From Thermoplasmatota archaeon (GTDB taxonomy: Archaea > Thermoplasmatota > Thermoplasmata > UBA10834), in the NCBI GenBank assembly GCA_018818785.1, contig JAHIRF010000009.1, positions 124,001-188,000 of the forward strand: a stretch of DNA of 64,000 nt, read 5' to 3'. Under the pieces are notes generated by a model, which saw nothing but the letters and a program-made list of their open reading frames with translations, was not told where the DNA came from and made no database searches. This document shows, piece after piece, positions 1 to 64,000 of this stretch. A program made the position numbers and the translations under genes. Each line of letters begins with the position of its first letter. Positions within the stretch are counted from its first letter, which is position 1.

Positions 1-2
1 GG

Positions 3-545
3 CTAGGCTACGGTGGGAGCTGTCTGCCGAAGGATGTGAAGGCCTTGAGGGACAAGGCCCGTCAGGAGGGGTATTCCTCCAAACTCCTGTCCGCACTCGT
101 AGGGATCAATGAGCATCAGCCAGTGGAGGCAATCTGGCTGTTGGAGCGCGAGGTAGGCTCGATCCGGGGGATGCGCGTAGCGGTTTTGGGCTTGTCGTTC
201 AAGGGTGGTGTAGACGATATACGGGAGACGAGGGCCGTATCGCTCATCACATCGTTATTGTCCAAGGGTGCCAGGGTCGTCGCTTACGATCCGATGGCTA
301 TGCCCAACTTCATCAAGGTGATGCCGACGGTCGAATACGCCTCGTCGGCCGCGGAATGCCTCGCCGGAGCCGATGCGTGCATAGTGCAGGCTGACTGGTC
401 GGATTTCCGTAAGCTGGGACGGAAGGAGTTTTCTAAGATGAAGTCCCCTGTGGTGGTGGATGGTAGGAGATGCCTGGACCCGAAGAAAGTGAAGGCCTCC
501 GGTGCGAAGTATCTGGGGATTGGGTATGGATATGGACCTGTCTGA
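3..545 (+). CDS. UDP-glucose/UDP-ManNAc 6-dehydrogenase family, C-terminal part
   Basis: This is the 3' part of an NAD-dependent nucleotide-sugar dehydrogenase, which oxidises C6 of a UDP-sugar to the uronate in two steps. The frame is open to the window edge, so the NAD-binding N-terminal domain lies outside. Visible are the catalytic-cysteine motif GGSCLPKD (about codon 7), the central dimerisation helices, and the UDP-binding C-terminal Rossmann domain beginning near GLSFKGGVDDIRE and followed by YDPMA. The two glycosyltransferases downstream on the same strand fit a role in surface glycan or exopolysaccharide synthesis. The exact sugar substrate cannot be told from this fragment. Confidence 0.88.
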   Translation, partial: LGYGGSCLPKDVKALRDKARQEGYSSKLLSALVGINEHQPVEAIWLLEREVGSIRGMRVAVLGLSFKGGVDDIRETRAVSLITSLLSKGARVVAYDPMAMPNFIKVMPTVEYASSAAECLAGADACIVQADWSDFRKLGRKEFSKMKSPVVVDGRRCLDPKKVKASGAKYLGIGYGYGPV

Positions 546-606
546 CCGCGTTCACAACTGGAAACCATAATAAGGTCCGAGCCAATTGCGAGGGCGTTGA
601 TTTAGG

Positions 607-1452
607 ATGCTCATCAGTGTAGTCCTGAACCTGCTGAACGAGAAGCGGCACATAAGGGACCTCCTTGACAGCCTCGTTACGCAGGAAGGACCATTCGAGA
701 TCGTCATAGTCGATGCGGGGAGCTGTGACGGCACTGTCGAGATAATCAAGAAGTATATGGCGAAGCACCCTGAGATCAGGTTATTTCACCATCCTGGGAC
801 TCGCGGCGAGAGCACTAATTTCGGACTTGCCCAGACGAAAGGCGAAGCCATTGCCACTACCGGTGGTGATTGCATAGCCAACCCTTTCTGGCTCAATGAA
901 ATGAGAAGATCACTCGCAGAGTTCGATATCGTGGCCGGAAAGGCGATAAACATAGGTTATCACGCGTTCGAAGATCTGGAACGCGTCGAACTCTATCACA
1001 ATGGCTTCGACGTGTCCTACCCGAGCGCGAACATGGCCTGGAAGAAGCTGGTGATGGACACGGTGAACGGATTCGATGAATGGTTCATCACTGCGGAGGA
1101 CATAGACCTGAACTTCAGAGCCGTCTCCTCCGGCTTCACCCTGGGTTACAATGATGATGCGATCATATACCATCGCACGAAGGGTAGTTTCATAGGTTTC
1201 TTCAAGCAGGCTTTCTGGAACGGCTGGGGTCGTAAGCAGCTAACCATGAAGTACGGCAACCTCTGGTCGAGTTACAAGCCCCAGCGCTTGTTCGAGACCT
1301 CGGTTTCCTTCTGGGCCCTCGCGCGCCTGGGCATCGCATTGCTCGGTTACCTGATGTGCAAGCTATTTGAGCACCCCCCGGAGTATATATCTGCACTGCA
1401 GGCAGAGAGAAAGAAGAGGAAACGGTCGAGCGTTATTTTCCCGGGGAGATGA
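607..1452 (+). CDS. Family 2 glycosyltransferase with C-terminal membrane segment
   Basis: This is an inverting GT-A glycosyltransferase of 281 residues. The start of the Rossmann-like domain is typical (ISVVLNLLNEKRHI), with VDAGSCDGT after strand 2 and the acidic motif TGGDC near residue 90. FITAEDIDLNFRA near residue 160 matches the ED catalytic-base region of the family. A hydrophobic stretch around residues 235-255 could anchor it to the inner face of the membrane. It lies 7 bases ahead of a second GT2 gene and behind a nucleotide-sugar dehydrogenase, so a polysaccharide or lipid-linked glycan pathway is likely. Donor and acceptor are unknown. Confidence 0.85.
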   Translation: MLISVVLNLLNEKRHIRDLLDSLVTQEGPFEIVIVDAGSCDGTVEIIKKYMAKHPEIRLFHHPGTRGESTNFGLAQTKGEAIATTGGDCIANPFWLNEMRRSLAEFDIVAGKAINIGYHAFEDLERVELYHNGFDVSYPSANMAWKKLVMDTVNGFDEWFITAEDIDLNFRAVSSGFTLGYNDDAIIYHRTKGSFIGFFKQAFWNGWGRKQLTMKYGNLWSSYKPQRLFETSVSFWALARLGIALLGYLMCKLFEHPPEYISALQAERKKRKRSSVIFPGR

Positions 1453-1459
1453 TCAGTCC

Positions 1460-2131
1460 ATGACCGGAAAGATATCTGTCATCATCCCGACCATGAACGA
1501 GGAACGGAGCATCGGGCTGGTTCTGGACGAGATCAGATCCGCACTGGAAGGTGTAAGACCCTACGAGGTCTTGGTCGTCGACACAAACTCGAAGGACCGA
1601 ACCCGGGAGATAGCATCCGAGAAGGGCGCGATCGTCATCGACGAACCGAGACGCGGCTACGGCAGGGCTTACAAGACGGGGTTCGAAAAGGCATCTGGCG
1701 ATATCATCGCCACCTTGGATGCGGATATGACATACCCGGCTTCGGACATTCCTGGATTGAGCGATAAGCTGGAGCATGAGGACATCGACTTCATCACCAC
1801 CGACAGGTTCGCCCGCATGGAGACGGGGGCGATGAGCGGCATGCATCGATTCGGGAACAAGGTGCTCTCCGTCGCCATGAGACTCTTGTTCCGAGTGCGC
1901 GTCCACGACTCGCAGAGTGGTATGTGGATCTTCCGAAAGGAGATACTACCGCGTCTCGAGATAGAGAGCGACGGCATGGCGATGTCCGAGGAGATCAAGA
2001 TCGAAGCCTTCAGGAGATGCAGATCCGTCGAAGTCCCGATCACATACCGTGTCCGGGTAGGTGAGGTTAAATTGAACAGCTGGCGAGACGGTCTGAGCAA
2101 TCTGAAGTATCTATTCAGTAAGAGATTCTGA
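1460..2131 (+). CDS. Dolichol-phosphate mannosyltransferase-like GT2
   Basis: This 223-residue glycosyltransferase resembles the soluble DPM1/AglJ type that moves a sugar from a nucleotide donor to polyprenyl phosphate. It opens with ISVIIPTMNEE, then VDTNSKDRT and the metal-binding TLDADMTYP. RGYGRAYKTGF near residue 70 is typical of the dolichol-phosphate branch. The C-terminus has no membrane helices. An upstream in-frame start exists at 1367 inside the preceding gene, but the ATG at 1460 gives the normal family N-terminus and follows the previous stop by 7 bases, so the pair is probably co-transcribed. The sugar specificity is not readable. Confidence 0.85.
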   Translation: MTGKISVIIPTMNEERSIGLVLDEIRSALEGVRPYEVLVVDTNSKDRTREIASEKGAIVIDEPRRGYGRAYKTGFEKASGDIIATLDADMTYPASDIPGLSDKLEHEDIDFITTDRFARMETGAMSGMHRFGNKVLSVAMRLLFRVRVHDSQSGMWIFRKEILPRLEIESDGMAMSEEIKIEAFRRCRSVEVPITYRVRVGEVKLNSWRDGLSNLKYLFSKRF

Positions 2132-2136
2132 GCGAT

Positions 2137-3993
2137 TCACAACCCGTTCTTCTTATGTCTGCTGCTCGCAGCGACCATCATCAGGGTGATTGCGATTACG
2201 ACCAGGGCTCCAGCCGGGAGGTAGAATTGCATTCCCAGGCTCGTTGATGGAGCCGACCACACAAGCACTTCGGTCACCGGGCGGTCCGTCCCGACGAGAG
2301 TCTTATTCGACCCGATCAATGATCCCGTCTTCCGATCCCTTACTTCGATCGTGATCAGGTCGCCTATCGATGCGTCATCGGGGACTATCATCTCCAGTGC
2401 GTATCCGTCGCCGGTGTTCGTGAGGTCGAATTCACCCTTCCCAGTGATCGCTACCACATCGACCTCGCTCGGTGGCGGTCCATTCATAGATGCGAGAACA
2501 ACATTGAGGGTAATCGTGCACTGCATGAGTGCGAGAACCGTATAATGCGCCTCTGCATGCATCTGAGATCCTGCCCATGTTGAGATGGCCAGCTCTCCAC
2601 CGAGGCTATTGATGACGATCGAAGGTTCCTCAGACCCAATAATGTCCCACATTTCGAGCCCGTTCGTCGTGTTTATGAAGACCCATGCCTCGTAGTATTC
2701 GAACACTCCATCCCATTCTATCATCGCCGTGCTCAGCATGCCATCCGTCTCGACATAGCCTACCGATGGTGATGGCGCGTGGTTGTCCTGCATATCCCCC
2801 GTGTACAGGGCTGCGATACACATCTCATCCCAATTCGTCATCGAGAAATCGAGATCGTTATAACCATAATCCAGAACGTCATCTGCCGGGATGTACACAG
2901 CCGCACCAGTGAAGTTAGCCCCTGATTCATCCAACATGCTCGAATATGACTGCGAACACATCACGAAATCGTCATAGGCCCGCAGGACCCCAGATGCGAG
3001 CGCTCTGAGTTCGATCGGGAGCGGAGCCTGCTGGATTCGGGAAAAGAGGTCTCCGACATCCTTGTACCATACATCGTAGTCAGAACTCTGTGCTGACAAG
3101 ATTGCAGATAGCAGGTCGTCCCCGTAGAGCGAGTCGTATATGATCGCCTGCCTAGAGAATCGGTCCATTCTCTGGACGAGTAGTTCGATCTCATTCAGAT
3201 CGAAGACTCCGAGTTCCGCAGACCAGTCCGAGAAGAATGAACTGGATACATAATCATCGACTATCGACATCCCCCATTCCGCGGGAGTCTGTGCAGGGTC
3301 ATCGGCGAGTGAATCCAATGCGCGGTCGTACCTGAAGCCCGTCGCCGGCACAAGTTTCTCGCTGCCGACGTATATGTCCGCGCAATCTCGAACCTCAAAC
3401 ATGGTCTCCATCACCCCCTCGACACAGGTATCGGTGATGATCATATCGAGGCGTCGTCCGAGTTCGTCGGTGGCATGATGTAGCGCGTCACCCAAATCGG
3501 CTATCGACATCACAGAAGAACCGTCCGGGCAGATGCCGAACCATCCACCTCCATGACCCCATATCACGAGCACCAGTCTATCTGAGGGGAACTCGTTGCT
3601 CGCATAGATGATGAAGTTGCTTAGGACCGTAGGAGAGGCCATGTCCGCTTCTCCTGTGGGTATCACCGTGCCGTCATCTGCCAAGATGGGAGATACGATA
3701 GCTCCATTCCATGGTTCGTCCTCCGCCAACTCCAGAATGACGGAATTGTTGTCTCCTAGCGGGTCCACCAGAATGATCACATTGATCCGATCTGGAAGTG
3801 ATGCCACTTCCATCTCGTTGACATCGTCCTCCCAAGGTAGTTCGGGATATGCGTCCGCTGCCATGTAGACCATGACAGTCCAGCTGATATCATCGATCAC
3901 CGAATCATCCACAAGGGAGCTGTCCGCTGGCAAGGGTATGATAGATATCAAGGCGACAGTCATCGCCACGCACACGATGCTCGCTATCCGCAT
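2137..3993 (-). CDS. Secreted/membrane-anchored clostripain-like (C11) cysteine protease
   Basis: This is a clan CD cysteine endopeptidase related to clostripain (618 residues). A signal peptide or anchor occupies roughly residues 1-25. The catalytic domain starts at WTVMVYMAAD, carries the His of WGHGGGW near residue 147, and carries the Cys of TDTCVEGVMET near residue 190. The C-terminal half looks like beta-rich extracellular modules, and a final hydrophobic helix (about residues 590-610) is followed by basic residues. This suggests the protease is held on the outside of the cell, where it would supply peptides to a proteolytic heterotroph. It is convergent with the glycosyltransferase gene, 5 bases apart. 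Confidence 0.85.
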   Translation of the reverse strand: MRIASIVCVAMTVALISIIPLPADSSLVDDSVIDDISWTVMVYMAADAYPELPWEDDVNEMEVASLPDRINVIILVDPLGDNNSVILELAEDEPWNGAIVSPILADDGTVIPTGEADMASPTVLSNFIIYASNEFPSDRLVLVIWGHGGGWFGICPDGSSVMSIADLGDALHHATDELGRRLDMIITDTCVEGVMETMFEVRDCADIYVGSEKLVPATGFRYDRALDSLADDPAQTPAEWGMSIVDDYVSSSFFSDWSAELGVFDLNEIELLVQRMDRFSRQAIIYDSLYGDDLLSAILSAQSSDYDVWYKDVGDLFSRIQQAPLPIELRALASGVLRAYDDFVMCSQSYSSMLDESGANFTGAAVYIPADDVLDYGYNDLDFSMTNWDEMCIAALYTGDMQDNHAPSPSVGYVETDGMLSTAMIEWDGVFEYYEAWVFINTTNGLEMWDIIGSEEPSIVINSLGGELAISTWAGSQMHAEAHYTVLALMQCTITLNVVLASMNGPPPSEVDVVAITGKGEFDLTNTGDGYALEMIVPDDASIGDLITIEVRDRKTGSLIGSNKTLVGTDRPVTEVLVWSAPSTSLGMQFYLPAGALVVIAITLMMVAASSRHKKNGL

Positions 3994-3999
3994 CTCGCC

Positions 4000-4557
4000 C
4001 TACCTTCGAGAGAGACCCGCAGCTTCGACACATATTCTGATGGTCTCGTCGAACTTATCGACGTTCTCCCTCGTATAAAGACACGCCGCTGGATGATACG
4101 ATATGAACGCTCGTACATCGTGTCCCCAGAGGGTCACTGTCCTCTCGGTCCCCGCCAGCTCCGCCATGCTCCTGTCCTCGTCCAGGATGCCCTTGGCCAC
4201 GGACTGTCCTAACAGGCAGACTACAGACGGTCTCAGGTGCGAGAACTCCGATTCCAGATGCATCGAACAGGCTGAGACCTCGTCCTTTCTAGGCTTCCTG
4301 TTGTCGGGAGGCCTGCATTTCACGAGGTTGGTGATATAGACATCATCTCTCGTGACGCCCGCAGACGCCAGTGCGGAGTTCAAAACCATGCCTGCACGCC
4401 CTACGAACGGTTCCCCTTGCAGATCCTCGTCCCTGCCTGGGGCTTCTCCTATGAAGACCAATCTTGAGGACTGAGCCCCTGTCCCCGTTACCACCTGTGT
4501 CCGTCCCATGTGAAGACGGCATCTCCTACATCCAGGGTCTATGGCATCTCGGATCAT
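4000..4557 (-). CDS. Type-4 uracil-DNA glycosylase
   Basis: This enzyme removes uracil from DNA, the first step of base-excision repair. It is a 185-residue family 4 (Fe-S) enzyme. Cysteines at about 10 and 13 (CRRC) plus later cysteines (VKCRPP and SAC) supply the 4Fe-4S ligands. [20 protein letters not shown] is the active-site loop, and YHPAAC replaces the more usual HPS-type motif. Its start codon overlaps the stop of pyrE (ATGA), indicating translational coupling in a carS-pyrE-udg operon. Confidence 0.92.
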
Positions 4558-5081
4558 ATGAGGTCCTTGGCTTTGAATATCGATATCAGGGTCACGCCTT
4601 GCTGTGAAAGCATCTCGGTGGCGCCCTCCTCCCTGTCGACTACTACGATCGCCTTCTTGACGGTGGCGCCCTTCTCCCTGAGAGCGTTCACGACTTTCAT
4701 GGTGGACCCTCCTGTAGTGGCGACGTCCTCGACTACGACGAAGGTGTCCCCGTTGTTCACCTCTCCTTCTATGAGCTCTTTGGTCCCATGGTCCTTTGCC
4801 TCCTTCCTGACCATGACATATGGTCGGTCGGTTTCCAGCGCGACCGCGACGGCTATCGGCACGGCTCCCAGCGCCATACCTGCGATCTTTGCGTCCCCCA
4901 CATGAGGCGCCATCTCCTTCCCGATCTCGCGAAGCACTTTCGGGTCAGTGCTAGCCCTCTTTATGTTGACGAAGAACTTGCTCCTTTTTCCTGATGCGAG
5001 CACGAAATCCCCCGTCTGCACGACCCTCATTTCCACAAGCATCCTTCTCAGCACTTCCTTCACCCCTTTACCATGGAACAT
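4554..5081 (-). CDS. pyrE: Orotate phosphoribosyltransferase
   Basis: The enzyme joins orotate to PRPP to make OMP in pyrimidine synthesis. The PRPP-binding loop VVVEDVATTGGST is clear near residue 120, and GDFVLASGKRSKFF forms the N-terminal substrate region. Several starts are possible: ATG 5093, ATG 5081 and GTG 5063. The first two overlap the carS stop, while GTG 5063 would give the N-terminal length seen in most homologues. It is translationally coupled to the downstream uracil-DNA glycosylase by an ATGA overlap. Confidence 0.93.
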   Translation of the reverse strand: MFHGKGVKEVLRRMLVEMRVVQTGDFVLASGKRSKFFVNIKRASTDPKVLREIGKEMAPHVGDAKIAGMALGAVPIAVAVALETDRPYVMVRKEAKDHGTKELIEGEVNNGDTFVVVEDVATTGGSTMKVVNALREKGATVKKAIVVVDREEGATEMLSQQGVTLISIFKAKDLI

Positions 5082-5631
5082 TCTTCTTGCCAATCTTATA
5101 ACCTATTATGTTTGCCGTCCTGTGCATCACTGGCACGGCTATCAAGAACGCAATCAGCCCCCAGACCCCGTCGCCTTCGATGTAGTGAGTCATGAACCAG
5201 CTGGGCTGCACCAGCAGGACCAGGATTATGGCGCCGATGACGAAGTTGTACTGGTCCAGGACCGGGGCCTTGCTGCCTCTACCTACGCCCAAGCGCCTCT
5301 TGAGGAACGATCCACAGCTGTCACCGACCATTGATCCGATGCTCAGGGCTGCCACGATCACGGCTGCGCGCGGCAGGTCGCCGTATCCCCATGTGTCCTG
5401 GCTGTCGGCCATCATGGTCCACGCCACCGCTAACATTCCCACTGCGAAGCCAGTGAGCACGCCTCCGAATAACCCTCTCCATGTCTTCCCGTCTCCGAGG
5501 AGCCTCTTGCCTCTCCAGGACTTACCAAAATCAATCGGTCTGCCACCCCCGAACAGGACAGCTGCCGAGTTCGGCACAAGCGCAGGGAGCATCAGCAGGA
5601 TGCCCGCCAGCGCATACTCCAAAGGAGACAT
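5068..5631 (-). CDS. carS: CDP-archaeol synthase
   Basis: This integral membrane enzyme activates digeranylgeranylglyceryl phosphate with CTP, a committed step of archaeal phospholipid synthesis. The family signature AAVLFGGGRPIDFGKSWRG is followed by LLGDGKTWRGLFGG, with several hydrophobic helices in between and after. I chose ATG 5631 (MSPLEYA, 187 residues) over upstream ATG 5643. A TATA-like TTAATAAA at 5656-5663 predicts a transcript start near 5634, which would make the mRNA leaderless, and MSPLEYA also matches the short N-terminus of homologues. The gene overlaps the start region of pyrE. Confidence 0.93.
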   Translation of the reverse strand: MSPLEYALAGILLMLPALVPNSAAVLFGGGRPIDFGKSWRGKRLLGDGKTWRGLFGGVLTGFAVGMLAVAWTMMADSQDTWGYGDLPRAAVIVAALSIGSMVGDSCGSFLKRRLGVGRGSKAPVLDQYNFVIGAIILVLLVQPSWFMTHYIEGDGVWGLIAFLIAVPVMHRTANIIGYKIGKKNVPW

Positions 5632-5741
5632 GCGGGAGGGCATATGGTGGAGGGGTTTATTAATGGGAACGGATGGAATCGATGGGATTCGCAGCTGCGG
5701 GTGAACGGCTTGTCCAATCGGGATGTAGATCGACCGACCAT

Positions 5742-7652
5742 TCACGCTGTGCGTGCAAAGAAATCGAGGATGTCCGCGACCGGGTCCTCGGTCTTCTCAG
5801 CTTCGATGACCTCTTTGAAGTGAACCATCCTCTTGTCTAGCACCACGGCTGCCCCTCGGTCGGTTTCGCTGCGTATGAGCCTGCCAATCGCTTGCTCGAG
5901 CTTCCTGCATGTTGGTGCCTGGACTGCATGCTCCCATCCCTTCCCGAATCTTATCTCGCAGAAGTGTTGAAGCGCTCTCTGTTTGGCGGTCGGCTTGGGA
6001 TAGGGCACCCCCGCGATGATCGCCAATTCCATCTCGGAGCCAGGGAAGTCCAAACCCTCGCTTATCCTGCCGCCGGCGATGGCGTGCATGACGGCATTTC
6101 CCGAAGCATGTTTGAACCCGCGCACGATATCCATCAGACTCGCCTGGTCCATCTGTCTGGTCTCGAAGAACACCTTCCGGCCATTCGAGGCGTCTGCCGT
6201 CCTTGACGATATCTTCTCCATGAGCGCATATGATGGATAGAACACGATTGCGCTCCTCGGGATCCCTCTGAGCAGCGCCGATATATGATCTGCGATCCTG
6301 TCGACCATCGTCTCGTCGCGGCTTATGTCATCATGCTTGGTCGAGACCTCATTGGAATACAGGATCAATCTGTTCTCAGGTGGGAATGGTGACGGGATAT
6401 CGACCGCCCTTGAATCGTTCGGGAGGCCTATCGACTCCTTGTATTCATCTAGGGGTTTGAGCGTGCCTGACATGTGCACGCTCGTGTGGCACTCCATGAG
6501 CGGTCTGCATGCTATCGACGAATCAAGACAATACGCTTCGATTGCCTTGGTCTCATGCTCGGATACAAGCTTGATATATTGGCTCTCATCCAGCAAGTGC
6601 CAGAATGTGAGGAAATTGGACGTGCCGAATACATATGACCTGGGGAGTCTTCCGGAGAGTTTCTTGTTGTCCCTGACCATCTCGCCATAGTTGGTCGTCT
6701 GCGACAGAAGCGACTTCAGCCCTATGCTCGTCTTATGGGTCCTGAACATCAGCTCCTCCTCGACGAAGGACTGCGGGATTATCCCGTCTTCGTCTATCAG
6801 GTATTCCTGCACAGCGGCATCGAGGATGTCCTCCAGGATTGCAATGAAGTCCCTGAGGCTCGTTCCATCCGCGACCTCAGGGTCACCAAACTCGTCGACC
6901 TCCCTGTTCGCCATGCGCAACCCTATCGAGGAGAGTTCCGCGGACTCCAGTTCCCTGGCGTAGGACGGCAGGTTGTGAGCTTCATCTATGATGACGACGA
7001 GGTCTGAAGGCGTGCACGCCATCCAGTCGAGAAGCGCATGCCTGATGAATCTGTCGAAGAACATTATGTACGGCGCCGTGACGACATCTGCATTTGGCAG
7101 GTGTATCTTGCAGATCTCGTAGGGGCACATATCCCTCTCGATGCAGTAGTCTGTGAACTCCTCTGCCGTCGGGAGCTCTTCCTTCGAGAACCTGAGGACG
7201 GGCTGTAGGTCCTGGGTGATCGTTGCGGCGTAGAACTTGCAGGCATCCTCATCCCCCTTGAGCACGCGCGTCTTTCGGTCGCTGCATACCTTGGAGAGCT
7301 CCTCTGGGTTGCCATGGACGAGCTCGTCATCCGTACATGCGAGCGGGCACATGTTCCTTCTGCCCTGAAGCGCGACCCCGAAGACCTTCTGCTTCGCGGA
7401 GAGTTGCCTGAGCTCCGTCATGACCTGTCTCTGCTGAGAATTGGTACGTGTGAGGTAGAGGATCTTCTTCCCCCTCGACCTGCAGAACGCGAGTGCGGCC
7501 GTTAGGGTGCATATGGTCTTGCCAGTCCCTGTGCCACTCTCGATGACGGTGTGGCATCTGTTTTCGCAGGCCAAGGTCGCTGCCTGCATCAGCCGCTCCT
7601 GACCTCGCCGGGGCTGGTATGGGAACTGTGAGTAATCCATCCAGTACCTCAT
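5742..7652 (-). CDS. XPD/Rad3-type Fe-S DNA helicase (DEAD_2)
   Basis: This is a superfamily 2 5'-3' DNA helicase of 636 residues. Walker A is SGTGTGKT (about residue 40), and the Walker B/DEAH box is VVIIDEAHNLP near residue 225. Between them the four cysteines of the XPD Fe-S domain can be seen in NMCPLAC, KVCSD, DACKF and RDMCPYEIC. Motifs in helicase domain 2 include AIAGGRISEGLDFPG and QAIGRLIRSETDRG. It probably acts in nucleotide-excision repair or transcription-coupled processes. It stands alone upstream of the carS-pyrE-udg operon on the same strand. Confidence 0.92.
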   Translation of the reverse strand: MRYWMDYSQFPYQPRRGQERLMQAATLACENRCHTVIESGTGTGKTICTLTAALAFCRSRGKKILYLTRTNSQQRQVMTELRQLSAKQKVFGVALQGRRNMCPLACTDDELVHGNPEELSKVCSDRKTRVLKGDEDACKFYAATITQDLQPVLRFSKEELPTAEEFTDYCIERDMCPYEICKIHLPNADVVTAPYIMFFDRFIRHALLDWMACTPSDLVVIIDEAHNLPSYARELESAELSSIGLRMANREVDEFGDPEVADGTSLRDFIAILEDILDAAVQEYLIDEDGIIPQSFVEEELMFRTHKTSIGLKSLLSQTTNYGEMVRDNKKLSGRLPRSYVFGTSNFLTFWHLLDESQYIKLVSEHETKAIEAYCLDSSIACRPLMECHTSVHMSGTLKPLDEYKESIGLPNDSRAVDIPSPFPPENRLILYSNEVSTKHDDISRDETMVDRIADHISALLRGIPRSAIVFYPSYALMEKISSRTADASNGRKVFFETRQMDQASLMDIVRGFKHASGNAVMHAIAGGRISEGLDFPGSEMELAIIAGVPYPKPTAKQRALQHFCEIRFGKGWEHAVQAPTCRKLEQAIGRLIRSETDRGAAVVLDKRMVHFKEVIEAEKTEDPVADILDFFARTA

Positions 7653-7708
7653 GAACGCCGGGTACCACTAATCGCTTTCCCCAGGTACCCTGAAAGTAGA
7701 CTCCCTAC

Positions 7709-8152
7709 CTATTCTCTACTCCAGATGTCATCTGGTATCTCATCATATACGTTGATATCTTCCGTCAATGCACCTAGACCCCTTGCGCGGCCGGATATGA
7801 GTTCCTGTATGCGGTCCTTGCGGAACATCCAGTAATGGATCCTCCACTCCCTGCCGTCGTAAAGCGTCGTCTCCTCGCGCTCGGTGACGAGTATCCCCGC
7901 GTCTTCAAGCATGTAGAATGCGTCCCTGTCCTCGGGCTCCAGCACATTATCGATTATCCGCTCGCTGTAGCCGAAGAAGTTCATCACATGCTGAGCCATA
8001 GCCCTCGCCTCTTCCTCTGGCATCCCGGACTTATCGATGCTGTTCTTGATCGCCTTGGTCAGATGCTCAACGGTAAGTGTTGTCGCAGCCAACTCGTCAT
8101 CAGACTTCTTGAGCTTAGTAAGAATATTCAGATTTTCCCCTCTTCCCTTCAT
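7709..8152 (-). CDS. Conserved-looking hypothetical protein
   Basis: A 147-residue soluble protein with no motif I recognise. The N-terminal half is helical and charged (ATTLTVEHLTKAIKNSIDKS, then EEARAMAQHVMNFFGY). The C-terminal half (YMLEDAGILVTEREETT, then EWRIHYWMFRKDRI) looks like a winged-helix or beta-hairpin fold, with the pattern of an effector or DNA-binding module. A role as a small regulator is possible but is inference. It is divergent from the thiamine-binding protein gene, with a shared AT-rich control region at 8153-8325. Confidence 0.6.
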   Translation of the reverse strand: MKGRGENLNILTKLKKSDDELAATTLTVEHLTKAIKNSIDKSGMPEEEARAMAQHVMNFFGYSERIIDNVLEPEDRDAFYMLEDAGILVTEREETTLYDGREWRIHYWMFRKDRIQELISGRARGLGALTEDINVYDEIPDDIWSRE

Positions 8153-8197
8153 AACAAACCAACCTTACAGCCGAAAACGCCGCGACCCTTGTGCAGA

Positions 8198-8213
8198 CTA
8201 AATATTCATTTAG
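8198..8213. promoter_or_regulatory. Perfect inverted repeat in a divergent promoter
   Basis: CTAAAT-ATTC-ATTTAG forms a 6-bp perfect dyad between two divergent genes, next to the TATA-like TATAAATA at 8224-8231. Its position suits an operator or overlapping TATA elements for both directions. Confidence 0.35.
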
Positions 8214-8230
8214 TTGCCGCCCGTATAAAT

Positions 8231-8323
8231 ATGTTCGTGTTCAACGATAAGGATGCGGCGAACATCGTACTTTGTAGTATGATTGCCGTTCTGGTGAATG
8301 AACATATCTGTGTGGAGATGTGA
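8231..8323 (+). CDS. Possible leader peptide upstream of the thiamine-binding protein
   Basis: A 30-residue ORF (begins MFVFNDKDAANIV, ends HICVEM) runs into the start region of the next gene, so translation would be coupled. If transcription starts from the AT box at 8199-8206 it would be leaderless. If it starts from TATAAATA at 8224-8231 this ORF would not be transcribed in full. There is no ribosome-binding site. It is reported only as a candidate. Confidence 0.18.
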   Translation: MFVFNDKDAANIVLCSMIAVLVNEHICVEM

Positions 8324-8325
8324 TC

Positions 8326-8640
8326 ATGCTTGTGGAATTCAGTATCGCGCCCTTGGGCAAAGGAGAGGGCGTAGGAGAATATGTCGCCAGATGCCTGGAA
8401 ATAGTCAAAGGTTCAGGCCTCCCGTTCAAACTCAACCCTATGGGGACGGTCATAGAGGGTGAATATGACGAGGTGATGTCGGTAATACGAAGTTGTCATA
8501 TGTCGGTAACATCGGACTGCGGACGCGTCATCACCACTATAAAGATCGATGACCGGAAGGGAAGGAGCGGAACCATCGAGAGCAAGGTGAGGTCCGTGGA
8601 GCACCGGCTGTCGCAGGGTATCAAAAAGGATGGGGTTTGA
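8326..8640 (+). CDS. MTH1187/YqgV-type thiamine-binding protein
   Basis: A small ferredoxin-like alpha-beta protein of about 104 residues in the DUF77 family. Members bind thiamine or its hydroxymethylpyrimidine part and may regulate or deliver the vitamin. Typical features are the start MLVEFSIAPLGKGEGVGEYV, the loop PFKLNPMGTVIEGEYDEVM, and RVITTIKIDDRKGR near residue 75. An in-frame GTG at 8320 is an alternative start. It lies alone and divergent from the hypothetical gene at 7709-8152. Confidence 0.85.
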   Translation: MLVEFSIAPLGKGEGVGEYVARCLEIVKGSGLPFKLNPMGTVIEGEYDEVMSVIRSCHMSVTSDCGRVITTIKIDDRKGRSGTIESKVRSVEHRLSQGIKKDGV

Positions 8641-8662
8641 GGGGTTTTCGGGACTCTGGTGC

Positions 8663-9031
8663 CTACCAGGTGAACCAGAAGCCTACCCATGATATGAGCA
8701 GGACTGCGCCGAAGATCAGGACCACCCTGACCCACTTGTCCATGTCGACTCTAAGCAGCCCACCGACCATCATCGCGGCAGTCAGTATGAACATGCCGAA
8801 TGCCTTGAGGTATTGCCCAAGATCTTCCACCGTGTTGTCGCTCGAAGCTCCCCAGATCACCCACCCGAGCATCAGGAGGAACAATCCCAACACTGAGATG
8901 ATCGTCAGCATTGCGTCTGAGACCATTGGTCTCATGTACTCTACGGTCGGTTTTTGCACCGGCTGATAGGCCGGCATATATCCCGGATACGGGCCCTGCT
9001 GTTGAGGGCCTGGTACTTGTCCAGAAGCCAT
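8663..9031 (-). CDS. Small membrane protein with Pro/Gln/Tyr-rich N-terminus
   Basis: A 122-residue protein of unknown function. The first 30 residues are disordered and rich in Pro, Gln, Gly and Tyr (QQQGPYPGYMPAYQPVQKP). Three hydrophobic helices follow, at about residues 42-60, 72-92 and 100-120. Such tails often mediate clustering of membrane proteins, but no function is assigned. A purine-rich ribosome-binding site (GAAGGGAT) precedes the ATG. The promoter holds TATATAA at 9069-9075 with the shared element ACACCACCCGA just upstream. Confidence 0.7.
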   Translation of the reverse strand: MASGQVPGPQQQGPYPGYMPAYQPVQKPTVEYMRPMVSDAMLTIISVLGLFLLMLGWVIWGASSDNTVEDLGQYLKAFGMFILTAAMMVGGLLRVDMDKWVRVVLIFGAVLLISWVGFWFTW

Positions 9032-9068
9032 TTATATCCCTTCGGACAGGTCATCGTCTTCCTGACCG

Positions 9069-9089
9069 TATATAATTTTCGGGTGGTGT
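9069..9089 (-). promoter_or_regulatory. Promoter with ACACCACCCGA upstream element
   Basis: Read on the minus strand, ACACCACCCGA (9089-9079) is followed by a TATATAA box, about 40 bases upstream of the membrane protein start at 9031. The same 11-mer lies at 13900-13910 and 24267-24277, and a one-base variant lies at 13601-13591. Confidence 0.45.
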
Positions 9090-9183
9090 ATATAAATATG
9101 AGCGCATGCGTCACGCGCCCGCGATGAATCAATCGTGCCAACTGGTACAGAAACGATGAATCGATTGCCACAGTCCGAAGAAT

Positions 9184-9339
9184 CTACTTCTTCTCATCTT
9201 CTGACTGCCGCTTATTCTTGACAACGACTGTGCGACATTTCCTGACGCGTGCAACTACTGGTTTTCCGAAATGAACCTCCAATCCAGTGCACCTCTTACC
9301 TTGACTTATTCCTCCAATCGACACCACTGCGGGAGCCAC
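9184..9339 (-). CDS. Small basic protein, GTG start, leaderless
   Basis: A 51-residue ORF that starts with GTG and is easy to miss. It begins VAPAVVSIGGISQGKRC and ends with a charged tail, VVVKNKRQSEDEKK. The first part alternates hydrophobic and basic residues as in a small beta-barrel (SH3/OB-like), so a nucleic-acid-binding role is conceivable but unproven. Support for reality: a canonical TTTAAATA box at 9375-9368 predicts a transcript start about 5 bases before the GTG, and codon choice looks like that of its neighbours. I do not recognise the family. Confidence 0.55.
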   Translation of the reverse strand: MAPAVVSIGGISQGKRCTGLEVHFGKPVVARVRKCRTVVVKNKRQSEDEKK

Positions 9340-9367
9340 TTAGGCGATAGTCAATAATGGTTCGAAC

Positions 9368-9375
9368 TATTTAAA
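9368..9375 (-). promoter_or_regulatory. TATA box for the leaderless small gene
   Basis: TTTAAATA on the minus strand is centred about 32 bases upstream of the GTG at 9339, which places the transcript start almost at the start codon. Confidence 0.5.
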
Positions 9376-9432
9376 GTGGGCTGATGATTCTCAATCATTT
9401 CTTCCCCGAATCGGTGTAGATTTCTACGGCAA

Positions 9433-9954
9433 TTATCGAGATGCATTGTCCGTCTTATACCTAAGAGCTTTCTCATGCACATTCCTGACCTCTTCATGTA
9501 TTGCCTGGCGCTCCTCTTCAGTGGTGTTCCTGAGGACCCTGCCTGGGACCCCTGCCATCATAGTGTTCTCTGGCACGTCCGTGCCTGGGGTGAGCACTGT
9601 GCCCGCGGCGATTATCGATCCCTTTCCAACACTCACGCCATCGAGTACGATAGCGCCGATGCCCACCAATACCCCTTCCTTCAGAACGCATCCGTGCAAC
9701 CGAGCGCCGTGAGAGACTATGCATCTAGGGCCGATCATCACGGGTCTGCCCGTAGGCGCTTCTGCAAAGGCCATGTCCATTATCGCGCTGCCCTCACCAA
9801 TGCTCACGCTGTCATCATCCGCCCTGATGACTGCTCCCGGCCAGACGCTGCACCCCTCTGACAGCTCCACATCCCCTATGATCACTGCGGACTCATCGAT
9901 GAACACATGATCCGAGATTCTGGGTGTCCTGCCGCCGATGCTCCTGATCGCCAT
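9433..9954 (-). CDS. Gamma-carbonic anhydrase-like hexapeptide-repeat protein
   Basis: A 173-residue left-handed beta-helix protein of the YrdA/PaaY/CamH group, usually a trimer binding metal between subunits. Hexapeptide repeats run from FIDESAVIIGDVELSEGCSVW to GKGSIIAAGTVLTPGTDVP. Histidines in SHGARLHGCV fall where gamma-carbonic anhydrases have zinc ligands. The end, AGVPGRVLRNTTEEE, is the standard C-terminus of the family. The activity may be carbonic anhydrase or a CoA-related housekeeping role. It is divergent from the sensor kinase gene. Confidence 0.85.
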   Translation of the reverse strand: MAIRSIGGRTPRISDHVFIDESAVIIGDVELSEGCSVWPGAVIRADDDSVSIGEGSAIMDMAFAEAPTGRPVMIGPRCIVSHGARLHGCVLKEGVLVGIGAIVLDGVSVGKGSIIAAGTVLTPGTDVPENTMMAGVPGRVLRNTTEEERQAIHEEVRNVHEKALRYKTDNASR

Positions 9955-10109
9955 GCCTCCATGATATGGCTAGGACCTCATTATATTAGCTTCATCGTTG
10001 ATATTCAAGACGGACTTCTACGAACATCTTATCTATCGAGAATGCAGTTAACGCGAAGGAACGTGCTCCCCGCGCGCAATTTGTCCATTCCCCTTGGAGG
10101 TCCGGAGTT

Positions 10110-11768
10110 TTGCTGGAAGATCCTGAGATGAGATCGCGTCTGCTCGATGTTGTCGAGCGAATCAATATCAAGCTGAGATCTGCGACGGGTGCCGAGGGCG
10201 CATTCTCAGCTGTCTCCGAATGTTTGAAGGAATTGATTGATGCGGATTCCGTGGCGATAGCCATCCTCGAGGAAAAGGGCGATTTCATCAGACTGACCGG
10301 ACTTGTTGGATCGGGCGACTTGACACATATGTCGATGAAGCGGTTCGCCGTGGACGAAAACATCAAGGCTGCATTCTCTGATGCAGATACTTCGAAGACA
10401 TTCCGATTTGAAACAGTCGATGACATACCTGAATCAGTCCGCGGGTTGGCAATTACTTTCGGGATTGCGCATGGGCTACTTTGCTCAGTCGTGTTGCATG
10501 GGACTGTTCTCGCACACCTCTTCGTTGGACGAGTCTCCGGCCGTGCCCAATTCGGACCGGACGCAGAGCGCATGATGACCTGGTTGTCTGACTATATCGC
10601 GCTGGTCGTCAACAATGTCCGGATCGAGTTCCTCATGAAGAGGAGTCGCGAGGAGACCGACAAGGTACTCTCCATGGCTCCCATCGGAATCATGTCTCTG
10701 GACCCTCGAGGAATCGTACGGGCAGCTAACATGCAGATACTGAAACTCCTTGACAAGACCCGCGAAGATGAAATGCTCGGCACGAGCATATTCGAGATAT
10801 CCGCGATAAACAAATCTGGCCTTGACGCATTGATAATGCAGTGCATGGAAGGTCACGGAGCCGAGAGGACCGATGTGCACTACGTCCCTGCCCCAGACCG
10901 AGCATCATATCTCCATGTGAAGGCCACACCGATAATGTCGGAACGAAGAGACGTGGAAGGGATTGTGCTTGTCGCCCTGGATACGACCTCGAAAGTTCGT
11001 CTGGAGAGCCAGCTCGAGAGATCGTACGAGAAGCTGACACAGACATACCAGGAGTTGGAGCGGATGAATCGGATGAAGAGCCAGTTCATCGATGTCGTGA
11101 GCCACGAGCTCAGAACCCCGCTCACGGTCATGCGAGGATATGTCGACCTGGTCGAGTCAGAATACACCCCCAAACTCGACCCGAAGTTCGGCCAGAGGCT
11201 CAAGATCATAAAAGCCAACACCGACAAGCTGTATGCCTTGGTCGAGAGCATGTTGGATATCAGCAGACTCGAGAAGGGAAGCTTACAGATACATTCGGAA
11301 CCATTGAAGATCGATACGGTCCTTGAGGACCTCATCAAGGACAGGACGAAGGAGGCCGAGGACAAGAGACAGACGCTCACGCTCGTCGTGGACGGCTCCA
11401 TGCCTCTCATAATGGCTGACAGAAGACGCATAAGGGACGTCTTCAACAACCTGGTGGATAACGCAATCAAGTACACCGAGGAGGGCGGGAAGATCCAGGT
11501 GGGCGCCAGGGACGAAGGGAAGCAGGTCCATGTATGGGTCAAGGACAACGGGATCGGCATACCGTTGGAGAACCTGGGCAAGATATTCGATAGATTCTAC
11601 ATAGTCGCCAAGGACGACCTGGCCCATCAGGTCGACAGGATCGGTCTGAGCCTCCCCATCTCGAAGGGCATAGTAGAGGCGCACGGCGGAAGGCTATGGG
11701 TAGAGAGTCAGGTCGGAAAAGGGAGCGTATTCCATGTTGACCTTCCCAAGGAATCACAGAAGTCGTGA
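10110..11768 (+). CDS. GAF-PAS sensor histidine kinase
   Basis: A 552-residue cytoplasmic sensor kinase. A GAF-like domain (about residues 10-165) is followed by a PAS domain (170-300), a short coiled coil (LERSYEKLTQTYQELERM), then the HisKA H-box DVVSHELRTPLTVM with the phospho-accepting His near 332. The ATPase domain has the N-box NLVDNAIKYTEEG and the G1 box KDNGIGIP. The G2 region reads DRIGLSLPISKG rather than the usual GTGLGL. The start is TTG, with TTGGAGGT eight bases upstream. No response regulator adjoins it, so its partner is encoded elsewhere. Confidence 0.88.
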   Translation: MLEDPEMRSRLLDVVERINIKLRSATGAEGAFSAVSECLKELIDADSVAIAILEEKGDFIRLTGLVGSGDLTHMSMKRFAVDENIKAAFSDADTSKTFRFETVDDIPESVRGLAITFGIAHGLLCSVVLHGTVLAHLFVGRVSGRAQFGPDAERMMTWLSDYIALVVNNVRIEFLMKRSREETDKVLSMAPIGIMSLDPRGIVRAANMQILKLLDKTREDEMLGTSIFEISAINKSGLDALIMQCMEGHGAERTDVHYVPAPDRASYLHVKATPIMSERRDVEGIVLVALDTTSKVRLESQLERSYEKLTQTYQELERMNRMKSQFIDVVSHELRTPLTVMRGYVDLVESEYTPKLDPKFGQRLKIIKANTDKLYALVESMLDISRLEKGSLQIHSEPLKIDTVLEDLIKDRTKEAEDKRQTLTLVVDGSMPLIMADRRRIRDVFNNLVDNAIKYTEEGGKIQVGARDEGKQVHVWVKDNGIGIPLENLGKIFDRFYIVAKDDLAHQVDRIGLSLPISKGIVEAHGGRLWVESQVGKGSVFHVDLPKESQKS

Positions 11769-11805
11769 GTATAGTTCTAATAGTCTCCTGTAATCTCGGT
11801 TATCC

Positions 11806-12717
11806 ATGCCCATCAGGGACAGACGCAGCGCGGTGATTCTGACCGTACTTGCCAGCTTGCTCTGGGGCACATCATTTCCTGGCGTGAAATGGGGTCTGTC
11901 CTATGTGGGAAACGATGTCCTCTTCCTCTGGCTGCGGTTCCTTTTCGCATCGGTCGTGACCCTCGCGATCGTGATCTACATGGGCAGATTCTCATTCTCG
12001 GTCCTGAGGAATCCCTGGATCTGGTTGATTGGCGCATTCAACGCGGGAGGATTCATCGCGCAATATGTCGGCTTGACCATGACCACTGCTTCCAAGACCG
12101 TGCTTCTGGTGGATATAAATGTCATCGCTGTCGCGATAGTCTCGCTCTACGCGTTCAGGGAGCGATTGAACAAGGTCCAAATCGCGGGCATCTTGACAGG
12201 TATGATCGGCATAGTCTTCCTCACTTCCGAGGGTGGCCTGTCATTCACTGGCAGCGAGTTCTTTGGCGACGTGCTTGTCTATCTGGCAGGTTGGAGCTGG
12301 GCATTCTTCATCGTCTTCAACAAGAAGATGCTCTCAAGGTACTCAGCTGTCGAGATATCCACTGCGGCCATCACGACCTCAACAATATGGCTCATCTTTC
12401 CATTGGCGTATCTCGCGGGGACCGGTGCGGATTTCACGATCGAGCCGAACGCATGGGCCGCAATAATCTATCTAGGCATCGCGTGCACATCGGTCGCCAC
12501 ATTGTTGTGGGCGATGGGGCTTGAAGGGGTATCGGCGACATCGTCCGCCACCATAATGCTCCTTGAAGTCGTCACGGCTCTATTGATATCATTCACTCTG
12601 CTCCATGAGAGCCTCATGGAGATGGCAATCATCGGTGCCGCACTGGTGCTGGCATCTATCTACCTCGTATCCTCGAGTGGAGGCGATGATGACAAATCTC
12701 CGGTCGTGCACACCTGA
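11806..12717 (+). CDS. EamA/DMT-superfamily transporter
   Basis: A ten-helix inner-membrane transporter of the drug/metabolite (EamA) superfamily, 303 residues, made of two five-helix repeats. The typical start LLWGTSFPGVKWGL is present, and ATSSATIMLLEVVTALLISF near residue 245 is the second-repeat signature of the family. Members export amino acids or metabolites. The substrate cannot be inferred. It follows the sensor kinase by 37 bases on the same strand, but the short AT-rich gap may carry its own promoter. Confidence 0.87.
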   Translation: MPIRDRRSAVILTVLASLLWGTSFPGVKWGLSYVGNDVLFLWLRFLFASVVTLAIVIYMGRFSFSVLRNPWIWLIGAFNAGGFIAQYVGLTMTTASKTVLLVDINVIAVAIVSLYAFRERLNKVQIAGILTGMIGIVFLTSEGGLSFTGSEFFGDVLVYLAGWSWAFFIVFNKKMLSRYSAVEISTAAITTSTIWLIFPLAYLAGTGADFTIEPNAWAAIIYLGIACTSVATLLWAMGLEGVSATSSATIMLLEVVTALLISFTLLHESLMEMAIIGAALVLASIYLVSSSGGDDDKSPVVHT

Positions 12718-12897
12718 GGACTGGGCCTACCCCGGCATCCTCGCGCCATCCACATGAATGGATGTTCTCTTCATCCAAATCATGCTGAAGGCAGACTCCT
12801 GTATCCTCTATTCGAACCGTTCTTAAAATCGGAATGGGATCATTTGTGCCCGTCAGAAAATCTCCGCCCCAGATATCTGAGATCGGACTTCGCTGGA

Positions 12898-13521
12898 CTA
12901 TGCGATGGATGTCGCGTACCCTGATACACCGTCCAGGATCATCTGCACCGCATATGCGGAGGTAATGAGACCCATCACCCTCGTCAGAGCTCTCGTGCCC
13001 GCGTTGCCTATGAGCTTGAAGACCAGGTCGACCTTCCATAGCATGAGCGCGATGACGAGCATAACGGCAAGGAGGGCGATCAAGACATTCGGTACGTGTG
13101 TTGTCCCCGTCAGCGTTATGACCACGGAAATGGCTCCCGGGCCTGCGAGCATCGGCGTCCCGAGAGGCACGAATGCGACGTCCTCAGGTGCATGTGGCGA
13201 ATCGTCTGCCTCCTCAGCACCCTTTCTCCTTGACCGAGGTATGTCTCCTTCATACAGCATCATGACACCGATCACGAGCAATAGGAGTCCTCCTGCTATC
13301 CTGAGGGCATCTATAGACACGGAAAGATAACCCAGTATGGCGCTTCCGACAAGAGCGAAGGCTACCAGAAGCGAAGTCGAGAACAACATCGAATATTTCA
13401 GGGTCTTGGCTCTCGCAGCGGCCCCCATGCTCCTCGTCAACACCAGATAGACTGGAATGACCCCGAATGGGTCTATGACGATGAACATCGGTATGAATAC
13501 GACTAGCAGGTCGAGGGCCAT
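12898..13521 (-). CDS. MarC/UPF0056 family membrane protein
   Basis: A six-helix membrane protein of about 207 residues in the MarC family. The N-terminus VFIPMFIVIDPFGVIPVYL and the internal PLGTPMLAGPGAISVVITL are characteristic. No transport substrate has been firmly shown for the family. The ATG at 13521 (MALDLLVV) is preferred over a TTG one codon upstream. Its promoter region contains TCGGGTGGTGG (13591-13601), the complement of a CCACCACCCGA element. Confidence 0.88.
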   Translation of the reverse strand: MALDLLVVFIPMFIVIDPFGVIPVYLVLTRSMGAAARAKTLKYSMLFSTSLLVAFALVGSAILGYLSVSIDALRIAGGLLLLVIGVMMLYEGDIPRSRRKGAEEADDSPHAPEDVAFVPLGTPMLAGPGAISVVITLTGTTHVPNVLIALLAVMLVIALMLWKVDLVFKLIGNAGTRALTRVMGLITSAYAVQMILDGVSGYATSIA

Positions 13522-13590
13522 CAAATCAAGTCATGCCTTTCATGTATATGTTGACTTTGGCCCGTCTCATTTTTCGGGTTCTGTCAATTA

Positions 13591-13615
13591 TCGGGTGGTG
13601 GTCATCATGACCGCC
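13591..13615 (-). promoter_or_regulatory. CCACCACCCGA element before marC
   Basis: On the minus strand CCACCACCCGATAATTGACA resembles the M20 promoter copy (ACACCACCCGATAACTATAC), in inverted orientation and about 70-80 bases upstream of marC. Confidence 0.4.
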
Positions 13616-13811
13616 CGACCAATCGATTCGTCCCATTTGGCTCCGACCTTGCGCCCATCTCTGGGTCGTAGAGAGTCATCACCACGCCATGCTGGAACGC
13701 GCTGGGACTGAACCGTAAGCTCCCTGCCATCTCTTCCAGGAAGGCTGTATGCAGCAGGCTTATGCTGACTGGAACACGACAGCTCGGTGGAGCGCCGAAG
13801 GACGCATCTGG

Positions 13812-13926
13812 CTATGGGCATATCCCCTCACGCGGCTACATGCACATCACACATGCGATCGACGAGATATGTGTGGGATCAGAAAAGGCACCATCAACAA
13901 CACCACCCGATAACTATACAGAACCC
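13812..13926 (+). repeat. Dispersed promoter repeat, copy 1 (before the M20 peptidase)
   Basis: About 110 bases resemble 24170-24293, with roughly 75% identity by eye in the last 90 bases. Both contain TCGACGAGATA and CCATCAACAACACCACCCGA. The copy ends in a TATA-like CTATACA (13914-13920), placing the transcript start near 13942, some 36 bases before the peptidase ATG. Confidence 0.5.
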
Positions 13927-13977
13927 CGTCTTCGCAAACTCTTTACAGAAAGATGTCATAATACCCTTCTGATTGAC

Positions 13978-15417
13978 ATGGACGGCGGAAAGAGGCTTGA
14001 CGAGGTCTATGCGCGTATTGACAAGAACATAAAGGGACACATTGCCCGCACCAGGCGTTTGCTGAAGCAACCCAGTTCGAGCCAAGAGGGCCTGGGCATA
14101 GTGGAATGTGCAGAGCTCGTCGCTAAGCTTTATGAGGAGGTCGGCTGCGACAAAGTCGAGGTCATCGAGACGAACGGAAATCCGATCGTCTATGGCATGT
14201 GCAAGGGGACCTCTGACAAGACTCTGCTCGGCTACTTCATGTATGACACGATGCCTTTCAACGAACCCGGTTGGGACCACCCTCCCATGGAGGCGAAGAT
14301 CGTGGAGAAGAAGTTGCCTTCGGGCAAGGTAAAGGCTATTGTGAACCGTGGTGCTGACAACACAAAGGGTCCGCTTGCTGCTTTCTTGAATTCGATCGAA
14401 GCGTGCAACAAATCGGTCGGCCGACCACCCGTGAACCTGATTCTCGTTGCTGAGGGCGAGGAGGAGCTGGGGAGCACGAACCTTCCAGCCTATGTCAGGA
14501 ATGATAAGAAGCGTCTGTCGAAGGCGGATGCATGTTATTTCCCTTTCTTCGGCCAGGATTCAGACGGAGCTTCGAACCTCTATCTCGGAGTGAAAGGTGT
14601 GGTCTATTTCGAACTCAAATCCTCCGGCAAGAAGTGGGGCAGAGGTCCGCAGGAGTTCGGGATCCACAGCAGTCACAAGGCTTGGGTCGACAGTCCCGTA
14701 TGGAGGCTGGTGGATGCACTGGGCACGATGTCTGCTGAGAACGGAAGCAAGATACTAATCGACGGCTTCCATGACAAGATATCACCTCCACTCGAGGAGG
14801 ACGGTGAGCTGATCAAGGAACTCGCGAAGAGGTTCGATTCACGGGCTTTCAAGTCGGGGATGAAGGTGAAGAAATTCATGTTGCCAGAGGACGACAAAGA
14901 GGCATTGATAAAGAAATTCCTCTACAGCACGACCCTGAACCTCGATGGCATCTGGGGCGGTTACATGGATCGGGGATCCAAGACGGTGCTGCCTCACGAG
15001 GTAACATGCAAGATTGACATCAGGCTCGTCCCGGATCAAGAGAAGAAAGACATGATCCCACTCGTCCGCAAGCATCTGGCTGCGCATGGTTACAATGACA
15101 TCGAGTTGACCGAGGTCGACACCGGCTATGATTGCTGCAGGGCGAGCGTGATGGAACCAGTCGTCCAATCGATCATCCGTTCGTTCAAGGCATTTGACCA
15201 GGATCCAGACATCTGGCCAAACAGCGGAGGGGCGGTGCCGTTCTATGTGTTCAACAAGTTCCTCAAGTTGCCGTTCACCATGAGCGGTATCGGTCACAGT
15301 GATCTGGCACACAGTCCGAACGAGTACATGGTGATCGAGGGGAACAAGAAGGTTGCTGGCCTTGCGGAAGCCGAGAAGTTCATGGTTCATTTCATGGACG
15401 GCTTCGCGCAATCCTAG
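13978..15417 (+). CDS. M20-family peptidase/deacylase with altered metal ligands
   Basis: A 479-residue M20 metallohydrolase (dipeptidase/acylase fold). Recognisable are the glutamates of VAEGEEELGS, the lid-domain segment, and the terminal GHSDLAHSPNEYM that supplies a metal histidine. The first ligand motif reads YFMYDTMP where the family has GHxD, so Met replaces His. The second reads RGADNTKGP where DDKG/DNKG is usual. The enzyme may use one metal or a different substrate class. The start is ATG 13978 (MDGGKRLDEVYAR); earlier in-frame codons lie in the promoter repeat. It is convergent with the following glycosyltransferase, overlapping by 4 bases. Confidence 0.83.
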   Translation: MDGGKRLDEVYARIDKNIKGHIARTRRLLKQPSSSQEGLGIVECAELVAKLYEEVGCDKVEVIETNGNPIVYGMCKGTSDKTLLGYFMYDTMPFNEPGWDHPPMEAKIVEKKLPSGKVKAIVNRGADNTKGPLAAFLNSIEACNKSVGRPPVNLILVAEGEEELGSTNLPAYVRNDKKRLSKADACYFPFFGQDSDGASNLYLGVKGVVYFELKSSGKKWGRGPQEFGIHSSHKAWVDSPVWRLVDALGTMSAENGSKILIDGFHDKISPPLEEDGELIKELAKRFDSRAFKSGMKVKKFMLPEDDKEALIKKFLYSTTLNLDGIWGGYMDRGSKTVLPHEVTCKIDIRLVPDQEKKDMIPLVRKHLAAHGYNDIELTEVDTGYDCCRASVMEPVVQSIIRSFKAFDQDPDIWPNSGGAVPFYVFNKFLKLPFTMSGIGHSDLAHSPNEYMVIEGNKKVAGLAEAEKFMVHFMDGFAQS

Positions 15418-16517
15418 ACCGCTCGTCGATATTCTGCGAGGACTGTGTCTGCGGCTGAGTCCCAGGAGAACTGCTTGATCCTGTCTCTTCCAGCTTGTCC
15501 CAGCTTCTCCGCCAGGCTCGAATCCTCAAGGATTCTGGATATGGCTTCGGCAAGGGATATGACATCGCCCTGTTCTGCGAGGATGCCATCGACACCATCC
15601 CTGACGAGTTCGGGGATCCCTCCCACCCTCGACGCTACCACAGGCTTTCCGCAGGCCATCGCCTCCATCAGCGAAAGACCCCAACCTTCGTTCCTCGAGG
15701 GCAGCGCGATCAGGTCGGAGTTCGCATAGAGCTGTAGCAGGTCCTCCTGTTCTACGGACTCAAGCATTGTCACCCTATCTCTTATTCCCGCCCTATCCGC
15801 CAATGTCTCGAACCAGGATGCAGTGTCTACTCCGCGGAAGCCTGCCTTGGCCACCGCGACCAATCTTGCATTTGGATGATCCTTGCTCACGCGCTCCATC
15901 GCCAGGAACAGATGTTCAAGGCCTTTGCGCGGTTCGAGACCGCCTACGAAGAGTACTGTTGGTGCGGTGGATATCCTCTCCGGGATGGTTGCGAAATCCT
16001 CCGCGTCAAGTCCGTTGTAGGTTATGATCGAGTCGTATCCGTATTCTCTCTTGAGCACATCTTTCCAGTATTGAGAGACCACGAACCTGTGGTCTGCATT
16101 GGCGACCGCTCGCTTCTCGAACTCGAATAGCATTGGTTCGGCGAAATCGTCCACGTGATGAATGGTTCTGAAGATCGGTGCTGAGATGTCGCCATCATTC
16201 TTCATCCTCATGAGCGCAGTCCCGCCCACGCAATCCTGAGCATGATAGATGTCAGCGTCCATCGGCAGGTTTGATGTATATGCCGAGATCATGTTCTCCA
16301 ATCTCGTCATCAGATCTGGATGCCAGAGATATGGGATGATTTCAAACGGCACTTCCACATCTCTATGATATCCTTCGCGTGCAGATAGGTCGTTGTCACG
16401 AGCAAGTGAATAGAGTCGCACATCCGCACCCTTTCGTTGGAGTCTTTCTGCCAACTTGAGGGCGTGGACGACGCCTCCTCTCGCTCTCGTGCTGTACGTC
16501 AGCATCGCGACTTTCAC
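15414..16517 (-). CDS. Family 4 glycosyltransferase
   Basis: A retaining GT-B glycosyltransferase of 367 residues. The N-terminal domain opens TYSTRARGGVVHALKLAERL, and the C-terminal donor-binding domain has FVGGLEPRKGLEHL and the classical E-x7-E region ALPSRNEGWGLSLMEAMACGKPVVAS. It acts at the cytoplasmic side on a nucleotide-sugar donor. It is unlinked to the glycan cluster at the left edge. The substrate is unknown. Confidence 0.9.
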   Translation of the reverse strand: MKVAMLTYSTRARGGVVHALKLAERLQRKGADVRLYSLARDNDLSAREGYHRDVEVPFEIIPYLWHPDLMTRLENMISAYTSNLPMDADIYHAQDCVGGTALMRMKNDGDISAPIFRTIHHVDDFAEPMLFEFEKRAVANADHRFVVSQYWKDVLKREYGYDSIITYNGLDAEDFATIPERISTAPTVLFVGGLEPRKGLEHLFLAMERVSKDHPNARLVAVAKAGFRGVDTASWFETLADRAGIRDRVTMLESVEQEDLLQLYANSDLIALPSRNEGWGLSLMEAMACGKPVVASRVGGIPELVRDGVDGILAEQGDVISLAEAISRILEDSSLAEKLGQAGRDRIKQFSWDSAADTVLAEYRRAV

Positions 16518-16884
16518 GGCTCATTCTCCGAATGCTGGAAACGCGGACGTTGCATAATTCGTTTGCTCAGAATGAGTCGAGAGATGTCGACAAGCGCCCA
16601 CATGGTGCACAGAATTATGCATGCCTCGCTCTGCATCGATGATACGAATCACGCCGCTTTCCTTCCGGTCTCGCGCTGTATCTGGGAAATGTTATTAACC
16701 CCTCGGCATTTATCCCAGTATCGCAAGCGATTCCGTGGAGAACCTGGTTACGGGACCGGGGGTTGACAGACGTGTTCGGAGTTGCTTGGACGGGCTCGCA
16801 GGTCGCATATAGAAGGTGATGGAGTTTGCGTATTTGCGGGGTATTGACCGAGCGTCTGGCGAGAATCTGCTTCGGGCGGGGCAA
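16518..16884. other. 367-base divergent region with a long leader
   Basis: This region holds a 10-bp inverted repeat (16551-16560 and 16612-16621) and a TATA-like TTATTAAC near 16692. The predicted transcript would carry a leader of about 165 bases before the PEP synthase. That leader begins with a small hairpin, ATCGC-AA-GCGAT. No gene is seen. Confidence 0.4.
16551..16621. repeat. Perfect 10-bp inverted repeat with 51-base spacer
   Basis: TGCATAATTC (16551-16560) and GAATTATGCA (16612-16621) are exact reverse complements on either side of 51 bases that include the palindrome TGTCGACA. They may be paired operator half-sites or the stem of a transcript between two divergent genes. Confidence 0.4.
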
Positions 16885-19326
16885 ATGATGCCGATGGGGG
16901 CCAATAACTCAGAGAAAAGGACCAACGAGCACGTGCTGTGGTTCGATCAGATAGGCCTCAAGGATATCGACAGGGTTGGCGGCAAGAACGCATCTTTGGG
17001 CGAGATGCTGAGGCACCTTACTAGCAACGGCATTAGAGTCCCGGAAGGTTTTGCAGTCACTACCAAATCATTCAATGAATTCGTGAGTGCCGCGCGCCTC
17101 GAGGAGAAGATCAAGACCATTCTCAAAGGAATCGATCCTGATGACCCGAGCGACGTGGCCGCTCGTGGTTCGAAGGTGCGTAAGGGATTCCTCGAGGCGG
17201 AATTCCCCGAGAATATCCGCAGGGAGATCGAGTATGGTTATTGGGAGTTGGGGAGACGCCTTCATATGGATAATCCCAGCGTGGCGATACGATCTAGCGC
17301 TACATCCGAGGACTTAGATGGCGCATCGTTCGCGGGACAGCACGAGACGATTCTCAATGTCCGTGGGGAGGCGAATATTCTCAGAGCCATCAAACAGTGC
17401 TTCGCGAGCCTCTTCACCGACCGTGCGATCGCCTACAGAGCTCACAAGGGGTTCAGCCAACTGGATAACGCGCTCTCCGTCGGGGTCCAGAGAATGGTCC
17501 GGAGTGACAGAGCCTGCTCCGGAGTCATGTTCACGCTGGATACCGAGAGCGGATTCGACAAGGTCGTATACATAACGGGTTCCTGGGGACTGGGCGAGAT
17601 GATCGTCCAGGGTGCGGTGAATCCTGACCAGTTCTACGTGTTCAAACCCTCGTTGGGCAAATTCGAAGACCCTATCATCGAGAAGAAACTTGGCAGCAAG
17701 CAGCACAAGCTGATCTATGCTTCGAAAGGCGGGATGATGGATGCGGAAGTCTCGGTCGCAGACCGTCAGCGGTTCGTGCTGGACGACGCAGAGATCGTGA
17801 AACTCGCAGAGTGGTCGATCATCATCGAATCTCATTATAAGAAACCCATGGACATCGAATGGGCGAAGGATGGCATCACTGGCGAACTCTACATCGTCCA
17901 GGCCAGGCCTGAGACGGTCCACGCATCGAAACCGGCGAACGTCCTTGAGACATACGTCCTGGAAGGCGATAGCAAAATCCTTCTCACAGGTGAGGCCGTC
18001 GGTTCGAAGATCGGCAAAGGTAAGGTCAACGTCCTGGAGAGCGCCTACGAGATATCGGAGTTCAGGAAAGGTGAGGTGCTTGTCACGGACAAGACCGACC
18101 CTGATTGGGAGCCGATAATGAGGAATGCATCTGCGATCGTTACCGACCGAGGTGGCCGTACATGCCATGCTGCTATTGTCTCCAGAGAGCTCGGGATCCC
18201 TTGCATCATCGGTTCAGGGAACGCCACTTCTACACTTCGAGACGGGCAGTTCGTGACAGTCGACACTTCTGAAGGCGAAGGCCGAGTCTATGAGGGTGAC
18301 CTGAACTTTCGAGTGGACCGTATCAACCTCAAGAACATGCCGACGACCCGCACCAAGATAATGATGAACGTCGCGGTTCCGGAGCATGTGTTCACACAGG
18401 GCCAGATACCATGCGATGGTGTAGGTCTCGCTCGACTGGAGGTCATCATCGCCTCGCACATAGGGATACATCCTCTCGCGCTCATCGAATTCGACAAGCT
18501 CAAGGAACGCGCGGCACACGATAACGAGGCTGCGAAGGCAGTGGAGTTGATAGAGGAGAGGACTCACGGTTACGATCGCAAGGATGAATTCTTCCTCGAC
18601 AAGCTCGCATGGGGCATTGGAAAGATCGCTGCCACATTCTACCCGCGGGATGTGATAGTGCGTCTCTCGGATTTCAAGTCGAACGAATATGCCAACCTCA
18701 TCGGAGGGAAGTTCTACGAGCCTGTGGAATCTAATCCTATGATCGGTTGGCGCGGAGCATCGAGGTTCTACGACCCGAAGTTCAAGCCCGCGTTCCGACT
18801 TGAGTGCATGGCCCTGAAGCAAGTACGCGAGAAGAAAGGTCTGACCAACGTGAAAGTGATGGTCCCGTTCTGCAGAACCCCTGATGAGGGTCGCAAGGTC
18901 ATCGCGACAATGAAGGAATTCGGGCTTGAGCAGGGGCAGATGGGTCTAGAAGTCTATGTCATGTGCGAGATACCGTCCAATGTCGTGCTGGCAGACGAGT
19001 TCGCCGAGGTCTTCGACGGTTTCTCAATTGGTTCGAACGACCTCACGCAGCTGATGTTGGGGCTGGACCGCGACTCCGAGTTGGTCTCTGGGCTTTACGA
19101 TGAAAGAAGCCCCGCGGTGAAGATGATGATATCCAGCGTGATCAAGACCGTGAAGGCGAAGGGCAAGAAGATCGGCATCTGCGGTCAGGCGCCGTCTGAT
19201 TTCCCGGAGTTCGCAGAGTTCCTGGTCGAGTGCGGCATAGATAGCATGTCGCTCAATTCGGATACTGTCATACGCACGAGGCTTGTGGTCGCTGAGACGG
19301 AGAAGATGCTCGAAGCGAAGAAGTGA
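16885..19326 (+). CDS. ppsA: Phosphoenolpyruvate synthase
   Basis: This enzyme converts pyruvate and ATP to PEP, AMP and phosphate, the entry to gluconeogenesis, or runs in reverse in some fermenting archaea. The ATP-grasp domain opens VGGKNASLGEMLRHL, with RSSATSEDLDGASFAGQHET at about residue 140. The phospho-histidine domain has GGRTCHAAIVSRELG (about residue 430). The C-terminal PEP-binding barrel has SIGSNDLTQLMLGLDRDS and IGICGQAPSD. It is 813 residues from ATG 16885. Frame continues open to 16816, but the extra residues match nothing usual in the family. Two adjacent ATGs and a nearby ATG at 16894 make the exact start uncertain. Confidence 0.93.
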   Translation: MMPMGANNSEKRTNEHVLWFDQIGLKDIDRVGGKNASLGEMLRHLTSNGIRVPEGFAVTTKSFNEFVSAARLEEKIKTILKGIDPDDPSDVAARGSKVRKGFLEAEFPENIRREIEYGYWELGRRLHMDNPSVAIRSSATSEDLDGASFAGQHETILNVRGEANILRAIKQCFASLFTDRAIAYRAHKGFSQLDNALSVGVQRMVRSDRACSGVMFTLDTESGFDKVVYITGSWGLGEMIVQGAVNPDQFYVFKPSLGKFEDPIIEKKLGSKQHKLIYASKGGMMDAEVSVADRQRFVLDDAEIVKLAEWSIIIESHYKKPMDIEWAKDGITGELYIVQARPETVHASKPANVLETYVLEGDSKILLTGEAVGSKIGKGKVNVLESAYEISEFRKGEVLVTDKTDPDWEPIMRNASAIVTDRGGRTCHAAIVSRELGIPCIIGSGNATSTLRDGQFVTVDTSEGEGRVYEGDLNFRVDRINLKNMPTTRTKIMMNVAVPEHVFTQGQIPCDGVGLARLEVIIASHIGIHPLALIEFDKLKERAAHDNEAAKAVELIEERTHGYDRKDEFFLDKLAWGIGKIAATFYPRDVIVRLSDFKSNEYANLIGGKFYEPVESNPMIGWRGASRFYDPKFKPAFRLECMALKQVREKKGLTNVKVMVPFCRTPDEGRKVIATMKEFGLEQGQMGLEVYVMCEIPSNVVLADEFAEVFDGFSIGSNDLTQLMLGLDRDSELVSGLYDERSPAVKMMISSVIKTVKAKGKKIGICGQAPSDFPEFAEFLVECGIDSMSLNSDTVIRTRLVVAETEKMLEAKK

Positions 19327-19345
19327 ATCTATTGTCGCAAGTCTG

Positions 19346-19441
19346 TTTTTTTTGCGAAATGAAATTTATCAATATCGATAATGATAACGTTTAACTACGA
19401 CGTCATCGTTCACTTTTTTACATTTCTCCCCCCATTTTTTT
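19346..19441 (+). terminator. Poly-T termination region after ppsA
   Basis: Three T-runs (8 T at 19346-19353, 6 T at 19414-19419, 7 T at 19435-19441) follow ppsA. The first is bracketed by CGCAA/TTGCG. T-rich stretches terminate archaeal RNA polymerase. Confidence 0.55.
19366..19387. repeat. Near-perfect 22-bp palindrome
   Basis: TTATCA-A-TATCGATA-A-TGATAA is symmetric except for one A/T pair on each side. It lies between two convergent genes. It resembles AT-rich operators of metal-dependent regulators but sits at 3' ends, so it could also be a weak bidirectional hairpin. Confidence 0.4.
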
Positions 19442-19479
19442 ACACTCGAAATGAGGGTCTGCCATGTGGTTAAGGATTC

Positions 19480-20697
19480 TCACTCTTGAGGCGCGCTCAG
19501 CTTCACCGGTTTCCTCATGAACTTATCGACCTCTTTGTTCCAGAAGTACAGCAGGAGTATTCCAACTGGTGTGACCGCCAGTGCCAATATCAATAGGCTC
19601 TCCTCCAGCCCCCATATTGATGCTATCCATCCTATGGATACCTCGACTATCACGACCATGATGGTGAACATCATGCTAGCTATGCCCATTATTGTCGAAC
19701 GATGAGATGAGTCCACCAGACGGTTGATGTACCCGTTGATGATCGGCGCCTGCAATCCGGTTATTATGTACATCAGGTACTGAGTGGAGACAGCTACTGA
19801 AGATCTGACCAAGAACACGACTGCGAACGAGAATATCATGGTGACGAACATGAACAGAAGCGCGCGCTTTTCCTTGAGCCACCCCTCGATCGTGCCAGCT
19901 AGCCTCGTGAACAGTCCTCCGACTATTGCGAAGCTTGCAAAGAACAACCCGATCTCCAGGAAGCTGAGACGTAGCTGCACGTTCATGTAGACCGATCTGA
20001 AGATCATCATCACATAGATGCCCAGCTCGAGTACTATCTGGAAAAGGATGAGCACCATGATCGGCTTGGATTTGAGGACCTGTTTGACCCCCGTGCCGAG
20101 CTGAGCCCGATATGATTGTTGGAACCTCCGGTCTACCTTTGGCTCTCTCAGGAAGACCACGGTGAACGTGCCAGTTATCGCGACTAATGATGCGATGATG
20201 AGCGTCAGTTCTATCCTGTCCGTCACGGAGACGATGAATCCACCGACCACGCAAGCAGCTGCGCTCGTCATGAACATAACAGCGTTCGCGGTCCCCATGA
20301 TACGTATGAAGTCGGCACCTCTGTCCAGCTCGAGGAGGGTGTCATAGAGGAACGGCGTATCCCCGCTGATCAGGAAGCATACCCCCAATGCCCATATCAC
20401 ATTGGATATGAGATATTGATCGAATGACGAGCTCAGCCCGAATGCAAGTACTCCGACTGAGAACAGTATCTCTCCTGTGAATAGGACCGCTTTCCTACCG
20501 AATTTATCGCCGAGAAGTCCTGCCGGCAACTGGAACAGGATTATCGTGCTCCAGAACACGGCATCGACGACCGTCAGTAGGAATAGGCTGTCGAGGTTCT
20601 TGTAAGCCCATAGGCTCCAGAAGGGTATCCAGAGCGAGAATGATGTGACTGCTCTGAAGATGTAGAACCTTCGGATTCTCTTGTCGCCCTCATTCAT
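19480..20697 (-). CDS. Major facilitator superfamily transporter
   Basis: A 405-residue, 12-helix MFS permease. The loop 2-3 motif appears as AGLLGDKFGRKAVLFTG near residue 60, and the equivalent second-half loop is present around residue 260. Helices are separated by short basic loops, and the C-terminus is cytoplasmic. The family exports drugs or moves small metabolites by ion coupling; the substrate is not apparent. It is convergent with ppsA across a 150-base terminator region. Confidence 0.88.
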   Translation of the reverse strand: MNEGDKRIRRFYIFRAVTSFSLWIPFWSLWAYKNLDSLFLLTVVDAVFWSTIILFQLPAGLLGDKFGRKAVLFTGEILFSVGVLAFGLSSSFDQYLISNVIWALGVCFLISGDTPFLYDTLLELDRGADFIRIMGTANAVMFMTSAAACVVGGFIVSVTDRIELTLIIASLVAITGTFTVVFLREPKVDRRFQQSYRAQLGTGVKQVLKSKPIMVLILFQIVLELGIYVMMIFRSVYMNVQLRLSFLEIGLFFASFAIVGGLFTRLAGTIEGWLKEKRALLFMFVTMIFSFAVVFLVRSSVAVSTQYLMYIITGLQAPIINGYINRLVDSSHRSTIMGIASMMFTIMVVIVEVSIGWIASIWGLEESLLILALAVTPVGILLLYFWNKEVDKFMRKPVKLSAPQE

Positions 20698-20820
20698 CGC
20701 GGATGCCTAATGCTTATCAACTATATTGTGGATTCTGAAAACCGAAACCGTCTGGAACCTTGATGGATAAGAAAATCATTTGTGCAGAAGGTAGTTGACC
20801 TTCTGCGTTGTTTTTCTGAA

Positions 20821-22026
20821 TCAGAGTTTCTTCTCAAGGCAGTTCATGCCGAACTTCGGTAGCATCTCGACGAAAGGCTCCGGGTCCAGCATCTCCGGCG
20901 GGAACACTCCCTTCTGGGTTATCTTGCCCTGGGCGAAGAGTATCGCTGCGATTGCAAGAGGAACACCTACCGAGTATGCGGTCGCACTGTGCCCGTATCT
21001 CTTGTACGTATCCTCATGGTTCAGCTGGGTCCAGATGAAGTAGCCCACTTCCTTGCCATCTTTCTCTCCCTTGACTGCGCTGCCGATGGCGCAATCCCCC
21101 TTCGCCTTGTCTCCGATAGTCGACGGGTCCGGCAGGACGGCTGCGACGACATCCCTTGGCGCGACCTTCACTCCCTTGACGGTTATCTTCTCGGGTGAGT
21201 CCAATCCGAGCTTGCCGAGCATCTTGATCGCATCGACATATTCGTCTCCGAGAGCTATCTTGAAATCACAGTAGTCACAGCCCTTGCCCAGGACCTCTCC
21301 TATGAATGTCGGAAGAGTCTCCTGCTCCTCGTGGTCGACGTTGTAGATGTTGAGGTCTCCCACCGGGTCTGGGAAGCTGAACTTCTCCTTGCCACTGAAC
21401 GGCGATAGCTTGCGGTACGCACCCTCGGCGTAGTATGTCGCGGGCATCAACACCTCTTCGATTAGCGTCTCCGGTGACCAGAGCGGTGCGAACTCGTATC
21501 CTTCGACATATCCGTTGTCCCCGTCCCTCACGAGTATCTCCTTGACTTTGTCCATCCTGTCCGCTGCCATCCTCGCGAAGATGTTCGACAGCCCAGGGTC
21601 GCAACCCAATCCAATCATTCCAGCAAGTCCTGCTTCCTTGAATGCCGCGTCCTTCTTCAGTGAATGCCAGACCGGCGGTTTCTGGATGACTTCCCCCGCT
21701 GGTGTATCATCGAGTGCGACGTCCCATGCCATGTCTGCATAGCTTGCCTTGGCCTGCACGCAAGCGTCCATGATCTTATAGTTGAACCGCGGGATCACGC
21801 CGTTCATGACCAGATCGATCCCTTCGAAAGCCAGAACCATGCCGTCTACATCGGATGCGTCGACCTTCTTTGCCGTGACCTTGTCATTCGAAATCTTCTT
21901 CTCCGCCTTCTTCGCCTTCTCGAAATCGATATCGGCGAGGACCACCTTATCATACTCGTTGGAATTGGCGAGTATCTCGGCGGTGACGGAACCCACTGCT
22001 CCTATCCCTAGAACCATAGCCTTCAT
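20821..22026 (-). CDS. Saccharopine dehydrogenase-family oxidoreductase
   Basis: An NAD(P)-dependent enzyme of 401 residues. The Rossmann motif VLGIGAVGSVTAEIL is at the N-terminus, followed by ADIDFEKAKKAEKKIS and then MNGVIPRFNYKIMDACVQA. The second half forms the mixed alpha-beta catalytic domain typical of the family, which includes saccharopine reductase, lysine 6-dehydrogenase and carboxynorspermidine synthase. I cannot separate these by eye. The start is taken at ATG 22026 (MKAMVLGIGAVG) because the 16 upstream residues are unlike the family. It lies downstream of the RACo-like gene on the same strand. Confidence 0.85.
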   Translation of the reverse strand: MKAMVLGIGAVGSVTAEILANSNEYDKVVLADIDFEKAKKAEKKISNDKVTAKKVDASDVDGMVLAFEGIDLVMNGVIPRFNYKIMDACVQAKASYADMAWDVALDDTPAGEVIQKPPVWHSLKKDAAFKEAGLAGMIGLGCDPGLSNIFARMAADRMDKVKEILVRDGDNGYVEGYEFAPLWSPETLIEEVLMPATYYAEGAYRKLSPFSGKEKFSFPDPVGDLNIYNVDHEEQETLPTFIGEVLGKGCDYCDFKIALGDEYVDAIKMLGKLGLDSPEKITVKGVKVAPRDVVAAVLPDPSTIGDKAKGDCAIGSAVKGEKDGKEVGYFIWTQLNHEDTYKRYGHSATAYSVGVPLAIAAILFAQGKITQKGVFPPEMLDPEPFVEMLPKFGMNCLEKKL

Positions 22027-22265
22027 TATTTCACATACACCGACAGGCGCGCTAGAATCGACATCGCCCGTCAACCCCCGTCATCGATGCGAGCTTATTT
22101 AAGATATGCGGGACCGATTAGTACACATTCTCAAGTATCCTGTTAATCGTGCACATATTTCGAAAGGGGGGTGCCCCTATCGATTTATCTTCAGAGCATG
22201 AATCCCGCGAGCGGACCGATGTGTTCTTCTCCGACCGACTCTCCAGCCTGATCGGTTCGGTGCGG

Positions 22266-24149
22266 TCACGGTTTTCTAACGCTTGGGAATACGCTCATGT
22301 CCCTGTGCGGGATGAACATCGCCTTGGCGAACTCCTTCTGGAAATCCTTCTCGGCCGCCAGTTCGACATACTCGACCTTCTTGGACAACCGGTCTGCCAG
22401 ATCTCTGATCGATGTGGACTTCAATGCCATCCTGGCGCCGGCACCGGCTGAGTTGCCTATGAATCTGATCCTGTCCACCGGCACATCAGGGTACATTCCT
22501 ATTGTGATGGCGCTGGATGCGTCGACATACGTGCCGAACGCGCCGGCCGCGTACACCCGCCCGATGTCCACACATCTGATGCCCAGCTTGCGCATCATAG
22601 TCGAGATTCCTGTGAAAATGGCTGCCTTGGCGAGCTGTATCTCTTGTACGTCATGCTGGGTGACGGCAATATCGTGATCTGTCTCGGCATCATCCGCGAA
22701 TGCTAGAACGAATTCGGACATACCTTCTCCGTTCTTCCGGACACGAACGTTCTGCCTTGAGCTGCTTATCCTGCCAGATGAGTCGATTATCCCCGCCTTG
22801 AACATCTCGGATATGGCATCGACTATCCCCGAGCCGCAGATACCCCTCGGAGGCGTGTCGTCCACTGTGCTGATCTTCACATTCCAATCGGAGGGATCTA
22901 TCCAGACCCTCTCGATGGCGCCCGTCGACGCCCTCATCCCAGACTCGATATGAGCTCCTTCGAACGCTGGTCCAGATGCGCACGAACAGCTTATCAACCT
23001 CTCCCGGTTCCCTGCGATTATCTCGGTGTTGGTACCTATGTCGATCATCATGCCCATGTGCCTGTCCCTGTATAGCCCGCTCGATATCAGGCCAGCTACT
23101 GCGTCCGCGCCGACAAATCCTGCGATGTTAGGCAGGGACGATACCTTTCCGAAGGGATAGATGTCGATTCCCTGCTGCGCCGAGTTCACGGACATCGCGG
23201 TCCTGACTGCGGGTGCATATGGTGCAGTCGCGAGGTGATCTGCGGGTATCCCGAAGAACATGTGATGCATGGCGGTATTGCCTACCACGAAGACTTCCAG
23301 GATGGCGTCGCGGTTCACGCCGGAACGGTCGCTCAACCTCCTCAGGAGTTTGTTCACGCCGTCGAGGATGCTCTTCTGCAGCTTCGCATTTCCATCCTTC
23401 TCCCTGGTTGCGAACGTTATCCTAGACATCACATCCTCACCGAATGCGAGCTGAGGGTTCGGCATCATCTCAGTGGCCATGACCGTTCCATCCTGGAGGT
23501 TCACAAGGTATGCGACCACCTTGGTGGTGCCGATATCAACAGCCACTCCATAGAGCTCGTCAGTCGTATCTCCAGGTTCCAGGCGTACTATCTCCTTCCC
23601 TCTGAATATCGTGATGGAGACTCTCCATGAGCCGTCCCTGATTGCTCGGGGGATGGACTTGTGGACTCCGGACGAGAATCTCGCTGCCGTCCTTACCTTC
23701 TTCGATAGTTCCTCAAGGAGACGATCATCGTCAGCTCTGATATCCATGAGGGTCGCTGGTGGCATGTCTAAAACGATCTTCATGAACGCAGGTTTGAGCT
23801 TGGTGATCCGTTCCCTTCCTGCAGCCTGGAGCCGCTGGGTGCCTCTCCTGCTCTCCTCGGGCACTTCGATGACGATGTTTCCTTCGGTGAGGATCTTCGC
23901 CTGACAGGCCAGGCGCATGCCTGCAATGAGGTCGATGTCCCTGATCGCCTGTTTCTCGCTGTCGTTGACAATATTGAGGTGCGACGAGCCAGACCTGACT
24001 ATGACCTTGCACTTGCCGCACCTGCCCAGGGAACTGCAGATGGATTCTATCGATACCCCCGCGTCGTTCGCAAGATCGAGTAAGGTCGCCCCTGGCCTTG
24101 GGCGCGTCTTCCTCCCAAGCGGTTGGAAATGTATATCTGAATCCGTCAT
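22266..24149 (-). CDS. RACo-like corrinoid-activating ferredoxin protein (DUF4445)
   Basis: A 627-residue protein like the reductive activators of corrinoid proteins, which use ATP and an Fe-S centre to reduce inactive Co(II) to Co(I). The N-terminal 2Fe-2S domain has CSSLGRCGKC with a later RLACQA cysteine. A linker follows, then the ASKHA-type ATPase domain: VAVDIGTTKVVAYLVNL, DIGTNTEIIAGN, and GAFGTYVDASSAITIGMYP near the C-terminus. AAGGTG-type spacing (CAAGGGTG) upstream supports ATG 24149. The MttB-family methyltransferase at 62189 is a likely pathway partner even though it is distant. Confidence 0.88.
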   Translation of the reverse strand: MTDSDIHFQPLGRKTRPRPGATLLDLANDAGVSIESICSSLGRCGKCKVIVRSGSSHLNIVNDSEKQAIRDIDLIAGMRLACQAKILTEGNIVIEVPEESRRGTQRLQAAGRERITKLKPAFMKIVLDMPPATLMDIRADDDRLLEELSKKVRTAARFSSGVHKSIPRAIRDGSWRVSITIFRGKEIVRLEPGDTTDELYGVAVDIGTTKVVAYLVNLQDGTVMATEMMPNPQLAFGEDVMSRITFATREKDGNAKLQKSILDGVNKLLRRLSDRSGVNRDAILEVFVVGNTAMHHMFFGIPADHLATAPYAPAVRTAMSVNSAQQGIDIYPFGKVSSLPNIAGFVGADAVAGLISSGLYRDRHMGMMIDIGTNTEIIAGNRERLISCSCASGPAFEGAHIESGMRASTGAIERVWIDPSDWNVKISTVDDTPPRGICGSGIVDAISEMFKAGIIDSSGRISSSRQNVRVRKNGEGMSEFVLAFADDAETDHDIAVTQHDVQEIQLAKAAIFTGISTMMRKLGIRCVDIGRVYAAGAFGTYVDASSAITIGMYPDVPVDRIRFIGNSAGAGARMALKSTSIRDLADRLSKKVEYVELAAEKDFQKEFAKAMFIPHRDMSVFPSVRKP

Positions 24150-24169
24150 CTGTCACACCCTTGATGGGG

Positions 24170-24293
24170 ATGCCCCTCGGCGATATAGTTTCATCGCTGA
24201 GCCACTTGCACATTATACCTGCGGTCGACGAGATACCTGTGGTATCGGAAAGAGGGACCATCAACAACACCACCCGACGACTATGCAGAACCT
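24170..24293 (+). repeat. Dispersed promoter repeat, copy 2 (between RACo and L7Ae)
   Basis: This is the second copy of the element at 13812-13926. It includes a perfect hairpin, GATACC-TGT-GGTATC, and ACACCACCCGA at 24267-24277. It sits between divergent genes. A TATA box (TTTTATATG, 24308-24316) lies about 30 bases further toward the L7Ae gene. Confidence 0.5.
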
Positions 24294-24359
24294 GCATTCA
24301 GCAATCCTTTTATATGACCATCCTTTAATCACCTTGCTCTTTTCAAGAAGAGCCTGTGA

Positions 24360-24390
24360 ATGATGACGGTGCGAATGCACCTGAAGGAGG
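24360..24390 (+). promoter_or_regulatory. K-turn-like C/D motif over the L7Ae ribosome-binding site
   Basis: The leader has a C box, TGATGA (24361-24366), then a hairpin GGTGC-GAAT-GCACC (24368-24381), then CTGA (24381-24384) running straight into the Shine-Dalgarno GGAGG (24386-24390). G65-A84 and A66-G83 (last two digits) can form the tandem sheared pairs of a kink-turn. CCT at 24353-24355 could pair with AGG at 24385-24387. L7Ae is a K-turn binder, so autoregulation is plausible. Confidence 0.5.
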
Positions 24391-24397
24391 TATCAAA

Positions 24398-24769
24398 TTG
24401 GCTAAGGCAGTATATGTCAAGTTCGAGACGCCAAAGGAACTTGCAGACCAGGCATATGAGATTGTTGAGCTTGCACGCGATGGCGGCAAGCTGAGAAAGG
24501 GAACGAACGAAGTCACGAAGCTCATAGAGAGGGGCGAGACCCAGATGGTCATAATGGCCGAGGATGTCTCACCGCCTGAGATACTCATGCACATACCCGC
24601 GCTTTGTGAGGAGAAGAACGTTCCATACGCCTTCGTGCCAAGCAAGGCCGAGCTGGGGAATGCATGCGGACTGGAGAAGCCGACGGCAGCTGTCGCTGTT
24701 CTCGACGCGTCAAAGGGAAAGCCCGCGCTCGACGAACTCGCGGAGAAGCTGAAGGCGTTGAAGAAGTAG
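24398..24769 (+). CDS. rpl7ae: Ribosomal protein L7Ae
   Basis: L7Ae binds kink-turns in 23S rRNA, box C/D and H/ACA guide RNAs and RNase P. This 123-residue protein has the full family pattern: LRKGTNEVTKLIERGETQMV and VIMAEDVSPPEILMHIPALC, then NVPYAFVPSKAELGNACG. The start is TTG 24398, preceded 7 bases earlier by GGAGG; a frame extension to 24356 lacks support. It leads the operon L7Ae-S28e-L24e-NDK-aIF5B, a classic archaeal arrangement. A K-turn-like motif overlies its ribosome-binding site. Confidence 0.97.
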   Translation: MAKAVYVKFETPKELADQAYEIVELARDGGKLRKGTNEVTKLIERGETQMVIMAEDVSPPEILMHIPALCEEKNVPYAFVPSKAELGNACGLEKPTAAVAVLDASKGKPALDELAEKLKALKK

Positions 24770-24778
24770 GTGGCCTAA

Positions 24779-24991
24779 ATGGCTGACATGGATAGCATAC
24801 CAGCAACTGTTGTCGAGGTCGTTGGACGAACCGGCATGACTGGCGAGGCGACCCAGGTTAAGGTCAGGGTCTTGGACGGCAGGGACAAGGGCAGGATCAT
24901 AACTAGGAACGCCATGGGCCCGATAAGGGTCGGCGACGTGCTGATGCTCAAGGAAACATCGAGGGAAGCGAAGAAGCTCAGCGTGCGCTGA
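24779..24991 (+). CDS. rps28e: Ribosomal protein S28e
   Basis: A small-subunit OB-fold protein of 70 residues, located near the mRNA exit/decoding region. The sequence is typical from [20 protein letters not shown] to [20 protein letters not shown]. It follows rpl7ae by 9 bases. Confidence 0.97.
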
Positions 24992-25023
24992 GTCCGCACA
25001 CTCTGTCTATGAGGTGATTTACG

Positions 25024-25437
25024 ATGGTGGAGCGAAGAGTATGTACGTTCTGCGGTGCTGAGGTAGAACCAGGCACCGGTAGCATGTATATCAAGAAGGA
25101 TGGCGTCATCTATAACTTCTGCTCGTCAAAGTGTCATAAGAACATGGTGCACATGGGAAGAGTCCCGCGCAGGACTACTTGGACGAGATACTATGAGCGG
25201 GAGAAGGCTCTGAGGCTCAAGTCGGCAACCGAAACGGTCGAGACCAAGAAGCGAAAGGTGAAGAAGGTCAAGAAGGCCGAGGCAAAGGTTGAGGTGAAAG
25301 AGGTCGCGGCAGAGGAGACCCCCGAAAAGACCGAGAAGACCGCCGGAGCCGTCAAAGCGCCCAAGAAGGATGATGGTGGGAAGGACAAGAAGACCACAGC
25401 GCCCAAGGGCGCGAAAGCGGAGGACAAGAGCGAATGA
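25024..25437 (+). CDS. rpl24e: Ribosomal protein L24e with long charged tail
   Basis: The first 60 residues are the L24e zinc-finger protein of the large subunit: [13 protein letters not shown] with a second pair in [10 protein letters not shown], and [17 protein letters not shown]. Most archaeal versions end soon afterwards. Here about 75 extra residues follow, built of Lys, Glu, Ala and Thr ([19 protein letters not shown] and similar). The tail looks disordered and resembles extensions on ribosomal proteins in some Thermoplasmata (inference). The stop overlaps the ndk start by 4 bases. Confidence 0.94.
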
Positions 25438-25889
25438 TCGAGAAGACATTCGCGATGGTCAAGCCAGATGGCGTCTCTAGAGGGCTGGTCGGTCGCGTCG
25501 TCCAGAGGTTCGAGGACCGAGGCATCAAGATCGTCGCCATGAAGATGATGCGGATACCGAGGGAGCTCGCGGAGAGACATTACGAGGAGCACAAGGGAAA
25601 GGCCTTCTTCGACGATCTCTTGTCATACATCACATCCGGTCCGGCCGTATGCATGGTGCTCGAGGGTGAGAACTGTGTCGCGACTGCGAGGGCCATGATG
25701 GGCAAGACGAACCCGCAGGACGCCGCATCCGGTACTATCCGAGGCGATTTCGGTCAGGTGACCGGCAGGAACATCATACACGGGTCTGATTCGTCCGAGA
25801 GCGCCAAACGCGAGATCAAGCTCTTCTTCAACGACTACGAGCTGCAGAAGCACGAAGTCGCTGATGAGGCTTGGCTGTTCGAGAAGTGA
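25434..25889 (+). CDS. ndk: Nucleoside diphosphate kinase
   Basis: NDK balances nucleoside triphosphate pools by phosphate transfer through a histidine intermediate. The protein (151 residues) begins [18 protein letters not shown]. Near residue 117 it has [16 protein letters not shown], containing the active-site His in HGSDS. Its start overlaps the rpl24e stop, so the two are translationally coupled. Confidence 0.97.
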
Positions 25890-25992
25890 CAACCCCACAA
25901 ACCGTTTACATGTTTTTGATCATCTGTGGCACAGCTCCAGTCAGACTTGGTTCCGGGTTACATTGATATACCGCCGGGTGATTGGCGAATCT

Positions 25993-27747
25993 GTGACGAT
26001 ACGGCAGCCCATAGTCTCGGTCATGGGCCATGTGGACCATGGCAAATCTACAATCCTAGATAGGATCAGGGGCACCAAGGTCGTATCCCGCGAGGCGGGT
26101 GGCATCACTCAGCATATCGGAGCAACGGATGTTCCGATCGAGACCATCTACGAGCTGTGTCGTCCGCTGATTGGTGACAGGAAGTTCATGGTACCCGGTC
26201 TTCTGTTCATCGACACACCTGGCCATTATTCATTCGCATCACTAAGAACCCGAGGGGGAGCTTTGGCCGACCTGGCCGTCCTCGTGATCGATATCAACGA
26301 GGGCATGAAGCCGCAGACTCTCGAGTCGATCAATATCCTGAAGAAGTTGCGCACTCCATTCGTGATAGCGGCCAACAAGATAGATCGTCTGATGGGCTGG
26401 CGTGTGCATGAGGACATGACGATCGCAGAATCCCTGGCTCTCCAGGATCCAAGGGTCGTCGCTGACATGGACCAGCGCATATACAACATCGCTGGCAGGA
26501 TATTCGAGAAGTCCGGATTGAGCGCTGACCGGTTCGACCACATAACCGATTTCACGAAGAGCGTCGCCATAGTCCCGGTCAGTGGGAAGCATGGTGAGGG
26601 ATTGCCTGACCTTCTGCTGATGCTCGTCGGGCTAGCCCAGAAGTTCCTGGAGGTCGATCTGAAGACCGAGGATGGCCCTGCTGAAGGCACCGTGCTCGAG
26701 GTGAAGGAGGAGCAGGGGCTGGGGACCATATTGGATACGATCATCTACAAGGGGATCATCCATGTCGGGGACCAGATTCTGATCACCTCCGTCAAAGGCG
26801 ATCCGATACTCACCAAAGTACGGGCCCTGCTGAGGCCGAGACCACTAGATGAGATCCGAGACCCTTCGCAGAGATTCGACCAGGTCGAGACGGTTTCCGC
26901 AGCTGCTGGGATACGGATAGTGGCCCAGAACCTCGAGAACTCCATGGCTGGTGGGATCATACGCGTCGCGAACGAGAATGTCGAGGAGTTGATAGACGCG
27001 GTCAGAAAGGTCAGCGAGCTGAATGTGGAGCTGGCTAATGAGGGCATCATCGTCCGTGGGGACGCGATCGGGTCACTCGAGGCGCTCGTCTTCGAGGCGA
27101 AGAATGCGGAACTGGCCATCCGGAAGGTCGGCATCGGAAAGGTGACGAGGAAGGATGTCATGGAAGCATCGAACTTCGAGAACCCTCTTCACAGAGTCAT
27201 ATTCGCCTTCAATGCGGGATCGAACCCAGATGTTCAGGCCGAGCTAGACTCCACCGGGGTCAAGATGTTCCAGAACGCTGTGATCTACCGCCTGCTGGAT
27301 GAGTACAAGGCGTGGTGCGAGCTGCGTTCACGCGAACTCGAGGTGGAGAAGCGTCTGCAGATAGTCTTCCCAGGGAAGGTCCTGATACTGAGGGATCATG
27401 TCTTCCGCGTAAGCAAGCCTGCGATTGTAGGTGTCCGAGTGCTCGCAGGACGGATCCGCTCAGGGCATGGTCTGATGAAGGCCGACGGACGCCCGATAGG
27501 TAAGATAAAGAGCATCCGGAGCGGCGAGAATTCGGTTCCGGAGGCCTTGGCCGGCAGTGAGGTGGCCATCGCGATCGACGACGTCACGGTGGGCAGGCAG
27601 ATCGACGTCGAGGACATCCTCTATGTTGACATACCTGGCAGCCATGCCCTCCAGCTTGAGAAGTTCGGGCTGAAGCAGGACGAGATCGAAGTCTTCGAGA
27701 AGATCGCCGAGATAAAGCGAAAGGAGAAGCCGTTCTGGGGTCGATGA
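25993..27747 (+). CDS. infB: Translation initiation factor aIF5B (IF2-like)
   Basis: A GTPase that promotes subunit joining in initiation. G1 is GHVDHGKSTILDRIRG, G3 is DTPGHYSFASLRTRG, G4 is ANKIDRL, and the later barrels and the C-terminal domain (KHGEGLPDLL through the final VFEKIAEIKRKEKPFWG) match aIF5B. It is about 584 residues. The start is taken at GTG 25993 (VTIRQPIVSVMGHVDHG). GTG 25978 is an alternative, and the far upstream ATG in the ndk gene is unlikely. It ends the L7Ae operon and abuts the convergent rhodanese gene. Confidence 0.95.
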   Translation: MTIRQPIVSVMGHVDHGKSTILDRIRGTKVVSREAGGITQHIGATDVPIETIYELCRPLIGDRKFMVPGLLFIDTPGHYSFASLRTRGGALADLAVLVIDINEGMKPQTLESINILKKLRTPFVIAANKIDRLMGWRVHEDMTIAESLALQDPRVVADMDQRIYNIAGRIFEKSGLSADRFDHITDFTKSVAIVPVSGKHGEGLPDLLLMLVGLAQKFLEVDLKTEDGPAEGTVLEVKEEQGLGTILDTIIYKGIIHVGDQILITSVKGDPILTKVRALLRPRPLDEIRDPSQRFDQVETVSAAAGIRIVAQNLENSMAGGIIRVANENVEELIDAVRKVSELNVELANEGIIVRGDAIGSLEALVFEAKNAELAIRKVGIGKVTRKDVMEASNFENPLHRVIFAFNAGSNPDVQAELDSTGVKMFQNAVIYRLLDEYKAWCELRSRELEVEKRLQIVFPGKVLILRDHVFRVSKPAIVGVRVLAGRIRSGHGLMKADGRPIGKIKSIRSGENSVPEALAGSEVAIAIDDVTVGRQIDVEDILYVDIPGSHALQLEKFGLKQDEIEVFEKIAEIKRKEKPFWGR

Positions 27748-28074
27748 TCAAGCCTTCTCCGTCGCATATCCAGCATCCTTCCAGTTCTTCAATCCTCCCT
27801 TGAACACCATCACCCTCTCGTATCCGTATTTCTCGAGTTTCTCGGCCGCTATAGTGCACGCCTCGCAATGGATGTTCGAACAATAGGTGACTATGGTTTC
27901 GTCCTTGTCTAGTCGTCCAAGGGCGTTCTCACCCAGCTGGCTGGATGGTATGGATATCGCTCCCGGGATGTGTTCCTTCTCGAACGCCTTTTCTTCGCGC
28001 GCATCTACGAGTGTGAACTGATCTTCATCGCGATCGATCATTTCCTTGAGAGCTTCTCTCGAGATCCTCATCAT
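27748..28074 (-). CDS. Rhodanese-domain sulfurtransferase
   Basis: A single-domain rhodanese of 108 residues. It has FTLVDAREEKAFEKEHIPGA near the N-terminus and the active-site loop VTYCSNIHCEACTIAAEKL near residue 63, with Cys in YCSN carrying the persulfide. The final block, VMVFKGGLKNWKDAGYA, is standard. It probably moves sulfur for cofactor or tRNA thiolation. It is convergent with infB with no gap. Confidence 0.92.
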   Translation of the reverse strand: MMRISREALKEMIDRDEDQFTLVDAREEKAFEKEHIPGAISIPSSQLGENALGRLDKDETIVTYCSNIHCEACTIAAEKLEKYGYERVMVFKGGLKNWKDAGYATEKA

Positions 28075-28235
28075 ACGATCACCGCAGCACTCGCATCTAT
28101 CGACATTAGCTTAACCGTATCGACTAATCCTGTTTTCCTTGGAACCGATTAGGGGCTACCAGAGTCGTCTACCGTCCCCGAAACCTATATAATCCCTTTC
28201 GCATTAGGGCGTCCTGCAAGAGTGGAGTTGATTCT

Positions 28236-28631
28236 TTGGCAGAATTCAAAGCCGTCATCAGCGACCCCAAAGATGGTAAGTCATATCAGGCAGCCGTGGC
28301 AGGACATCATGCGAACTCCTTGATCGGCAAGAAGATAGGCGAAGTCATCGACGGGATATTTGTGGGCCTTCCTGGGTACAAGCTCCAGATCACCGGTGGT
28401 AGCGATAAGGACGGATTCCCTATGAGGAAGGACCTGCCCGGTCCAAGAAGAAAGAAGCTCCTCATCTCAAAGAGCATAGGTTTCAACGCACAGGAGGGCG
28501 GTCTCCGGAAGAAGAAGAACGTTCGCGGCAATACTATCGCCCCGGACACTATCCAGATAAACTTCAAGATCACCGCCCATGGCATGAAGCCCGCAGCTGA
28601 GCTCATGAAGACCGAGGAGAAGAAGGAATAA
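28236..28631 (+). CDS. rps6e: Ribosomal protein S6e
   Basis: A small-subunit protein of 131 residues with the archaeal S6e core: [35 protein letters not shown] and [14 protein letters not shown]. The start codon is TTG with GTGGAG upstream, and the promoter has CCTATATAAT near 28178-28187. Its stop codon overlaps the aIF2-gamma start by one base, the usual archaeal pairing. Confidence 0.96.
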
Positions 28632-29866
28632 TGATTGTCCCATCCCAACCCGAGACCAACATTGGCATGATCGGCCACGTCGACCATGGCAAGACTATGC
28701 TGACGAAGGCTCTGACTGGGGAGATGACCGACCGTCATTCCGAGGAAGTCAAGAGGGGCATATCGATAAGGCTCGGCTATGCCGATACCGTGTTCTACAA
28801 GTGCAAGAGTTGTGATGAACCGGAATGCTATTCCAACAAGCCCACATGCGCGAACTGCGGCGGCGAGTGCGAGATGCAGAGGGCCGTGTCCTTCGTCGAC
28901 TCGCCTGGCCACGAAACGCTCATGGCCACCATGCTGTCCGGCGCAGCGATAATGAACGGCGCACTACTGCTTATAGCAGCGAACGATAGCTGCCCCCAAC
29001 CGCAGACCAGGGAGCATCTGATGGCGCTGTCAATAATAGGCGTTGAAAACATCATACTTGTCCAGAACAAGATCGACCTTGTCTCCAAGGAGGAGGCGCG
29101 GGCGAACTACAATGAGATCAAGGCGTTCGTCCAGGGCACATTTGCCGAGAACGCGCCGATCATCCCAATCTCTGCCCATCATGATGTCAACATCGACATG
29201 CTCATAATGGCGATCGAGAAGAACATCCCGACTCCTAAGTGGGACCTTAACAAGCCTGCGAGGATGTACATCGCAAGATCATTCGACGTGAACCCTCCAG
29301 GCACGAGGATAGACAAGCTCAGAGGGGGGGTTATCGGAGGCTCTCTTATCCAAGGTAAGCTCCGCATCGGTGATGAAATAGAAGTACGTCCCGGGAGGAA
29401 GGTGGAGACGGGTAAGGTTGTCACATGGGAACCGATAATCACGCAGGTGCGATCACTGTTCGCAGGTGGCCTCAAACTGGAGGAAGCCGGTCCGGGTGGC
29501 CTCATCGCAATCGGCACTGGACTCGACCCTGTCGTCACGAAATCGGATTCGCTGGTCGGCAGGATAGTCGGCATACCCAAGACTCTGCCCGAAGTCCGGA
29601 ATTCCTTGACAGTGGAGACCAAACTGATGAAGCGTGTCGTCGGGGTCTCATCCGAGCTAGCAGTCGAGAATCTCAAGACGAATGAGCCTCTTATGCTGAG
29701 CGTCGGTACAGCCACTACCGTGGGTGTAGTCACGAGCGGAAGAACCGATTCCGCCGAGATTTCTCTGAAGATTCCAGTATGCGTGGAGAAGGGACAGAGG
29801 ATAGCCATCTCGAGGCGCATAACCGGCAAATGGCGGCTCATCGGCCACGGCACAATCACCTCCTGA
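28631..29866 (+). CDS. eif2g: Translation initiation factor aIF2 gamma
   Basis: The GTPase subunit of aIF2, which delivers initiator tRNA to the small subunit (411 residues). It has G1 [17 protein letters not shown], the zinc knuckle CKSC...CANC in the region 58-80, G3 [14 protein letters not shown] and G4 VQNKIDLVS. The two C-terminal beta-barrels are intact ([19 protein letters not shown] through [14 protein letters not shown]). It is translationally linked to rps6e. Confidence 0.97.
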
Positions 29867-29876
29867 GGTGACACAG

Positions 29877-30245
29877 ATGATCAGCGCTGTCGTGCTAGAT
29901 GCCAACGCGTTGTTGATGCCTTTTCAGTTCAAGATCCATCTGGATAGAGAGCTGAAGCGGCTGTTCGGCGAGATACTGGTCCTGGTACCGAGCTCGGTCA
30001 TAGATGAACTATCGAACATCCACGATAAACACGCGAAGGCCGCCATGGCTCTGGCCAAGAAGTACAGCGTCGTGGAGACATCGATGCGGGGAGACGATGC
30101 CGTTCTTTCCGTCGCCAGAGACCGTTCCGCTGCTGTGCTTACGAACGATCGTGAGCTCATCTCTCGTTTGAGGGCGGAAAACATACCCGTGGTGCGTCTC
30201 AGATCGGGCAGATACCTGATATTCAGCCCGCACGGGATAGAATGA
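29877..30245 (+). CDS. PIN-domain nuclease, Fcf1-like
   Basis: A 122-residue PIN-domain protein of the archaeal Fcf1/Utp24-like group, thought to act in rRNA processing. The four acidic positions can be followed in VLDANALLMPF, SSVIDELSN, MRGDDAVLSVA and LTNDRELISRL. Its position after aIF2-gamma is conserved in many archaea. ATG 29877, with TGAGGTG 7 bases upstream, is chosen over the GTG at 29868 that forms part of that ribosome-binding site. Confidence 0.87.
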   Translation: MISAVVLDANALLMPFQFKIHLDRELKRLFGEILVLVPSSVIDELSNIHDKHAKAAMALAKKYSVVETSMRGDDAVLSVARDRSAAVLTNDRELISRLRAENIPVVRLRSGRYLIFSPHGIE

Positions 30246-30350
30246 CGATGTTGGGCGACATTTCTGACGATTACCGCTGGATTCTCCCGCGTGGTCGCAT
30301 GGTCATTCGTCGAAAAGCTATTTATCGACCATCGCTTATCGGAAAACGCC

Positions 30351-31007
30351 ATGCATGAAAAGCAGATTGCGACGCTCAAGCACATAGCCCTCATGGGCGG
30401 TGTGCATGATTACATTGCGATTTCCTCTCGCGAGCTCGGAAACGTGCTCGAGATTAGTCAACAGTCCGCTTCTAAGAAGATACTGGAACTCCTGGGCGAG
30501 GGTCTGATCGAGCGTGACCTTGGAGCGAGGAGGCAGAGGATCAAGCTCACGGACAAAGGATTCGACCTCCTGAGAAAGGAATACTCTGATTATCAGAGGA
30601 TATTCGAGATGAAGGACCATCTGGTGATTCTCGGTACCATCACATCGGGCATCGGCGAAGGTCAATACTACGTCAATCAAGAAGGTTACACCGAGCAGTT
30701 CCAGAAGAAGCTCTGGTTCAAGCCATACGAAGGTACTCTGAACCTCAGGACCGACCAGCACGAGCTGTCCAAGCTCGAGATACTGAAGAAGTCCGAGGGG
30801 ATCCTCATCAAAGGGTTCGAGAAGGAGGGAAGGACCTTCGGGGATGTCAAGTGCTTCCTCGCGACGATCCGAAACATGGAATGCGCTGTCGTTCTGCCTG
30901 TTCGCTCTCACCACACAGATGTCATAGAGGTAATCTGCAAGTATCACCTGAGACGCTCGCTCGGTCTGAAGGACGGAGACCAGGTAGAACTCATAGTCTC
31001 GCTGTGA
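30351..31007 (+). CDS. rbkR: CTP-dependent riboflavin kinase with HTH domain (RbkR)
   Basis: A bifunctional protein that makes FMN from riboflavin using CTP and, through its N-terminal winged helix, represses riboflavin genes. The HTH covers about residues 15-80 (ISSRELGNVLEISQQSASKK). The DUF120 kinase domain has GIGEGQYYVNQEGYTEQFQ, then PYEGTLNLRTDQHELSKLE, and later VLPVRSHHTDVIEVICKYHL. The start is ATG 30351, downstream of a TATTTATCG box at 30319-30327. It ends 7 bases before the convergent purQ stop. Confidence 0.93.
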   Translation: MHEKQIATLKHIALMGGVHDYIAISSRELGNVLEISQQSASKKILELLGEGLIERDLGARRQRIKLTDKGFDLLRKEYSDYQRIFEMKDHLVILGTITSGIGEGQYYVNQEGYTEQFQKKLWFKPYEGTLNLRTDQHELSKLEILKKSEGILIKGFEKEGRTFGDVKCFLATIRNMECAVVLPVRSHHTDVIEVICKYHLRRSLGLKDGDQVELIVSL

Positions 31008-31014
31008 TCTGCCT

Positions 31015-31845
31015 TCAGAGCTTTTTCGAAGCGTATTCAAGAGCGGATTCGAAGAACGCCCGTCCATCTCCTGGTCCATCTGGGTTTCGTGTCCAGTCTG
31101 GATGGGAGTATCTGAAGAACACCCTCTCAGGGTGAGGCATCATGCCGAATACCGTGCCCTCTCTGTTGCATATCCCCGCGATGTTATCCGTGGCGCCGTT
31201 CGGGCACCACGGGTATCCCGCGATGCTGCCTTCCGGGTCCACATACTTGAACACGATCTGATCGTTATCCTCGAGCTCCTTCAATATCTTCGTCTGGTTC
31301 TCCATGGAGAACATGAGCTTCCCTTCTGCATGTGCCGAGGGGATCATGGATATCTTATCGACTGGAATCTTCGTGGTGAACACGCAGCTACCCCTGTTCA
31401 CCTTCTTCAGGAGTGTTGGCCTGCACTCGAACCTTGCGGAATCGTTGGTGCCGAGGACTGCCTCAGGGACATCTGACATGACGCCTGACATTGCGGGCAG
31501 GAGTCCCAGTTCTACGAGTATCTGGAATCCGTTGCAGATCCCGAGCACGGGTTTCCCTGACTTGACGAAATCCACCAGATCCTCCGAGAGTCTGCTCTTC
31601 ATGCGCGCCGCAAATATGGCGCCCGCGCGCACGTAGTCCCCTGCCGAGAAACCACCTGGAAGTGCAAGTATGTGATAATCTGAGAGGGACCTCTTCTCCT
31701 CCGGGGTGACATCGGTGCCCGTCAGTTGCTTCAGGTGCACCTTCTCGGGCTTAGCGCCAAGTCTCTTGAACGAGAGGAACATCTCCTCCTCGCAGTTGGT
31801 GCCCTCTATCCTCAGGACGCATACCTTGACCTGCGAGATCTTCAT
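31015..31845 (-). CDS. purQ: Phosphoribosylformylglycinamidine synthase, glutaminase subunit
   Basis: PurQ releases ammonia from glutamine for PurL in purine synthesis. This class I glutaminase (276 residues) has the nucleophile in LGICNGFQILVELGLLP near residue 95. The His of MMPHPERVFF is near the C-terminus. It is longer than many PurQ proteins (about 225 residues) because of insertions after the core. It overlaps purL by 4 bases. Confidence 0.95.
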   Translation of the reverse strand: MKISQVKVCVLRIEGTNCEEEMFLSFKRLGAKPEKVHLKQLTGTDVTPEEKRSLSDYHILALPGGFSAGDYVRAGAIFAARMKSRLSEDLVDFVKSGKPVLGICNGFQILVELGLLPAMSGVMSDVPEAVLGTNDSARFECRPTLLKKVNRGSCVFTTKIPVDKISMIPSAHAEGKLMFSMENQTKILKELEDNDQIVFKYVDPEGSIAGYPWCPNGATDNIAGICNREGTVFGMMPHPERVFFRYSHPDWTRNPDGPGDGRAFFESALEYASKKL

Positions 31846-34178
31846 CCCATCAGCCTCCAGAGCGGTTCGTTGAAGCTCTTGGCGATCCTGTCAGTCCCGA
31901 GCTCTATGAGGGTCCTATCGGATGATGATATCAATAGGGAGTCTCCCTGGACCGAGCCGATCTTTGTCATCTTGGCTTTCCTGTCCTTCGGCATCAGCTT
32001 CTCCTTCCCCTTTCTGAGTTCGACGAGCCACCGGCTGTTACTCTCGGAGAAGAGCTTGGCATCGTTCCTCATATCCCCCAGCTTCGTCAGGTCGACTTCG
32101 CATCCTACATCCCCTCCGATGCACATCTCTGCCAATGCAGCTGCCAGCCCGCCGTCAGAGATGTCGTGGCAGGAGACTATGGCTCCTCGCTCTATGCCTC
32201 CGACGACCACGTCTATACCTGCTTTGAGGGATGCGATATCGACGTCAGGCACGTTCTTGGACCAGTTCTTGGTCATGCGGTAGTACGAAGAAGCGCCCAT
32301 CTCGGGCGACGTGGTGCCTATGATTGCTATGATGTTACCTTCATCCTTGAGATCAGATGTGACACACTTGCGTATGTCACGCACTATCCCGCATCCCATT
32401 ATCGTAGGCGTCGGGAGAACGGCCCCGGTCTGCGATTCGTTGTAGAAGCTGACATTGCCAGATGGTATCGGGATGTTGAGTGCTTTGGCGACCTCACCTA
32501 TTCCCTTGACCGCCTCTCTGAACATCCATAGTCTATCGGGCTTCTCCGGGTTTCCGAAATTGAGGCAATCCGTCATGGAATGCGGTCTCGCGCCGACGGC
32601 CACCAGGTTTCTGCATACCTCGTCTACGCATGTCTTCCCGCCTCTGTACGGGTCGATTCCGACAGCGTATGGGTTCGATGCAGTGGCGATTGCCAGACCC
32701 CTGAATGATTCTTCGACAGGCTTCATGACGGAAGCGTCGCCATGGCTCCAATGCCCGATCTTTCCTTGCATCGGTTTGATGACCGTATTCGCTCGGACTT
32801 CGTGATCGTACTGTCTTATGACCCACTCCTTGCTGCATATGTTGGGAGTGGACAGTAACTTGAGCAGTTCCCGATCGTATCTCTGCTTCGCCTTCGGATG
32901 TCTCTCCTTCCTGGGCCTCTTCTCACTCGCTATGCTGCACGGCCTGCAGTAGAGGGGTCCCTCCGTCAGGAACTCCAGCTCGACATCGAAGACCTTCGTG
33001 CCTTGGAATATGAGTCTCACTACCTTCTCGGGGATGACTTTGGCGACCGGGGTAGCCAGGGCATCCCATTTCTTGAATACATGGAGCAAGTCCTCGAGGT
33101 TCTTAGGTGATACGGACAGCATCATGCGCTCCTGCGATTCGGAGACCCATATCTCCCATGGCGCCAGACCATCTTCCTTGAGCGGGACCTTAGACAGCTC
33201 CACATCCGCGCCGCAGCCCCCCGAGAGTGCTATCTCGCCAACGACGCATGACAGGCCTCCTCCTCCAAGGTCCTTCATGCCGTTTATCAATCCTCTCTCG
33301 TTCGCCTCCAGCACCGCATGGATGACCGGCTCCTTCGTGATCGGGTCACCCAGCTGGACCGCTCCCCTGGATTCGGTCTCACTCTCCTTTGTGAGCACAG
33401 CCGAAGCGAATGTCACGCCATGTATTCCATCCCGTCCGGTCCGTCCGCCAACTAGGACGAGTATGTCTCCTGGTCCCTTGACCGCATTCCTGCGGATGTC
33501 TTTCTTGTCAGCGATCCCAACGCACCCGACATTGACCAGACAGTTGCCGATGTAGCCGTCATCGAACCAGACTCCGCCAGAGACGGTCGGCAATCCCACC
33601 CTGTTCCCATAATCCCTTATCCCTGCGACCACTCCGCTGAACAGATACTTGGGGTGTTTGATCCCAGGTGGTAGTTTGTTGAATGGAAGATCAAGTGGAC
33701 CGAAGTAAAGGGGGTCCACCAGTGCAATAGGTTGGGCGCCCATGCAGAGCACATCACGGATTATGCCACCGATCCCGGTCGCTGCCCCACCATAGGGCTC
33801 GACCGCGCTCGGATGATTGTGGCTCTCGACTCTAAGGGCATATGCGTGGTCCCTGTCGAATTCCATGACTCCGGCATCTCCTCTGTCGATGACCTGTCGT
33901 GTGTTGATGCCGAACACATACTCCTTCAAGAACACCTTCGAACTCTTGTAACAACAATGTTCGCTCCATGCCTGGCCGATCGACTGGAGCTCGACATCGG
34001 TCGGGTCACGGCCCTTTCCGATGAAATACTCCTTCACCCGGTGCATCTCGTCCAGCGACAGGCCGGTCCCACTCTCGCTGCTGATATCCATGAGCTCTTC
34101 GTCAGTCGCGTCCGTGAGATTGATGTCCGTGAGTTCGAACGGGACATCTCGGCGAGCATAAAGCCTGCTAGCAGTCAT
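31842..34178 (-). CDS. purL: Phosphoribosylformylglycinamidine synthase, large subunit
   Basis: This subunit makes FGAM from FGAR, ATP and ammonia. The 778-residue protein shows the duplicated PurM-like fold: HNHPSAVEPYGGAATGIGGI near residue 100, and LGGGGLSCVVGEIALSGGCG in the first half. In the second half, LAIATASNPYAVGIDPYRGG leads into DCLNFGNPEKPDRL, followed by SCHDISDGGLAAALAEM. ATG 34178 is used, with GAGGG upstream; the frame stays open to 34244 only through the purS end. It lies in the purS-purL-purQ operon. Confidence 0.95.
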   Translation of the reverse strand: MTASRLYARRDVPFELTDINLTDATDEELMDISSESGTGLSLDEMHRVKEYFIGKGRDPTDVELQSIGQAWSEHCCYKSSKVFLKEYVFGINTRQVIDRGDAGVMEFDRDHAYALRVESHNHPSAVEPYGGAATGIGGIIRDVLCMGAQPIALVDPLYFGPLDLPFNKLPPGIKHPKYLFSGVVAGIRDYGNRVGLPTVSGGVWFDDGYIGNCLVNVGCVGIADKKDIRRNAVKGPGDILVLVGGRTGRDGIHGVTFASAVLTKESETESRGAVQLGDPITKEPVIHAVLEANERGLINGMKDLGGGGLSCVVGEIALSGGCGADVELSKVPLKEDGLAPWEIWVSESQERMMLSVSPKNLEDLLHVFKKWDALATPVAKVIPEKVVRLIFQGTKVFDVELEFLTEGPLYCRPCSIASEKRPRKERHPKAKQRYDRELLKLLSTPNICSKEWVIRQYDHEVRANTVIKPMQGKIGHWSHGDASVMKPVEESFRGLAIATASNPYAVGIDPYRGGKTCVDEVCRNLVAVGARPHSMTDCLNFGNPEKPDRLWMFREAVKGIGEVAKALNIPIPSGNVSFYNESQTGAVLPTPTIMGCGIVRDIRKCVTSDLKDEGNIIAIIGTTSPEMGASSYYRMTKNWSKNVPDVDIASLKAGIDVVVGGIERGAIVSCHDISDGGLAAALAEMCIGGDVGCEVDLTKLGDMRNDAKLFSESNSRWLVELRKGKEKLMPKDRKAKMTKIGSVQGDSLLISSSDRTLIELGTDRIAKSFNEPLWRLMG

Positions 34179-34186
34179 CCTGTCCC

Positions 34187-34426
34187 TCACTTCAATGTGA
34201 CCGAGTAGTCGTGGATCACCGGGTTGGCGATGAGCTTCCTGCACATGTCATCTACCTTCTTCCCGACATCCTTTGAAGATCCATCCATCTCGATCTCGAA
34301 GACCTTGACGCTCTTGACGTTCTTGATGCCTTCGAAGCCCAGCAATTCGAGTGCTTTGAGTGTGTTCTTACCCTCAGGGTCCGCAACGCCCTTCTTGAGC
34401 TCGACCCTGACTTCAGCAACGACCAT
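34187..34426 (-). CDS. purS: Phosphoribosylformylglycinamidine synthase, PurS subunit
   Basis: A 79-residue subunit that bridges PurL and PurQ and forms the ammonia channel. The typical opening VRVELKKGVADPEGKNTLKA is followed by LLGFEGIKNVKSVKVFEIEM. It is the first gene of the purS-purL-purQ operon. A TATA-like AAGTATAC occurs about 30 bases upstream. Confidence 0.95.
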   Translation of the reverse strand: MVVAEVRVELKKGVADPEGKNTLKALELLGFEGIKNVKSVKVFEIEMDGSSKDVGKKVDDMCRKLIANPVIHDYSVTLK

Positions 34427-34547
34427 CTCTGCTCACCGCTGGTGCATTGGACAAGCGTATACTTAGCTTTAGGGGGTGTGACCGTCAGGGTGGAGTACAC
34501 TTGATCGGTGGGTATCACGCTGTGAATTCCACTCCACCTCGCATCCA

Positions 34548-35390
34548 TCATTCCGGTCTAACCAATCTGACCTTCCTTGAGAATACCATGTACCCCGTGT
34601 GGCCGAGCATGTCGAAGCTTGGTCGTACGCCCCCTTCGTGGACTATCATCTCCCTCTGCAATGTCTCGAATGCATGGATATCTGATAGTCCCAAGCTCTC
34701 CATCTTAGCGACGGTCTGATGCAACTGGTTGGTGTTGGGGACGTAACAGCAGATTTGACCGCCGATAGTGAGTGCCCCTGCCACGTTCACCAGGGCGTCC
34801 CATGGATTTGGCATGTCCAGAACGGCCGCGTCGAAATCATCTTCCAGGTCCGCTGTGCAGATGTCGCCTATTCTCAGCTTCCAGATCGAATTGTTATCGG
34901 TGAGCATGACATTCTTCTTGGCTATCACCGCGTGGTCCTCTCGCAGATCATATGACACGACCTTTCCGCTGGGGGCGACTGCTTTCAGCAAGACGATCGT
35001 CAAGGCACCGGAGCCGACGCCCGCCTCGAGGACCTTGCTCCCGGCTCCCAAGTCGAGGTACATGGGTATCAGGAAGCTGTCTTTCGGGACTATTATCTGG
35101 GCCCTCCTCTCGATTATGCGGAGGATATCCCTGACACTGGGCCGAACAATGAGGAATTCACGTCCACCTATGCCGAGCTTCTCCCCGAAAGAGGAATCGC
35201 AGATCTTGCTGCCATCGATCACGCCGAGCGCACCGACCTCGATGATCTTTCTCGATGCGGTCACGATGACTCTCTTATCCTGGGAGTCTATCAGAAGGAC
35301 CTTGGTGCCCTCGGCAATCATGTTCTGCGCATTAGGGCTGATTCGTATAATTATCTTTTGAGCGTCGAGGGAAGCACATTCCTCCTTCAT
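34548..35390 (-). CDS. trmI: tRNA (adenine-N1) methyltransferase TrmI
   Basis: A SAM-dependent enzyme making m1A at tRNA position 57/58 (280 residues). The N-terminal half is the small beta-barrel seen in TrmI, ending at IVRPSVRDILRIIERRAQII. The Rossmann motif I is SKVLEAGVGSGALTIVLLKA, followed by SYDLREDHAVIAKKNV, and the motif IV region is VLDMPNPWDAL. It is monocistronic, convergent with nothing, and separated from the ferredoxin gene by a 340-base gap. Confidence 0.92.
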   Translation of the reverse strand: MKEECASLDAQKIIIRISPNAQNMIAEGTKVLLIDSQDKRVIVTASRKIIEVGALGVIDGSKICDSSFGEKLGIGGREFLIVRPSVRDILRIIERRAQIIVPKDSFLIPMYLDLGAGSKVLEAGVGSGALTIVLLKAVAPSGKVVSYDLREDHAVIAKKNVMLTDNNSIWKLRIGDICTADLEDDFDAAVLDMPNPWDALVNVAGALTIGGQICCYVPNTNQLHQTVAKMESLGLSDIHAFETLQREMIVHEGGVRPSFDMLGHTGYMVFSRKVRLVRPE

Positions 35391-35731
35391 GCATGAAATA
35401 CTTGAGCGGTACAGAATCGATGATGCCTTGAATATCCGTAAATTAATATTTACGTCTGACGATTGATGATTCAGTGCATCGACACGCTCGATTCAGCATA
35501 TCCATTCCAACATCTGGCTCGTCATTGATATCATAAATCGTTCGACCTGGCTGATGAATAAAACCGACAAGTACTAAATGCTTGACCTACATTCTCGAGA
35601 CGAGATTAGGCTAGGGGATTTGGTGCCTGGGGAGTTGCGTTCAGATTTCAGGACACAACGAACATGAATCAGCGGAGCCCCCGGTATCATCCTGCAGATG
35701 GTGAGAAATTGACGTTAGGAGGACGAAACTC
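35391..35731. other. 341-base intergenic leader region
   Basis: The gap between trmI and the ferredoxin-AOR operon holds the dyad at 35437-35454 and AT-rich boxes (GAATAAAAC near 35554). It ends in a strong ribosome-binding site, TTAGGAGG, at 35716-35723. No gene is seen. The last 150 bases would form an unusually long leader. Confidence 0.45.
35437..35454. promoter_or_regulatory. Inverted repeat, probable operator
   Basis: CGTAAAT-TAAT-ATTTACG has perfect 7-bp arms around 4 bases, between trmI and the ferredoxin-AOR operon. Confidence 0.4.
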
Positions 35732-36136
35732 ATGAGTAAGGGCCTGAAAGCCGATCTAGAGAAGTGCACTGGCTGCCAGATGTGTGCCCTCATATGCTCC
35801 GCTTCCCACACGGGGAAGTTCAATCCAAGCGAGTCGCGGATCAATGTTGAGGATGTGTTTCCAGAACCAGGCGAGTTCAGGATGAATCACTGCACGCACT
35901 GTGACGAGCACCCCTGTGTGGAAGCTTGCCCAGTCGAAGCGATAAAGCTGAACGAGTCGCTCGGCATCTACTATGTCGACAAGGACGAGTGCACTGCGTG
36001 TGGGGCCTGCGTTGATGTGTGTCCTTACAATGGTTGCTGGATGGATCCTTCCGGCTCTTATTCGATCAAGTGCGATCTATGCAACGGGGATCCTCAATGC
36101 GTTGAGGTATGCCCCAAGGGCGTACTGACCAGGTGA
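35732..36136 (+). CDS. Polyferredoxin-type electron carrier (4x4Fe-4S)
   Basis: A 134-residue ferredoxin of the HycB/CooF/DmsB type with sixteen cysteines in four groups: CTGCQMCALIC, CTHCDEHPCVEAC, CTACGACVDVC and CDLCNGDPQCVEVC. It should carry electrons from the aldehyde oxidoreductase encoded 5 bases downstream. A strong Shine-Dalgarno, TTAGGAGG, precedes ATG 35732. The pairing of a four-cluster ferredoxin with AOR is known in anaerobic archaea. Confidence 0.93.
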   Translation: MSKGLKADLEKCTGCQMCALICSASHTGKFNPSESRINVEDVFPEPGEFRMNHCTHCDEHPCVEACPVEAIKLNESLGIYYVDKDECTACGACVDVCPYNGCWMDPSGSYSIKCDLCNGDPQCVEVCPKGVLTR

Positions 36137-36141
36137 TTCTG

Positions 36142-37989
36142 ATGGCTGCTGACGGATATACTGGAAAAGTCCTGAGAGTCGATCTGACGAACGAGAAGAT
36201 ATCCACTGAACCACTCAATAAGGAGTGGGCGAAGCAGTATGTCGGAGGGAAAGGCCTCGGCGCCAAGTACCTGTTCGAGGAGCTCAAGCCCGGCACGGAT
36301 CCGCTCTCGCCCGATAACATACTTTCCGTATGGACTGGCCCACTCGTGGGGACTCTCGTCCCTCTCACCAGCAGGTATGTCATAGTCACCAAGTCTCCTT
36401 TGACTGGGACTTTTCTGGACAGCTATGCAGGAGGTTTCTTCGGACCGGAGATCAAGTATTCCGGATTCGATGGTCTGATCATAACGGGCAAGGCGCCCAA
36501 ACCCGTCTATCTTTGGCTCGATGATGGCAAAGCGGAGATACGCGACGCCAAGAACATCTGGGGCAAGGACACGTACGCGACGGAGGAGATCGTAAGGAAG
36601 GAGACCGGGCAGAAGATGGCGAGGGTCGCGAGCATCGGACCTGCCGGTGAACATGTCGGTCTCATATCGAGTGTCACCAACGACCTTACCAGGAACGCTG
36701 GTCGGGGTGGAACAGGCGCGGTGTTCGGTTCCAAGAACCTCAAGGCCATCGCGGCGAAGGGATCCCTCGGCGTAGAGGTTCCGGACATGGATGGCCTGTT
36801 GAAGATGGCTAAAGAGATGATACGCACCGATGTCGTGGATAACCCCGATCATGCAGGAATGATCACCGATGGCACCCCGATCCTCGTGGAGATGAGCAAT
36901 GATGCAGGGATACTGCCGACGAGGAACTGGAACGACGGCACTTTCGACGGTCACGAAGGCATCAATTCTGAAGCGATCAAATCAAGGGTCTTCGTGCGTA
37001 AGAGGGCATGCTTCGATTGCGCACTCGCATGCGGGACATGGGCCAAGGTGAGGCGCGGTATCTTCAAGGATTCCGCCTCCGAGGGACCTGAGTATGAGAC
37101 ACTCGGTCTATGTGGATCCAACTGTGGCATAAAGGATGTAGAGGCAGTGGTCAAGTTCGTGGAGGAGTGCGACAGAGAAGGCCTGGACTCGATATCGACC
37201 GGCAACGCTGTCGCCATGGCCATGGAGCTCTACGAAAAAGGAGTTCTGTCAAAGGATGATTTCGGAGGATTGGACATGAGGTTCGGCAATGCCGAGGCAT
37301 ATGTCAAGATGCCTGCGATGATCGCACGAAGGCAGAACATCGGCGCCTTACTCGCGGACGGCACGAAGCGCGCGGCTCAGAAGATCGGTAAGGGCGCCGA
37401 AGAGATGGTGGTCGCGGTCAAAGGGATGGAGTATCCCGCATACGATCCCCGGGGCAGCATAGGCATGGCCCTCGCATACGCGACATCCGATAGGGGTGCT
37501 TGTCATCTCCGCGCGTGGCCTGTCGCAAACGATGCCTACGGCAGCCAAGATCCTTGGAACCCTGAGGGAAAGGCAGCGACGTGTGTCGAGGATCAGACTA
37601 GGACCAGTATCAAATGGAGCTTCATATTCTGCGACTTCTACGGTGTGAGCTTCCCCAACATGGCAAAGTACTACAGCGCCGTGACAGGCAATCCGTCGAG
37701 CGAGGAGCACCTTCGTTCCCTAGGCCGCAGGATATGGAACCTGACTCGTGCATTCAATGTGCGGGAAGGATTCGCCCGGAAGGATGATACGCTTCCTGAG
37801 AAGATGGCGAAGTCTCCTCTCCGATCGGGCAAGACTCAGGGCAAGTCCGTATCGAAGGAATCGTTCGAGATGATGTTGTCCGAGTACTATTCCCTCTGGG
37901 GCTGGGATTCTGACGGCAAGCCGACCAAAGAGACTCTCGAGACGGTCGGTCTCGGTGACATCGTGCCGAGACTCAGCTATTTGCGCTGA
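36142..37989 (+). CDS. Tungsten-type aldehyde:ferredoxin oxidoreductase
   Basis: A 615-residue AOR-family enzyme, which oxidises aldehydes to acids with W-bispyranopterin and a 4Fe-4S cluster. It starts DGYTGKVLRVDLTNEKIS. The pterin-binding region follows with GGKGLGAKYLFEEL and GAVFGSKNLKAIAAKGS. The cluster ligands are the CxxCxxxC at C290/C293/C297 (ACFDCALACG). The later DRGACHLRAWP stands where many family members have DRGADH, with a Cys in place of Asp. It may remove aldehydes made from amino-acid breakdown. ATG 36142 is preferred to 36109, which lies in the ferredoxin gene. Confidence 0.92.
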   Translation: MAADGYTGKVLRVDLTNEKISTEPLNKEWAKQYVGGKGLGAKYLFEELKPGTDPLSPDNILSVWTGPLVGTLVPLTSRYVIVTKSPLTGTFLDSYAGGFFGPEIKYSGFDGLIITGKAPKPVYLWLDDGKAEIRDAKNIWGKDTYATEEIVRKETGQKMARVASIGPAGEHVGLISSVTNDLTRNAGRGGTGAVFGSKNLKAIAAKGSLGVEVPDMDGLLKMAKEMIRTDVVDNPDHAGMITDGTPILVEMSNDAGILPTRNWNDGTFDGHEGINSEAIKSRVFVRKRACFDCALACGTWAKVRRGIFKDSASEGPEYETLGLCGSNCGIKDVEAVVKFVEECDREGLDSISTGNAVAMAMELYEKGVLSKDDFGGLDMRFGNAEAYVKMPAMIARRQNIGALLADGTKRAAQKIGKGAEEMVVAVKGMEYPAYDPRGSIGMALAYATSDRGACHLRAWPVANDAYGSQDPWNPEGKAATCVEDQTRTSIKWSFIFCDFYGVSFPNMAKYYSAVTGNPSSEEHLRSLGRRIWNLTRAFNVREGFARKDDTLPEKMAKSPLRSGKTQGKSVSKESFEMMLSEYYSLWGWDSDGKPTKETLETVGLGDIVPRLSYLR

Positions 37990-38388
37990 AAGATACTCAA
38001 ATTCCGCATCTGTCTCTGACAGATGCCTCTTCACCTTTCATTTACCTTCTTGGATCGTGTATCACGGTATGAATCTATCTTAATATATGCATATTAATAA
38101 CAATATATATAAATGCGCATTTTAACAGCTTTTCACCGCCAATATTGCTATCGTCGAACGGCAGTCGATACGAATGAGTGAATTGTGATTTTTTCAAACT
38201 TTGGCCGTGTATGGTCGAATATTATTCATAAAGTACGACTGGTAATTGTAAGAAGGGAAGCTACAAATACCCACGATTCCAAGAATATATATGGTATCAG
38301 AAGCTTACTGGACAGTTGCAGGAGTAGGTCTCCCTGACTCGGCGCACCCAACATTTCAACGGGTGTGGCAACTCAGGATGGTACATGA
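37990..38388. other. 399-base AT-rich intergenic region
   Basis: This region is markedly AT-rich at 38060-38130, with the palindrome ATATGCATAT and a TATA-like ATATATATAAATG near 38106. It has a T6 run at 38191-38196, a second TATA (AATATATATGG, about 38283-38293), and a structured leader before the ferredoxin gene. No protein gene is seen. Confidence 0.45.
38312..38388 (+). promoter_or_regulatory. Structured 5' leader of the ferredoxin-aminotransferase operon
   Basis: The leader starts about 25 bases after a TATA box. It can form a three-way shape: outer stem GTTGC/GCAAC, one arm GGAG/CTCC, and one arm CACCC/GGGTG. A competing pair, CCTGA with TCAGG, would cover the AGGATGG ribosome-binding region before ATG 38389. 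Confidence 0.35.
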
Positions 38389-38823
38389 ATGGGCTCTGCG
38401 AAAAAGAAATTTGGGGTAGTGTTCCACTCCGATAAGTGCAACGGATGCTTGGAATGTGAGAAGATATGCAAAGAGACGCACAAGTCTAGCGTGGCGGTTG
38501 ATCGCACTAGGATCAAGATCTCCAAAGAAGGGGACAAGTACAAGGCGATCGTATGCGTGCATTGCGAGGAATGCCCTCCCAGCGAGGTCTGTCCCTCGGC
38601 GCTCCTGGAGTTCCATGGCGACAAGAAGTATTGGACGCTTGACGAGCACAGATGCTTCGCTTGTATGGCTTGTATACCGCGATGTCCGTACGATGCGTGT
38701 TTCTTCGAGGGAGAGTTCGGAATAGAAACTGCATATATGTGCGATCTGTGCCTGGGCGAAGCAAAATGCGTCAAGGCGTGTCCGACGGGCGCATTGACTC
38801 TCGATCCGTCTCGGGAGGAATAA
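38389..38823 (+). CDS. Polyferredoxin-type electron carrier (4Fe-4S)
   Basis: A 144-residue ferredoxin related to the one at 35732 but distinct in spacing. Cysteine groups are CNGCLECEKIC, CVHCEECPPSEVC, CFACMACIPRC and CDLCLGEAKCVKAC. It precedes a class III aminotransferase by 3 bases and probably shares its transcript, giving a second ferredoxin-linked amino-acid module beside the AOR pair. The physiological partner oxidoreductase is not in the window. Confidence 0.92.
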   Translation: MGSAKKKFGVVFHSDKCNGCLECEKICKETHKSSVAVDRTRIKISKEGDKYKAIVCVHCEECPPSEVCPSALLEFHGDKKYWTLDEHRCFACMACIPRCPYDACFFEGEFGIETAYMCDLCLGEAKCVKACPTGALTLDPSREE

Positions 38824-38826
38824 GGG

Positions 38827-40317
38827 TTGAGTGAAATGGTGGAGAATGAATCGGTCGCAGAACCGATCAAGCAGACGAAACCAATCGAAAGTGAAGAGAA
38901 GACGAAAGTCCAAGTGGAGGAGTTCCCTCTGCCGGACTGGGTCGCTGCATGGGCAAGGGATGCACCTAAGATATCTATCAGGGCTCCTGGCCCAAAGAGC
39001 AAGGAGATCATCAAGATAGACCGGGATTACGTGTCATATGCATACGACCGGTGTTTCACGTTCACCATTGACAAGGCATCCGGCGCGGCTGTGATGGACG
39101 CAGATGGGAACGTACTGCTCGATTTCTCGTCAGGAATCGCTGTCCAGAACGCAGGATGGACCCATTACAAGGTCACCAAAGCCATCCAGGATCAGGCCGC
39201 AAAACTCATCCATTCGATGGCGAACGACGCGTACTTCGATAAGGAGGCGCACTTTGCGAAGCTATTGCATGAGATATCTCCTAATAAGGCTCTCAAGGGC
39301 ACCTTCTTCGGCAACAGCGGTGCTGAGGCGGTCGAAGCGGCGTTCAAGTTGTCCAGATATCACACGAAGAGGAATGAGCATGTTGCCTTCTTCGGCTCAT
39401 ATCACGGTCGTGTCGGTGCGGGTCTCGCGCTGACGAGCAAGTTGAAGTTGAGGTACAGTTACGGCCCGATGTCTCCCGGAATAGTATTCACTCCGTATGC
39501 CTACTGCTACAGGTGTTCTTTCAAGCAGACATATCCCGAGTGCGGCATGTGGTGCATAGATTACCTCGAGAACCAGGTCCTGCAGCTCGGCGGCACAACC
39601 AACCAGATCGCGTCGATATTCGTGGAGCCTATCCAGGGCGAGGGCGGCTATGTCGTGCCGCCGAAGGAGTTCCTCCCACAGCTCAAGAAGATTTGTGAAT
39701 CTCAGAACGCACTGCTCGTCATGGACGAGGTGCAGACGGGTTTCGCGCGGACTGGCAAGATGTTCGCGTGCGAGCATTTCAACACGGTCCCAGATATTCT
39801 CGTGCTAGGAAAGGCCCTTGGTGGCGGCGTGCCTCTCGGTGCCATAATCGCCAAGCATGACATAATGAGGAAGTGGAGACCAGGCTCTCATTCATCCACA
39901 TTCGGTGGTAATGCGATCACAATGGCTGCAGGGCTTGCGCATGTCCAGGCCATCATCGAGGAGAACCTCGTGGACAGGGCTGCGAAGCTCGGCGAGTACG
40001 CGACGAAGCTGCTCAAGGAGATGTCTCTGCGCCGTGAGATCATCGGCGATGTGCGCGGCCGCGGTCTCATGATCGGAGTGGAGTTGGTCAAGAACCAATA
40101 TACGAAGGAGCCGCACGAGGCGACCAATATCCAGGGCAAGTGCTGGCGGTCCGGTCTCATGACGATCACATCCGGCTTTTACGGCAATGTCTTCAGAATA
40201 GCCCCACCATTATGCATATCCAAAGCCCAGTTGGAGATAGGCTTCGAGATATTCGAGCGGGCTCTGAAGGAAGAAGAGGAGTTCCTGAAGATCGGTACCT
40301 CGTCACCCGGCGGATGA
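38827..40317 (+). CDS. Class III PLP aminotransferase (GABA/ornithine/acetylornithine type)
   Basis: A 496-residue fold-type I aminotransferase. The first 45 residues are a charged extension. The core has FTFTIDKASGAAVMDADG, SGAEAVEAAFKLSRYHTKRN, then HGRVGAGLALTSK, the acidic switch VMDEVQTGFARTGKMFACE, and the PLP lysine in VLGKALGGGVPLG. The family transaminates omega-amino groups of 4-aminobutyrate, ornithine or related compounds. The exact substrate is not certain. TTG 38827 and ATG 38836 are both possible starts. Confidence 0.9.
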   Translation: MSEMVENESVAEPIKQTKPIESEEKTKVQVEEFPLPDWVAAWARDAPKISIRAPGPKSKEIIKIDRDYVSYAYDRCFTFTIDKASGAAVMDADGNVLLDFSSGIAVQNAGWTHYKVTKAIQDQAAKLIHSMANDAYFDKEAHFAKLLHEISPNKALKGTFFGNSGAEAVEAAFKLSRYHTKRNEHVAFFGSYHGRVGAGLALTSKLKLRYSYGPMSPGIVFTPYAYCYRCSFKQTYPECGMWCIDYLENQVLQLGGTTNQIASIFVEPIQGEGGYVVPPKEFLPQLKKICESQNALLVMDEVQTGFARTGKMFACEHFNTVPDILVLGKALGGGVPLGAIIAKHDIMRKWRPGSHSSTFGGNAITMAAGLAHVQAIIEENLVDRAAKLGEYATKLLKEMSLRREIIGDVRGRGLMIGVELVKNQYTKEPHEATNIQGKCWRSGLMTITSGFYGNVFRIAPPLCISKAQLEIGFEIFERALKEEEEFLKIGTSSPGG

Positions 40318-40383
40318 TTCGTTCATCCGCTCTGTGCCTAAAAACCATTTCGGCGTTCTCTATTCATCATGTTCATGATACTT

Positions 40384-40806
40384 CTACTTCTTCGATTCCT
40401 CGAAGTCGAGAGATAACGAGTTTATGCAATACCTTCTACCTGTGGGGGCAGGGCCGTCATCGAACACATGACCCAGGTGGCTTCTGCATATGCTGCAGAC
40501 CAGCTCAATACGCTTCAGTTCTATCGAATCATCCTCTGTCTCTGCGATGCTCTCTTCCGACAGGGGCGCCCAGAAGCTGGGCCATCCAGATCCCGAATCG
40601 TACTTGGTCTCAGACCCGAAGAGTTTGTTACCACAGGCGGCGCATAGGTACTTTCCGTTCTTCTTGTTGTAGAGCAGGTCCCCAGAGAATGGCGCCTCAG
40701 TCCCCTTCTCTCTGAGCACCTTGTATCTCTTGGGAGTCAGCTTGCGCTTGAAATCCTTTTCGGGTACTCCCGTCGCATCTGTCATCAATACCGGTATTTG
40801 GATCAC
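40384..40806 (-). CDS. msrB: Peptide-methionine (R)-S-oxide reductase
   Basis: MsrB repairs the R form of methionine sulfoxide. The 140-residue protein has two zinc CxxC pairs (CAAC and CSIC), YDSGSGWPSFWAPL, and the catalytic Cys in RRYCINSLSLDF. ATG 40783 (MTDATGV) is an alternative start. It marks the left border of the accessory island. Confidence 0.94.
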   Translation of the reverse strand: MIQIPVLMTDATGVPEKDFKRKLTPKRYKVLREKGTEAPFSGDLLYNKKNGKYLCAACGNKLFGSETKYDSGSGWPSFWAPLSEESIAETEDDSIELKRIELVCSICRSHLGHVFDDGPAPTGRRYCINSLSLDFEESKK

Positions 40807-40862
40807 GGATGGGAATATCCTTTCCCCGATTTTGCATGAAGGCTGACTTCATGGTAGCGGGT

Positions 40863-41267
40863 TCATGGATCGACAGTGTCTGGCTTCTCGGTTCGTATGT
40901 CATCCTTCTTCACTATTGAAATCACAATGAATGCAAGTGTCAGTATCATCAATACTCCAAACATGGCCACGAATGCCAACTCTCCCGACTCGGCATAATA
41001 TCCAGGGCTCACTATCACGGTATATGATAGCATCCCCAGCGCGACCATGTTGGCTTGGTATCCCCAATGTCTCCTCATGGTTATTGCCACTCCTCCAAGA
41101 AGCAGTGCGAAAGCAGTAGTTAACTCAGCTGCCAGATGGAACGAGATCTCGAGCGGACTGGATTCGAGTTCTGGTATCTGATCCGTCAGGGCGAACACGG
41201 ACCACATTGCTGCCATCATGATTCCAATTATGATCGAATAGGCGGCGACAGCGCTCCTGATATTCAT
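40863..41267 (-). CDS. Four-helix membrane protein, unknown
   Basis: A 134-residue protein with four hydrophobic segments at about 7-26, 42-60, 70-90 and 96-115, and a charged C-terminus (KKDDIRTEKPDTVDP) that should lie in the cytoplasm. No motif is recognised. It is the first of a row of small minus-strand membrane-protein genes. A and T content is higher than in the neighbouring housekeeping genes. Confidence 0.6.
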   Translation of the reverse strand: MNIRSAVAAYSIIIGIMMAAMWSVFALTDQIPELESSPLEISFHLAAELTTAFALLLGGVAITMRRHWGYQANMVALGMLSYTVIVSPGYYAESGELAFVAMFGVLMILTLAFIVISIVKKDDIRTEKPDTVDP

Positions 41268-41363
41268 CTTATCACATGCCGAATAATCTCATATTGTATG
41301 ATTCTTACTGACCTGATCGAAGAAGAACTGGTTCTGTGTGGTCTTCGGCAATCATCGGACGAG

Positions 41364-41525
41364 CTAGAGTAGCCAATCTATGGTCCAGTATAGAAGCGCC
41401 ATTAGAATGATGATTATCAGTAATGCTAGGGCGCCGCGTCCACTTAATTTGAACCGCCCTCCCTTCTCATACTCTAGTTCTGCCTTATCATCATGGGGGG
41501 GCTGGATGGTTATCTGCTGGGACAT
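41364..41525 (-). CDS. Single-helix small membrane protein
   Basis: A 53-residue ORF with a strong ribosome-binding site (GAGGAGG) 5 bases before its ATG. The N-terminal 28 residues are soluble (MSQQITIQPPHDDKAELEYE and basic residues). A single helix follows (GALALLIIIILMALLYW), ending WLL. The good ribosome-binding site and clean design argue that it is real. The function is unknown. A stem-loop and a TATA-overlapping dyad lie about 120-175 bases upstream. Confidence 0.6.
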   Translation of the reverse strand: MSQQITIQPPHDDKAELEYEKGGRFKLSGRGALALLIIIILMALLYWTIDWLL

Positions 41526-41647
41526 TTTTCCTCCTCATGATATTATTGACGCGGTAGTTCATCCATTTATTGCTCAAATTGTCGGTTGTCCGTGATTCCC
41601 AGAGAATGAGCCGCATCAGAATCGAGCTTGACTCATTTTGTACGATC

Positions 41648-41700
41648 GATTTCGCCCGTGCAAGGCAATTTGAACTGGCGAAATCACCTGTATAAACAGG
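41648..41700. promoter_or_regulatory. 9-bp stem-loop next to a dyad over a TATA box
   Basis: GATTTCGCC (41648-41656) and GGCGAAATC (41677-41685) are exact complements around 20 bases. Immediately after comes CCTGT-ATAA-ACAGG (41687-41700), a perfect dyad containing TATAAA/TTTATA. This fits a regulated promoter for the minus-strand gene at 41364-41525, or the end of 41742-42029. Confidence 0.4.
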
Positions 41701-41741
41701 AGATATCGAATCGCTCTGAGTCATCTACCCTGTCCGCCCCC

Positions 41742-42029
41742 TCAAACCTTTTGATTTCTTCCTATCCAGTGCATTGCCAGACACGAGATAGATGCCGAAA
41801 CAGCAATTGTGCCTATCACTGTCATTAGAATGCCCGCATTGACAACGGTCTTATCTGGAGTATTTAGGACGTAATGCCCATCCATGAAATACAATCCAAT
41901 ATGGGATCCATTATTAATGATTAGAATTCCCAAGGCAATCAATACAATTCCTATGAGTGCAATAGTCATCAGCAATGCCAATTTCCACCTCATCCGATCA
42001 CTGTGTTCATGATGGCATTTCACATTCAT
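41742..42029 (-). CDS. Two-helix membrane protein in the island
   Basis: A 95-residue protein with a short histidine/cysteine-containing N-terminus (MNVKCHHEHSDRMRWK) and helices at about 17-38 and 62-84. ATG 42029 is used. The longer frame to 42095 runs through repeat Y1 and is not credible. Only one Cys is present, so it is not a zinc ribbon. The function is unknown. Repeat Y1 lies directly upstream. Confidence 0.5.
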   Translation of the reverse strand: MNVKCHHEHSDRMRWKLALLMTIALIGIVLIALGILIINNGSHIGLYFMDGHYVLNTPDKTVVNAGILMTVIGTIAVSASISCLAMHWIGRNQKV

Positions 42030-42066
42030 AATTCTGGTCCAGAGCATGGACCCTGTGGGATTAGGA

Positions 42067-42153
42067 ACCACGAAACTGACTGGCTCACACCTCAAAATGC
42101 CTTTGTTAGGGCATCTTCGCCGAGGAGACGGATTGAGAGATAGGCTGAAACGC
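42067..42153 (+). repeat. Repeat Y1
   Basis: About 75 bases match Y2 at 48205-48285 with roughly 89% identity. It contains GACTGGCTC (42078-42086), a hairpin ATGCCT-TTGTTA-GGGCAT, and the conserved CTTCGCCGAGGAGAC, and it runs into a pyrimidine tract. It lies between two minus-strand one-gene units. Confidence 0.75.
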
Positions 42154-42170
42154 TTTCCTTTTTTCTGATT

Positions 42171-42677
42171 TCAATGAGGAAGAAGCCAACTATCGACCTC
42201 TTCATACCACTCTTCTGAGTCTAAATATCTGAAGGTTACCTTGAGTTGCACTTCATCCAGGTCCGCCTCCTGTTCATTGAATGTTGTTGGCAGGCGGAAC
42301 GAGTCATAGAAATCTGTGGAGCTACCCGCAGGCATCCATCTGAGAGTTTCAGTGATATTATAATTCCAGCCTCGGTCATCTGATAGACTGAGCGTGACTT
42401 GGGCGAAACAGCCTACAGAGCCGACATTGAAGATGTATCCCGAGCACAGCATATCATACCAACCGACACTTCCATCAGCGCCTCCGAAATTAACTTCGGT
42501 CTCAAGAACACCTACCAATTCAGGTCTTGGCTTGAGTGATCCAGCCACATAAATGGCTGCTCCGATTATCACAAGGACAATCACAACTGCAGCGGCAATC
42601 AATATCATTCTGTTGAGCTTCAATGCATCTCGCCATTCTGGATTGGGTAACGGTGTACCACACTTCGGACAATTCAG
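42171..42677 (-). CDS. Zinc-knuckle membrane-anchored protein, apparent CTG start
   Basis: The reading frame holds an N-terminal half zinc ribbon (LNCPKCGTPLP), a basic stretch, a helix (MILIAAAVVIVLVIIGAAI) and a 115-residue beta-rich outside domain with two Cys (YDMLCSGYIFN, SVGCFAQV). It aligns with sister genes that start with ATG inside the pattern GAGGGAATGGTATGAA. Here the ATG position reads CTG (GGAGGGAATAGACTGAAT). Either CTG is used, or the gene starts at the inner TTG 42623 or ATG 42608 without the zinc motif. It is 168 residues from CTG 42677. The function is unknown. Confidence 0.5.
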   Translation of the reverse strand: MNCPKCGTPLPNPEWRDALKLNRMILIAAAVVIVLVIIGAAIYVAGSLKPRPELVGVLETEVNFGGADGSVGWYDMLCSGYIFNVGSVGCFAQVTLSLSDDRGWNYNITETLRWMPAGSSTDFYDSFRLPTTFNEQEADLDEVQLKVTFRYLDSEEWYEEVDSWLLPH

Positions 42678-42731
42678 TCTATTCCCTCCAACCTTCTTCT
42701 GGATACCCGTTCGCCCATATGGCCTTTTCTC

Positions 42732-42822
42732 ATCGACCTATTGGGATTTGAACCCACCAAAATGACTGGCTCGACCGATTTAGGTACATGATACCCGTCT
42801 TATCGCATCTTTGGAAGGCACC
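42732..42822 (+). repeat. Repeat X1, tRNA T-arm-like core
   Basis: It matches X3 (44971-45061) at about 86 of 91 positions. It contains GGGATTTGAACCC, which reads GGGTTCAAATCCC on the minus strand like a tRNA T arm, then GACTGGCTC (42764-42772). A pyrimidine tract (CCCTTTCTCTTTCTCC) follows. No complete tRNA can be folded. Confidence 0.8.
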
Positions 42823-42871
42823 TCAAAATTGGACATAAACCCTTTCTCTTTCTCCATTTGAGGATGAATCT

Positions 42872-43027
42872 CTACCTGATGGTGGTAAACCATGCAAAGA
42901 GCCAAAACAGCCACGATATGAACCATAATATGCCCAAGGCAAGGAGCCAATTCAAGGTTCCTTCAATATTCTTCAATGAATTCGTCATCTCTGCTGACAG
43001 CTGTTGAATCGGCGAACCACTCACCAT
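42872..43027 (-). CDS. Small single-helix membrane protein
   Basis: A 51-residue ORF: a polar N-terminal 27 residues (MVSGSPIQQLSAEMTNSLKN) and a Trp/Phe-rich helix (LALGILWFISWLFWLFAWF). Its upstream region carries the shared island promoter/leader (43042-43073), including GAGGGAAT just before ATG, which strongly supports that it is expressed. I recognise no family. Confidence 0.6.
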   Translation of the reverse strand: MVSGSPIQQLSAEMTNSLKNIEGTLNWLLALGILWFISWLFWLFAWFTTIR

Positions 43028-43041
43028 AGAATTCCCTCGTT

Positions 43042-43073
43042 CCCGAATCGCCTTCGATGACTTAAGAGCTTCT
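43042..43073 (-). promoter_or_regulatory. Shared island promoter/leader, copy P1
   Basis: The minus strand reads AGAAGCTCTTAAGTCATCGA then AGGCGATTCGGG, with CTTAAG 34 bases before the start of 42872-43027. It is nearly identical to three other copies (P2-P4). Confidence 0.6.
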
Positions 43074-43123
43074 CCCCGTCCATATGGCCTTTGCGCGCTG
43101 AGAATTCCAGACCGCGGGATTAT

Positions 43124-43585
43124 CTAGCCGCCGTAACCTGCACGTTCCCTGCCGACCTTCCAGGCAAAATACAGGATTGCGAAGCCAAATAAGCACCATA
43201 TCAGGCCCCCCAACCACCCTGCATCAAGGAAGAAGAACAAGCCGAGCAGAATATAGATTGGGATTGAGATGATCAAACCTATGATGTATTGCCCCTTGGT
43301 GGAGTAGAGCCTTCCCGAATTGAGGGATGGAATACTGGCACCTGCCACATATGCATCCTCTGGCACGAGAGATGGGAGGAATTCCTTCGAGGAGATAGTC
43401 TTGGCATATCCACGATCCAGGTCCTCTCCGCACCGACCACAATACACAACGTGTGGTGGGTTCTCGTGCAGGCAAGCGGGGCAGGTTCTAGAACCCTCCG
43501 GCCGAGACTGCAGCTTCACGCCGCATTTGTTGCAGTATATCGATGCGTCTGGGTTCTCATGGCCGCAAGGACATCTCAGTGGCAT
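43124..43585 (-). CDS. Double zinc-ribbon membrane protein
   Basis: A 153-residue protein with two N-terminal zinc ribbons: CPCGHENPDASIYCNKCG (residues 5-22) and CPACLHENPPHVVYCGRCG (34-52). A linker follows, then two hydrophobic helices at about 99-120 and 122-142, and a basic end. Zinc ribbon plus helices is repeated in four other genes of this island with little similarity outside the ribbon. The ribbon should face the cytoplasm. The function is unknown. Confidence 0.65.
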   Translation of the reverse strand: MPLRCPCGHENPDASIYCNKCGVKLQSRPEGSRTCPACLHENPPHVVYCGRCGEDLDRGYAKTISSKEFLPSLVPEDAYVAGASIPSLNSGRLYSTKGQYIIGLIISIPIYILLGLFFFLDAGWLGGLIWCLFGFAILYFAWKVGRERAGYGG

Positions 43586-43635
43586 GTCGCACCTTCACCT
43601 GAGAGCCACAGAGGCGAACACAAAGATTATGCTGG

Positions 43636-43690
43636 AAACCCGTTATTCTTCTAGAGGGGTTCATCGCCCCTCACCAAATCTCTTTCGCTT
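43636..43690 (+). repeat. Repeat Z1
   Basis: AGGGGTTCATCGCCCCT hairpin followed by CACCAAATCTCTTTCGC. It resembles Z2 (45066-45107) and Z3 (48284-48344), including the preceding CCCGTTATTCTT. Confidence 0.6.
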
Positions 43691-43879
43691 TTCAATCCCT
43701 TGGCCCTTTCTTGGATCTGGAGAAGATCATGACGATGAACTCGATTTCAACCCCTAGTTATAGGAGCCGCGGAGTCAATGACTTCGAGATTGCTTCAAAA
43801 TATCCATTCCGCGACAACTATAATTGAACCTGTGCGCATCCGCCGTCGGTGGTACAGGGTGAGTTCGTTGGAAACCTCG

Positions 43880-44194
43880 ATGCATGTGACATTCGCTGTG
43901 GTGCCAATTCTGGCCATTGGAATTGTCTTGGGTATCGTGCTACTTGTGATCGGTTTGTCTAGGAGAAACAGCGCAATTATCGGATACGGGGAAACGCTCT
44001 TTGGACTGACCGTCTTCGCCTTTCCGATGGTGTTCTTCCTTGACAAGGTTTCAGATGACTGGGAGGCATTCGTGCCTTCGACTGGAGACATCGCATTACT
44101 TGGGATTCTGTCCTTCGTAGGAGGCATGAGCGTTGCACTCGGATTGAGGAACATCCTATCTAGGACGAGTGTGTCGAAGTTCTCTACATTATGA
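43880..44194 (+). CDS. Three-helix membrane protein
   Basis: A 104-residue plus-strand protein with helices at about 2-24, 37-52 and 67-86 and a basic C-terminus (RNILSRTSVSKFS). ATG 43880 is chosen because upstream residues are polar and arginine-rich and probably not coding. It is one of only four plus-strand genes in the island. The function is unknown. Confidence 0.5.
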   Translation: MHVTFAVVPILAIGIVLGIVLLVIGLSRRNSAIIGYGETLFGLTVFAFPMVFFLDKVSDDWEAFVPSTGDIALLGILSFVGGMSVALGLRNILSRTSVSKFSTL

Positions 44195-44260
44195 GGAATC
44201 CGAAGGTGTCCCATCAACCTTTGTCATTTCGTCCTCGAAATCCGTTTCCCGGGATTCAAA

Positions 44261-44345
44261 TCGAAGGGGATTTGAACCCCTGAGGAGCCAGTGTGTCAGG
44301 ATTCGGATTCAATCAACGGGGAATTGGCCGGAGCTAAACCTCTTT
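44261..44345 (+). repeat. Repeat X2, tRNA T-arm-like core
   Basis: It matches X4 (47609-47695) at roughly 80%. It opens CGAAGGGGATTTGAACCCC and runs through ATTCAATCAACGGGGAATTGG to CTAAACCTCTTTCCTC. On the minus strand AGGGG-TTCAAAT-CCCCT is a perfect T-arm. The rest does not fold as a tRNA. Confidence 0.75.
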
Positions 44346-44436
44346 CCTCATTTATTCTCCCTCAAGCAAGACAAAGATACAAGAGCAGATTGATGCATTC
44401 CGAACTCTAGAGGGTGGTAGCCTGCGTATCGGTCAT

Positions 44437-44928
44437 GTGGATGGGAAGAATAGGATTTACGATGAGCAGGGAAATCTACTTCTCCTTCCGAACGAGAATC
44501 TCTTGACCAAACACTATTTCGTGACCATGAATGTGACCGAGTCGTGGCGGAGTTTCTACATAGAATGCGTGATAGCGATGGAAGCTGGCCCCTTCAAGTG
44601 CTTCCTAACCAATCAACGAGTGGTCTTCACTCGACGGCCAAATCCTTACAAAGCTGGAGCTTACTTGATGACACCTCTCGGTGCTCCTGAAGGCATTGCT
44701 AAGGCGTACAAGGCGCGTATGATCTTACAGGCTGGGGGATTTGAGTACTACGAATTGTTCTTCAGGGACATCAGATTCTACAAAGTCTTCAAGAACTGTG
44801 TTGATTTGTTCATCATGGGCGATGAACGGCAGAAGAACAGGGCAACTATCTCGAATCATGGTGCGAAGCCTGCGTTGAGAGTTCCTCTTATCGATCTCTT
44901 AATCAACAAGGGCATTCAGTCTAAGTGA
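44437..44928 (+). CDS. PH/GRAM-like domain protein, possibly 5'-truncated
   Basis: A 163-residue soluble protein. KCFLTNQRVVFTRRP (residues 62-76) and LFFRDIRFYKVFKNCVDLF (107-125) match the beta-strand pattern of bacterial PH/GRAM-type domains that sit on membranes. The frame is open and protein-like upstream (KTKIQEQIDAFRTLEGGSLR), but there is no ATG, GTG or TTG before the region merges with repeat X2. So either GTG 44437 is the start or the original 5' end was lost by recombination at X2. There are no cysteine clusters. Confidence 0.55.
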   Translation: MDGKNRIYDEQGNLLLLPNENLLTKHYFVTMNVTESWRSFYIECVIAMEAGPFKCFLTNQRVVFTRRPNPYKAGAYLMTPLGAPEGIAKAYKARMILQAGGFEYYELFFRDIRFYKVFKNCVDLFIMGDERQKNRATISNHGAKPALRVPLIDLLINKGIQSK

Positions 44929-44970
44929 TGTCACTATTCAGCCTCCTTGATAGCATTTTCTCCCTCGATC

Positions 44971-45061
44971 ATCGACCCATTGGGATTTGAACCCACCAAA
45001 ATGACTGGCTCGACCGATTTAGGTACATGATAGCCGTTTTATAGCGTCTTTGGAAGGCACC
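44971..45061 (+). repeat. Repeat X3, tRNA T-arm-like core
   Basis: About 95% identical to X1 over 91 bases, in the same orientation 2.2 kb away. It is followed directly by Z2. GACTGGCTC is at 45003-45011. Confidence 0.8.
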
Positions 45062-45065
45062 CGAA

Positions 45066-45107
45066 ACGAGGGGTTAATTACCCCTCATTAAACCCCTTTC
45101 TTTCTCC
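45066..45107 (+). repeat. Repeat Z2
   Basis: GAGGGG-TTAATTA-CCCCTC hairpin, then ATTAAACCCCTTTCTTTCTC. It lies just beyond the 3' end of the minus-strand gene 45184-45552. Confidence 0.65.
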
Positions 45108-45183
45108 AATTGGAGTTTCTGAATTAGCAGGCTCAATACTCTTCTCCTTGTTGCTCCGACTTTATAGGTTTCTAGATTGACGA

Positions 45184-45552
45184 TCAATTTGGCTGTGTTA
45201 GACGCTTGTTGAAGATAATGGCAAACACACCAACTATTGTGATCAATACGGCGAAGCCTAGCCAAATTTTGAGGAGGGTAACGGCATCCGACCGGTCTGT
45301 CACAAAGACTGAGCTTATCAGGGTGACCAGGGTGGTACCAACAGTCACAATGACCGCAAGAATAGCAACTAAGGTCACCCTCCGAATGTTGATTGCATTA
45401 GACACTTGTGCGTCGAGTCGCGTTGTCTCACTTGTCATATTGAAATCTGCTCCATTCAAACCCCGACTCAGCGCCTTCTTGATGTGTTCCCTGCAATCAA
45501 CGCAATAGATTGCGCCCTCTGGATTCTGCTTCCCGCAATTTGGGCACTTCAT
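45184..45552 (-). CDS. Zinc-ribbon membrane protein
   Basis: A 122-residue protein with an N-terminal ribbon CPNCGKQNPEGAIYCVDC (residues 3-20), a polar linker to about 55, and helices at about 56-80 and 93-113. The start ATG 45552 follows GAGGGAAT and the shared promoter P2. The C-terminus (NKRLTQPN) is short and cytoplasmic. It is a paralogue in layout, not closely in sequence, of 43124, 45592 and 46182. Confidence 0.65.
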   Translation of the reverse strand: MKCPNCGKQNPEGAIYCVDCREHIKKALSRGLNGADFNMTSETTRLDAQVSNAINIRRVTLVAILAVIVTVGTTLVTLISSVFVTDRSDAVTLLKIWLGFAVLITIVGVFAIIFNKRLTQPN

Positions 45553-45571
45553 ACCATTCCCTCTACCGTGA

Positions 45572-45603
45572 CCCGAATCGCTCTCAATGGCTTAAGGGCT
45601 TCC
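45572..45603 (-). promoter_or_regulatory. Shared island promoter/leader, copy P2
   Basis: GAAGCCCTTAAGCCATTGAG then AGCGATTCGGG upstream of 45184-45552. CTTAAG is 39 bases before the ATG. The stop codon of the preceding gene (TAA) lies inside CTTAAG. Confidence 0.6.
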
Positions 45604-46008
45604 TTTTCGATGATTAGGATTGTATTCAATGCTGATTCCAGCAACTATGAATGCTAATAGAATGACACCGAATTCTAGCAGTCGAGTGGCAAATCTGATG
45701 CTCTCCCCCGCTTCCTGGATTTCGTCATAAGTAGTCGCATCCTTTTGTTGCGAGAAAGCCACCTCCATGAGAATGTATCCTCCAAGAATGAGAAGCAGCG
45801 CAACGATAGCCAGAGCAGGAATGAGCCGGGATCTCCAGTTGCTGCCTGAGCTGTATCTTGCTTGAGAGTTTGTGGTTCTAGAAACAAGAATCTCTTGAGA
45901 ATCATCTCCATACTCACTGGGCAATTTCGCCATATCCTTGCCACATTTTCGGCAGATAGTATTTCTCTGAAAAGAACTCCAGTGTCCACAATGCGGGCAT
46001 TCGATCAA
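45592..46008 (-). CDS. Zinc-ribbon membrane protein, TTG start
   Basis: A 138-residue protein with ribbon CPHCGHWSSFQRNTICRKCG (residues 4-23), a Ser/Arg-rich linker, and helices at about 63-85 and 107-127. The start is TTG 46008 after GGGGGAATGG and promoter P3. A mild A/T preference sets it apart from housekeeping genes. Its stop codon is part of the next gene's promoter, so the two genes are packed tightly but each has its own promoter. Confidence 0.62.
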   Translation of the reverse strand: MIECPHCGHWSSFQRNTICRKCGKDMAKLPSEYGDDSQEILVSRTTNSQARYSSGSNWRSRLIPALAIVALLLILGGYILMEVAFSQQKDATTYDEIQEAGESIRFATRLLEFGVILLAFIVAGISIEYNPNHRKGSP

Positions 46009-46026
46009 GAGACCATTCCCCCATTG

Positions 46027-46058
46027 CCCGAATCGCTCTCGATGGCTTAAGGGCTTCT
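46027..46058 (-). promoter_or_regulatory. Shared island promoter/leader, copy P3
   Basis: GAAGCCCTTAAGCCATCGAG then AGCGATTCGGGC upstream of 45592-46008. CTTAAG is 38 bases before the TTG. Confidence 0.6.
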
Positions 46059-46069
46059 CTCAGAAGAAT

Positions 46070-46150
46070 CGTGGTGCGGCCGCCGGGCCGCGCACCCTGC
46101 ATCAGCCAGCCATCATTTCTCTGATTTCAATTGACCCGCAATGACCTCTT
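46070..46150. repeat. GC-rich hairpin and Y1-tail-like sequence
   Basis: A strong hairpin, GCGGCC-GCCG-GGCCGC, followed by CTGATTTCAAT, which also occurs after Y1 (near 42160). It sits between two zinc-ribbon genes where a repeat would be expected and may be a decayed one. Confidence 0.35.
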
Positions 46151-46181
46151 CCGCCACATTGTCTTTTCCGATGCGAGGCGC

Positions 46182-46568
46182 TTATCTCCACGTCTGCTGA
46201 CTATAATGTGCAAGAAGGTAGACTGCGATGACCACTAGGATTGCGAACGCAACTAGGCCAGCTGCGCTCAGGTCCGATGCGGTTTTCAGGTCATGCGCAT
46301 AAGTATAGAGGTTCTGTGGATTCTCAGCGAGGGCTCGCATCCAAATCTGGCCGACCACAATCGCAAGAGCAGCTATCGTCAAAGCAGGACCAACGATCCA
46401 GGTCAAGATCAGCCCCTGGTCTTTGTATGATGGCTCAGGCACATACGTTTTGACACGTTCAATCTGGATTTTCAATGGCTTTTGTTCAGTTCCGCCGAAC
46501 GAGCATCCGCAGTTACCGCAGTAATCCATTCTAGAAGGATTCTCAAACCCGCATTTCGGACACTTCAT
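46182..46568 (-). CDS. Zinc-ribbon membrane protein
   Basis: A 128-residue protein: ribbon CPKCGFENPSRMDYCGNCG (residues 3-21), a basic linker, and helices at about 50-72 and 97-119. ATG 46568 with GAGGGAAT upstream and promoter P4; an in-frame ATG two codons earlier is possible. It is divergent from the integrase gene, and the two promoters are only about 40 bases apart. Confidence 0.65.
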   Translation of the reverse strand: MKCPKCGFENPSRMDYCGNCGCSFGGTEQKPLKIQIERVKTYVPEPSYKDQGLILTWIVGPALTIAALAIVVGQIWMRALAENPQNLYTYAHDLKTASDLSAAGLVAFAILVVIAVYLLAHYSQQTWR

Positions 46569-46582
46569 CGCCATTCCCTCGA

Positions 46583-46617
46583 TCGTAATCGCCTTCGATA
46601 GCTTAAGGACTTCTCTC
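46583..46617 (-). promoter_or_regulatory. Shared island promoter/leader, copy P4
   Basis: GAAGTCCTTAAGCTATCGAA then GGCGATTACGA upstream of 46182-46568. CTTAAG is 34 bases before the ATG. It is next to the divergent integrase promoter (CTATATGTAAG near 46640). Confidence 0.6.
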
Positions 46618-46679
46618 TGCGGTCCACAGTCATCCCCCTCTATATGTAAGGGCGGTGAGACTTGCGACTGGCTCTGCAC

Positions 46680-47600
46680 ATGCAAGTAATCATTGTCTTC
46701 GCTGCGGGATATGAAGCGATGTGCGTGCGCCAACCCAAATTGAGGAGAGACCCTCGGAAATGGACAGAGAATGAGATCAAGGCGATTCTCCAAGACCTGA
46801 AGGAAAAACAATTGAGTCTTGCGACTCAATGCAAGGAGCTGCAGCATATTGGCGTGGTATTGACCCATTGTGGAAATGGAATAATGAGGAAGATGCGGCT
46901 AGCGTCACCTCATGCATTCCCACACGAGGATCGAGTCAGGGGGCCCAGTCTCATGGAGAATGACCTTGACCGGATTCTGAGAGCGTGTGAAAGAATACCT
47001 GAATGGTGGGGCGAAGTGGCGAGATTCATCTTTGCCGCTTATGCCTACACAGGTCTCAGAATGTCTGAGCTCCGAAGGGCTGAATTCAGGGATGTCAATA
47101 CTAGGGAATGGCTATTCTTTGTAAGGCATCCCAAAGGTGAGAGCAGTTATGGACGACAGAGAACAATCCCCATACCCCCGCCCTTGAAACCCTATGTGCT
47201 GAGTTTCTTGCAGGAGCGAGCTAAGATGCTGGTGGAGCGAGGGCTAGTCGAAGCAAAATGCTTTGTCTGCAAGAAATCTGGAAACCCGAATGAACCGTAT
47301 TCGACGAACGGCTTCGAAACTCTGAAATTGCGAGTAGAGAAGGAATCCGGAATCACTTTCCAGATTCGGACACTGAGACGCACATATGGTCAAGTGCTCT
47401 TGAACAGAGAAGTGCCTCTAGATTCAGTCTCATTGACTATGGGACATAGATACACAAGCACCACCGAGAAGTACTATTGCAGAAAAGACGACGGCATGGC
47501 GAGACTCGAGGTCCTTCGAGGCTTCGAAATGCCGTCACCGGCTCCGAGTTTTAATACCCCCCAGATTGAAAAAGAAAATGATTATACTGGCTATGCGTAG
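46680..47600 (+). CDS. Tyrosine recombinase/integrase
   Basis: A 306-residue site-specific recombinase. The N-terminal 100 residues are a poorly conserved core-binding domain. The catalytic domain has TGLRMSELR (Arg 127) and HPKGES (lysine region), then RTLRRTYGQ where HxxR is expected (Arg 230 in the His position, Arg 233 conserved). TMGHRYTSTTEKYY gives His 256 and the nucleophile at Tyr 265/266. A Pro/Asn-rich tail follows. ATG 46680 is taken; ATG 46722 is possible. It is flanked immediately downstream by repeat X4, as integrases often are by their attachment site. Confidence 0.85.
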   Translation: MQVIIVFAAGYEAMCVRQPKLRRDPRKWTENEIKAILQDLKEKQLSLATQCKELQHIGVVLTHCGNGIMRKMRLASPHAFPHEDRVRGPSLMENDLDRILRACERIPEWWGEVARFIFAAYAYTGLRMSELRRAEFRDVNTREWLFFVRHPKGESSYGRQRTIPIPPPLKPYVLSFLQERAKMLVERGLVEAKCFVCKKSGNPNEPYSTNGFETLKLRVEKESGITFQIRTLRRTYGQVLLNREVPLDSVSLTMGHRYTSTTEKYYCRKDDGMARLEVLRGFEMPSPAPSFNTPQIEKENDYTGYA

Positions 47601-47608
47601 GGATGGAC

Positions 47609-47695
47609 CGAAGGGGATTTGAATCCCTGAAGAGCGAGCATGTCACGACTCAAATTCAATCAGCGGGAAATTGGGTTCGGATCTAAACCTTTTTC
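47609..47695 (+). repeat. Repeat X4, tRNA T-arm-like core next to the integrase
   Basis: Direct repeat of X2, beginning 8 bases after the integrase stop: CGAAGGGGATTTGAATCCCT through AAACCTTTTTCTC. The pyrimidine tract encodes the C-terminus of the convergent gene 47683-48129. Confidence 0.75.
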
Positions 47696-48129
47696 TCTTT
47701 TCCCAAATCTTGCTTGAAGCCTCTCCGATAGAGAAGCAAAGAGTCGGAAACGAGCAATAACCCAAACATGGCAATTGCCACAAGACTCGAATCAAAAACT
47801 TCGGAATCGAAAACAATATTGCTAAATCCCACGAATACCAGGGCTGCGCCTGCCAAGAACTCTACTGCAACATACAACGCCATCACTGTCGATTCCCCAG
47901 GCAGATACAAGAAGGCGCTCAATTGCCGACTGGCTGCAAATGACACAACTAGGAATACCACTCCAAGAGCAAAGAAGATCAGCCCGAGGTCGGAAATCAT
48001 CAGAGAAATCCCTGCTGCAGTCATCATGATTCCCAGAATGAGTGGGACAAGAATAACAGATGAAGCATACGAATTGGTGATCCTTGGCTTTGAGGATTGT
48101 TGAGGTCTGGTCAAATCGGTCTCAAGCAT
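47683..48129 (-). CDS. Four-helix membrane protein
   Basis: A 148-residue protein with a polar N-terminus (MLETDLTRPQQSSKPRIT) and four helices at about 24-42, 47-63, 78-98 and 112-130. The C-terminal KQDLGKEKKV is encoded by the purine side of repeat X4. ATG 48129 suits a TATA-like GTTATATATG near 48174; an ATG at 48174 would lie on that box. The function is unknown. Confidence 0.55.
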   Translation of the reverse strand: MLETDLTRPQQSSKPRITNSYASSVILVPLILGIMMTAAGISLMISDLGLIFFALGVVFLVVSFAASRQLSAFLYLPGESTVMALYVAVEFLAGAALVFVGFSNIVFDSEVFDSSLVAIAMFGLLLVSDSLLLYRRGFKQDLGKEKKV

Positions 48130-48204
48130 AGCCGATAGGCACTGATGTTTCCTGGCATAAATCCTTCCGCACATATAACGATCCTTATCGACTCATTGGA
48201 ATGA

Positions 48205-48285
48205 GAAGCCATGAAACCGACTGGCTCACACCCCAAAATGCCCCTGTTAGGGCATCTTCGCCGAGGAGACAGATTGAGCGGTAGC
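48205..48285 (+). repeat. Repeat Y2
   Basis: Direct repeat of Y1, 6.1 kb away. It has GACTGGCTC (48219-48227), a perfect hairpin ATGCCC-CTGTTA-GGGCAT and CTTCGCCGAGGAGAC, and is followed by Z3. Confidence 0.75.
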
Positions 48286-48344
48286 AAACCTGTTATTCTT
48301 TTTGAGGGGTTAATTGCCCCTCATCAAACCCTCTTTCCTTTCTC
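48284..48344 (+). repeat. Repeat Z3
   Basis: CCTGTTATTCTTTTTGAGGG, hairpin GAGGGG-TTAATTG-CCCCTC, then ATCAAACCCTCTTTCC. It lies just past the stop of the minus-strand gene 48368-48580. Confidence 0.65.
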
Positions 48345-48367
48345 AGTTCACTCTGAGGCTATTGGAT

Positions 48368-48580
48368 TTAGTCATCGTGATGCTCCACCTTGATGGTCAC
48401 GTTTGGTTTGATGCCGGCTAGTGCTGGTAGCATGTGATTGAGGACTTGCTCTGCGGTCGCGCGGAACTCTCGGCCACGTGCGCTCACCTTCACCCAGCTA
48501 GTTCCGTCGCGGTAATAGCGCTCAGTGAAGTTCTTGGTGCCAATCAATATGACATAACTCTCATTGGTCAGGTTCATCAA
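48368..48580 (-). CDS. Small soluble protein, unknown
   Basis: A 70-residue protein with alternating beta-like segments (YVILIGTKNFTERYYR, TSWVKVSARGREFR) and a helix (EQVLNHMLPALAG), ending NVTIKVEHHDD. It has no zinc motif or membrane segment. It is the outermost minus-strand unit of the island. Annotation rests on ORF length and context only. Confidence 0.45.
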   Translation of the reverse strand: MMNLTNESYVILIGTKNFTERYYRDGTSWVKVSARGREFRATAEQVLNHMLPALAGIKPNVTIKVEHHDD

Positions 48581-48639
48581 TCATTCTTCCATCCTGTCAT
48601 CGCAATGCCTCCCCTTGGCCTTTTCTGAGAGGAAAGCAA

Positions 48640-48645
48640 TTTATA
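48640..48645 (+). promoter_or_regulatory. TATA box of the leaderless gene at 48666
   Basis: TTTATA centred 23 bases upstream of ATG 48666 would start transcription almost on the start codon. Confidence 0.45.
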
Positions 48646-48665
48646 CGGCCAATTCATTGGGCGCG

Positions 48666-48896
48666 ATGATGGTCGAGACTGAAGGTGCAGAATTCCAGAG
48701 AAAGGCGACATTCTCATTCTATGCGCTGCTCCTGGTCGCAGGAATCTCTCTCTATTGGATATGGGGCATGATGTACGACACATGGTACCCGTTCGATAAG
48801 GGGAACATCGGCATCTATGTGATATACGCCCCGCTCATGCTGTTCGGAATCGTAGGACTCCTGCTCTACAGGAAGAAGAAGCATCTGCCCCAGTGA
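48666..48896 (+). CDS. Two-helix membrane protein
   Basis: A 76-residue protein with a polar N-terminus (MMVETEGAEFQRK), helices at about 15-33 and 48-68, and a basic end (YRKKKHLPQ). A TATA box predicts a leaderless mRNA from ATG 48666 (or 48669). It lies at the right border of the island, convergent with proS. The function is unknown. Confidence 0.6.
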   Translation: MMVETEGAEFQRKATFSFYALLLVAGISLYWIWGMMYDTWYPFDKGNIGIYVIYAPLMLFGIVGLLLYRKKKHLPQ

Positions 48897-48929
48897 CCTG
48901 GATGCCTTTCTGAGACGCACGGATCTTTC

Positions 48930-50327
48930 TCACATTGCATTTGCGAGATAGACAGGGGTCTTCGTTGGCTTGCCGCAGATGACGCACTTGCCATCGTACT
49001 TCTCATCGATTATAGGCATGCCCAGGATGTTCTTGTCAGCCCTCGTCTCGATCTCGTGGCCGCACTCCTCGCTCCCGCACCATGCCGTGCGGATCATCTT
49101 GCTGGGGAGGTTATCCAAGGAATCTACGGTGACCACGTTCTCGTCCATCTCTTTCTGAGCTCTTGCGAGCATCTCCCTGGCTATGGTCAAGAGCATGTCC
49201 TTGACTTCATCGACTGCTCTGGACCTGTCATTCAAGGACTTCGCCCCGATGTCCCTGCGGACGAGGGTAATCTTGCCGCTCTCGATGTCCCTCATGCCCA
49301 GCTCCAATCTGAGAGGGACGCCTTTGAGTTCCCAATCATAATACTTGACACCTGGTCTGACATCCCTCTCGTCGATGTGGACCCTAAGGCCGGCTTCCTT
49401 CAGTTCTTTATGCAACTGCCGAGCCGCTTCGGTGACCTTGTCGATGGCCCCTTTTGCGAGTACTGGGACGATCACGACCTGTATAGATGCCACCTCCGGA
49501 GGCAGCACCAACCCCTTGTCATCCCCGTGGATCGCGACTATGGAACCGACCAACCTCTCGCTCATGCCATAGGTCGTCTGGTGGACGTACTTGTGCTGGC
49601 CCTGATCGTCCTCGTACTTGATGTCATATGGTCGGGAGAAATTCTCATTGTATTGGTGTATGGAACCCAGCTGCAAGCTCCTGCCATCGGGTAGGAGCGT
49701 GTCGATTCCGACCGTGTAGAATGCGCCCGGGAACTTGTCCCAATCAGTGCGCTTGAGCAATCTGTATGGTATGCACCACTTCTCGGCGAGCTTCTCCAGG
49801 ATATCAAAGTCCTCCTGAACCTGCCGCTCCGCATCCTGGAAATCCGCATGGCATGTGTGCGATTCGAAGAAGTGAATCTCCCTGACCCTGATGAATGCAC
49901 GGGTCTGCTTGGTCTCATATCTGAAAGTGTTGACGATCTGATAAGTCTTGAGCGGAAGGTCCGCATGGGATCTGACCCAGAGCGAGAACATCGGATACAT
50001 CGCCGTCTCGCTGGTTGGTCTGAGCAATAGCCTGACATCGAGTGGGTTCAACCCCGCATGTGTGACCCAGAACACCTCGGCATCGAATCCCTTGATGTGT
50101 TCCTTCTCCTTGGCGAACTGGTCCTCCGGCACGAGCAGAGGGAAGCATACTTCCTGATGGTCAGTGCCATCAAAACCTTCCCTGATGTGCCGGTCTATGG
50201 CCTGCATTATCTTCCAGCCATAGGGCGTCCAGACGTTCATCCCTTTGATGGGATATCGCTTATCGGTGAGGCTCGCCTTTTCGACGATCTCGTTGTACCA
50301 TTCGCTGAAATCCTCTGCTTTCTTCAT
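48930..50327 (-). CDS. proS: Prolyl-tRNA synthetase (archaeal/eukaryotic type)
   Basis: A class II synthetase of 465 residues that charges tRNA-Pro. It has motif 1 near GWKIMQAIDRHIREGF, motif 2 RYETKQTRAFIRVREIHFFE with the TxE loop region, then SHTCHADFQDAERQ. The anticodon-binding and C-terminal zinc-like domains end with CGSEECGHEIETRAD and CVICGKPTKTPVYLANAM. It is the right-hand neighbour of the accessory island. Confidence 0.95.
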   Translation of the reverse strand: MKKAEDFSEWYNEIVEKASLTDKRYPIKGMNVWTPYGWKIMQAIDRHIREGFDGTDHQEVCFPLLVPEDQFAKEKEHIKGFDAEVFWVTHAGLNPLDVRLLLRPTSETAMYPMFSLWVRSHADLPLKTYQIVNTFRYETKQTRAFIRVREIHFFESHTCHADFQDAERQVQEDFDILEKLAEKWCIPYRLLKRTDWDKFPGAFYTVGIDTLLPDGRSLQLGSIHQYNENFSRPYDIKYEDDQGQHKYVHQTTYGMSERLVGSIVAIHGDDKGLVLPPEVASIQVVIVPVLAKGAIDKVTEAARQLHKELKEAGLRVHIDERDVRPGVKYYDWELKGVPLRLELGMRDIESGKITLVRRDIGAKSLNDRSRAVDEVKDMLLTIAREMLARAQKEMDENVVTVDSLDNLPSKMIRTAWCGSEECGHEIETRADKNILGMPIIDEKYDGKCVICGKPTKTPVYLANAM

Positions 50328-50375
50328 GCCAGCTCCGAGAATCCTAGAGGGGCTTATGTAGCTTTTGGTTGGAAA

Positions 50376-51230
50376 TCAATCCATTGCCATCCTAGCTATC
50401 TGTGACGCCACACTTATGGTCGTCGTGGGATTTTCTATCGTATCTGTCGAATAAATCTCATCGCAACAGGCCTTGAGCTTCGTCACAGCGTCCCTGGCGA
50501 ACACCCCGTGGGTGCATGCAGCGACGATGTGGGCTGCTCCGTGCTTCCTAAGCTGTTCAGCGGCCTTCACGATGGTGCTCCCGGTCGAGATGATGTCATC
50601 GACGATCGCCACCCTCTTCCCTTTCACATCCAGTGACTTAGGGGTCATCGTCACGGTCTCGCCGTCCAACCTCTCCTTGACGAGGTAGTCCGCATCGCAG
50701 CTAATGACATCGGCTATCCTCTTCGCATTATCCCATCTTCCCTCGTCGGGCGACAGGACCATCTGCGTGCCCTTTGCCTTCAGGAACTTGCCTATCTCAG
50801 GGTACGCGTGCGCGTTCTTGGCGGATACACCATCGAACCAGTCTATCACTGATGATGCGTGGATATCTACCGTAATGAATTCGTCAGTGTTCGATTGGAT
50901 CAGGCGCGCGATGGCGCGCGCGCTTATTGGCTCGCCTGTTTTGAACTGCTTGTCCTGGCGAGCATATCCGAAGTAAGGAACGACCGTAGTCAAGGATGAG
51001 ACATCGAACTCCCGGATCGCATCCTGCAGGAGGAAGAGTTCCACGATGTTCTTGTCTGGCCAGGTCGTCTGTACGAGGAAGACGTCTTCGCCTTCCAGTT
51101 CCTCGTCTATTCTGACATAGCACTCATCATCTGGAAACCGCTTGATCTCCACCTTGGCCAATTTGGCCTTGAGGACGCGCGCGAGTTCCGCCGATAGCCT
51201 CTGCGAGGCCGATCCCCCTACGACATACAT
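50376..51230 (-). CDS. prs: Ribose-phosphate pyrophosphokinase
   Basis: It makes PRPP from ribose 5-phosphate and ATP for nucleotide and His/Trp synthesis. The 284-residue protein has MYVVGGSASQRLSAELAR, VVPYFGYARQDKQFKTGEPI, and the PRPP loop VAIVDDIISTGSTIVKA. ATG 51230 is preferred to 51248: a TCAATATATT box near 51265-51272 places the transcript start just upstream, and the shorter N-terminus matches the family. Confidence 0.95.
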   Translation of the reverse strand: MYVVGGSASQRLSAELARVLKAKLAKVEIKRFPDDECYVRIDEELEGEDVFLVQTTWPDKNIVELFLLQDAIREFDVSSLTTVVPYFGYARQDKQFKTGEPISARAIARLIQSNTDEFITVDIHASSVIDWFDGVSAKNAHAYPEIGKFLKAKGTQMVLSPDEGRWDNAKRIADVISCDADYLVKERLDGETVTMTPKSLDVKGKRVAIVDDIISTGSTIVKAAEQLRKHGAAHIVAACTHGVFARDAVTKLKACCDEIYSTDTIENPTTTISVASQIARMAMD

Positions 51231-51347
51231 GATACCGTCTGGCGACAATGCCGTTTCCTCTCTAATATATTGACGGTCGTCTCGACTGGATTACACTCTC
51301 GCAAAAGATTAATAGACGAGACCGTCATATTAGGGAATCGAGACGGG

Positions 51348-52949
51348 ATGCACGTGAACGAAGGTACTGACCAGATGATTCTATCTCCGCAGGAACTGGA
51401 GTCGGTTATGGTCGAAGACACTCCTGCAGAGTCTGTCCAGGAACAGCCTGCCAAGCACGCCAGAGTATCCAAGAAGAAGCACTCTAGCGGACTCGAAGAG
51501 GTCGGGATGATCTATGGCAATGTCGGCACTCTCAAGTTCAACATGGTGATCACCGCACCGCTCGAGAAGATGGAATATGTGCAGGTCAACCACCCGATCC
51601 ACGGATTCGTTCTGGGTCAGGTCTCCGAGGTCGAGAGGCGCACCAATCTCACGATAGATGGCGCTCAGTCCATCAAGCACGGCACGCCGGTGCCGATCGA
51701 AGAGAAAGAGGTCGCCGTCGTATCCATCGTGGGTTACAGGGACGATCGCAACTTATTGCAGGTCCCAAGAACTCCTCTGAAGGCCGGTGAGAATGTTTTG
51801 CGTGCCGATGAGGAATTGATCAAGGATATCGTAGGCATCAAGGAGCATACCGATGTGGGCGCGTATATCGGTCTTCTCACGGGTCACGATATAAGGGTCG
51901 AACTCGACATCAATGCTCTCGTCCAGAAGCATGTCTGCATATTGAGCAAGACGGGCGGCGGCAAGTCATACTGTTCTGGTGCCCTCATCGAAGAGATGAT
52001 GAAGCACAAGGTCACCGTGTGCGTGCTTGACCCTCACGGCGAGTACTCCACCATGAAGCAGAAGGGCGTGGTGAAGAAGACCAACAGGGATTTCGGAGTG
52101 ACGCCGAAGGGATATGAGGACCGTATCATGGAGTTCGCGACGGACACCAACATCAACAAGGGTGCGAAACCACTCAGATTCACACTGCACAATCTAGATG
52201 CTAGGGAGATCCTGGGCTTGACCAACATCAAGAATGTGAGGTCGTATCTCACGATGTTGCGGAAGGCTGTAGAAGCACTTCGCGAAACGAAGGATAGCTA
52301 TTCTCTGAAGGACATCATAGCCGTGCTCGAGGCGAACGCAGAACCCTCCAGTGCCGGCCTGATAAGCGAGCTGGAGTATCTGAACGAGATCGAGGTGTTC
52401 GCGGAGCAAGGCACCAAGATCGACGAGCTGATCCAGAAAGGAAAGACGACCATCATAAACCTGAGAGGCACCCCGCCAGACATACAGGAGCTCATCGTGA
52501 ACAGGGTATGCAACGCGATGTTCGAGCTGAGAAAGGTCGGAAAGATTCCACCCTTGATGCTCGTGGTCGAAGAGGCTCACAACTTCTGCCCTCAGCAGGG
52601 AGTCGTCGCCTGTTCGAAGGTGTTCCGGACGATTGCATCCGAAGGCCGTAAGTTCGGATTGGGTCTGATGATCATCACCCAGCGGCCGGCCAAGGTCGAT
52701 AAGAATGTCCTGAGCCAGTGCAATACGCAGATCATACTCAAAGTCAACAACCCCAACGACCTCAAGGCCATCACCTCATCGATCGAGGGTCTCACGGATG
52801 GCATGGAAGAGGAGATACAGCGTCTGCCCATAGGCACAGCGATCATCACTGGTGGCGGCGTCTCGATGCCTCTGTTCGTGGAGGTTCGGCCGCGGGAGTC
52901 CAAGCACGGTGGCGAGAGCGTGGAAGTCGTCCCGTCTAGAAGGATGTGA
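51348..52949 (+). CDS. herA: HerA-type DNA-translocating ATPase
   Basis: A hexameric FtsK/HerA ATPase of about 533 residues; HerA acts with NurA in DNA-end resection. It has a HAS-barrel-like N-terminal domain with a charged linker, then Walker A SKTGGGKSYCSG (about residue 205) and VCVLDPHGEY. Walker B is LMLVVEEAHNFCP, with sensor/arginine-finger regions in LMIITQRPAKVDKNVLSQ. ATG 51348 is used, since the frame to 51270 lies in the promoter. No nurA is adjacent. A DUF357 gene follows after 1 base. Confidence 0.92.
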   Translation: MHVNEGTDQMILSPQELESVMVEDTPAESVQEQPAKHARVSKKKHSSGLEEVGMIYGNVGTLKFNMVITAPLEKMEYVQVNHPIHGFVLGQVSEVERRTNLTIDGAQSIKHGTPVPIEEKEVAVVSIVGYRDDRNLLQVPRTPLKAGENVLRADEELIKDIVGIKEHTDVGAYIGLLTGHDIRVELDINALVQKHVCILSKTGGGKSYCSGALIEEMMKHKVTVCVLDPHGEYSTMKQKGVVKKTNRDFGVTPKGYEDRIMEFATDTNINKGAKPLRFTLHNLDAREILGLTNIKNVRSYLTMLRKAVEALRETKDSYSLKDIIAVLEANAEPSSAGLISELEYLNEIEVFAEQGTKIDELIQKGKTTIINLRGTPPDIQELIVNRVCNAMFELRKVGKIPPLMLVVEEAHNFCPQQGVVACSKVFRTIASEGRKFGLGLMIITQRPAKVDKNVLSQCNTQIILKVNNPNDLKAITSSIEGLTDGMEEEIQRLPIGTAIITGGGVSMPLFVEVRPRESKHGGESVEVVPSRRM

Positions 52950-52950
52950 A

Positions 52951-53253
52951 ATGTCATCCGAGGAGAGCGTGCTCAGCGTTGAAAAGGTCGAGAGGTACAT
53001 AGGTATCACATCGCAAGCCCTCTCGAAGCTGAAGATCGCTGCTCCCGAGCGTTCGTTCAACCGTAAGCTCGCGGATGATTTTCTGGGGATGGCGAGAGCA
53101 TATTTCGAGGACTCCAAGGATTTTCTGAAGAAAGGTGATCTCATCAACGCCTTCGCATGCGTCAATTACGCCCATGGGTGGCTCGACTGCGGCGCAAGGG
53201 TCGGGCTTTTCGATGTGAACTGTGACGACAGGTTGTTCACTCTGTACGAGTAG
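52951..53253 (+). CDS. DUF357 helical protein
   Basis: A 100-residue all-helical protein of the archaeal DUF357 family. Indicators are VEKVERYIGITSQALSKLK, MARAYFEDSKDFLKKGDLIN and FACVNYAHGWLDCGARVGL, where the last helix pairs resemble HEPN-like pairs. Its ATG lies one base after the herA stop, so it is probably co-translated and may assist HerA (inference). Confidence 0.85.
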   Translation: MSSEESVLSVEKVERYIGITSQALSKLKIAAPERSFNRKLADDFLGMARAYFEDSKDFLKKGDLINAFACVNYAHGWLDCGARVGLFDVNCDDRLFTLYE

Positions 53254-53264
53254 TCTGGTACATC

Positions 53265-54125
53265 TCACACTAGCCTGGGACCTTGTGTGTCTATCTTGCA
53301 CACTCGGACCTCTCCCACGCTGGAGAGCCGCTCCTTTATCCTCTCTACATCTCCTATCGCGAAGAGCGAATTGCCAAGCATCGACATGCTGGCCATACCT
53401 GGACCGGTCACGAGGTCCATGGCCTTGATGAGTTTCTTGGTCGCCAGGCCTGACTCTATCGCGAATATGCGCGAGTTCACCATGAGTCGCTCGATTGTCT
53501 GGTCCTTGACCATGCTGTCTAGAAGACCCGCGCCCTTGGAATTGATCTCGTTCCGGGTTTTCTCATTCTCCAATATCTCTTTCGTGAGGAGTTTCTTCCC
53601 TATGATCGCAAGGACGATCTCACGGTCCCCGTCGACTCTGAGCACCTCGCCTTTCGGAGGGAGACCGGGTCTAGTCCTTATGGTCACGCCGCCTCTGTGT
53701 ATCGCCGAGACATCACCGAGCCCGCAACCGCATTCGATCTCGGCTATGTGGGCCGCCTCGAACGCCTCCTGCCTCTCCCTCCCCATCACATACGCAGTCG
53801 CGATGGCGGCGGAGAGTGTCCCAGCAGCACTCATCCCGAAGCCTTGGCCGATCGGGAGGTCGAGTTCGGTCACTATGTTCACCCTCATGCCGGTGTCACC
53901 TATCAGCTGCGATATGGCTGCCCTAGTGACCTCGGCACGGCTCTGCTTGCCGTTTATCGTGACCTTCACGGACTGCTTGGTCGCCGGAACCAGCTGGACT
54001 TCCGATGTCGCACCGAGGGAGATGCACACGCCTGCACCCCTGGATCCTGTAGACAGGGCATCCTTTCCAGGACATATCTCAAAAAAGCCCGTGATGTGGC
54101 CCGGGCTGAACGCCGTGACCTTCAT
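53265..54125 (-). CDS. Pantoate kinase
   Basis: A GHMP-family kinase that phosphorylates pantoate in the archaeal CoA pathway, replacing bacterial pantothenate kinase (286 residues). It opens FSPGHITGFFEICPG, with the GHMP ATP loop DLPIGQGFGMSAAGTLSAAI near residue 90. Its start overlaps the coaBC stop by 4 bases, so CoA enzymes are coupled here. Confidence 0.92.
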   Translation of the reverse strand: MKVTAFSPGHITGFFEICPGKDALSTGSRGAGVCISLGATSEVQLVPATKQSVKVTINGKQSRAEVTRAAISQLIGDTGMRVNIVTELDLPIGQGFGMSAAGTLSAAIATAYVMGRERQEAFEAAHIAEIECGCGLGDVSAIHRGGVTIRTRPGLPPKGEVLRVDGDREIVLAIIGKKLLTKEILENEKTRNEINSKGAGLLDSMVKDQTIERLMVNSRIFAIESGLATKKLIKAMDLVTGPGMASMSMLGNSLFAIGDVERIKERLSSVGEVRVCKIDTQGPRLV

Positions 54126-55315
54126 TGTATCATCCTTGCTACCCTATCGACGACCCTTTCGGCCACATCGAACTTGGTGCCTTCAAGATTGATAGACATT
54201 CCGTTCTTCTCGACGAGCAAGATTCTCGTCCTGCCCTTCGAGACCTCCTCTATCTTGTTGGCCACCACGAGCGAGCACTTGGATCTCTCAAGGAGCAGTT
54301 TCGCATCGTCCACCAATCCTTCATCGTCCAGTTTCGCTTGCGCCTTGAACCCCACGACGACCTTGGCCTTGATGGTATCTATCAGCTTGGGGTTTCTCTT
54401 AAACGTCACTGTGATGCTCTCCTTGTCGGATTGCATCTTACCTTCTATCTTGTCCGGTGAATAATCCGATACCGCTGCCGGGAAGAACACGACGTCATGG
54501 TCAACCTTCCCCATAAGCGCGGCTAGCTCCTTGAAACTGGAGAATCTAGTCGTGGTGAAATAGCTCGGAATAGGCGTATCGCATCTTCCCATCCAGAGAT
54601 CCACGGAGGCACCATGCTCATAGGCCGCCCTCGCGAACTCGATGCCCGTCTCTCCAGAGCTCTTGTTCGTGATCACCCTGATGTCGTCCATCGGTTCCTC
54701 GGTGGATCCTGCGATGACGAGCACCTTCCTCCCCTTCAGGTCATTCCTGCCTACGGTTCGGATCGCATAGGTCACTATGTGCTCGATATCTGGCATCTTG
54801 GCCTTCGCCTCTTCCATCCTGGGTTCGAGGACCAGCACGCCCATTTCCTTGAGCTTCCTGATGTTCTCTATGACTGCCTTGTTCTTGATCATCGAGCCGT
54901 GCATGGCGGGCACAACGACGACTTGGATGCCCGTACCAAGAGCGGTGGCTGCAAAGGTGGTCACTGGCGTATCATCTATGCCGCATGCTATCTTCGATAT
55001 GGTGTTGGCGGTCGCGGGCGCGATCAACAGGAGTTCGGCCTTGTCCGGGACATCGCCGCACAACGCCACGTGTTGCACGCCACCGTCGATTTCCGTGATG
55101 GCTGGCCTCCCAGAAGCGAACTCCAATGCGTACGGGTGGACGATGGTCCTGGCGTCGGGCGACATGACCACGTGCACCTCTGCTCCGTGTCGAATGAGCT
55201 CCCTGCACAGCCTGATCGATTCGACGGCTGCGATGCTGCCCGTGAGACCAAGTACTATCTTGCGTCCCTTGAGCTTGTCGCTCTTGGTTCCTCTGAGATG
55301 ATCTGCCGGGTGCAT
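54122..55315 (-). CDS. coaBC: Phosphopantothenoylcysteine synthetase/decarboxylase
   Basis: A bifunctional CoA enzyme of 397 residues. The flavin-dependent decarboxylase half has GLTGSIAAVESIRLCREL, then LLIAPATANTISKIACGIDD and VPAMHGSMIKN. The synthetase half has VLVIAGSTEEPMDDIRVI, NKSSGETGIEFARAAYEHGA and FPAAVSDYSPDKIEGKM. It overlaps the pantoate kinase gene and follows tmk by 28 bases. Confidence 0.94.
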   Translation of the reverse strand: MHPADHLRGTKSDKLKGRKIVLGLTGSIAAVESIRLCRELIRHGAEVHVVMSPDARTIVHPYALEFASGRPAITEIDGGVQHVALCGDVPDKAELLLIAPATANTISKIACGIDDTPVTTFAATALGTGIQVVVVPAMHGSMIKNKAVIENIRKLKEMGVLVLEPRMEEAKAKMPDIEHIVTYAIRTVGRNDLKGRKVLVIAGSTEEPMDDIRVITNKSSGETGIEFARAAYEHGASVDLWMGRCDTPIPSYFTTTRFSSFKELAALMGKVDHDVVFFPAAVSDYSPDKIEGKMQSDKESITVTFKRNPKLIDTIKAKVVVGFKAQAKLDDEGLVDDAKLLLERSKCSLVVANKIEEVSKGRTRILLVEKNGMSINLEGTKFDVAERVVDRVARMIQ

Positions 55316-55343
55316 CTAACCACTTCCAGTCCTGTCCCTCATA

Positions 55344-55937
55344 TTATATGTTCCGCTCCTTGATGTCCGAGAGTATCTGTTCGAGCACTTCATCCGGATC
55401 CTTGGTTGCATCGATCATGACGATCGTGCTGTCCATGGATGCGAGCCGGTCATAATTCGCGCTGACTTCCTGAAGGAACTCGGCTTTCTCGAACCTCGAT
55501 TTCTCGGGGCGGTCCGACATCCTCTTCAGCGCGACATCGACCGGCACTCTCAGGATATATGTCGCATCCGGTTTTATCGCGATTCTTGTATTCGCATCCA
55601 GAAGCCAGTCGAAATTGTCTCCCAGTCCCTTCCTCCTAAGAGATGCTGCCTGGTACGCTACAGTGGAGTGATAGTATCGGTCGCATATGATGAGCTTGCC
55701 CTTCTTGATCTCCTCGACCATTTCAGCGACGTGATATGCTCTGTCCGTCATGAATAGGAGCGCATCGGTGTACGGGCTGACTTCCTTGCCGTCCCCGTCC
55801 TTGACCGCCCTACCCATCCACGAGTCTGTGGGTTCGCGAGTCAGGACCACATTTCCACCTATGGCCTCGGCTAGCCTCTTCGCGACGGTCGATTTGCCGC
55901 AACCGTCGATGCCCTCTAGGATTATCAGGCCTGCCAT
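55344..55937 (-). CDS. tmk: Thymidylate kinase
   Basis: It phosphorylates dTMP to dTDP. The 197-residue protein has the P-loop LEGIDGCGKSTVAKRL, the DR(Y/H) motif ICDRYYHSTVAYQ, and the LID-like region RMSDRPEKSRFEKAE. ATG 55937 (MAGLIILEG) follows a CTTAAATACG box on the minus strand about 35 bases upstream. Confidence 0.94.
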   Translation of the reverse strand: MAGLIILEGIDGCGKSTVAKRLAEAIGGNVVLTREPTDSWMGRAVKDGDGKEVSPYTDALLFMTDRAYHVAEMVEEIKKGKLIICDRYYHSTVAYQAASLRRKGLGDNFDWLLDANTRIAIKPDATYILRVPVDVALKRMSDRPEKSRFEKAEFLQEVSANYDRLASMDSTIVMIDATKDPDEVLEQILSDIKERNI

Positions 55938-56158
55938 GATGACAACCTTCCACAATCATCCCCTCGCGTATTTAAGAATCACAGTGACGGGTATGAAAAT
56001 TGGTTCAGGCAGATAGGACGCGCCAGTATCAGCGAATGGACATTTGAGTACATGCGATTGGCGGGCACGGACATTCAATAATGTGCATCGATGGACAATC
56101 CCGATAGCTTATAGTATGTAAGAGTCGATTAAGGCCATCTCGGGTGATTACCCTGGCA

Positions 56159-56395
56159 ATGGGATTTGTACTGATAACCACCGCAACCGGCAAGGAATCC
56201 AAGGTCCTTGAACAGCTGAGGTTGCTCCCTGAGCTCGGAGAAGTTCACCAACTCTTCGGTCAGTTCGATATGATCGCACGTTTGGAGACGAAGGACTTCG
56301 ACGAACTCTGTGATATCGTGACCGATAGGATACGCACGATCCCGGGAGTGACGGGGACGAGGACACTGGTCTGCGCACGATTCGACCGGAGCTAG
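56159..56395 (+). CDS. Stand-alone Lrp/AsnC RAM-domain protein
   Basis: A 78-residue protein with only the ligand-binding (RAM) half of Lrp/AsnC regulators: GFVLITTATGKESKVLEQL, then VHQLFGQFDMIARLETKDF and IRTIPGVTGTRTLVCARF. It lacks the DNA-binding domain. Such proteins form decamers that sense amino acids and may modulate full-length Lrp proteins. It sits opposite the glycine decarboxylase genes, so a glycine-related role is possible but inferred. Confidence 0.9.
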   Translation: MGFVLITTATGKESKVLEQLRLLPELGEVHQLFGQFDMIARLETKDFDELCDIVTDRIRTIPGVTGTRTLVCARFDRS

Positions 56396-56402
56396 ACACA
56401 GC

Positions 56403-57863
56403 TCATTTCGCGTTTTCGGTCTTCTTCTTGTATCCGCGCCAGCTGAATATCATGTCCCTTGCGGCCTTGGCCTCGTCCATCCTCCGTCTGGAGGTGTTGT
56501 GAGGTGCCGTCTTCAAGATCTCAGGATCCTCTTTGAGGATCTGCTTACAGACATCGACGAACCTGTCGAGGGTTTCCTTCGACTCCGTCTCGGTCGGTTC
56601 GATCATGATGGCCTCGTCCACGATTATCGGGAAGTATATCGTGGGCGCGTGGAATCCGTAATCGAGAAGCCGCTTCGCGAAATCGAGAGTCCTGACTCCC
56701 TTCGACTTCAGTGGCTTGCCGCTCAGAACGAACTCGTGCTTTCTGAGGCCGCCGTAGGGCAGCTCGAAATCGTCCTTGAGCTTGTCCTTGAGGTAGTTCG
56801 AGTTGAGCACGGCGTTTTCGGAAGCCGCTTCCAGGCCTGGCCCACCCTGCATCATCATGTACGCGTAGGCCCGGACCAGCACGCCGAAGTTCCCGAAGTA
56901 TGCCTTGACCTTGCCTATGCTCTTCGGTTGATCATAGTCAAGATGATACTTGCCGTCCTTCTCGATTATCCTAGGAACAGGCAGGAATTCCTCCAGGTAT
57001 CTCTTCACGCCGACAGGTCCCGCGCCGGGGCCACCGCCCCCGTGAGGGGTCGCGAAGGTCTTGTGAAGGTTGAAATGGACAATATCGAAGTTCATGTGGC
57101 CAGGAGACGTCTTTCCCATGATGGCGTTAAGGTTCGCGCCGTCATAGTAGAGCAATGCTCCTGCGTCGTGCAATGTACCCGCGATCTCCTTCACATCCTT
57201 CTCGAATATTCCGAGTGTGTTCGGGTTCGTCAACATGAACGCTGCGGTATCCGACGATATCGATGCCTTGAGTGCCTCTATGTCCACACAGCCGTTCTTC
57301 GACGGTATCTCCAGGACATCGTAGCCTACCATCGCAGCACTCGCAGGGTTAGTTCCATGGGCGGTATCTGGGAGTATGACCTCGTTCCTCTTCTCCCCTC
57401 TCGCCTCGTGATATGCCCGAACGATATGGATGCCTGTGTATTCACCCTGCGCTCCTGCGGCCGGCTGCAGAGTCACAGCATCTACACCCCCGATCTCGCA
57501 CAGCATGCCCTCTAGCTCGTGCATGAGCCTCAGAGCGCCCTGAACGGTCGAAGGGTCCTGATGAGGATGTATGCTCGCGACGGAGGGCCACGATACGACC
57601 TCGTCGCAGATCTTCGGATTGTACTTCATCGTGCAAGACCCGAGCGGATAGAGTCCGTTGTCGACGCCGAAGTTCATCTGCGAGAGATTGATGAAATGCT
57701 TCACGACATCTCTCTCTGGCAGGTCCGGTATGTTGAGATCTGACCTCAGAAGTCCCTTTGGTATGGCGCCGCCGATGGTGGGGTCGAACCTGTCATCGAT
57801 CTTCTGCTCGTCGCAGGCTTCGAACAGCAGGGGCACATCATAGTCCGCCTGGTGGTACCTCAT
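56403..57863 (-). CDS. gcvPB: Glycine dehydrogenase (decarboxylating) subunit 2
   Basis: The C-terminal half of the P-protein, which decarboxylates glycine and passes aminomethyl to the lipoyl H-protein (486 residues). The PLP lysine is in VHFNLHKTFATPHGGGGPGA near residue 265, and LYPLGSCTMKYNPKICDEV is the N-terminal signature. It overlaps gcvPA by 4 bases. H- and T-proteins are not in the window. Confidence 0.96.
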   Translation of the reverse strand: MRYHQADYDVPLLFEACDEQKIDDRFDPTIGGAIPKGLLRSDLNIPDLPERDVVKHFINLSQMNFGVDNGLYPLGSCTMKYNPKICDEVVSWPSVASIHPHQDPSTVQGALRLMHELEGMLCEIGGVDAVTLQPAAGAQGEYTGIHIVRAYHEARGEKRNEVILPDTAHGTNPASAAMVGYDVLEIPSKNGCVDIEALKASISSDTAAFMLTNPNTLGIFEKDVKEIAGTLHDAGALLYYDGANLNAIMGKTSPGHMNFDIVHFNLHKTFATPHGGGGPGAGPVGVKRYLEEFLPVPRIIEKDGKYHLDYDQPKSIGKVKAYFGNFGVLVRAYAYMMMQGGPGLEAASENAVLNSNYLKDKLKDDFELPYGGLRKHEFVLSGKPLKSKGVRTLDFAKRLLDYGFHAPTIYFPIIVDEAIMIEPTETESKETLDRFVDVCKQILKEDPEILKTAPHNTSRRRMDEAKAARDMIFSWRGYKKKTENAK

Positions 57864-59191
57864 CTGATTCCCTCCAGTGCGCCAAGCAGTCTGTCGTGGT
57901 CCTCCTTGGTATGCATCTCCGTAGTCGCATAGAGTGTGGAGTTGCCCAGCTCTGGGAACATGTTCGCAAGGACGAGTCCACCGTGTATTCCCTGGGTGAG
58001 GAGCGTCTTGTGTATCTGGAATGGATCTCTATCTGATCTGACGATGAATTCGTTGAAGTGGGCTCCTTTGAACAAGGGCGCCCCGAATCCTGAAATGGAA
58101 TCGATTCGTGATGATAATGATTGCATATTCCTGACATTAGTTGCAGCGATCTCTCGCAACCCGGTCCTGCCAACCACCGACAGATAAGCCGCGGCGGCAA
58201 CTGCGAGCAGAGCCTCGTTCGTGCATATGTTCGATGTCGCCTTGCTTCTGCGTATATGCTGTTCCCTTGTCTGGAGGGTCATGCAATATGCCGCTCGTCC
58301 TTCGATATCCGTGGTCATGCCGATTATCCTGCCGGGCATCTTTCTGACATGCTCCGGCCTACATCCGAACAATCCGATGGTCGGCCCGCCGAAACTCATC
58401 GGAGCCCCGAATACCTGGGCATCCCCGATGACGATGTCCGCGCCCAGATCGCCAGGCGGTCGGAGTATCGCCAATGACATCGGGTTCACGCCAACGACCA
58501 TAGTCCTCTTGTCGAGCAACCCTCTGATCTCTCTGGCCTGAGATTCGATCACTCCGAAGAAGTTCGGTGTCTCAAAGTAGAATCCGGAAACGCCATCCTT
58601 CAATTTTGAAGTCAGGTCGTTGAGGTCAACGGAACCGCTCGCTCGGTCAAAATCGACATCAACCAATCTGATGTCCGCACCTTTCGCGTAGAGCTCGGCC
58701 ACTCTCCTTCTCTCGGGGCTTATCGCTCTGCTGAGCAGGAAAGTGTCTCCGCCGGATATCCGGGTGCTCATGAGGACTGCCTCGCCAAGAGCGGTGGACG
58801 CGTCGTACATGCTGGAGTTGACGACATCCATTCCGGTGAGCTCGGCGATGTATGACTGATATTCGAAAAGCGCTTGGAGCATGCCCTGGCTGATCTCGGG
58901 CTGATAGGGCGTATACGAGGTGATGAACTCTGATCTGCCCGTGATCATCTTAACTGCCGATGGTATGTAATGATGGTAGATGCCAGCTCCAAGGAAATTA
59001 AGCATGGACTCCGCATGCCTATTAGATGAGAGCATCGTCTCAAGACTCCTCTTGAGATCGATTTCGGACATGCCTTCCGGTAGCCTCAAGCCCCCAGATC
59101 TCACGCTCTTCGGGATATCCGCGAAGAGTTCATCGACTGATTTCAGGCCAAGCTCTTGAAGCATCTCCAGAGAACACTTCGAATGCTCCAT
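57860..59191 (-). CDS. gcvPA: Glycine dehydrogenase (decarboxylating) subunit 1
   Basis: The N-terminal half of the P-protein (443 residues). It has FLGAGIYHHYIPSAVKMI and SYTPYQPEISQGMLQALFEY, then DASTALGEAVLMSTRI and MSFGGPTIGLFGCRPEHVRK. With gcvPB it forms the split enzyme common in archaea and Gram-positive bacteria. This may run in glycine breakdown, consistent with amino-acid fermentation, or in serine/C1 supply. Confidence 0.96.
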   Translation of the reverse strand: MEHSKCSLEMLQELGLKSVDELFADIPKSVRSGGLRLPEGMSEIDLKRSLETMLSSNRHAESMLNFLGAGIYHHYIPSAVKMITGRSEFITSYTPYQPEISQGMLQALFEYQSYIAELTGMDVVNSSMYDASTALGEAVLMSTRISGGDTFLLSRAISPERRRVAELYAKGADIRLVDVDFDRASGSVDLNDLTSKLKDGVSGFYFETPNFFGVIESQAREIRGLLDKRTMVVGVNPMSLAILRPPGDLGADIVIGDAQVFGAPMSFGGPTIGLFGCRPEHVRKMPGRIIGMTTDIEGRAAYCMTLQTREQHIRRSKATSNICTNEALLAVAAAAYLSVVGRTGLREIAATNVRNMQSLSSRIDSISGFGAPLFKGAHFNEFIVRSDRDPFQIHKTLLTQGIHGGLVLANMFPELGNSTLYATTEMHTKEDHDRLLGALEGIR

Positions 59192-59279
59192 GCCGTTTCA
59201 TCGGAATGCTACTCTAAATCCTTTTTGGCGCAACACTAGTTGTTGAAAATGCAGGCCATCATCTGCGGTTATCATCTGC

Positions 59280-59501
59280 TCAAAGATGATTCTTTCTTCG
59301 TCCGAATGGTCTTATCAGAGGTGAAAGGAACGATAGCCCGATGATGATGCTCCAGAAAAGCGCGAGGTAGAACACGAGGCCCGCAAACGGAACGAGCAGC
59401 CAGTATCTCAACCCAGACGACCGCCTGGCGACCTCAGATGACCTGATGGGATCCTGCGTCTCGATCCTTTGAGCCACCAGTGTCCATCTGCGCGTCATCA
59501 A
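59280..59501 (-). CDS. Small single-helix membrane protein
   Basis: A 73-residue protein with a basic N-terminus (MMTRRWTLVAQR), one long hydrophobic segment at about residues 33-60 that may form two short helices, and a basic end (RPFGRRKNHL). There are no motifs. It is placed between gcvPA and the TOPRIM gene on the same strand. It could be real or an incidental ORF; the basic-flanked helix supports coding. Confidence 0.5.
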   Translation of the reverse strand: MMTRRWTLVAQRIETQDPIRSSEVARRSSGLRYWLLVPFAGLVFYLALFWSIIIGLSFLSPLIRPFGRRKNHL

Positions 59502-59596
59502 ACCACCGCTCTCTTATCGCGGCGTTATATCATAACAGTTACTACGGATTTCCGCAATCCTTGAGGCGCACACGAGGGCGCGTGTGACAGAATATG

Positions 59597-60004
59597 CTAT
59601 CGTGGTTTCTCGGTCATTCGTCGGAGCCGTTCAACGAATGCTGGCAACCCCTCGATGTCCTTGATCTCCTTCTTCGACAGGATGACCAGTTTGGCCCTGA
59701 GGTCAAGGTCAACCTTGACGCCATTTGTCTCGAAAGCATCTTTGAGCATCCGTGCCAATTTTCCACCTTTCCTGTCCCAGTCTGTCAGCACAACAACCGA
59801 TCTGAACTGACGCGAGACATCTTCGCAGAATCTTATTATCGAAAGGCCCTTGCTAAGCGAGGTCACGTTATTCCGGACGCCCATCTTCTTCAGTGCTTCG
59901 ACATCCTTCAGTCCTTCGACGATTATGGGTTTCGTCGCACTCTCGTGCTCCAGTTCTGAGGCAAGCTCAAGGATCTTCTCAAGGCGCTCCTGGGCCGTTA
60001 TCAT
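59597..60004 (-). CDS. TOPRIM-domain protein (RNase M5/primase-like)
   Basis: A 135-residue single TOPRIM domain. The conserved Glu sits in KPIIVEGLKDVEALKKMG, and the DxD motif is VVVLTDWDRKGGKLARML. A C-terminal helix pair ends RLRRMTEKP. Family members cut or copy nucleic acids, and archaeal versions are uncharacterised. It is followed 4 bases upstream by the DUF167 gene on the same strand. Confidence 0.87.
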   Translation of the reverse strand: MITAQERLEKILELASELEHESATKPIIVEGLKDVEALKKMGVRNNVTSLSKGLSIIRFCEDVSRQFRSVVVLTDWDRKGGKLARMLKDAFETNGVKVDLDLRAKLVILSKKEIKDIEGLPAFVERLRRMTEKPR

Positions 60005-60008
60005 GCGG

Positions 60009-60314
60009 TCACTCTCCGAATATTCTCAGGACTCTCTCCTCGGTCATGGGCACCATGACCACTTTGGATGACGATCGATGCCCACTGACGATCTCGATGC
60101 CCTTCCTAGGTATGCAGAGCGCTTCGGAAATGAATCTGACCAACTCCTCGTTGGCCTCCCCTTCTTTCGGCTGGGCAGCTATCTTTATCTGGAGTGCCTT
60201 GCGCCATTGGTTTACCCCTGTGGCCTCGGTCTTCGAAGCGCCGGGGGACGCATCTATCCAGATAAGGCATCCTCCGGTGGCCGGTTGAGTATAGCCGTCC
60301 CTCGCTCTCGGCAT
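60009..60314 (-). CDS. DUF167 family protein (YggU-like)
   Basis: A 101-residue protein of the DUF167 family. It has IDASPGASKTEATGVNQWRK, IKIAAQPKEGEANEELVRFI and IEIVSGHRSSSKVVMV, all typical of the fold. The biochemical role is unknown. It probably shares a transcript with the TOPRIM gene. Confidence 0.9.
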   Translation of the reverse strand: MPRARDGYTQPATGGCLIWIDASPGASKTEATGVNQWRKALQIKIAAQPKEGEANEELVRFISEALCIPRKGIEIVSGHRSSSKVVMVPMTEERVLRIFGE

Positions 60315-60406
60315 AGCTCTGGCATGTGCTGCGACAGTAATATTGATTCCTCTGCTATACCCTTCTTGAGAAACATCAAATACACCGACGATGTATGCTT
60401 CGCTTG

Positions 60407-61063
60407 ATGGCAGAACCGCGGGGGGACTTCAGCTACGAGGACATAATGACCCTTTTCAGACAGGAGAACCGCTCCCCTCAACTGACCAAGGTGGATCCAG
60501 GGCTCTACGACAAGGTCGCGACCTACATCCGCACGCTCCGTAAGGAGGGAGAACGAGAGATCACTATGAACTCGGGCTCTCATGCGAGCATGATGCTGAG
60601 CGACCAGCTCAAGAAGGCGATAGATAAGTCGAAGCGCGTTTACGAATTGAGGACTAGGAAGATCTCGTTGATCGCGCTGAGAAAAGTCGCTGGCGACAAT
60701 CCCGACACGACCAATCTGACTCCCGATGAACTGGTCCTGTTCTCCAGCCTTACGTCTGTTATCAGCGCTCACAGGGATTCGCATGCGGATTACGAGATTC
60801 TTGGCTCCAGAACATCCAGGTCCGATGACATGGTCGAGATGTCTTCAGTTGCGAAGGCAAAAGAGTCTGAGAAACCTGAGGATGCTGCGAACACGGAGAT
60901 TCAGGACGACCTCGTCCTCGCGAGAGTGCTCGAGGACGTTCCGACTTTCGCTGGTGTCGACAAGGATTACAGGCTCAGAAAGGAGGACATAGTGTCCTTG
61001 CCTAGGACCGTGGCGACAACCCTTCTATCCCATGGCAAGATCAGACTGGTCAGCCAATCATAG
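60407..61063 (+). CDS. GINS complex subunit
   Basis: An archaeal GINS subunit of about 218 residues, part of the CMG-type replicative helicase. The alpha-helical A domain has EDIMTLFRQENRSPQLTKVD, DKVATYIRTLRKEGEREI and TRKISLIALRKVAG. A charged, probably disordered linker (SSVAKAKESEKPEDAANTE) leads to a small beta B domain (FAGVDKDYRLRKEDIVSLPR) at the C-terminus. This A-linker-B order is that of the Gins51 type. ATG 60395 is an alternative start. Confidence 0.87.
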   Translation: MAEPRGDFSYEDIMTLFRQENRSPQLTKVDPGLYDKVATYIRTLRKEGEREITMNSGSHASMMLSDQLKKAIDKSKRVYELRTRKISLIALRKVAGDNPDTTNLTPDELVLFSSLTSVISAHRDSHADYEILGSRTSRSDDMVEMSSVAKAKESEKPEDAANTEIQDDLVLARVLEDVPTFAGVDKDYRLRKEDIVSLPRTVATTLLSHGKIRLVSQS

Positions 61064-61825
61064 ACGTATAGGGCCTTTTGAAGAGCCATGCTCCGTCACA
61101 TCGAGACGTGCTTCGACGCCGTCGTGCTGCAACCTTCCGTTGACTGCCTCCTCTGCCATAGCGGGTGTGTTGTTCTCCCTGCTCAGGTGCAGGAGGACTA
61201 TCCTCTCGGTCCGTGCCGTGGCGGCAGATGAGCACAACGCCGCTGCATCGTCGTTGGATAGGTGGCCATGGTCGCTCCTTATCGTTTTCTTGAGGAATTC
61301 AGGGTATGTCCCTGACATGAGCATGCGGTCGTCATAATTCGCTTCTACCAGCAGCAGGTTGGACGATTTCAGATGGTCGACCACCTCCTTGGTCACACAT
61401 CCGAGGTCGGATGCCATGCCCACCTTCACCTTCTCTGCGGCCAATGAGAATGCGACGGGTTCGGCGGCGAAATGTTTGATCGGAAAGGATTTCATTGTGA
61501 CGCCATCGATCCTCACGACATCAGATGATTTGATCGCAGTCTTCTCTATACTGCCCAGAGGAGTGAGCGACAAGGTGCCTTTCGTCGCATACAGTGGCGT
61601 CCCGAATTTGGAGCAGTATCTCTTCGCGCCCCGTGTGTGGTCCGTGTGCTCGTGAGTGAGGAAGACTGCATTGACCGACTCTGGATCGATGCCGAAGTCG
61701 TTCATGCGCTTCTCGGTCATCTTGCATGAGATCCCCACATCGATAAGGACAGATGTATCTCCGAGACGGATATGAACGGAGTTGCCGCTGCTACCGCTGC
61801 AAAGGACAGTCACTGAACACTTCAT
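61058..61825 (-). CDS. Metallo-beta-lactamase-fold hydrolase (YycJ/WalJ-like)
   Basis: A 255-residue MBL protein. The metal motif is FLTHEHTDHTRGAKRY near residue 55. The N-terminus CSVTVLCSGSSGNSVHIRLG and LLVEANYDDRMLMSG match the YycJ/ExoIX group, nucleases or phosphodiesterases of unclear physiological role. ATG 61825 gives the family N-terminus. It overlaps the GINS gene end by 6 bases (convergent). Confidence 0.88.
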   Translation of the reverse strand: MKCSVTVLCSGSSGNSVHIRLGDTSVLIDVGISCKMTEKRMNDFGIDPESVNAVFLTHEHTDHTRGAKRYCSKFGTPLYATKGTLSLTPLGSIEKTAIKSSDVVRIDGVTMKSFPIKHFAAEPVAFSLAAEKVKVGMASDLGCVTKEVVDHLKSSNLLLVEANYDDRMLMSGTYPEFLKKTIRSDHGHLSNDDAAALCSSAATARTERIVLLHLSRENNTPAMAEEAVNGRLQHDGVEARLDVTEHGSSKGPIRL

Positions 61826-61955
61826 CTTCGTCGGCAAATGGGAGACGCCTCGATAAATCTTGCCCCTGGGAACTGCTGCCTGACCACTGTATCAATGTTT
61901 CGGCGTACAATTAACTATCATAAAATCCTTAATCAGGCTGTTAGGAGGGAGTCGG

Positions 61956-62105
61956 TTGTTCCATTATTATTCGGTGATCGACGGGACGATGACCACTCTC
62001 GAGACCATTCTGAAGAAAGGCATCGACCCTATCATCGATGAATACTTCAAGAAATGTGGCGCGGACGGCCGAGACGATAGATGGTCTTCTCAAATGGACA
62101 GCTCC
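61956..62105 (+). CDS. Small ORF upstream of mttB with strong ribosome-binding site
   Basis: A 49-residue ORF starting at TTG 61956, seven bases after TTAGGAGG, or at inner ATG 61989. The product includes MTTLETILKKGIDPIIDEYF, then KKCGADGRDDRWSS. It may be a real small protein, a leader peptide, or the decayed N-terminus of a former corrinoid-pathway gene. No match is recognised. The ribosome-binding site is its main support. Confidence 0.35.
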
Positions 62106-62188
62106 TGAAACTGGAGCAGAAACCATTGAATGTCAGCGTGATCGGAGTCGTGCGATCAACGCACGACCAAGCGCAGGAGGTTCGTTCG

Positions 62189-63634
62189 ATGCCAGATTTC
62201 GAGACGAGGTTCAAGGTTAGGAAATCATTCGCGTTGATGACTGATGATGAGAAGAAGAGGATACACGAGGCTGCGATCGAGATACTCGAGCACACGGGCG
62301 TAAGGGTCCATAGCGAGACGGCTCGGATAGCACTCCAACATGCGGGAGCTCACGTGGATGATCGGACTCTGGACGTGAAGATGCCCGGTGACCTCATCGA
62401 TTCGCTGATCTCCAAGGTGCCTTCAAAGATCACTCTCGCTGGTCGGACGAAGGAACATGATCTGCCAGTCGACGGAACGCACCTGTACTTCACTACTGAC
62501 GGATGCGGTGTGGCCGTCTGGGACTATTCTACGAACACTAGGAGGAGATCTCTCCTCGATGATGTGCGCAGGACCGCTATCATCTCGGATTGGCTCCCAT
62601 ATGTGAGCATCTACGAACCGATGGTAGTCGCCCATGATGTCCCCGAGGATGAACACGTAGTTCGTGGCATGAAGACTGCGATGGAGAACACAAGCAAACA
62701 CATCTTGACGGAGTCGACCACCAACGTCGAAGAAGCACAGGTCCAGGTACAGATGGCCTCAGAGATTGTCGGGGGAGTGGAGGAACTGAGGAAGAGATAT
62801 TATATGTCCGCCATGGTCTGCACGATCTCCCCACTTGTGCTGGACGAGAGTGCGACTGAAGCAGCGATGGTTTGGGCTGAGAACCATGTGCCGATACACA
62901 TAACCAGCATGGCCGCTGCCGGCCTCAGCGGCCCCGCCACTCTCGCTGGTGATCTGGTCGTGTGTCATGCGGAGACACTAGCTCTGGCATGCGCTGCCGA
63001 AGCACACTCCCCGGGAGCTCCCGTGCTCTACGGGTCGGTCCTGTCCAGCATCGACCCTATGACTGGGTCTTATGTAAGTGGATCACCCGAAAGCCTGTTG
63101 CTTTGTGCCGGTTCTGTAGAGATGGGCAAGTACTGCGGCTTCCCGATATCTACGGGTGGGTTCGGTGCGGGTGCCAAGTTCCCGGGGTCTCAGGCATCGA
63201 TTGAGAATGCGATGTCATCTTGTACATGCGGTTTGGTCGGAGGTGAGGTCGTGAATGGTCTTGGTGTAGTCGATTTCTCAGCCCTGCTGTCGTATGAGCA
63301 GCTGATGATCGATCACGAGATCGCAGGCATGACTGTCCGTACATACCAGGGCATCGATGTCTCGGATGAATCCTTGGCGGTGGATGTGATAAAGAATGTG
63401 GGGATCGGTGGATCGTTCCTTGCTCAAAGGCATACCCTGAAACATCTGGGAGAGCTGTATCGATCCCTGCTATGGAAAGACTACATCCCTGGCCCGAATC
63501 AGACCATCAGTGATGTGATGGATCTCGCTAAGAAGAAGTATCAATGGATACTGGATAACCATATGCCCGAGCCATTGGAATCGGGACTCAAATCCGAGCT
63601 GGATAGACTGGTCCATGAGCACTCTATCGGATGA
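62189..63634 (+). CDS. MttB-family (trimethylamine/betaine-type) methyltransferase, no pyrrolysine
   Basis: A 481-residue member of the MttB superfamily, which transfers a methyl group from a quaternary or tertiary amine to a corrinoid protein. It shows EAAIEILEHTGVRVHSETA, FTTDGCGVAVWDYST, then SSIDPMTGSYVSGSPESLLL and IPGPNQTISDVMDLAKKKYQ. The frame needs no amber readthrough, so it belongs to the non-pyrrolysine branch, where known substrates include glycine betaine and related betaines. ATG 62189 follows CAGGAGG by 8 bases. No corrinoid protein gene adjoins it; the RACo-like gene at 22266 could reactivate such a partner. Confidence 0.88.
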   Translation: MPDFETRFKVRKSFALMTDDEKKRIHEAAIEILEHTGVRVHSETARIALQHAGAHVDDRTLDVKMPGDLIDSLISKVPSKITLAGRTKEHDLPVDGTHLYFTTDGCGVAVWDYSTNTRRRSLLDDVRRTAIISDWLPYVSIYEPMVVAHDVPEDEHVVRGMKTAMENTSKHILTESTTNVEEAQVQVQMASEIVGGVEELRKRYYMSAMVCTISPLVLDESATEAAMVWAENHVPIHITSMAAAGLSGPATLAGDLVVCHAETLALACAAEAHSPGAPVLYGSVLSSIDPMTGSYVSGSPESLLLCAGSVEMGKYCGFPISTGGFGAGAKFPGSQASIENAMSSCTCGLVGGEVVNGLGVVDFSALLSYEQLMIDHEIAGMTVRTYQGIDVSDESLAVDVIKNVGIGGSFLAQRHTLKHLGELYRSLLWKDYIPGPNQTISDVMDLAKKKYQWILDNHMPEPLESGLKSELDRLVHEHSIG

Positions 63635-63798
63635 GGTGTGCGCCACCCTTGGTCCGCGTATTGCATATTCGACCGAGGATAATAATGCCATCGGATCTGC
63701 ACAAGAAGATGGACAAAGAGTCTGGAATGGCCAGCAGAGAACGGATATGTTGGCATCACGATAGTTTTATTAAGAGCAAGTTTATACTGCGAATCCGT

Positions 63799-63899
63799 GG
63801 GCCTGTAGCTCAGCTAGGTAGAGCAATCGGCTCTTACTTCGATTCTTCAGAATCGAGGGAGATACCGATTGGCCAAGGGTTCGAATCCCTTCAGGCCCG
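63799..63899 (+). tRNA. tRNA-Lys(CTT) with a 27-base intron
   Basis: A complete cloverleaf: acceptor GGGCCTG/CAGGCCC, D arm GCTC/GAGC, anticodon stem ATCGG/CCGAT, variable loop TGGCC, T arm AAGGG-TTCGAAT-CCCTT, discriminator G at 63899, and no encoded CCA. The anticodon CTT (63833-63835) is followed after one base by an intron at 63837-63863, the canonical archaeal position. The intron forms TCGATTC-TTCA-GAATCGA. AT boxes lie upstream (TTTTATTAA near 63765-63775 and TTTATAC near 63780). The mature tRNA is 74 bases. Confidence 0.95.
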
Positions 63900-64000
63900 C
63901 TCTTACTATCATCGGATACTCGTCGATATCAGATCATTAGGCTGTCCCGGAGTTATGGGGCAAGCGTTTATAGGCTCTATAGCTCTGCACTCTCAGCTAC

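What the first reader, a model, noticed from the sequence alone, without database searches (positions are those of the whole stretch)
40863..48896. Cassette-like accessory island of one-gene units, repeats and a tyrosine recombinase
Between msrB and proS lies a more AT-rich stretch of about a dozen very small genes. At least five encode a zinc ribbon or half ribbon plus membrane helices, and several others are membrane proteins. Repeats of 50-100 bases lie between the units, a tyrosine recombinase sits inside, and four units share one promoter/leader. The layout (gene, short 3' element, next gene, recombinase nearby) resembles an integron cassette array, yet the repeats do not look like attC and the recombinase has no integron-integrase hallmark that I can see. 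Nested integrative-element scars are the alternative.
Basis: partly seen in the sequence, partly recalled or inferred. Interest (0 to 1): 0.85.

Follow-up and report, generated by a model that had tools for sequence, protein, structure and literature searches.

The report
Archaeal one-gene cassette array, not integron
An uncultured archaeon and its relatives carry rows of small one-gene DNA units that have been gained, lost, reshuffled and passed between species at fixed short sites, much like bacterial integron cassettes but with different sites (one 21-base box, and copies of tRNA gene ends) and a different enzyme, which would make it a separate way for microbes to trade genes.

Summary
Window 40.85-48.63 kb is an AT-richer island of about 13 small genes and a tyrosine recombinase. 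It contains six 90-100 nt repeats, all on the minus strand. Each ends in the T-arm of a tRNA-Ala gene, preceded by one of three arm types (X, Y, Z). They are attachment-site halves, not attC.

The same repeats occur in other islands of this genome, one anchored at tRNA-Ala(CGC) with a gene-site-gene-site layout. Relatives have the locus empty (G001, G002, G007, G011).

In relatives, unit starts carry a 21-nt BOX (GAGAAAAGGCCATAGGGGCGG) in arrays of up to 18 copies. Adjacent BOXes point the same way (99:1), although a third of the enclosed genes run the other way. Thirteen distinct cross-genome alignments start and end at BOXes, some at 96-97% identity between unrelated neighbours. Window unit 48337-48626 is 90% identical to an insertion in another family, whose site is empty in a relative.

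So the cassette reading is supported for the lineage. It is not an integron: no IntI, no folded attC. Pure scars are less likely, though the window's own array looks partly decayed. The enzyme that moves BOX units is unknown. I found no published description.

The parts
40845..48626 (.). the island: insertion between msrB and the conserved gene 48564+
   Evidence: relatives have msrB (or the aminotransferase) and the 48564+ gene 29-265 bp apart
42047..42143 (-). Y1: type-Y arm plus tRNA-Ala(CGC) 3' end (..AATCCCACAGGGTCCA)
   Evidence: tRNA gene at G000:C9:156303-156374
42726..42827 (-). X1: type-X arm plus T-arm core, followed by BOX
42711..42731 (-). BOX copy, 2 mismatches, directly after the X1 core
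43076..43096 (-). degenerate BOX, 4 mismatches, just ahead of a W leader
43636..43691 (-). partial copy: hairpin and start of a Y-type arm, no core
   Evidence: D5
44257..44346 (-). Z1: type-Z arm plus tRNA-Ala(TGC) T-arm core
44965..45068 (-). X2: type-X arm plus T-arm core; hairpin beside it at 45068-45086
46058..46145 (-). fourth repeat, with a GCGGCCCGGCGGCCGC-like palindrome; relatives at C9:342.4 kb and C12:105.2 kb
   Evidence: read from sequence; weak DNA matches
47604..47695 (-). Z2: type-Z arm plus 27-nt tRNA-Ala(TGC) 3' end (one mismatch), 3-4 nt from the integrase stop codon, the place a tRNA takes in relatives
48188..48284 (-). Y2: type-Y arm plus degenerate T-arm core; hairpin at 48304-48322
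48607..48627 (-). degenerate BOX (6 mismatches) at the right edge of the island
   Evidence: 90% homology to G019 starts here, where G019 has a BOX with 2 mismatches
46662..47600 (+). tyrosine recombinase, 312 aa, about 70 aa shorter at the N-terminus than relatives
47683..48174 (-). unit gene; relative (69%) with the start of a Z arm lies in another island, at tRNA-Arg(TCG), in G010
48368..48580 (-). unit gene; 90% identical copy in G019, a different family
43042..43072 (-). W leader copy
   Evidence: D3
45572..45602 (-). W leader copy, upstream of gene 45184-
   Evidence: D3
46027..46057 (-). W leader copy, upstream of gene 45592-
   Evidence: D3
46583..46613 (-). W leader copy, upstream of gene 46182-
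   Evidence: D3
40863..41267 (-). unit gene, membrane protein
   Evidence: 42% relative in L188 (G007)
41364..41525 (-). small membrane protein gene
41742..42029 (-). unit gene starting just after the Y1 core, membrane protein
42171..42680 (-). unit gene, half zinc ribbon plus membrane helix
42872..43027 (-). small membrane protein gene
43124..43585 (-). unit gene, double zinc ribbon plus membrane helices
   Evidence: PF12773, E 5.8e-12
43778..44194 (+). unit gene in the opposite orientation, membrane protein
44437..44928 (+). unit gene in the opposite orientation, no Pfam match
45184..45552 (-). unit gene, half zinc ribbon plus membrane helices
45592..46008 (-). unit gene, zinc ribbon plus membrane helices
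46182..46568 (-). unit gene, half zinc ribbon plus membrane helices
48564..48896 (+). conserved flanking gene next to proS, not part of the island

Best explanation
The island is a chromosomal array of mobile one-gene cassettes, a partly decayed member of a larger system confined to one family of uncultured Thermoplasmata. Shown here: units are bounded by fixed DNA sites that point one way. One site type is a 21-nt BOX at the unit start. The other is a ~65-nt arm plus a tRNA T-arm core (GGTTCAAATCC) at the unit end. Units are gained, lost, reshuffled and transferred with edges at these sites. Inferred: a tRNA-targeting tyrosine recombinase, whose gene abuts tRNA 3' ends in many relatives, recombines the arm-plus-T-arm site of a circular unit with the T-arm of a tRNA gene. 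The dispensable T-arm copy left at the far end then serves as docking site for further units, so arrays grow beside the tRNA without harming it. In relatives, and to a small extent here, units join at BOX alone by BOX x BOX exchange, catalysed by that recombinase in trans, by XerA, or by an enzyme not identified. How the array reached the msrB-proS gap, which has no tRNA gene, is unknown; secondary-site insertion is my guess.
For: Repeat ends equal tRNA-Ala(CGC) and tRNA-Ala(TGC) 3' ends. A tRNA-anchored array has the same layout in this genome (C9:156.3-165.7 kb). A tRNA-Trp array in G010 has five arms whose cores mostly match tRNA-Trp. The X arm is joined to Ala(CGC), Ala(TGC) or Val-type cores in different genomes, so the break lies in the core. 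Integrase relatives face a tRNA 3' end within 600 nt at 24 of 53 segments (some counted twice), often 4-9 nt away. BOX is nearly confined to the family: 25-61 copies in six of seven genus g3 genomes, 0-1 outside the family. Adjacent BOXes are same-oriented 99:1; enclosed genes are 60 sense to 29 antisense. Alignment ends near BOX: 68 of 393 against 20 expected, max 30 in 200 trials; 18 alignments (13 distinct) with both ends at BOX. A 234-bp unit 96% identical in G007 and G016 has unrelated neighbours. Empty sites. Lateral transfer of a window unit.
Against: No circular form or live rearrangement was seen (no reads available). The window array has mostly arm/core junctions and only three BOX-like copies, two of them poor. 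The window integrase lacks about 70 N-terminal residues. The large BOX arrays have no recombinase of this family beside them. Most genomes are draft assemblies.
Confidence: 0.7

Rival explanations
1. Nested scars: successive ordinary tRNA-targeting integrative elements (plasmids, proviruses) inserted one after another, each leaving an arm-plus-core attachment half, and later deletions left single genes between the scars.
For: The sites are true tRNA 3' ends next to an integrase; truncated integrase copies lie at several tRNAs; archaeal elements that use tyrosine recombinases are known to insert in tRNA genes and form arrays (PMC6563490).
Against: Units repeatedly hold one complete gene (median 578 bp in relatives) and recur in other species with both edges at the sites. 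BOX arrays of up to 18 units have no tRNA-derived arms at most junctions. A single unit sits alone in another family.
Confidence: 0.2
2. BOX is only a promoter shared by small genes, and shuffling happens by general homologous recombination between promoters.
For: BOX is followed by a start codon within tens of bases in many units, and a TATA-like W leader often follows it.
Against: In 29 of 89 units the main gene runs against BOX, yet BOX orientation is 99:1 coherent. Twenty-one bases is short for homologous recombination. A lone unit was inserted in an operon gap with BOX at its edge.
Confidence: 0.08
3. A decayed integron (attC cluster without integrase, CALIN).
For: Array of short genes between repeats, with a recombinase; integrons occur in some archaea (PMC9668308).
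Against: No attC-like fold at the arm/core sites (z between -1.2 and 0.8) or BOX sites (mean z -0.4). IntI model score 21.4 against cut-off 265. Repeats derive from tRNA genes.
Confidence: 0.02

Closest known systems
Integrons and CALIN arrays, including archaeal integrons (Ghaly et al. 2022, PMC9668308)
   Same: Tandem arrays of mostly one-gene units with sites in one orientation, mobile cargo of mixed function, a tyrosine recombinase in some arrays, arrays without one in others
   Different: Sites are a 21-nt unstructured BOX and arm-plus-tRNA-T-arm; no IntI, no attC fold; gene direction is not fixed; 'Thermoplasmat*' does not occur in that paper's main text
tRNA-targeting archaeal integrative elements with tyrosine integrases (PMC6563490; also PMC4158269)
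   Same: Integrase gene next to the tRNA 3' end, core equal to the tRNA 3' end, arms beside the core, tandem insertion known
   Different: Known elements are multi-gene and carry their own integrase; here one-gene units with no integrase carry the site, the arm is kept while the core tRNA type changes, and BOX junctions exist
GInts (PMC5385486) and tycheposons (named in PMC11389934; details from my own knowledge)
   Same: Islands moved by tyrosine recombinases; tycheposons are tRNA-linked with exchangeable cargo
   Different: GInts need four genes and were not seen in archaea; neither is described, as far as I know, as an array of single-gene units with a site per unit

Membership tests
Integron | IntI integrase | tested here: not met
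   TIGR02249 21.4 bits against cut-off 265 for the window protein; two relatives 31-33 bits
Integron | attC sites with a conserved folded single strand | tested here: not met
   six arm/core sites fold no better than shuffles; 124 BOX regions mean z -0.4; no dedicated attC covariance model was run
Integron | attI site next to the integrase | tested here: inconclusive
   a tRNA T-arm or its copy holds that place, 3-9 nt from the integrase end in many cases; functional docking not shown
Integron | tandem one-gene cassettes, sites in one orientation | tested here: met
   BOX 99:1 same orientation; most of 93 BOX-BOX units hold one ORF >=60 aa, median 578 bp
Integron | cassettes gained, lost and reshuffled at the sites | tested here: met
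tRNA-targeting integrative element | tyrosine integrase | tested here: met
   PF00589 E 1.1e-16; N-terminal truncation
tRNA-targeting integrative element | attachment core equals a tRNA 3' end | tested here: met
tRNA-targeting integrative element | inserted at the tRNA gene | tested here: not met
   no tRNA gene in or near the island; met for the C9 island and in relatives
tRNA-targeting integrative element | multi-gene element with its own integrase between two core copies | tested here: not met
   most units have one gene and no integrase
tRNA-targeting integrative element | excision as a circle | not testable with these tools
   no reads
Insertion sequence or MITE | terminal inverted repeats and a transposase | tested here: inconclusive
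   the repeat search returned only two weak inverted pairs in the island and none of ten island proteins matched a transposase family; no dedicated IS search was run

The most novel reading that the evidence does not exclude
A second, independently evolved cassette-capture system: an archaeal lineage uses tRNA T-arms (and a 21-nt BOX) as docking and unit-boundary sites for single-gene cassettes, moved by tyrosine recombinases acting in trans on double-stranded DNA, giving integron-like genome arrays without IntI or attC.
Probability: 0.5. Interest if true: 0.93.

Novelty: categorically new. Interest (0 to 1): 0.85.

Why it matters
Integrons are the textbook system for stockpiling and shuffling single genes. 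A second system of that kind, built from tRNA-derived attachment sites and a short BOX, would show how cassette capture can arise from ordinary tRNA integrases. It would also explain how an uncultured archaeal family stores dozens of small accessory genes, and give a defined sequence (BOX) by which such arrays can be found and tested.

Tried and rejected
attC-like folding of the repeats: rejected. Rfam: no match. Repeats as chance: rejected. Gene 48564+ as a unit: rejected, conserved flank. BOX as plain promoter: disfavoured. A conserved partner motif upstream of BOX: none beyond a few weak positions. BOX in viral contigs: no exact 18-nt match in IMG/VR. Window integrase in phage records: none. 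The 4.7-kb inserts at the same site in G006 and G017 look like a peptide-transport operon and carry none of the sites, so they were not counted as arrays. Relatives of the integrase in genome contigs: only one locus, L079, which proved most useful.
Full report
THE OBSERVATION. The island lies between msrB (40384-40806, minus) and a small gene at 48564 (plus) beside proS. GC falls to 0.46-0.52 against mostly 0.52-0.57 elsewhere. It holds about 13 small genes plus a tyrosine recombinase. Three pairs of 66-98-nt repeats and a 31-nt leader in four copies are real.

WHAT THE REPEATS ARE. Read on the minus strand, every repeat is a ~65-nt arm followed by the T-arm, and often the acceptor stem, of a tRNA. 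Z2 matches the last 27 nt of tRNA-Ala(TGC) with one mismatch; Y1 ends in the tRNA-Ala(CGC) 3' end. There are three arm types, X, Y and Z. In the whole window a 13-nt T-arm core with up to two mismatches occurs only at four of these repeats and in a tRNA-Lys gene at 63.8 kb; the two Y cores are more degenerate. The repeats are therefore best read as attachment-site halves of tRNA-targeting recombination. Single strands of these repeats do not fold better than shuffles, and no Rfam family matches.

THE SAME ANATOMY ELSEWHERE IN THIS GENOME. Copies lie in other islands on contigs C1, C7, C8 and C9. The C9 island is anchored at the tRNA-Ala(CGC) gene (156303-156374). After an integrase follow Z site, one gene, Y site, one zinc-ribbon gene, Y site.

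EMPTY SITES. Relatives of the same genus and family have msrB (or the aminotransferase) and the 48564+ gene next to each other: gaps of about 83 bp (G001), 50-116 bp (G002), 63 bp (G007), 29 bp (G011) and 265 bp (G005). G003 and G014 hold a single zinc-ribbon gene there, G014 with a BOX-like site at its edge. G009 has an island of at least 7 kb with BOX and X sites. Several other contigs end at this spot.

THE RECOMBINASE. The window protein is a PF00589 enzyme far below the IntI and XerA cut-offs. It starts about 70 residues later than its relatives, so it may be inactive. Relatives at E <= 1e-25 occur in 63 of 400 class genomes. In 24 of 53 examined segments (some loci counted twice) the C-terminal end faces a tRNA 3' end within 600 nt, often at 4-9 nt, at Ala, Arg, Leu, Trp, Ser, Val, Gly and Met tRNAs. 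In the window the Z2 core takes exactly the place of that tRNA end.

ARM CONSTANT, CORE VARIABLE. The X arm carries Ala(CGC)-, Ala(TGC)- or Val-type cores in different genomes. In G010 a tRNA-Trp array has five arms, the best preserved with tRNA-Trp cores. This is what exchange inside the T-arm would produce; it is inference, not an assay.

BOX. Unit starts in relatives carry GAGAAAAGGCCATAGGGGCGG. With up to three mismatches it occurs 13 times in this genome, 25-61 times in six of seven genus g3 genomes, and 0-1 times outside the family; the reversed control gives 0-1. In G007 and G016 it forms arrays of 17-18 copies. Adjacent copies are same-oriented 99:1. The main gene of the unit runs with BOX in 60 and against it in 29 cases. 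A promoter would not behave so; a unit-boundary site would. In the window only 42711 (2 mismatches) is a good BOX; 43076 and 48607 are degenerate, and at six mismatches chance alone gives about 1.6 hits.

RESHUFFLING. Among cross-genome alignments 68 of 393 ends lie within 30 bp of a BOX, against 20 expected (maximum 30 in 200 trials), and 18 alignments (13 counting reciprocals once) have both ends there. A 234-bp unit is 96% identical in G007 and G016 with unrelated neighbours on both sides. Units of the single G016 array L238 have their relatives in several separate G007 arrays. At such identity, neutral divergence of the flanks cannot explain the break.

WINDOW UNITS ELSEWHERE. Gene 47683-, with the start of its Z arm, recurs (69%) in an island at tRNA-Arg(TCG) in G010, recognisable as Thermoplasmata archaeon 13_Jan_SF_Bin61. 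Only 3 of 400 class genomes, this one included, have the gene. Unit 48337-48626 is 90% identical to an insertion in G019, a different family, while proS is 67% identical. Homology starts at BOX and stops where the window's hairpin and arm begin. In G019 the unit lies between genes resembling cbiQ and an ECF S component (my reading of the sequences); G020 has these genes 57 bp apart.

CARGO. 78 unit proteins from relatives match transporters, regulators, glyoxalase, clostripain-like peptidase, zinc ribbons and DUFs, with no single theme; a few weakly match CARF/Csa3 or other defence models.

MECHANISM. Best supported: mobile one-gene cassettes with fixed boundary sites. Inferred: insertion by tRNA-targeting tyrosine recombinases acting in trans on arm-plus-T-arm sites, with the spare T-arm copy as docking site, and BOX x BOX exchange by an unidentified enzyme. 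G016 (65% complete) with 44 BOX copies shows only one PF00589 protein, of the XerA-like type, and the large BOX arrays have no recombinase of this family beside them. That is the main gap in the model.

KNOWN KINDS. It works like an integron but fails the IntI and attC tests. It uses the target logic of tRNA-integrating archaeal elements (PMC6563490), but its units are single genes without integrase. Searches of the paper library found no description; the library lacks many subscription papers, so novelty is provisional.

Noticed in passing
window 63799-63899 (+): tRNA-Lys(CTT) with an intron; missed by the plain ARAGORN call on the window but found by Rfam and ARAGORN with introns.
   Followed up: no
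L135 and L130 (G006, G017), same chromosomal gap: The gap beside proS is an insertion hotspot: G006 and G017 carry a 4.7-kb operon there that looks like a peptide ABC transporter, without any of the sites.
   Followed up: partly
L138 (G009:C22 end): An island at the same gap with a different tyrosine recombinase and a repeated copy of the promoter of the flanking gene (TTTATACAGCCAAT) at the junction; perhaps a provirus or plasmid that uses this promoter as target.
   Followed up: no
G000 contigs C1, C7, C9 ends; G004, G008, G013, G018 contigs ending beside proS: Draft contigs often end inside or next to these arrays, as repeats would cause; array numbers are probably underestimated.
   Followed up: no
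downstream of tRNA-Ala(CGC) C9:156374, tRNA-Pro(GGG) C7:85208, tRNA-Leu(CAG) C1:21467: Each tRNA is followed by an inverted, partial Z arm (CTGGC..TTTTCAATC..GGAATTG), like the second arm of a lambda-type attachment site.
   Followed up: partly
L241 and L198 (G005, G007): A 727-bp stretch is 99.6% identical between two species whose other shared units are about 84-91% identical; it lies beside tRNA-Ala(TGC) and a recombinase in G007, suggesting very recent transfer.
   Followed up: no
unit proteins of L231-L250: Two unit proteins weakly match CARF/Csa3 models and others match Fic-like and MADS defence models.
   Followed up: no
window 46058-46145: A fourth repeat type with a GC-rich palindrome (GCGGCCCGGCGGCCGC-like), also at C9:342.4 kb and C12:105.2 kb, followed there by a BOX-like sequence.
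   Followed up: partly

Follow-up and report, generated by a model that had tools for sequence, protein, structure and literature searches.

What does a recombinase gene represent when it lies between matching direct repeats that resemble part of a tRNA gene? In the window, which is the whole 64,000-nucleotide stretch of a Thermoplasmatota archaeon contig analyzed here, two repeats (X2 and X4) bracket 3.4 kb of DNA that the sequence-only reading interpreted as one integrated element. Archaeal tyrosine integrases target tRNA genes and leave remnants, and She 2001 and She 2004 reportedly belong to the literature on archaeal integrases and tRNA-gene capture. The results presented here reveal that the X2-X4 block is part of a tandem array of ~7.8 kb in which each site is accompanied by roughly one small gene. 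Judging from sequence, the array is likely to be a decaying chain of cassettes belonging to an integron-like system in archaea whose att sites derive from tRNA ends.

X2 (44262-44346) and X4 (47609-47695) share 81.6% identity over 87 aligned bp in the same orientation. The local alignment score of 95 compares with a mean of 14.7 (sd 2.4) and a maximum of 35 for random window pairs (up to 2000); the likeness, put at about 80% by the sequence-only reading, is far above chance. Both repeats consist of a conserved arm joined to sequence from the 3' end of tRNA-Ala(UGC), as encoded in the archaeon's own genome. In X2, 22 nt are identical to the tRNA-Ala(TGC) gene (G000:C8:28045-28066) and include only its T-arm part, and in X4, 27 nt match the tRNA 3' end at 96%, which bears out the T-arm-like core proposed for both. 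A tRNA-targeted integrated element is recognized by direct repeats of a tRNA 3' end, an adjoining tyrosine integrase, and an intact tRNA gene at one end. X2 and X4 supply the repeats (X2 for the T-arm part only), and the integrase adjoins X4 as had been noted, though it is truncated; its stop codon is at 47598-47600 and the tRNA-like part of X4 begins at ~47604. The window contains no tRNA gene, and an intact tRNA is found at one end of other arrays. X2 and X4 are identified from these matches as att-type sites bearing a tRNA 3' end, because the tRNA end of X4 abuts the recombinase tail and relatives of the recombinase abut true tRNA genes.

Searches of Pfam and PHROGs families served to assign the integrase. 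The window copy lacks ~65-75 N-terminal residues present in its four closest full-length relatives, and is therefore probably no longer self-moving. Full-length relatives are found, for example, in G004 (376 aa) and G009 (378 aa). In 12 of 54 rows, representing 10 distinct loci, 4-7 bp separate integrase-tail DNA from a tRNA 3' end, and a further nine of the 54 have a tRNA within 400 bp; the tRNAs involved are Ala, Arg, Gly, and Leu. Tail sequence likewise adjoins X4 and, in contig C4, a D site. The gene beside X4 is thus assigned by sequence to a tRNA-targeting tyrosine recombinase family. Relatives of the integrase are also found outside the archaeon's family. Among viral sequences, 28 pattern matches were obtained, none of which was confirmed in IMG/VR.

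The full X repeat occurs five times in the archaeon's own genome, and the window contains additional sites of broadly similar type (Table 1). Two of them, D2b and the G site, are enclosed by X2 and X4, and four (D3a, D2a, D5a, and D3b) lie outside. The G site matches L040 14411-14488 (82% over 78 bp) and L034 16801-16904 (83% over 104 bp). Of the cargo named by the sequence-only reading, the three zinc-ribbon genes of the block match Pfam below cut-offs only, and the PH-like gene has no match in Pfam or PHROGs.

Table 1. Features of the array, listed by position in the window.
Feature	Position	Strand	Evidence or remark
Whole array, tRNA-sense on minus	40810..48628	-	Right edge precise (eight relatives), left (msrB side) approximate; absent in G001, G002
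D3a site, core nearest tRNA-Ala(CGC)	42045..42150	-	nhmmer E 1.9e-21; core score 39
150-aa cassette ORF	42171..42623	-	ORF call
LE2, 2 mismatches, directly after D2a core	42710..42732	-	PWM score 32.5, best in window
D2a site	42731..42852	-	nhmmer E 7.6e-29
LE2, 6 mismatches, then D1 repeat 43042-43072	43075..43097	-	PWM score 12.5, second best in window
Double zinc-ribbon gene (DZR)	43124..43585	-	Pfam, above cut-off
D5a: D-family arm alone, core unmatched	43589..43692	-	Arm without core match
138-aa cassette ORF	43778..44194	+	ORF call
X2: X-family arm and tRNA-Ala(TGC) T-arm core	44258..44348	-	Acceptor end not kept
163-aa ORF (PH-like gene)	44437..44928	+	No family match
D2b site, core nearest tRNA-Ala(CGC)	44970..45106	-	nhmmer E 3e-38; core score 36
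Zinc-ribbon gene	45184..45552	-	D1 repeat 45572-45602 upstream
Zinc-ribbon gene	45592..46008	-	D1 repeat 46027-46057 upstream
G site: arm and decayed tRNA-Gly 3' end	46054..46131	-	Best core match tRNA-Gly(GCC), score 28
Zinc-ribbon membrane-type gene	46182..46571	-	D1 repeat 46583-46613 upstream
Tyrosine recombinase, 5'-truncated, 312-aa ORF	46662..47600	+	PF00589 61.6 bits; homology begins ~residue 17-30
X4: X-family arm and tRNA-Ala(TGC) 3' end, abuts integrase tail	47604..47696	-	Alignment, tRNA match
163-aa cassette gene	47683..48174	-	Homologue 69% aa in G010
D3b site, D family	48186..48342	-	nhmmer E 6.8e-30; core decayed, best core score 13, no clear tRNA match
70-aa cassette gene	48368..48580	-	Homologue 86% aa in G008
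LE2, divergent, 6 mismatches, array head	48606..48628	-	PWM score 8.7, third best in window; homology edge

Comparison with relatives places the right edge of the array away from X4. In eight relatives, flank homology ends at 48627-48634, at a 23-bp motif (LE2) ~0.93 kb beyond X4, and not at X4, where the sequence-only reading would place the boundary of an empty site; at the right end, this is the outcome which that reading had named as refuting it. This LE2 copy lies next to the promoter region belonging to a small gene that neighbors proS. The array is absent from G001 and G002, which belong to the same genus and in which only ~90-120 bp separate msrB from the small gene beside proS. No homology edge was found on the msrB side (left). 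G006 and G008 carry an unrelated insert in the same gabT-proS gap, transporter-like by reading of its translations, so this gap is generally a variable one.

Arrays of this kind follow tRNA-Ala(CGC) in the archaeon's own contig C9 and in G010, tRNA-Ala(TGC) in G001, G006, G008, and G010, tRNA-Arg(TCG) in G010, and also tRNA-Gly genes. Two cassettes of the window recur, by homology, at other loci. The homologue of the 48368 gene in G008 lies behind tRNA-Ala(TGC) and an integrase-tail remnant, and that of the 47683 gene in G010 lies behind tRNA-Arg(TCG), accompanied by the beginning of this X arm. The X arms in G010:C32 carry a different tRNA-like 3' end, which is the same end found at the head of that array; by this sequence match, the core follows the target tRNA. 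All 27 pairs of X/D sites no more than 4 kb apart share orientation, including 22 of 22 outside the window array. A weak X match in G010:C24 is on the opposite strand, in one case.

LE2 occurs in 262 copies at no more than 3 mismatches, in 12 of 60 genomes, with a single hit for the reversed control; the three best copies in the window compare with a maximum PWM score of 6.6 in the reversed window. Neighboring copies are co-oriented in 78 of 79 pairs (three genomes), with a median spacing of 556-599 bp. Segments common to different genomes (n = 39) start at LE2 in both genomes in seven cases and end there in 13, where 0.2 and 0.4 are expected (one side); 32 do not start and 26 do not end at LE2. 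In the window, a good LE2 stands directly behind a site only at D2a, and the remaining two are divergent. LE2 is found solely in the archaeon's family, integrase relatives extend beyond it, and full-length integrases mostly have no LE2 nearby. LE2 and the recombinase may therefore not be partners.

Several other explanations must be considered. It is unlikely that X2-X4 is a single integrated element of 3.4 kb terminated by attL and attR. The sites match, the integrase lies beside one of them, and the cores come from the same tRNA isoacceptor; the history may also have been nested, with X4-X2 first and the D2b and G units later. However, D2b and the G site lie inside the block, therefore X4-X2 spans several units, the absence boundary is at 48628 rather than at X4, and the integrase is truncated. 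The attL and attR sites of one recent integration are expected to share a short identical core and to differ in their arms, whereas X2 and X4 resemble each other over the full length of the arm and diverge in the core. The single element was rejected given the inner sites and the homology edge at LE2; what survives of it is the att-type nature of sites that carry a tRNA 3' end. It is very improbable that the sites represent structured RNAs or interspersed repeats of tRNA origin. The T-arm and the hairpins seen in the sequence of D sites would suit such an origin, but the sites are linked to the integrase tail and to tRNA genes. This candidate was rejected, since Rfam gave no match up to E 1 over 41500-49000 and consensus folds were weak, with 0-3 compensatory pairs.

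LE2 and D1 could instead serve as promoters or leaders in a gene family that was duplicated, the repeats having spread via gene duplication. An ORF often begins 30-75 bp downstream of LE2, and D1 lies just upstream of the zinc-ribbon genes. Yet LE2 copies keep a uniform orientation, whereas a hand count based on longest-ORF calling places 30 of 73 ORFs on the opposite strand; LE2 is also found abutting tRNA 3' ends, the ORFs behind it appear unrelated to one another, and the X and D cores are tRNA ends, making this explanation unlikely. Tandem accretion of ordinary tRNA-targeted islands has a considerable, if less than even, chance of being correct; LE2 would then be only an arm-binding site or a leader, without cassette shuffling as such. 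The available portions of PMC3146451 describe Dehalococcoides islands in tandem behind the ssrA RNA gene, with 3'-end direct repeats and a conserved adjacent motif, many of them without integration genes, and the cores and arms in the window fit this precedent. What accretion accommodates less readily are units of ~0.3-1 kb with about one gene, the longer LE2 chains of sister genomes (two stretches of 19 kb that contain 17 and 18 copies, with no tRNA detected), and the fact that units of one LE2 array are individually common to three arrays of another genome.

Under the cassette-array interpretation, each cassette would comprise about one gene and then, in the tRNA sense, a conserved arm and a copied tRNA 3' end (Ala-UGC, Ala-CGC, or Gly). 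A Thermoplasmata tyrosine recombinase family would recombine its own 3'-flanking attP with tRNA 3' ends, and later units would insert either at the tRNA or where the preceding unit ends, so that arm and tRNA-end sites pile up in one orientation. The recombinase presumably acts on X-, D-, and G-type sites, and small units would be mobilized either in trans or together as a tandem; LE2 may be a crossover or arm-binding site. A further proposal, offered tentatively as somewhat more doubtful than not, is an archaeal cassette-capture platform unrelated to integrons, in which units land at tRNA 3' ends, one-gene units are loaded and moved by a tyrosine recombinase that targets tRNAs, and LE2 is the exchange point at which units are shuffled between long arrays. 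If units are exchanged at the sites, one archaeal family would collect and reorder small genes in an integron-like manner by docking them at tRNA genes, and ordinary integrases that target tRNAs would prove able to give rise to cassette arrays. X, D, G, and LE2 provide concrete testable boundaries in single-contig chromosomes (e.g., G005, G007, and G016). Titles and abstract openings from literature searches yielded no description of tRNA-end cassette arrays in Thermoplasmata.

The arrays resemble known systems in part. Integrons are reported in Archaea in PMC9668308, the main text of which has no match for "Thermoplasm" or "tRNA". As in integrons, co-oriented sites, recombination-type by sequence, alternate with small genes at about one gene each, single units are common to genomes at different places, and an integrase remnant heads some arrays. 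Unlike integrons, a tRNA 3' end takes the place of attI; the likeness is judged by layout. The Dehalococcoides ssrA islands share the tandem position behind an RNA gene, the 3'-end repeats with a conserved motif, and units lacking integration genes, but as far as the same portions of PMC3146451 describe them, they are multi-gene and use a serine recombinase and a tmRNA target, whereas the arrays here combine a tyrosine recombinase with several tRNA targets, units that mostly hold a single gene, and the 23-bp LE2. Archaeal elements also integrate several in tandem at one locus, according to passages of a review (PMC8371274). Compared with archaeal tyrosine integrases, the integrase gene here is not split and the tRNA-like core comes just after the stop codon, and archaeal tRNA-gene integration differs from the one-gene units in long arrays seen here. 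Finally, units with att sites and no recombinase recall cis-mobilizable elements, a term used in the consulted part of PMC3146451; the units described here, with mobility predicted from sequence, are far smaller and more numerous.

The sequence-only reading took X2 and X4, two att-type direct repeats of the X family, as the ends of one 3.4-kb integrated element. The likeness between them holds: they are 81.6% identical over 87 bp, and their local alignment score is 95, whereas random pairs drawn from the window (up to 2000) reach 35 at most. As element ends they failed at the right side when compared with empty alleles. G001 and G002, from the same genus, have only ~90-120 bp from msrB to the small gene before proS, and the array is absent. 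Window homology to the flanks of eight relatives ends at 48627-48634, coinciding with the start of LE2 (a 23-bp motif) at 48628, not with X4; the left end of the array could not be placed from this comparison with the relatives' flanks. The observations fit serial integration of small units into a cassette array, in which units would integrate at tRNA ends and at one another's ends. Of the known kinds compared, the nearest are tandem RNA-gene islands for the X/D sites (PMC3146451) and integrons for the LE2 arrays (PMC9668308). The orthologous gabT-proS gap varies among relatives, holding a zinc-ribbon gene in G003, a transporter-like operon in G006 and G008, a recombinase and D sites in G009, and a short X-arm-like remnant in G011.

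The own genome (a 1.97-Mb draft in 12 contigs) has five full copies of the X repeat, each reading on the minus strand as a ~60-nt arm and then the 3' end of tRNA-Ala(TGC). The true tRNA-Ala(TGC) gene is at C8:28045-28066, inside an ARAGORN-called tRNA. Among eight own tRNAs it is the top match of both X2 (score 44, next 26) and X4 (49, next 21). The second site family, D, has four sites in the window and a different arm; where kept, its core is near tRNA-Ala(CGC). All window sites share one orientation, and usually a single small gene separates one from the next. Between X4 and D2b lie three zinc-ribbon genes as well as the integrase, and the G site falls among these genes. D3-type sites (e.g. 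48186-48342) have an arm with two short hairpins, GAGGGG...CCCCTC and TGCCC...GGGCA. The short repeat D1 precedes zinc-ribbon genes at three of its four window positions and also occurs behind LE2 in other genomes; it is promoter-like or leader-like.

Sites and repeats of the window array
Feature	Position	Strand	Remark
X2	44258-44348		X family
X4	47604-47696		X family
D3a			D family, core score 39
D2a			D family
D2b			D family, core score 36
D3b			D family
D5a			D family, arm-only remnant, core without match
G site	~46054-46131		decayed tRNA-Gly end
D1	43042-43072		short repeat
D1	45572-45602		short repeat
D1	46027-46057		short repeat
D1	46583-46613		short repeat
LE2	42732	minus	score 32.5
LE2	43097	minus	score 12.5
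LE2	48628	minus	score 8.7

Sequence models matched at E 0.1 or better in 17 of 22 genomes for X, a count that includes the tRNA genes themselves, and in 12 of 22 for D. Among 100 kept sites, all 27 neighbouring pairs ≤4 kb apart share a strand; one weak X match, in G010:C24, faces the opposite direction. In the own genome and G010, arrays follow tRNA-Ala(CGC). tRNA-Ala(TGC) precedes arrays in G001, G006, G008 and G010, and tRNA-Arg(TCG) does so in G010 as well. Behind tRNA-Gly(GCC) in the own genome (L040) are LE2 copies with X and G pieces. In G010:C32 the X arms are joined to the 3' end of a different tRNA-like sequence, which also heads that array and which ARAGORN did not call; the core of X sites tracks the target and the arm is constant. 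In the own-genome tRNA-Ala(CGC) array, a PF23343 replication protein and an integrase gene separate the tRNA from the array. Immediately behind tRNA-Ala(CGC) at L032 (G000:C9), positions 2412-3569 hold a replication-initiator gene that passes the PF23343 cut-off; it heads a plasmid-like element that also carries an integrase and X/D sites.

The window integrase (312 aa; PF00589, 61.6 bits) lacks ~65-76 N-terminal residues that the closest full-length relatives, four proteins of 376-467 aa, possess. Conservation covers its final codons and the DNA that directly follows. For 12 of 54 rows from related genomes, the integrase match ends 4-7 bp behind a true tRNA gene; these rows represent 10 distinct loci (Ala-GGC, Arg-CCT, Arg-TCG, Gly-CCC, Gly-GCC and Leu-GAG), and 9 more rows have a tRNA ≤400 bp away. 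The same tail occurs behind the tRNA-Ala(TGC) gene in G008, behind X4 and behind a D site in contig C4. This placement identifies X4 as a putative recombined tRNA end, with another unit's arm in place of the tRNA 5' half. Of 33 integrase rows, 10 have an LE2 ≤4 kb behind the gene (window included; L124 duplicates L150), and these are mostly truncated copies. L145, L147, L148 and L138 hold C-terminal integrase remnants whose homology stops 7-73 bp short of an LE2, as though the remainder of the gene had given way to LE2 units.

Cassettes recur between genomes. In G008, tRNA-Ala(TGC) and a remnant of the integrase tail precede a homologue of the 48368 gene (86% aa); a homologue of the 47683 gene (69% aa) lies behind tRNA-Arg(TCG) in G010. 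The DNA of the latter matches G010 at 82% over 401 bp, reaching into the X arm, which at that locus is interrupted where LE2 takes over.

LE2 was first seen behind D cores and the G010 tRNA-Ala(CGC). At ≤6 mismatches, 69 copies occur in 842 kb of loci (ten shuffles, 0-6), a density biased by the choice of loci for having sites; 15 of the 69 follow a tRNA or a site core at a distance of ≤40 nt. Whole genomes gave 262 copies at ≤3 mismatches (reversed control, 1) in 12 of 60 genomes, all 12 of one family: G007 59, G010 54, G016 40, G009 36, G005 24, G014 23, G000 12, G001 5, G012 4, G018 3, G003 1 and G015 1. In the single-contig genomes G005, G007 and G016, 78 of 79 neighbouring pairs ≤2.5 kb apart share a strand, with median spacing of 556-599 bp. 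With both strands scanned, the three top window matches all fall in the array (reversed-window maximum, 6.6). Comparison of 111 copies revealed scant conservation outside the 23 bp. By hand count, 43 of 73 ORFs share the strand of LE2 and 30 have the opposite one, which speaks against LE2 as a plain promoter. LE2 may be the exchange point, and this recombinase may serve it. An archaeal RNase P RNA gene (L155, 16929-17244) lies near a long LE2 array in G007.

When 17 array stretches of five genomes were compared, 39 segments matched between genomes; most of their starts and most of their ends lie away from LE2. Seven start ≤6 bp from LE2 in both genomes and 13 end ≤10 bp from its end in both; 2000 random shifts gave 0.22 and 0.38 on one side (maxima 3 and 5), a test that tilts somewhat to LE2 since a conserved motif can prolong alignment to its end. 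The G016 array L156 has single units in common with three G007 arrays (L155, L157 and L158).
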